This document shows positions 1 to 11,540 of a DNA stretch of 11,540 nucleotides, one piece after another. The stretch is taken from positions 1 through 11,540 of the forward strand of contig JAFAFD010000043.1 in the NCBI GenBank assembly GCA_023423675.1. The letters run 5' to 3'. The translations under genes and the position numbers were made by a program. The stretch's first letter is position 1. Every line of letters starts with the position of its first letter. The stretch comes from Pseudomonadota bacterium (GTDB taxonomy: Bacteria; Pseudomonadota; Gammaproteobacteria; Xanthomonadales; Xanthomonadaceae). The notes beneath the pieces were generated by a model, which searched no databases, was not told the origin of the DNA, and saw only the letters and a program-made list of their open reading frames with translations.

Positions 1-1
1 A

Positions 2-1003
2 TTACCAGTAGTCCACGTTGAGTACGGCTTCGCCCTTGATCACGCCGGGTACCAGCGGCTCGTCGGTGCGGATGTAGCGCGCGGTGAAGCCGATGTCATG
101 CGTTCCGCCCGCGCCGGGTTCGAAATCCTGGATCCGCCCGAACTGTACTTCAGTGCCCGCCTGCAGCAGCTGTACCTGCACGCCCCGCGCGTCTGAATCT
201 GCGGTAGGAGTCAGCAGGCTTCCCGAGTTGGTCGCATCGCCGGCATCGGTGAGTGTCATCGTCGCGCGCGGCGCATCCGTGCCGCAGTCCATGCGTACCG
301 CAAGCGGCTTTTCGTTGGCCGTAGCGCCCGGTGCCGCGAGCTCAGCCATCTGCACGTCCTTCAGCGACATTGAAACATCCTGCAACGGGCACGTCACGGC
401 AGGGAACTGGGGCGCAAGATAGTAGGGCGATGTGACATCAAGCTCGGGATGGCCCGGTGATCGCAGCGAGATGTGGCCAGTACGTACAAGGGACGTGCGC
501 ATTCGCCCGCCGCGCGAGAAGACGAGTGCCCTGTGGCTGATGGTGCTTTGCACACCATACCCCGGGCTGGTTTCATACGGCAGCTCCAGATCCTCACCCA
601 GACGGAGAGGCTTGCGGTCGTAGACGTTCGTGTAGACATCAAAAGCAAGCAACGCCGAATCAACGCCGGTGGCATAGGATGCATAGGTCCGGCCGTCGTA
701 CTGGATATCGCCCACATAATTCAACCCAGGGACCTCAAGCCGCACGAACACCGAAACGAAGCCACCAGGCAGTGCGCATTTTTCATACGAGACCCGACCT
801 GCCTGCTCTTCCATGAATACATTTGGGCCGGATGGCCAGGATGTGTAGACGGTATCGAGCACTATATCCGGCTTGGCCGTGTACTGATTGCAGGCCATCG
901 CGGTACCCGCAGCAAGCAGTAGTGCCAGCGCCGTGGACAGCATGGCGGGAATTGACTTGCGCGGCGTTGAGCCGGCGGATGCAGTGTAAACAAGAACAGA
1001 CAT
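2..1003 (-). CDS. FimH-like two-domain fimbrial tip adhesin
   Basis: Predicted secreted subunit placed at the fimbrial tip, where its first domain would bind a host or surface ligand. The 333-residue product has a signal peptide (hydrophobic stretch about 21-34, cleavage after AMA at 37). The mature protein starts with Cys38, and Cys76 would pair with it, much like the N-terminal disulfide of the FimH lectin domain. A linker near residues 195-203 leads to a pilin domain with Cys205 and Cys240, which ends in the aromatic pair Tyr-Trp after a beta strand, as expected for donor-strand exchange. An in-frame ATG lies 54 bases upstream at 1057, but the ATG at 1003 has a Shine-Dalgarno sequence and a normal signal peptide, so it is preferred. 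The gene is last in the usher-pilin-adhesin arm. The lectin part looks less GC-rich than its neighbours. The ligand cannot be told from sequence. The adhesin role is inferred from architecture. Confidence 0.8.
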   Translation of the reverse strand: MSVLVYTASAGSTPRKSIPAMLSTALALLLAAGTAMACNQYTAKPDIVLDTVYTSWPSGPNVFMEEQAGRVSYEKCALPGGFVSVFVRLEVPGLNYVGDIQYDGRTYASYATGVDSALLAFDVYTNVYDRKPLRLGEDLELPYETSPGYGVQSTISHRALVFSRGGRMRTSLVRTGHISLRSPGHPELDVTSPYYLAPQFPAVTCPLQDVSMSLKDVQMAELAAPGATANEKPLAVRMDCGTDAPRATMTLTDAGDATNSGSLLTPTADSDARGVQVQLLQAGTEVQFGRIQDFEPGAGGTHDIGFTARYIRTDEPLVPGVIKGEAVLNVDYW

Positions 1004-1010
1004 GCAACGA

Positions 1011-1015
1011 TCTCC
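1011..1015 (-). promoter_or_regulatory. Ribosome binding site that sets the adhesin start
   Basis: The minus strand reads GGAGA seven bases before the ATG at 1001-1003. The upstream in-frame ATG at 1055-1057 lies only three bases after the preceding pilin stop and would put 18 polar residues in front of the signal peptide. The downstream start is therefore favoured. Confidence 0.6.
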
Positions 1016-1060
1016 GTTATGGGCAGTGGCCGCTGAACGCTGTGCGCGCGCGGCCATTGC

Positions 1061-1570
1061 TTACTCGTAGTCAGCAGTGACCACGATCTCGGTGGACACA
1101 TCACCTGCGCTCGGCGTTGCGCCGGTGGGCAGGAAGTACGCCGCACGCAGGTCGTAGCGCGCCGTGGCGCCGGTGACCGGCACGTCGATGCCGGTGTCGC
1201 CGTCCTTCAGGTAGGTGCTGCCGGTGGTGCCGGACAGCAGCGAGATCGACACGCCGCCAGCCGCATCGGCGGTGGCGGTGTTTTTCCAGCGGGTGGCATC
1301 GCCATCGGCGGCGGTGCCGGCAAAGGACAGCACCGCCTTGTTCACGCCCACGCAGCCGGTGAATTCCAGTGCGCCGGCCTTGATCTGGCTGTCCGCGCCC
1401 GGGGTGAGGTCATTGGCCTTGATCGAATCCAGCGACACGGTGGCATTGGCCAGAGAGCAGGTGCCCGGCAGCACCTTGCCACTGATGGTGAGGGTGGCGC
1501 TGTCGGCCAGGGCCAGCGGCGCGGCGGCCAGCAGGGTGGTGCACAGGGTGATGCGGTTGAACAGGTTCAT
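1061..1570 (-). CDS. Fimbrial pilin subunit of the usher arm
   Basis: Type 1-like structural pilin of 169 residues, exported to the periplasm and assembled through the usher. The signal peptide ends at ALA (residue 22). The mature protein has the usual pilin layout: an N-terminal extension rich in alternating hydrophobic residues (SATLTISGKV), one disulfide pair (Cys38 and Cys73), and a C-terminal strand ending VTADYE with the penultimate Tyr typical of these subunits. The start at 1570 is clear because a full AAGGAGG precedes it by six bases. It follows the usher stop by 38 bases and precedes the adhesin by 57, so the three are probably one transcript. The very strong ribosome site suggests it is made in larger amounts than its neighbours, perhaps as a main shaft subunit, but which of the two pilins in this locus is the major one is not decided by sequence. 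Confidence 0.88.
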   Translation of the reverse strand: MNLFNRITLCTTLLAAAPLALADSATLTISGKVLPGTCSLANATVSLDSIKANDLTPGADSQIKAGALEFTGCVGVNKAVLSFAGTAADGDATRWKNTATADAAGGVSISLLSGTTGSTYLKDGDTGIDVPVTGATARYDLRAAYFLPTGATPSAGDVSTEIVVTADYE

Positions 1571-1576
1571 GGAAAA

Positions 1577-1583
1577 CCTCCTT
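1577..1583 (-). promoter_or_regulatory. Consensus Shine-Dalgarno of the pilin gene
   Basis: The minus strand reads AAGGAGG, a full match to the anti-Shine-Dalgarno sequence, six bases before the pilin ATG. It is the strongest ribosome site I found in the window. It rules out the longer in-frame ORF that reaches upstream into the usher gene. Confidence 0.8.
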
Positions 1584-1608
1584 GGATGGCAAAATTGAAC
1601 TCGGAACA

Positions 1609-4161
1609 TCAGAGCGCGGTGGGCGCGGTTGAATCCAGCGCGGCCTGCAGCCCGGGGCTCAGGGCCGGCAAGGGCGTGCACACGGCCTGGCTCCACGACA
1701 GGCCGTAGGCATCGGGCGCGTCGGGGGTGCTGTAGTCCAGGCGGCAGCGGTGCGGGCCGTCCGGGTCGACAATCAACTGGCCCTGCTCGGGCGCGCCACG
1801 CAGCTGGATCACCCCGCCCTGCCCGACGGCGCCATAGCTGCGGCCTGCTTCATCTTCGATGCGTGCGGCAAAGGGCAGGGGCTGGCCCAGGGCATCGGTG
1901 GCATCGATGAACAGCGTGCGTTCGCGGGTGGCATTGAAGGCCACGCGCACGATGCTGCCGGCGGTGGGCGCCACCCGCTGCGAGGTCTGCAGCAGTTCCA
2001 CGTCCATCGACAGACCGGACGGATCCAGTTCGATCTGGTTCCAGCGGTAGGGGCTGACATGCGGCAGCAGTGCGTAGCCGTTGCGACCGATGCGCACCCG
2101 GTCGCCATAGCCGATGCGCGCGCCCTGCGCGCCATCGGCCTGTACCAGGGCAAAGCCATCGCCCACCGGTGCACCGACGTTGATGCCGCCGCGATGCAGT
2201 ACCACGCTGCCGGCAGCGCTGGCATTGACGGCGCTGTAATCACCCGCGCGGCTGTAGCCGGCGGTGACCGTGCCATGGCCGCCGCGGTAGGACGCGTAGG
2301 CGCTGGTGCTGCCCGCAGCGTCACTGGCCTCACTGGCGGACACGCTGTAACTGAACTGCTGATCCGCGCCGGCGCTGCCACTGAGACCCAACTGGGCCTG
2401 CTGGCCGCGGGCGGAGTGCGCCAGCTGCGAACTCAGGCGCGGCGCACGCGGTGCGACGCCCAGCGGAATGCTGAAGGTGGCGGCATAGCGGGTGTCCTGG
2501 CGACCCTCGCCCACGCGCAGGCGCATGGCCGACAGACCCAGATTGGCGCGACCGATGCTGGTCTGGAAGCGCAGCTGCAGATCGTTCTGCTGTTGCGCAC
2601 TGTCCCAGTAGCGCACATGCCCGCCACTGAGCGAGAGCGTGCTGCGCTCGCCCACGCGCTGCGAGAAGTTGACCTGGAAGCGCTGCCGCGCGCGGCCGGC
2701 AAACCCCCAGTCGTCGTTGTAGACCTGGGCGAAATCATTCAGGCCCAAGTAGCCACGGGTGCTGTAACGCAGCGCGGCCAGGCCGAAGTTGGTGCCCGTT
2801 TCTGCGATGTAGCGCTGGTAGTTCAGCCGGAAGCTGTTGCCGGCCATCTGCGTGTCGTTGCCCAGGCGCGCACGTGCATGGGTGATGTCGGCACCGAAGG
2901 CGCCGATGGGCGTGTTGATGGCGCCACCGACGAGCGCGGACTGGAAGCCCTCGGCGATCTGCAGGCCGCCCAGCGCGGTGAAGTGGTTGCTGATGCCGCG
3001 CGCATAGGTGGCTTCGGCAAAGCGCAGGGCCTGGCGCGTGCCGCGTGCGTCGCGCAGTTCACCGGCGGTGGCACTGAAGCGGCTGGCACCGGGGCGCAGC
3101 GCCTGCGGCACTGCCGAGAAGCTGACGTTGAACTGCTGCTGGCGGCCATCTGCTTCGGTGACGGTGACGTCCAGGTCGCCACCGAAGTTGGTCGGGTACA
3201 GGTCCTCGATCGAGAACGGACCCGGCGCCACGCTCACCTCATGGATGACGTGGCCGTTCTGGCGGATGGTGACCACCGCATTGGTCTCGGCAATGCCCTG
3301 CACGACCGGCGCGAAGCCACGCAGCGAATCGGGCAGCATGCGCTCATCGCTGGCCACGCGTGCACCGGTGAACGACAGCGACTCGAACAGTTCGCCACCG
3401 GTATTGCCCTGGCCCAGCAGCAGCTGCGCATTCCATGCCGGCAGATCGCGCTGCAGGGTACTGCTGATGACATCGTGGCGAGAGCCATGGGTGCCCTGGC
3501 TGAAGGACGCGCGGTGGCGCAGCCGCCAGGCGCCCAGGTTCACCCCGGTGTTCAGGCCGAGATAGGTGTTCTGCTGGCCCTGGCTGCGGCTGTGGTTGAG
3601 GCTGTAATCGAAGAACGCGGCCGTGACGCCGTGGTCGCGCTGCGCCGGTGCCACATAGCCGCGGGCGTTGCGCGCCTGTGCCGCCTGCGGCACGTTCAAC
3701 AGCAGCTGCAGGTTGCCGGCGTCGAATTCGACGGTGGCACCTTCGACCAGATCCGCAAGCGCGACACAGCTTTCATCGTCGGGGCCCAGCGCGTCCAGAT
3801 AGGTCGCCTTCAACGGCAGGCCGCGCACCAGGCCGGCCGGCAGGCACGGGGTTGCCCCCAGCGGCGCCGGCGCCGGCACGAAGGTGATATCGCGCTTGTC
3901 CAGGAACTGGCCGTTGACGATGACATCCAACGGATACACGCCCGGCTCCATCGGGTTGCCATGCGCATAGCGCTGCATGTCGATGGCCTTGCCACCGATC
4001 AGGAAGCCTTCGCTGAACTCCAGAGACGCCACGTCATTGGCAGCCGCCTGGCTGGCGATGGTCATCGCCATGGCCAGCGCGATGGCCAGACCCAGCGGGC
4101 GACTGGTGGGGCACTGCGATATGCGGAGATGAATGCGGCGTTGAACCATGGCGGCGGTCAT
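1609..4161 (-). CDS. Outer-membrane fimbrial usher (FimD/PapC family)
   Basis: Outer-membrane pore that takes chaperone-subunit complexes and drives ordered fibre assembly and secretion. From the ATG at 4161 the product has 850 residues, normal for the family. A signal peptide ends near QAAA (about residue 41). The mature N-terminal domain opens with LEFSEGFLIGG and contains GVYPLDVIVNG, followed by a Cys pair. The long central part has the beta-barrel and plug pattern (DLPAWNAQLLLGQG, FSFT-like LSFTGARVASDERMLPDS, and IEDLYPTNFGGDLDVTVTEA). The C-terminal domains contain Cys806 and Cys828. The reading frame is open up to 4296, but the added 45 residues do not resemble a signal peptide. ATGs at 4161 and 4149 are both possible, and neither has a convincing ribosome site. 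It is the first gene of the minus arm and shares the control region with the divergent pilin-chaperone arm. No chaperone gene lies on its own arm. Confidence 0.92.
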   Translation of the reverse strand: MTAAMVQRRIHLRISQCPTSRPLGLAIALAMAMTIASQAAANDVASLEFSEGFLIGGKAIDMQRYAHGNPMEPGVYPLDVIVNGQFLDKRDITFVPAPAPLGATPCLPAGLVRGLPLKATYLDALGPDDESCVALADLVEGATVEFDAGNLQLLLNVPQAAQARNARGYVAPAQRDHGVTAAFFDYSLNHSRSQGQQNTYLGLNTGVNLGAWRLRHRASFSQGTHGSRHDVISSTLQRDLPAWNAQLLLGQGNTGGELFESLSFTGARVASDERMLPDSLRGFAPVVQGIAETNAVVTIRQNGHVIHEVSVAPGPFSIEDLYPTNFGGDLDVTVTEADGRQQQFNVSFSAVPQALRPGASRFSATAGELRDARGTRQALRFAEATYARGISNHFTALGGLQIAEGFQSALVGGAINTPIGAFGADITHARARLGNDTQMAGNSFRLNYQRYIAETGTNFGLAALRYSTRGYLGLNDFAQVYNDDWGFAGRARQRFQVNFSQRVGERSTLSLSGGHVRYWDSAQQQNDLQLRFQTSIGRANLGLSAMRLRVGEGRQDTRYAATFSIPLGVAPRAPRLSSQLAHSARGQQAQLGLSGSAGADQQFSYSVSASEASDAAGSTSAYASYRGGHGTVTAGYSRAGDYSAVNASAAGSVVLHRGGINVGAPVGDGFALVQADGAQGARIGYGDRVRIGRNGYALLPHVSPYRWNQIELDPSGLSMDVELLQTSQRVAPTAGSIVRVAFNATRERTLFIDATDALGQPLPFAARIEDEAGRSYGAVGQGGVIQLRGAPEQGQLIVDPDGPHRCRLDYSTPDAPDAYGLSWSQAVCTPLPALSPGLQAALDSTAPTAL

Positions 4162-4233
4162 TCGATGCGGCCAAAACCGACATCGCTCGTGTTCGAGGAG
4201 GCCGCATCGTAGGCAGCGCCTTGGCGCGTTCCC

Positions 4234-4251
4234 ATGCAATTTGTTGCAAAA
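4234..4251 (-). promoter_or_regulatory. Operator-like site, usher side
   Basis: Read on the minus strand the site is TTTTGCAACAAATTGCAT. It contains TGCAA-N4-TTGCA, a dyad typical of a dimeric regulator site. It matches 16 of 18 bases of the site at 4454-4471 on the other strand. It ends about 72 bases upstream of the preferred usher start. The binding protein is unknown. The spacing supports the short usher start, since the long form would place this site inside the coding sequence. Confidence 0.5.
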
Positions 4252-4453
4252 CGACAGCGCCCCCCGGAACCGCGCGGCATGCGCCAATGTGCGCATTTCA
4301 CGGTAATTCAGCCTTGTATAAGCGCCGTCAGGCCGTCAATCGAATCGTCTGCAAACCTCCTGGCAGCGGAGGTGCGGTGACGCAATAAGCCCGAGATGTC
4401 GCTTCCTGACTGCCTCCTTTACCGCAAGCACGAATGCACTGGGTGCGCAAGCG

Positions 4454-4471
4454 TTTTGCAACTAGTTGCAT
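4454..4471 (+). promoter_or_regulatory. Operator-like site, pilin side
   Basis: The site reads TTTTGCAACTAGTTGCAT and its core TGCAACTAGTTGCA (4457-4470) is a perfect 14-bp palindrome. It lies 86 bases upstream of the pilin ATG at 4558 and is the inverted partner of 4234-4251. The two together suggest one regulator, perhaps of the MarR, TetR or XRE type, controlling both fimbrial arms. That family guess is inference. Confidence 0.5.
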
Positions 4472-4557
4472 GTCCACGTACCGGCCGGGCGGGAACACTG
4501 TGCGCCGTGGCTGGCCCACCCCGTGTGGCCCTTCTGTTTCCCAACCAAGGACATCCC

Positions 4558-5073
4558 ATGTCAAAACAATTGAACCTGATCACCGCCGGTGCGCTTGCGC
4601 TGGCCCTGTCGCCCACTGCGTTCGCGGAGAAGCTGGAAATCACCGGCGAACTGATGACCAGCACCTGCTCGGTGGATGCCACCGGCGGCACCATCACCGT
4701 GCCGATGGGCAAGGTCGATGTGGCCTGGGTGAATGAAGCCGAGCGTGCCGGCATGAAGAACTTCAGCATTCTGCTGGACTGCACCGGCTCCGGCGCGGCG
4801 CAGAACGTGGGCGTGCGCTTTGGTGGCACCCCCGATGGCAGCACCGGCAACCTGGCGCTGACGGCCGCATCGACCGCCAGCAATGTGGGCGTGGCCCTGT
4901 ATGACGCTGCAGGCAACCACCAGAAGCTGGGCGAAGACCCGTCGCAGTGGGTCACCATCCCGGCCGCCGGCAAGGGCCAGCTGGACTACAGCGCCTGGTA
5001 TTCCTCGCCTGCAAAGAACGCCACCGCCGGTACCGCCAACGCCTCCGGCGATTTCGTGGTGCTTTACAAGTAA
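4558..5073 (+). CDS. Fimbrial pilin subunit of the chaperone arm
   Basis: Second pilin of the locus, 171 residues. A signal peptide ends at AFA (residue 23). The mature chain starts EKLEITGELMTSTC, has the single Cys pair Cys37 and Cys75 of type 1-like pilins, and ends FVVLYK with a penultimate Tyr that would take part in chaperone and subunit strand exchange. The ATG at 4558 is preceded by AAGGA at a six-base distance. An earlier in-frame start at 4396 would add 54 residues that do not look like a signal peptide and would overlap the operator-like site, so it is rejected. The gene is first in the plus arm, followed by a strong hairpin and then the chaperone. The sequence differs clearly from the minus-arm pilin, so the two are probably distinct structural parts (for example shaft versus anchor or adaptor). 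The division of labour is not known. Confidence 0.87.
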   Translation: MSKQLNLITAGALALALSPTAFAEKLEITGELMTSTCSVDATGGTITVPMGKVDVAWVNEAERAGMKNFSILLDCTGSGAAQNVGVRFGGTPDGSTGNLALTAASTASNVGVALYDAAGNHQKLGEDPSQWVTIPAAGKGQLDYSAWYSSPAKNATAGTANASGDFVVLYK

Positions 5074-5080
5074 GCCCCCG

Positions 5081-5103
5081 CGCGCCGCCGTCGCGGCGGC
5101 GCG
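5081..5103 (+). terminator. Pilin-chaperone intercistronic hairpin
   Basis: A perfect 10-bp GC-only stem (CGCGCCGCCG, loop TCG, CGGCGGCGCG) lies eight bases after the pilin stop. It is followed by TTCATTAG, not by a run of T, so it is more likely a partial terminator or an mRNA 3'-end stabiliser than a full stop. Such an element would let pilin mRNA accumulate above chaperone mRNA. Confidence 0.6.
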
Positions 5104-5125
5104 TTCATTAGCCGAGGATGATCGA

Positions 5126-5857
5126 ATGAAGATCCGTGCAATGACGTGGACGACCGCGCTGCTGGCAGGCGCACTGGCGCTGCCGGCATCGGCAGCGGTG
5201 ACGCTGCAGGGCACGCGTATCGTGCACGACGCCGCGCAGGGCCGGGATGTCACCGTGAAGGCCACCAACGGCGGCGAGCAGGCCGCCATGGTGCAGGTCT
5301 GGATCGATGATGGCGACAGCCATGCCCGCCCGGAGAACGTGCGTACGCCGTTCCGGCTGACGCCTGCCGAGCCGCGCCTGCTGCAGGCGCATCAGGGCCA
5401 GGCTTATCGGGTGACCTATGCGCCGCGGCCGTCGGAGCAGCCGCTGCCGACCGACCGCGAATCGGTGTTCTATTTCAACCTGCTGGATATTCCGCCCAAG
5501 CCCAGCGACGCCGCCGGCAAGAATCTGCTGCAGTTTGCCGTGCGCACGCGGGTGAAGCTGTTCCATCGGCCTGCGGGATTGCCCGGCAGCGCCCGCGAGG
5601 CAGCGGGCCAGCTGCAGTGGCGTGCTGAGGGCAATGCGCTGCAGGTAAGCAACCCCAGCGCCTACCACGTGACGCTGAGCACGCTGACGCTGCCGGATGG
5701 GCGCACGCTGGAGGTGGACATGATCGCGCCGGGCGGACAGGCCGTGCTGCCGTTGCCGGACGGTGCGGCCGTGCCGGCGACGGTCACGTTCCAGTGGCTG
5801 GACGATTACGGCACCCCGCGCGATGCGGAAGCCAAGGTGGCCGCCTCATCCCTGTAG
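5126..5857 (+). CDS. Periplasmic fimbrial chaperone (PapD/FimC family)
   Basis: Periplasmic chaperone that folds and caps pilin subunits by donating its G1 strand, then hands them to the usher. The 243-residue product has a signal peptide ending at ASA (residue 23). Arg31 corresponds to Arg8 of the mature chain, and Lys144 in RVKLFHRP is the likely second subunit-carboxylate anchor, the pair known in PapD as Arg8 and Lys112. The family signature is present as RESVFYFNLLDIPPKP (112-127), and the following F1-G1 loop is short, as in FGS chaperones. The ATG at 5126 has GAGG eight bases upstream. It is the only chaperone in the window and must serve subunits of both arms. Its TAG stop is part of the GTAG palindrome at 5854-5878. 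Confidence 0.92.
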   Translation: MKIRAMTWTTALLAGALALPASAAVTLQGTRIVHDAAQGRDVTVKATNGGEQAAMVQVWIDDGDSHARPENVRTPFRLTPAEPRLLQAHQGQAYRVTYAPRPSEQPLPTDRESVFYFNLLDIPPKPSDAAGKNLLQFAVRTRVKLFHRPAGLPGSAREAAGQLQWRAEGNALQVSNPSAYHVTLSTLTLPDGRTLEVDMIAPGGQAVLPLPDGAAVPATVTFQWLDDYGTPRDAEAKVAASSL

Positions 5858-5878
5858 AGTCGAGCCTACGCTCGACTC
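5854..5878 (+). repeat. GTAG palindrome (SMAG-type) on the chaperone stop codon
   Basis: GTAG is followed by a hairpin with a perfect 9-bp stem (GAGTCGAGC, loop CTAC, GCTCGACTC); the stem's first G is the last base of GTAG. The TAG of GTAG is the chaperone stop codon. The GTAG-plus-hairpin form matches the SMAG palindromes known from S. maltophilia. It could protect the 3' end of the chaperone mRNA. Confidence 0.8.
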
Positions 5879-5894
5879 ACGCGCAAAGCGCGAA

Positions 5895-5972
5895 GTAGAG
5901 CCGCGCCATGCGTGGATGAGCCGTCCTGGAAACGGGATCAGAGCCCTTTGCTGCGCAAAGGGATCCGGCCCC
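5895..5972 (+). repeat. Composite GTAG repeat module, copy 1
   Basis: The module starts GTAGAGCC, has a hairpin CCGCGC-CAT-GCGTGG (one G-U pair), a spacer, the palindrome CCCTTTGC-TGC-GCAAAGGG at 5944-5962, and ends GGATCCGGCCCC. The same order of parts recurs at 6050-6127 and, in inverted orientation, at 8754-8813. Confidence 0.65.
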
Positions 5973-5984
5973 GGCGCGAACGGC

Positions 5985-6007
5985 CGCCGGGCATGGCCCG
6001 GCGCTAC
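5985..6007 (-). repeat. GTAG palindrome, minus orientation, copy 1
   Basis: On the minus strand this reads GTAGCGCCGGGC-CAT-GCCCGGCG, an 8-bp perfect stem with a three-base loop, preceded by GTAG. It faces the plus-strand GTAG element at 5895, so each duplicated unit carries two such elements in opposite orientation. Confidence 0.7.
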
Positions 6008-6049
6008 CGATTCGTCGTACGCCCTACGCCGAGGCGTACAAAGCGCGAA

Positions 6050-6127
6050 GTAGAGCCACGCCATGCGTGGATGAGCCGTCCTGGAGACGGGATCAGAGCC
6101 CTTTGCTGCGCAAAGGGATCCGACCCC
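6050..6127 (+). repeat. Composite GTAG repeat module, copy 2
   Basis: This is the second copy of the module at 5895-5972. Its first hairpin is perfect (CCACGC-CAT-GCGTGG), the second palindrome is at 6099-6117, and it ends GGATCCGACCCC, the form shared with the third module at 8754-8813. Confidence 0.65.
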
Positions 6128-6139
6128 GGCGCGAACGGC

Positions 6140-6162
6140 CGCCGGGCATGGCCCGGCGCTAC
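6140..6162 (-). repeat. GTAG palindrome, minus orientation, copy 2
   Basis: This element is identical to that at 5985-6007: GTAG, then an 8-bp GC stem with CAT loop on the minus strand. It lies 24 bases past the recG stop, a position where it could stabilise the recG mRNA end. Confidence 0.7.
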
Positions 6163-6185
6163 CGATTCGTGGTGCGCCCGGCGCC

Positions 6186-8297
6186 CTACGCCGAGGCGTA
6201 GCGTACGGCGGTGCCGATCCAGCGGTTGACCACGCGGTCGGCCAGCGCCGGTTGCTGGGCCAGCAGGCGCTCGGCCAGGTCATGCACGCCGGGCAGCAGG
6301 CCGGCGTCGCGGGCCAGATCGGCAATGCGGAAACCGGCCAGGCCCGTCTGCCGGGTGCCCAGCAGTTCGCCGGGGCCGCGCAGCTCCAGATCCTTTTCGG
6401 CGATGACGAAGCCATCGTTGGTTTCGCGCATGGTCTGCAGGCGCTCGCGCGCCATCTGCGAAAGCGGCGCCTGGTACAGCAGCACGCAGCGCGATACCGC
6501 CGAACCACGCCCCACCCGACCGCGCAGCTGGTGCAGCTGGGCCAGGCCGAGACGCTCGGCGTTCTCGATCACCATCAGCGAGGCATTGGGCACGTCCACG
6601 CCCACTTCGATCACGGTGGTCGCCACCAGCAGATCGATCTCGCCAGCCTTGAACGCAACCATCGTGGCCAGCTTTTCAGCGGCCTTCAGGCGGCCATGCA
6701 CCAGGCCCACGCGCACACCGGGCAGCAGCGCCTGCAGCGATTCGTAGGTGGCCTGGGCAGGCGTGGCATCCAGCTCTTCGCTTTCCTCGATGAGCGTGCA
6801 CACCCAGTACACCTGCCGCCCTTCCTGGCAGGCCAGCGCGATGCGTTCGATCAGCTCGGGACGGCGGTCGTTGTTCAGTGCCACCGTCTGCACGGGTGTG
6901 CGGCCGGGCGGCAGCTCGTCGATGGCCGATACATCCAGATCCGCGTATTCGGACATCGCCAGCGTGCGCGGAATGGGCGTGGCGGTCATCACCAGCTGGT
7001 GCGGCACGCTGTGTGCGCCTGCCCCCTTGTCACGCAGGGCCAGCCGCTGGTGCTCGCCGAAGCGGTGCTGCTTATCGACGATGGCCAGGGCCAGGTCCTG
7101 GAACACCACCGCTTCCTGCATCAGCGCATGGGTGCCGACCACGACCTGCGCTTCGCCATTGGCGACCTGCTCGATCACCTTGGCGCGCGCCTTGCCGGTG
7201 ACCTTGCCGGCCAGCCAGCAGACGCGCACGCCCAGCGGTTCCAGCCAGCCGCGCAGATTGTTGAGGTGCTGTTCGGCCAGCAGCTCGGTGGGTGCGGCCA
7301 GGGCAACCTGCTTGCCCTGCTCCACCGCCAGCATGGCGGCCAGCGCGGCCACCACGGTCTTGCCGGAACCGACGTCACCCTGCACCAGCCGCAGCATCGG
7401 GCTGGGGCGTGCGAGGTCTTCGCGGATCTGCTTGAACACGCGTGCCTGCGCGCCGGTCAGCGCGAACGGCAGCTGCTTCAGCAGGGCCTTGGCCAGCTTG
7501 CCCGGGCCCGCCAGCGGCGGCGCGTGGTGCGCCTGCAGGGCAATGCGCTGACGGCGCAGGCTGAGGTGGTGGGCCAGCAGTTCCTCCATCGCCAGGCGTC
7601 GCTGCGCCGGGTGGGTGCCGGCGGCCAGTGCGGCCAGATCGGCATCCGGTGGCGGCTGGTGCACGGTCAGCAGCGCGCTGCGCAGCGACGGCAGGCCGAG
7701 GCCATCGAGCCAGCCCGTGGGCAGCAGTTCCAGCGTACTTTCCTCGGGCAGGCGATCCAGCGCCTGGGCGATGAGCTTGCGCATGGTCATCGGGCCGACG
7801 CCTTCCACGGTGGGGTACACCGGGTCGAGGCGGTCGCCGAGTTCGGGGTCGTCGTTGCGGCCCAGCACCTGGTAGCTGGGGTGGACGATTTCCAGGCCGA
7901 GGTGGCCAGGCTTGGGCGTGCCGAAGCAGCGCAGCCGGTTACCCACCGCGAACTGGCCGACCTGCTGCTGGCGGAAATGGAAGAAGCGCAGCACCAGGGT
8001 GCCCCGCCCTTCGTCTTCCACCGCCACCTTCAGCATGGGCCGGTAGCGCATGCCGCGCTCGACCGCGGTGACCCGCACTTCCACCTGCGCGGGCACGCCC
8101 GGGCGCAGGTCTTCGATACGGGTCAGCCGGGTGCGGTCTTCATAGCGCAGCGGCAGGTGCAGCCACAGATCCTGCAGGGTGGCCAGGCCACGCGCCTGCA
8201 GTTTGGCGGCCACGGCCGGGCCCACGCCGGCCAGCATCGCCAGGGATGCTTCGCCGGACGGTGACAGTGCCGGGGTGACCGCCGCCTTGCGTGCCAC
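6186..8297 (-). CDS. recG: ATP-dependent DNA helicase RecG
   Basis: Branch-migrating helicase that remodels stalled forks, R-loops and Holliday junctions in the cytoplasm. The 703-residue product has the family's full length. A wedge/OB domain (about 50-145) binds the junction. The superfamily 2 motor has Walker A GDVGSGKT (307-314, Lys313), motif III MTATPIPRTLA, motif V ATTVIEVGVDVPNA and motif VI QLRGRVGRG (590-598). The RecG-specific hairpin region LRGPGELLGTRQTG is at 639-652. The striking defect is motif II: family proteins read DEQHRFGV, while here residues 408-415 read DKQHRFGE. Glu409 of DEQH, which activates water for ATP hydrolysis, is Lys. By family knowledge this should abolish or strongly lower ATPase activity, though the frame is otherwise intact. 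The start is a GTG seven bases after the ridA stop, with no clear ribosome site, suggesting translational coupling. The stop TAG sits in the duplicated repeat end. Confidence 0.93.
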   Translation of the reverse strand: MARKAAVTPALSPSGEASLAMLAGVGPAVAAKLQARGLATLQDLWLHLPLRYEDRTRLTRIEDLRPGVPAQVEVRVTAVERGMRYRPMLKVAVEDEGRGTLVLRFFHFRQQQVGQFAVGNRLRCFGTPKPGHLGLEIVHPSYQVLGRNDDPELGDRLDPVYPTVEGVGPMTMRKLIAQALDRLPEESTLELLPTGWLDGLGLPSLRSALLTVHQPPPDADLAALAAGTHPAQRRLAMEELLAHHLSLRRQRIALQAHHAPPLAGPGKLAKALLKQLPFALTGAQARVFKQIREDLARPSPMLRLVQGDVGSGKTVVAALAAMLAVEQGKQVALAAPTELLAEQHLNNLRGWLEPLGVRVCWLAGKVTGKARAKVIEQVANGEAQVVVGTHALMQEAVVFQDLALAIVDKQHRFGEHQRLALRDKGAGAHSVPHQLVMTATPIPRTLAMSEYADLDVSAIDELPPGRTPVQTVALNNDRRPELIERIALACQEGRQVYWVCTLIEESEELDATPAQATYESLQALLPGVRVGLVHGRLKAAEKLATMVAFKAGEIDLLVATTVIEVGVDVPNASLMVIENAERLGLAQLHQLRGRVGRGSAVSRCVLLYQAPLSQMARERLQTMRETNDGFVIAEKDLELRGPGELLGTRQTGLAGFRIADLARDAGLLPGVHDLAERLLAQQPALADRVVNRWIGTAVRYASA

Positions 8298-8304
8298 GGG
8301 TGGG

Positions 8305-8691
<387 letters not shown>

Positions 8692-8725
8692 GGTCGCTCC
8701 GGTGCGTTGGGAAAACAGAGCGGTG

Positions 8726-8731
8726 ATTGTA
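8726..8731 (-). promoter_or_regulatory. Possible -10 box of ridA-recG
   Basis: The minus strand reads TACAAT, five of six bases of the sigma70 -10 consensus, 34 bases upstream of the ridA ATG. No good -35 hexamer stands at 16-18 bases upstream. It would start transcription just downstream of the repeat block. Confidence 0.35.
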
Positions 8732-8753
8732 CCGGGTGGGCGCGATGTCGGCT

Positions 8754-8813
8754 GGGGTCGGATCCGTTTCCCGGCGGGAAACAGAACATCATCCACGCAT
8801 GGCGTGGATCTAC
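8754..8813 (-). repeat. Composite GTAG repeat module, variant copy
   Basis: Read on the minus strand: GTAG, a perfect 8-bp hairpin ATCCACGC-CAT-GCGTGGAT, a short spacer, a second palindrome GTTTCCC-GCC-GGGAAAC (8766-8782), then GGATCCGACCCC. The ends match the modules at 5895 and 6050, but the middle palindrome has a different sequence. It lies upstream of ridA. Confidence 0.65.
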
Positions 8814-8836
8814 TGGACTCGCCTGATGCGCCGTCT

Positions 8837-8899
8837 GTAGAGCCGATCCCATGCTCGGCTGCTTCAGGCAAGAGCAGCCGAGCATGGGCTTGGCTCTAC
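8837..8899. repeat. Inverted pair of GTAG palindromes
   Basis: Two 27-base arms (8837-8863 and 8873-8899) are reverse complements with two mismatches and a nine-base loop. Both arms begin at their outer end with GTAGAGCC. The long hairpin lies between spoT and ridA. It lacks a T run in the spoT direction, so it is more a stabilising or attenuating element than a standard intrinsic terminator. Confidence 0.8.
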
Positions 8900-8908
8900 A
8901 AAAACCAT

Positions 8909-8929
8909 CCACGCATGGCGTGGCTCTAC
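8909..8929 (-). repeat. GTAG palindrome on the spoT stop codon
   Basis: The minus strand reads GTAGAGCCACGC-CAT-GCGTGG: a 6-bp hairpin preceded by GTAG. The spoT stop codon is the TAG of this GTAG (8926-8928), the same arrangement as at the chaperone stop. Confidence 0.8.
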
Positions 8930-11088
8930 TGCCGGCGCACCGACTGCACCACCGACAGGCGGCGCAGGCGACGCATGACTTCGGCCAGGTGGTTGCGGTC
9001 GCGCACCTGGATGTTGAACGCCAGCACGGCGGCGTTGAAGTCGCGGTCCAGGTAATCCACGCGCTCGATGTTGGAGTGGCTCTGCGCGATGGCCGCAGCC
9101 AGCTGCGCCAGCACGCCGGTGCCGTTCTCCACTTCCACCACCAGCGAAGTGTTGTAATCGCCGGACACGGTGGTGTCCCAACCGATCGGCACCCAGCGCT
9201 CGGGCGACTTGCGCAGTTCGGCCAGGTTCGGGCAATCCACCCGGTGCACCACGATGCCCTTGCCGGCGGTGTGGTAACCCATGATCTCGTCGCCGGGAAT
9301 CGGCTGGCAGCAGCCGGCGAAGGTGACCACGCCACGCTCGCTGCCGTTGATGAGGATCTTTTCCTGCGAATACTGGCGGGAATTCGCACCGCCACGCAGC
9401 TCGGCATAGGCCATCAACGCCTGCGCGGCCTGGGTCGGCATCCAGTTGCCCAGCGCCACTTCGGCCAGCAGGGCCTCCAGGCGCGGGAAACGGTGTTCGG
9501 CCAGGAACGCATCGAGGCGGCCCTTGGGCAGGCGTTCCAGCGACGAATCCATCGCTTCCAGCGCGCGGTCCAGCATGCGGTGGCCCAGCTGCACGGCGTC
9601 TTCGTGCTCCAGCTGCTTGAGCTGGTGCCGGATGGCGGTGCGCGCCTTGCTGGTGACCACGAATTCCAGCCACTGCGGCTTGGGCGTGGCCGAACGCGCG
9701 GTGATGATTTCCACCGACTGCCCGGACACCAGCTTGGTGCGCAGCGGCACCAGCTTCTTGTCCACGCGCGAAGCCACGGCCATGTTGCCCACGTCGGTGT
9801 GCACCGCGTAGGCGAAATCAAGCGCGGTGGAGTTGCGCGGCAGGGCCAGGATCTTGCCCTTCGGCGTGAACAGGTAGACCTCGTCCGGGAACAGGTCGAC
9901 CTTCACGTTGTCGAGGAATTCCAGCGAGGAACCGGCGGCGCGCTGCGAATCGATCAGTTCGACGATCCAGGCGTGGGCGCGGCTCTGCGCGCTGTTGGGC
10001 GAATCGCCACCGAACTTGTAGGTCCAGTGCGCGGCCACGCCGCGTTCGGCGATCAGGTCCATTTCCTCGGTGCGGATCTGCACTTCGATGGGCGAACCGT
10101 AGGGCCCGAACAGCACGGTGTGCAGCGACTGGTAACCGTTGGCCTTGGGAATGGCGATGAAATCGCGGAAGCGGCCATCCAGCGGCTTGAAGGTGGCATG
10201 CACCGAACCCAGCGCGTGGTAGCAGCTGGGCACGCTGCGCACGACCAGGCGGAAGCCGAACACGTCCATCACCTGGTCGAAGGATTTGTTCTCGTCGCGC
10301 ATCTTGTTGTAGATGCTCCACGGGGTCTTGATGCGGCTGACCAGGCGGTGCTCGATGCCCTCCTTCGCCAGCCGCTGCGACAGCTGTACTTCCACCTGCG
10401 CCATCGCCTCGCGGCGTACCACCGGCTGGCTGCGGATGTGTTTTTCGATGATGGCATGGCGCCACGGGTACAGCGCCTTGAAGCCAAGGTTCTGCAGTTC
10501 GCTCTTGACCAGGCTCATGCCCAGACGCTGGGCGATGGGCGCGTAGATCTCCAGCGTCTCGCGGGCGATGCGGCTACGCGCTTCGCGGCTCTGCGCGCCC
10601 AGCGTGCGCATGTTGTGCAGGCGGTCGGCCAGCTTGATCATGATCACGCGCAGGTCGCGCGACATCGCCAGCAGCATCTTGCGGAAGCTCTCAGCGGCCG
10701 CTTCCTGGCGGTCGCGGAACTTCAGCTTGTCCAGCTTGGTCACGCCGTCGACCAGCTCGGCCACGGCTTCACCGAACTCGGAGGCCAGCTCTTCGCGGGT
10801 CAGCGGCGTGTCTTCGATGGTGTCGTGCAGGATCGCGGCGATCAGCGCTTCCACGTCCAGGCCGAGCTCGGCCAGCACCTGGGCCACGGCCACCGGATGG
10901 GTGATGTAGGGCTCGCCCGACTTGCGCGTCTGCCCAGCATGCGCCGACGCACCGACTTCCCAGGCACGGCGCAGCAGCGGCAGCTGTTCCGGCGGCAGGT
11001 AATGGGCGGCGCGTTCGAGCTGGAGGACGTAATCAGGTACGGCCGCGGCGGTGGGCGCGGCTACCTTGGCAGTGGGGCCTGGGTTCAT
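8926..11088 (-). CDS. spoT: Bifunctional (p)ppGpp synthetase/hydrolase SpoT
   Basis: Long RelA/SpoT homologue that makes and degrades the alarmone (p)ppGpp and sets the stringent response. The 720-residue product is full length. The HD hydrolase domain is intact: Arg55, His64, HDTIED at 88-93, and Asp155 and Asn159 in ADRLHN. The synthetase domain has RIKTPWSIYNK (252-262), VFGFRLV, IPKANGYQSLHT (313-324) and EVQIRTEEMD. The specificity motif reads RFRD (306-309), an RxKD-type basic motif with Lys replaced by Arg, so this is the SpoT/Rel class and not the RelA EFDD class. A TGS domain (about 397-462), a zinc-finger-like domain with Cys593, Cys594 and Cys619, and a C-terminal ACT domain (about 647-720) follow. 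The ATG at 11088 has only a weak ribosome site. It lies downstream of rpoZ, as in many proteobacteria, with a terminator-like hairpin between them. Confidence 0.95.
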   Translation of the reverse strand: MNPGPTAKVAAPTAAAVPDYVLQLERAAHYLPPEQLPLLRRAWEVGASAHAGQTRKSGEPYITHPVAVAQVLAELGLDVEALIAAILHDTIEDTPLTREELASEFGEAVAELVDGVTKLDKLKFRDRQEAAAESFRKMLLAMSRDLRVIMIKLADRLHNMRTLGAQSREARSRIARETLEIYAPIAQRLGMSLVKSELQNLGFKALYPWRHAIIEKHIRSQPVVRREAMAQVEVQLSQRLAKEGIEHRLVSRIKTPWSIYNKMRDENKSFDQVMDVFGFRLVVRSVPSCYHALGSVHATFKPLDGRFRDFIAIPKANGYQSLHTVLFGPYGSPIEVQIRTEEMDLIAERGVAAHWTYKFGGDSPNSAQSRAHAWIVELIDSQRAAGSSLEFLDNVKVDLFPDEVYLFTPKGKILALPRNSTALDFAYAVHTDVGNMAVASRVDKKLVPLRTKLVSGQSVEIITARSATPKPQWLEFVVTSKARTAIRHQLKQLEHEDAVQLGHRMLDRALEAMDSSLERLPKGRLDAFLAEHRFPRLEALLAEVALGNWMPTQAAQALMAYAELRGGANSRQYSQEKILINGSERGVVTFAGCCQPIPGDEIMGYHTAGKGIVVHRVDCPNLAELRKSPERWVPIGWDTTVSGDYNTSLVVEVENGTGVLAQLAAAIAQSHSNIERVDYLDRDFNAAVLAFNIQVRDRNHLAEVMRRLRRLSVVQSVRRQ

Positions 11089-11136
11089 GCCAGAAGCCTA
11101 TGCCAGCGCGTCGATTACGGCAAATCCTGAATGCGA

Positions 11137-11161
11137 AACAGCCCGCACGGGGCGGGCTGTT
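11137..11161 (-). terminator. rpoZ-spoT intergenic terminator
   Basis: A perfect 10-bp stem (AACAGCCCGC, five-base loop, GCGGGCTGTT) lies 32 bases after the rpoZ stop and about 48 bases before the spoT start. On the minus strand it is followed by only a short TTTCGCATT, so it should end some but not all rpoZ transcripts and attenuate spoT. Confidence 0.65.
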
Positions 11162-11193
11162 CAGCGGTCAAGCAACGGCATTGATCGATGCGA

Positions 11194-11490
11194 TCAATCG
11201 TCGTTCTTGGACATGTCTTCGTCGGCGACCACTTCAGCGGCAGCCCACTCCAGCGCTTCACGCTCGGCACGCTCGCGCTCGGCCTTCTCGACTTCGTCGA
11301 TCAGCGCGTTGTCGATCTTGCGGGCGGCGATTTCGCGCAGTGCCAGCACGGTCGGCTTGTCTTCGGTGTCGTTGTCCAGGGTGGCCTGCACGCCGTTGGC
11401 GAGCTGACGGGCACGCTTGGAGGCCATCATGACCAGCTCGAAACGGTTGTTAACGACTTCCAGGCAATCTTCTACGGTGATGCGGGCCAT
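11194..11490 (-). CDS. rpoZ: DNA-directed RNA polymerase subunit omega
   Basis: Small subunit that binds the beta-prime subunit and helps assemble RNA polymerase; in proteobacteria it also forms part of a ppGpp binding site. The 98-residue product begins [20 protein letters not shown], the conserved N-terminal segment, continues with the helix [13 protein letters not shown], and has the conserved ALREIA motif near the middle. The C-terminal third is a charged helix ending in a short acidic tail (DEDMSKNDD), the variable part of the family. GGGAG lies five bases upstream of the ATG. It stands directly upstream of spoT, linking the ppGpp sensor subunit with the ppGpp enzyme. The gene that normally precedes it (often gmk) is outside the window. 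Confidence 0.95.
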
Positions 11491-11540
11491 ACGGGCTCCC
11501 GGCGACCGGTCGGCCGCTCAGTCGAATGAGGGAAAGGGGA
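11491..11540. other. Upstream edge of rpoZ
   Basis: These 50 bases contain the rpoZ ribosome site (11496-11500) and a 10-bp palindrome CGACCGGTCG (11503-11512). I cannot assign a coding sequence here. On the minus strand one frame ends in TGA and could be the tail of an upstream gene, but this is too short to support. Confidence 0.3.

Follow-up and report, generated by a model that had tools for sequence, protein, structure and literature searches.

In superfamily 2 motors the glutamate of motif II is the general base that activates water for ATP hydrolysis. RecG is one of these motors, and E. coli recG nulls are viable. The effect of changes around motif II has been described for Thermotoga maritima RecG, in the accessible part of PMC6213257: ATPase and fork reversal are abolished in the D497A E498A mutant and abrogated in R501A F502A, just past motif II, while Q506 and R507, disordered in the crystal, have a far smaller effect. 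DNA binding of the mutants tested in that work showed no difference. A comparable behavior is reported in the accessible part of PMC5063381 for Neisseria meningitidis RecG carrying K294A, in motif I: branched DNA is bound equally, and unwinding is not significant. The same source lists 49 polymorphisms of meningococcal recG, 37 of which change an amino acid and 7 of which fall at conserved active-site residues, the helicase motifs varying very little; natural variants at conserved RecG sites have thus already been reported. The positions named there (17, 342, 344, 438) show no tie to motif II.

Here we describe a recG gene in which the motif II block features two substitutions, E409K and V415E. 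The gene lies in a contig assigned to the Xanthomonadaceae; the whole stretch analysed, 11,540 nucleotides long, is indicated as the window.

The recG gene and its surroundings

Coordinates are reported in Table 1. Residues 16-703 of the product match the RecG equivalog of NCBIfam (NF008163) with a score of 1082.9 bits, the cut-off being 796, and residues 18-703 match the PDB RecG chain 9wm0 (E 7e-239). The domains RecG_wedge (PF17191), DEAD (PF00270), Helicase_C (PF00271) and RecG_dom3_C (PF19833) each score above their own cut-off, and the TRG loop, GPGELLGTRQTG, contains the invariant glutamine, when compared with the consensus given, with some of its characters missing, in the accessible part of PMC6213257. 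By these matches the protein is a RecG by descent, which does not imply an active RecG motor. It is an allele or variant of a known protein, not a new system.

Table 1. Position of recG, of its motifs and of the adjacent genes in the window
Feature	Position	Strand	Residues	Remarks
recG, ATP-dependent DNA helicase RecG	6186..8297	-	703 aa	GTG start, full length, no inner stops or frameshifts
Motif I (Walker A), GDVGSGKT	7356..7379	-	307-314	intact
Motif II and conserved C-terminal tail, DKQHRFGEH	7050..7076	-	408-416	relatives: DEQHRFGV, then mostly H
Codon 409, AAG (Lys)	7071..7073	-	409	relatives: GAG or GAA (Glu)
Codon 415, GAG (Glu)	7053..7055	-	415	relatives: a Val codon
Motif III, TATPIPRT	6963..6986	-	438-445	intact
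Motif VI, QLRGRVGRG	6504..6530	-	590-598	intact
TRG loop, GPGELLGTRQTG	6342..6377	-	641-652	intact
ridA-type gene	8305..8691	-		no private residues; ATG at 8691 chosen within longer ORF 8305-8871
spoT	8926..11088	-		no private residues

Genes spoT, ridA-type and recG form a row on the minus strand; rpoZ lies upstream of them, and downstream there is a chaperone-usher fimbrial cluster. The end of the ridA-type gene precedes the recG start by 7 bases, and the two are therefore probably co-transcribed. The fimbrial cluster (1-5857) comprises two fimbrial-type ORFs and the usher on the minus strand, a fimbrial ORF and the chaperone on the plus strand. Among the fetched loci, more than 1000 bases of it are matched only by L001 (84.6% over 4.8 kb) and, in part, by L102; of the first 50 loci, 37 have a length of at least 13 kb, and the genus loci L081-L110 are short. 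The locus of the nearest genome (L114) spans the place of the cluster without matching it.

Repeated sequences are found on both sides of recG. Just downstream lies a 147-base tandem direct repeat (5884-6030 and 6039-6185, 95% identical), and the 19 bases overlapping the end of recG (6182-6200) recur exactly at 6020-6038. Between ridA and spoT, region 8785-8931 holds a pair of 31-base repeats (90%) and a 28-base inverted repeat, 93% complementary, with a 9-base loop; we take these to resemble the REP-type elements of S. maltophilia.

Two substitutions in the motif II block

Codons 408-409 (7071-7076, minus strand) are GAT AAG, coding for Asp408-Lys409. Motif II consequently reads Asp408-Lys409-Gln410-His411 (DKQH, 7065-7076): the DEQH with its catalytic glutamate, found in all relatives examined, is absent, as had been noticed in a previous, sequence-only reading of this DNA. 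The single G-to-A change proposed there explains codon 409, but the block contains two changes: V415E, six residues on, had been overlooked, and turns the conserved tail HRFGV into HRFGE. The claim that all other motor motifs are intact holds accordingly for motifs I, Ia, Ic, III, IV, V, VI and for the TRG loop, where no other residue absent from the relatives compared is present, and fails for the tail of motif II. The three explanations offered at the time (loss of function, dominant-negative junction binder, sequence error) make up the right short list, although they had been drawn from one change instead of two.

The number of changes matters for their interpretation: two within one nine-residue block make plain independent decay less likely, and point to a single origin, whether a clustered event or a local artefact, or, with less likelihood, to compensation. 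The double change is known from one contig only.

Conservation of residues 409 and 415

Glu409 and Val415 are both present in all of the 80 genome loci compared; these rank best among 179 confirmed relatives, and their identity to the window protein ranges from 50 to 99%. The same is true for all 120 proteins listed from a first database search (the best 120 of 7997 matches) and for all 157 listed when a second search is added (its best 120 of 236 matches). In the second search only residues 394-434 served as query, and any cluster representative with one of the two changes should therefore have come out near the top. Each database protein represents a 90% cluster and hides the single-strain variants within it: P0003 alone stands for 1459 members. 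Two of the retrieved entries are peculiar in themselves. P0001, a RecG of 806 aa, features a duplication of about 100 wedge residues (from about residue 80, recurring about 103 further on), possibly an assembly artefact; P0126, a RecG-like protein listed as belonging to the fungus Rhizopus arrhizus and 88% identical to the query over the 41 searched residues, is probably a bacterial contamination of that assembly.

At the DNA level, DEQHRFGV is coded in 91 out of 91 genomes of Stenotrophomonas, the genus to which the nearest named relative belongs: in 89 of them a valine precedes the aspartate, and the sequences of the remaining two were read individually. Lys409, which the earlier reading had suggested to look for in close relatives, is found in none of them: the E409K/V415E pair, or either change alone, does not occur in the 80 loci, in the 157 listed proteins or in the 91 genus genomes. 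DEQHRFGV is also common to the PDB RecG chains 9wm0 and, from Thermotoga, 1gm5. The adjacent residue 416 varies, with H416R in L101 and changes in three of the 80 loci, whereas residue 415 is constant. When the window RecG is compared with 50 relatives whose identity to it is 70% or higher, E409K and V415E are the only residues not seen in any of them; for SpoT, RidA and RpoZ, coded by the same contig, unseen residues are zero against 41, 44 and 41 relatives, respectively. The same test, for the fimbrial usher, had one comparison sequence, and was left out of the conclusions.

DKQH was also considered as a recurring natural form of RecG, and rejected. Of the 398 genomes searched in the order, one (G264) contains an exact DKQHRFG, within a 29-residue stop-to-stop frame, which is not RecG; the RecG of that genome (L113) has DEQH. 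A looser motif pattern matches in 388 of the 398 genomes, and four further genomes from this search each have a Glu-codon match; among the matches listed, the second matches with a non-Glu codon that were examined are two, both from G264. In the IMG/VR viral contigs the double change, sought with a pattern at motif level, has no match. Plasmid records give only 7 short, distant matches, of 74-77% identity. No report of a DKQH RecG, or of a Glu-to-Lys change in motif II, was found in the literature searched, which lay mostly outside subscription journals.

Divergence from the nearest genomes

The nearest genome found, G077, is 96.9% identical at the DNA level over 5.4 kb; S. cyclobalanopsidis TPQG1-4 follows, at 95.8%. 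Both G077 and L001, among the nearest, have a normal motif II. Between the window and G077, recG codons show 64 synonymous differences and 4 that change the amino acid (G177A, S324A, E409K, V415E). Since Ser324 is private to G077, three changes are private to the window: G177A, E409K and V415E. In 20 comparison sequences (plus L001, the same gene as L082), private amino-acid changes are scattered along the gene, the only one within the block being the H416R mentioned above; these 20 derive from the 30 loci L081-L110, ten having been dropped for gaps or incomplete ends.

Private bases were evaluated over 6186-11490 (recG, ridA, spoT, rpoZ). The window has 18, of which 17 are coding: 14 synonymous, plus those of the three changes above. 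Outside the motif II block, 14 of 15 private coding bases are synonymous, while about 73% of random errors would change an amino acid (binomial p 1.5e-7). The background is therefore real divergence with low noise, and the stretch, as far as its sequence tells, looks accurate and under purifying selection. For the two changes in the block there are thus two readings: they are real, or they are a miscall confined to this place.

The probability that at least two of three random private changes fall inside codons 408-416 is 0.0005, a post hoc figure; that any two of three fall within six codons of each other is about 5%, which would make such a pair uncommon under simple decay by independent changes. 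The changes are 19 bases apart, a spacing that indicates a common cause, whether mutation or miscall, and, if they are real, suggests one clustered mutational event and not slow decay. Two possible sources were looked for. An inverted repeat, improved by eye by the changes, raised the case of quasi-palindrome or hairpin template switching, which was rejected for want of support from folding: E409K brings no gain (and a loss of stability in the 41-base range), V415E alone accounts for the small gain of two of the three ranges, and in the third the double change is less stable than the sequence of relatives. In the three ranges, 996 of 4752, 3298 of 7380 and 3456 of 13860 double substitutions are at least as stabilizing. 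As for a donor tract, the 27-base window version, searched with up to 3 mismatches in four close genomes, matched recG alone in all four, and no donor was seen.

Predicted effect of the double change

With Lys409 the water-activating glutamate would be gone, and a positive charge would be placed next to Mg-ATP; Glu415 would insert a charge in the conserved tail, at a point with the essential Arg-Phe pair on one side and the mobile loop on the other. The protein is expected to fold and, through its wedge domain, still to bind forks and Holliday junctions, but to lack ATP hydrolysis, translocation and fork reversal. A junction-binding, motionless RecG is, by analogy with the mutants described, the natural prediction, and the gene would represent a loss-of-function allele, which may also be dominant-negative to some degree. 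Loss of activity is argued here from alanine mutants, and we infer that Glu-to-Lys would act like Glu-to-Ala; alternatively, a lysine this close to the phosphates of the nucleotide could retain ATP or interfere with Mg. At E<=1e-200, each of the 91 genus genomes contains one recG copy, so a spare one is presumably not to be expected in this strain.

Alternative explanations

We tentatively favor a real, recent and linked E409K plus V415E in a Stenotrophomonas recG, producing an ATPase-dead, junction-binding loss-of-function allele, to which we assign a little less than an even chance. Under this explanation the changes would be real and due to a single event, ATPase would be lost and binding retained, and no second recG would be present. 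Its main competitor, rated nearly as likely, is a local artefact: some 20 bases would be miscalled, because of a bad read at low coverage or a mistake in assembly or polishing, and the RecG of the organism would be normal. Two changes so close to each other, affecting positions at which the relatives examined do not vary, with nothing similar elsewhere in recG, ridA, spoT and rpoZ, are what such an error would produce; the normal motif of G077 and L001 and the outcome of the viral and plasmid searches point the same way, and the contig may be a draft or metagenome one, with uneven coverage. Yet the rest of the tested stretch is nearly free of errors, as indicated by its synonymous private bases, all four genes are open and full length, and the hairpin that might have caused a misreading is unsupported by folding.

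The remaining explanations are given little weight. Lys409 and Glu415 might form a charge-swapped pair, in a compensated or re-tuned enzyme whose structure is preserved, perhaps together with part of the activity, or which works as an ATP-locked junction clamp. Their charges are opposite, they are near in sequence and occur together, neither being seen alone in the relatives examined, and they represent two of only three private amino-acid changes. This explanation is nevertheless improbable: the glutamate is the general base of these motors, the pair is present in none of the 157 listed proteins, and DKQHRFG occurs in the order only outside RecG. A double alanine mutant including this glutamate, moreover, is dead in Thermotoga, as stated in the accessible part of PMC6213257. 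A variant of this idea, where the loss of the catalytic glutamate is balanced by the new one six residues on, and a junction binder with altered or relocated ATP chemistry is tolerated or used by the strain, is in our opinion very improbable. The smallest probability of all goes to ordinary pseudogene decay, in a recG lost earlier and now drifting: substitutions at two otherwise constant sites would fit, but the frame is fully open, the 64 synonymous differences from G077 face only 4 amino-acid ones, and the remaining private change, G177A, is mild. The weights given to the real allele, the artefact, compensation and decay are a matter of judgement and were not calculated.

If the favored allele is real, it is a natural catalytic-site variant in a branch-migration motor that shows no variation of motif II across the 91 genus genomes examined, and offers a simple test of whether a strain survives with a junction-bound, motionless RecG. 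If it is an error, a clean contig can still hold a local double miscall exactly where it is most striking.

Comparison with known systems

Compared with RecG as defined by NF008163 and by the 9wm0 and 1gm5 chains, the window protein is alike in length, domain order, remaining motor motifs and TRG loop; it differs in motif II and its tail, which read DKQHRFGEH in the window and DEQHRFGV(H) in RecG. The two Thermotoga maritima mutants, D497A E498A and R501A F502A, affect the same block as the window changes: counting along the residues published in the accessible part of PMC6213257, Val415 corresponds to V504, between Phe502 and Gln506. They are, however, designed alanine changes, while those of the window are Glu to Lys and Val to Glu, known from the contig sequence alone. 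Neisseria K294A, as described in the accessible part of PMC5063381, is an ATPase-dead RecG able to bind Holliday junctions, the same state predicted for the window RecG; it is a designed mutant of motif I, whereas the window changes are in motif II.
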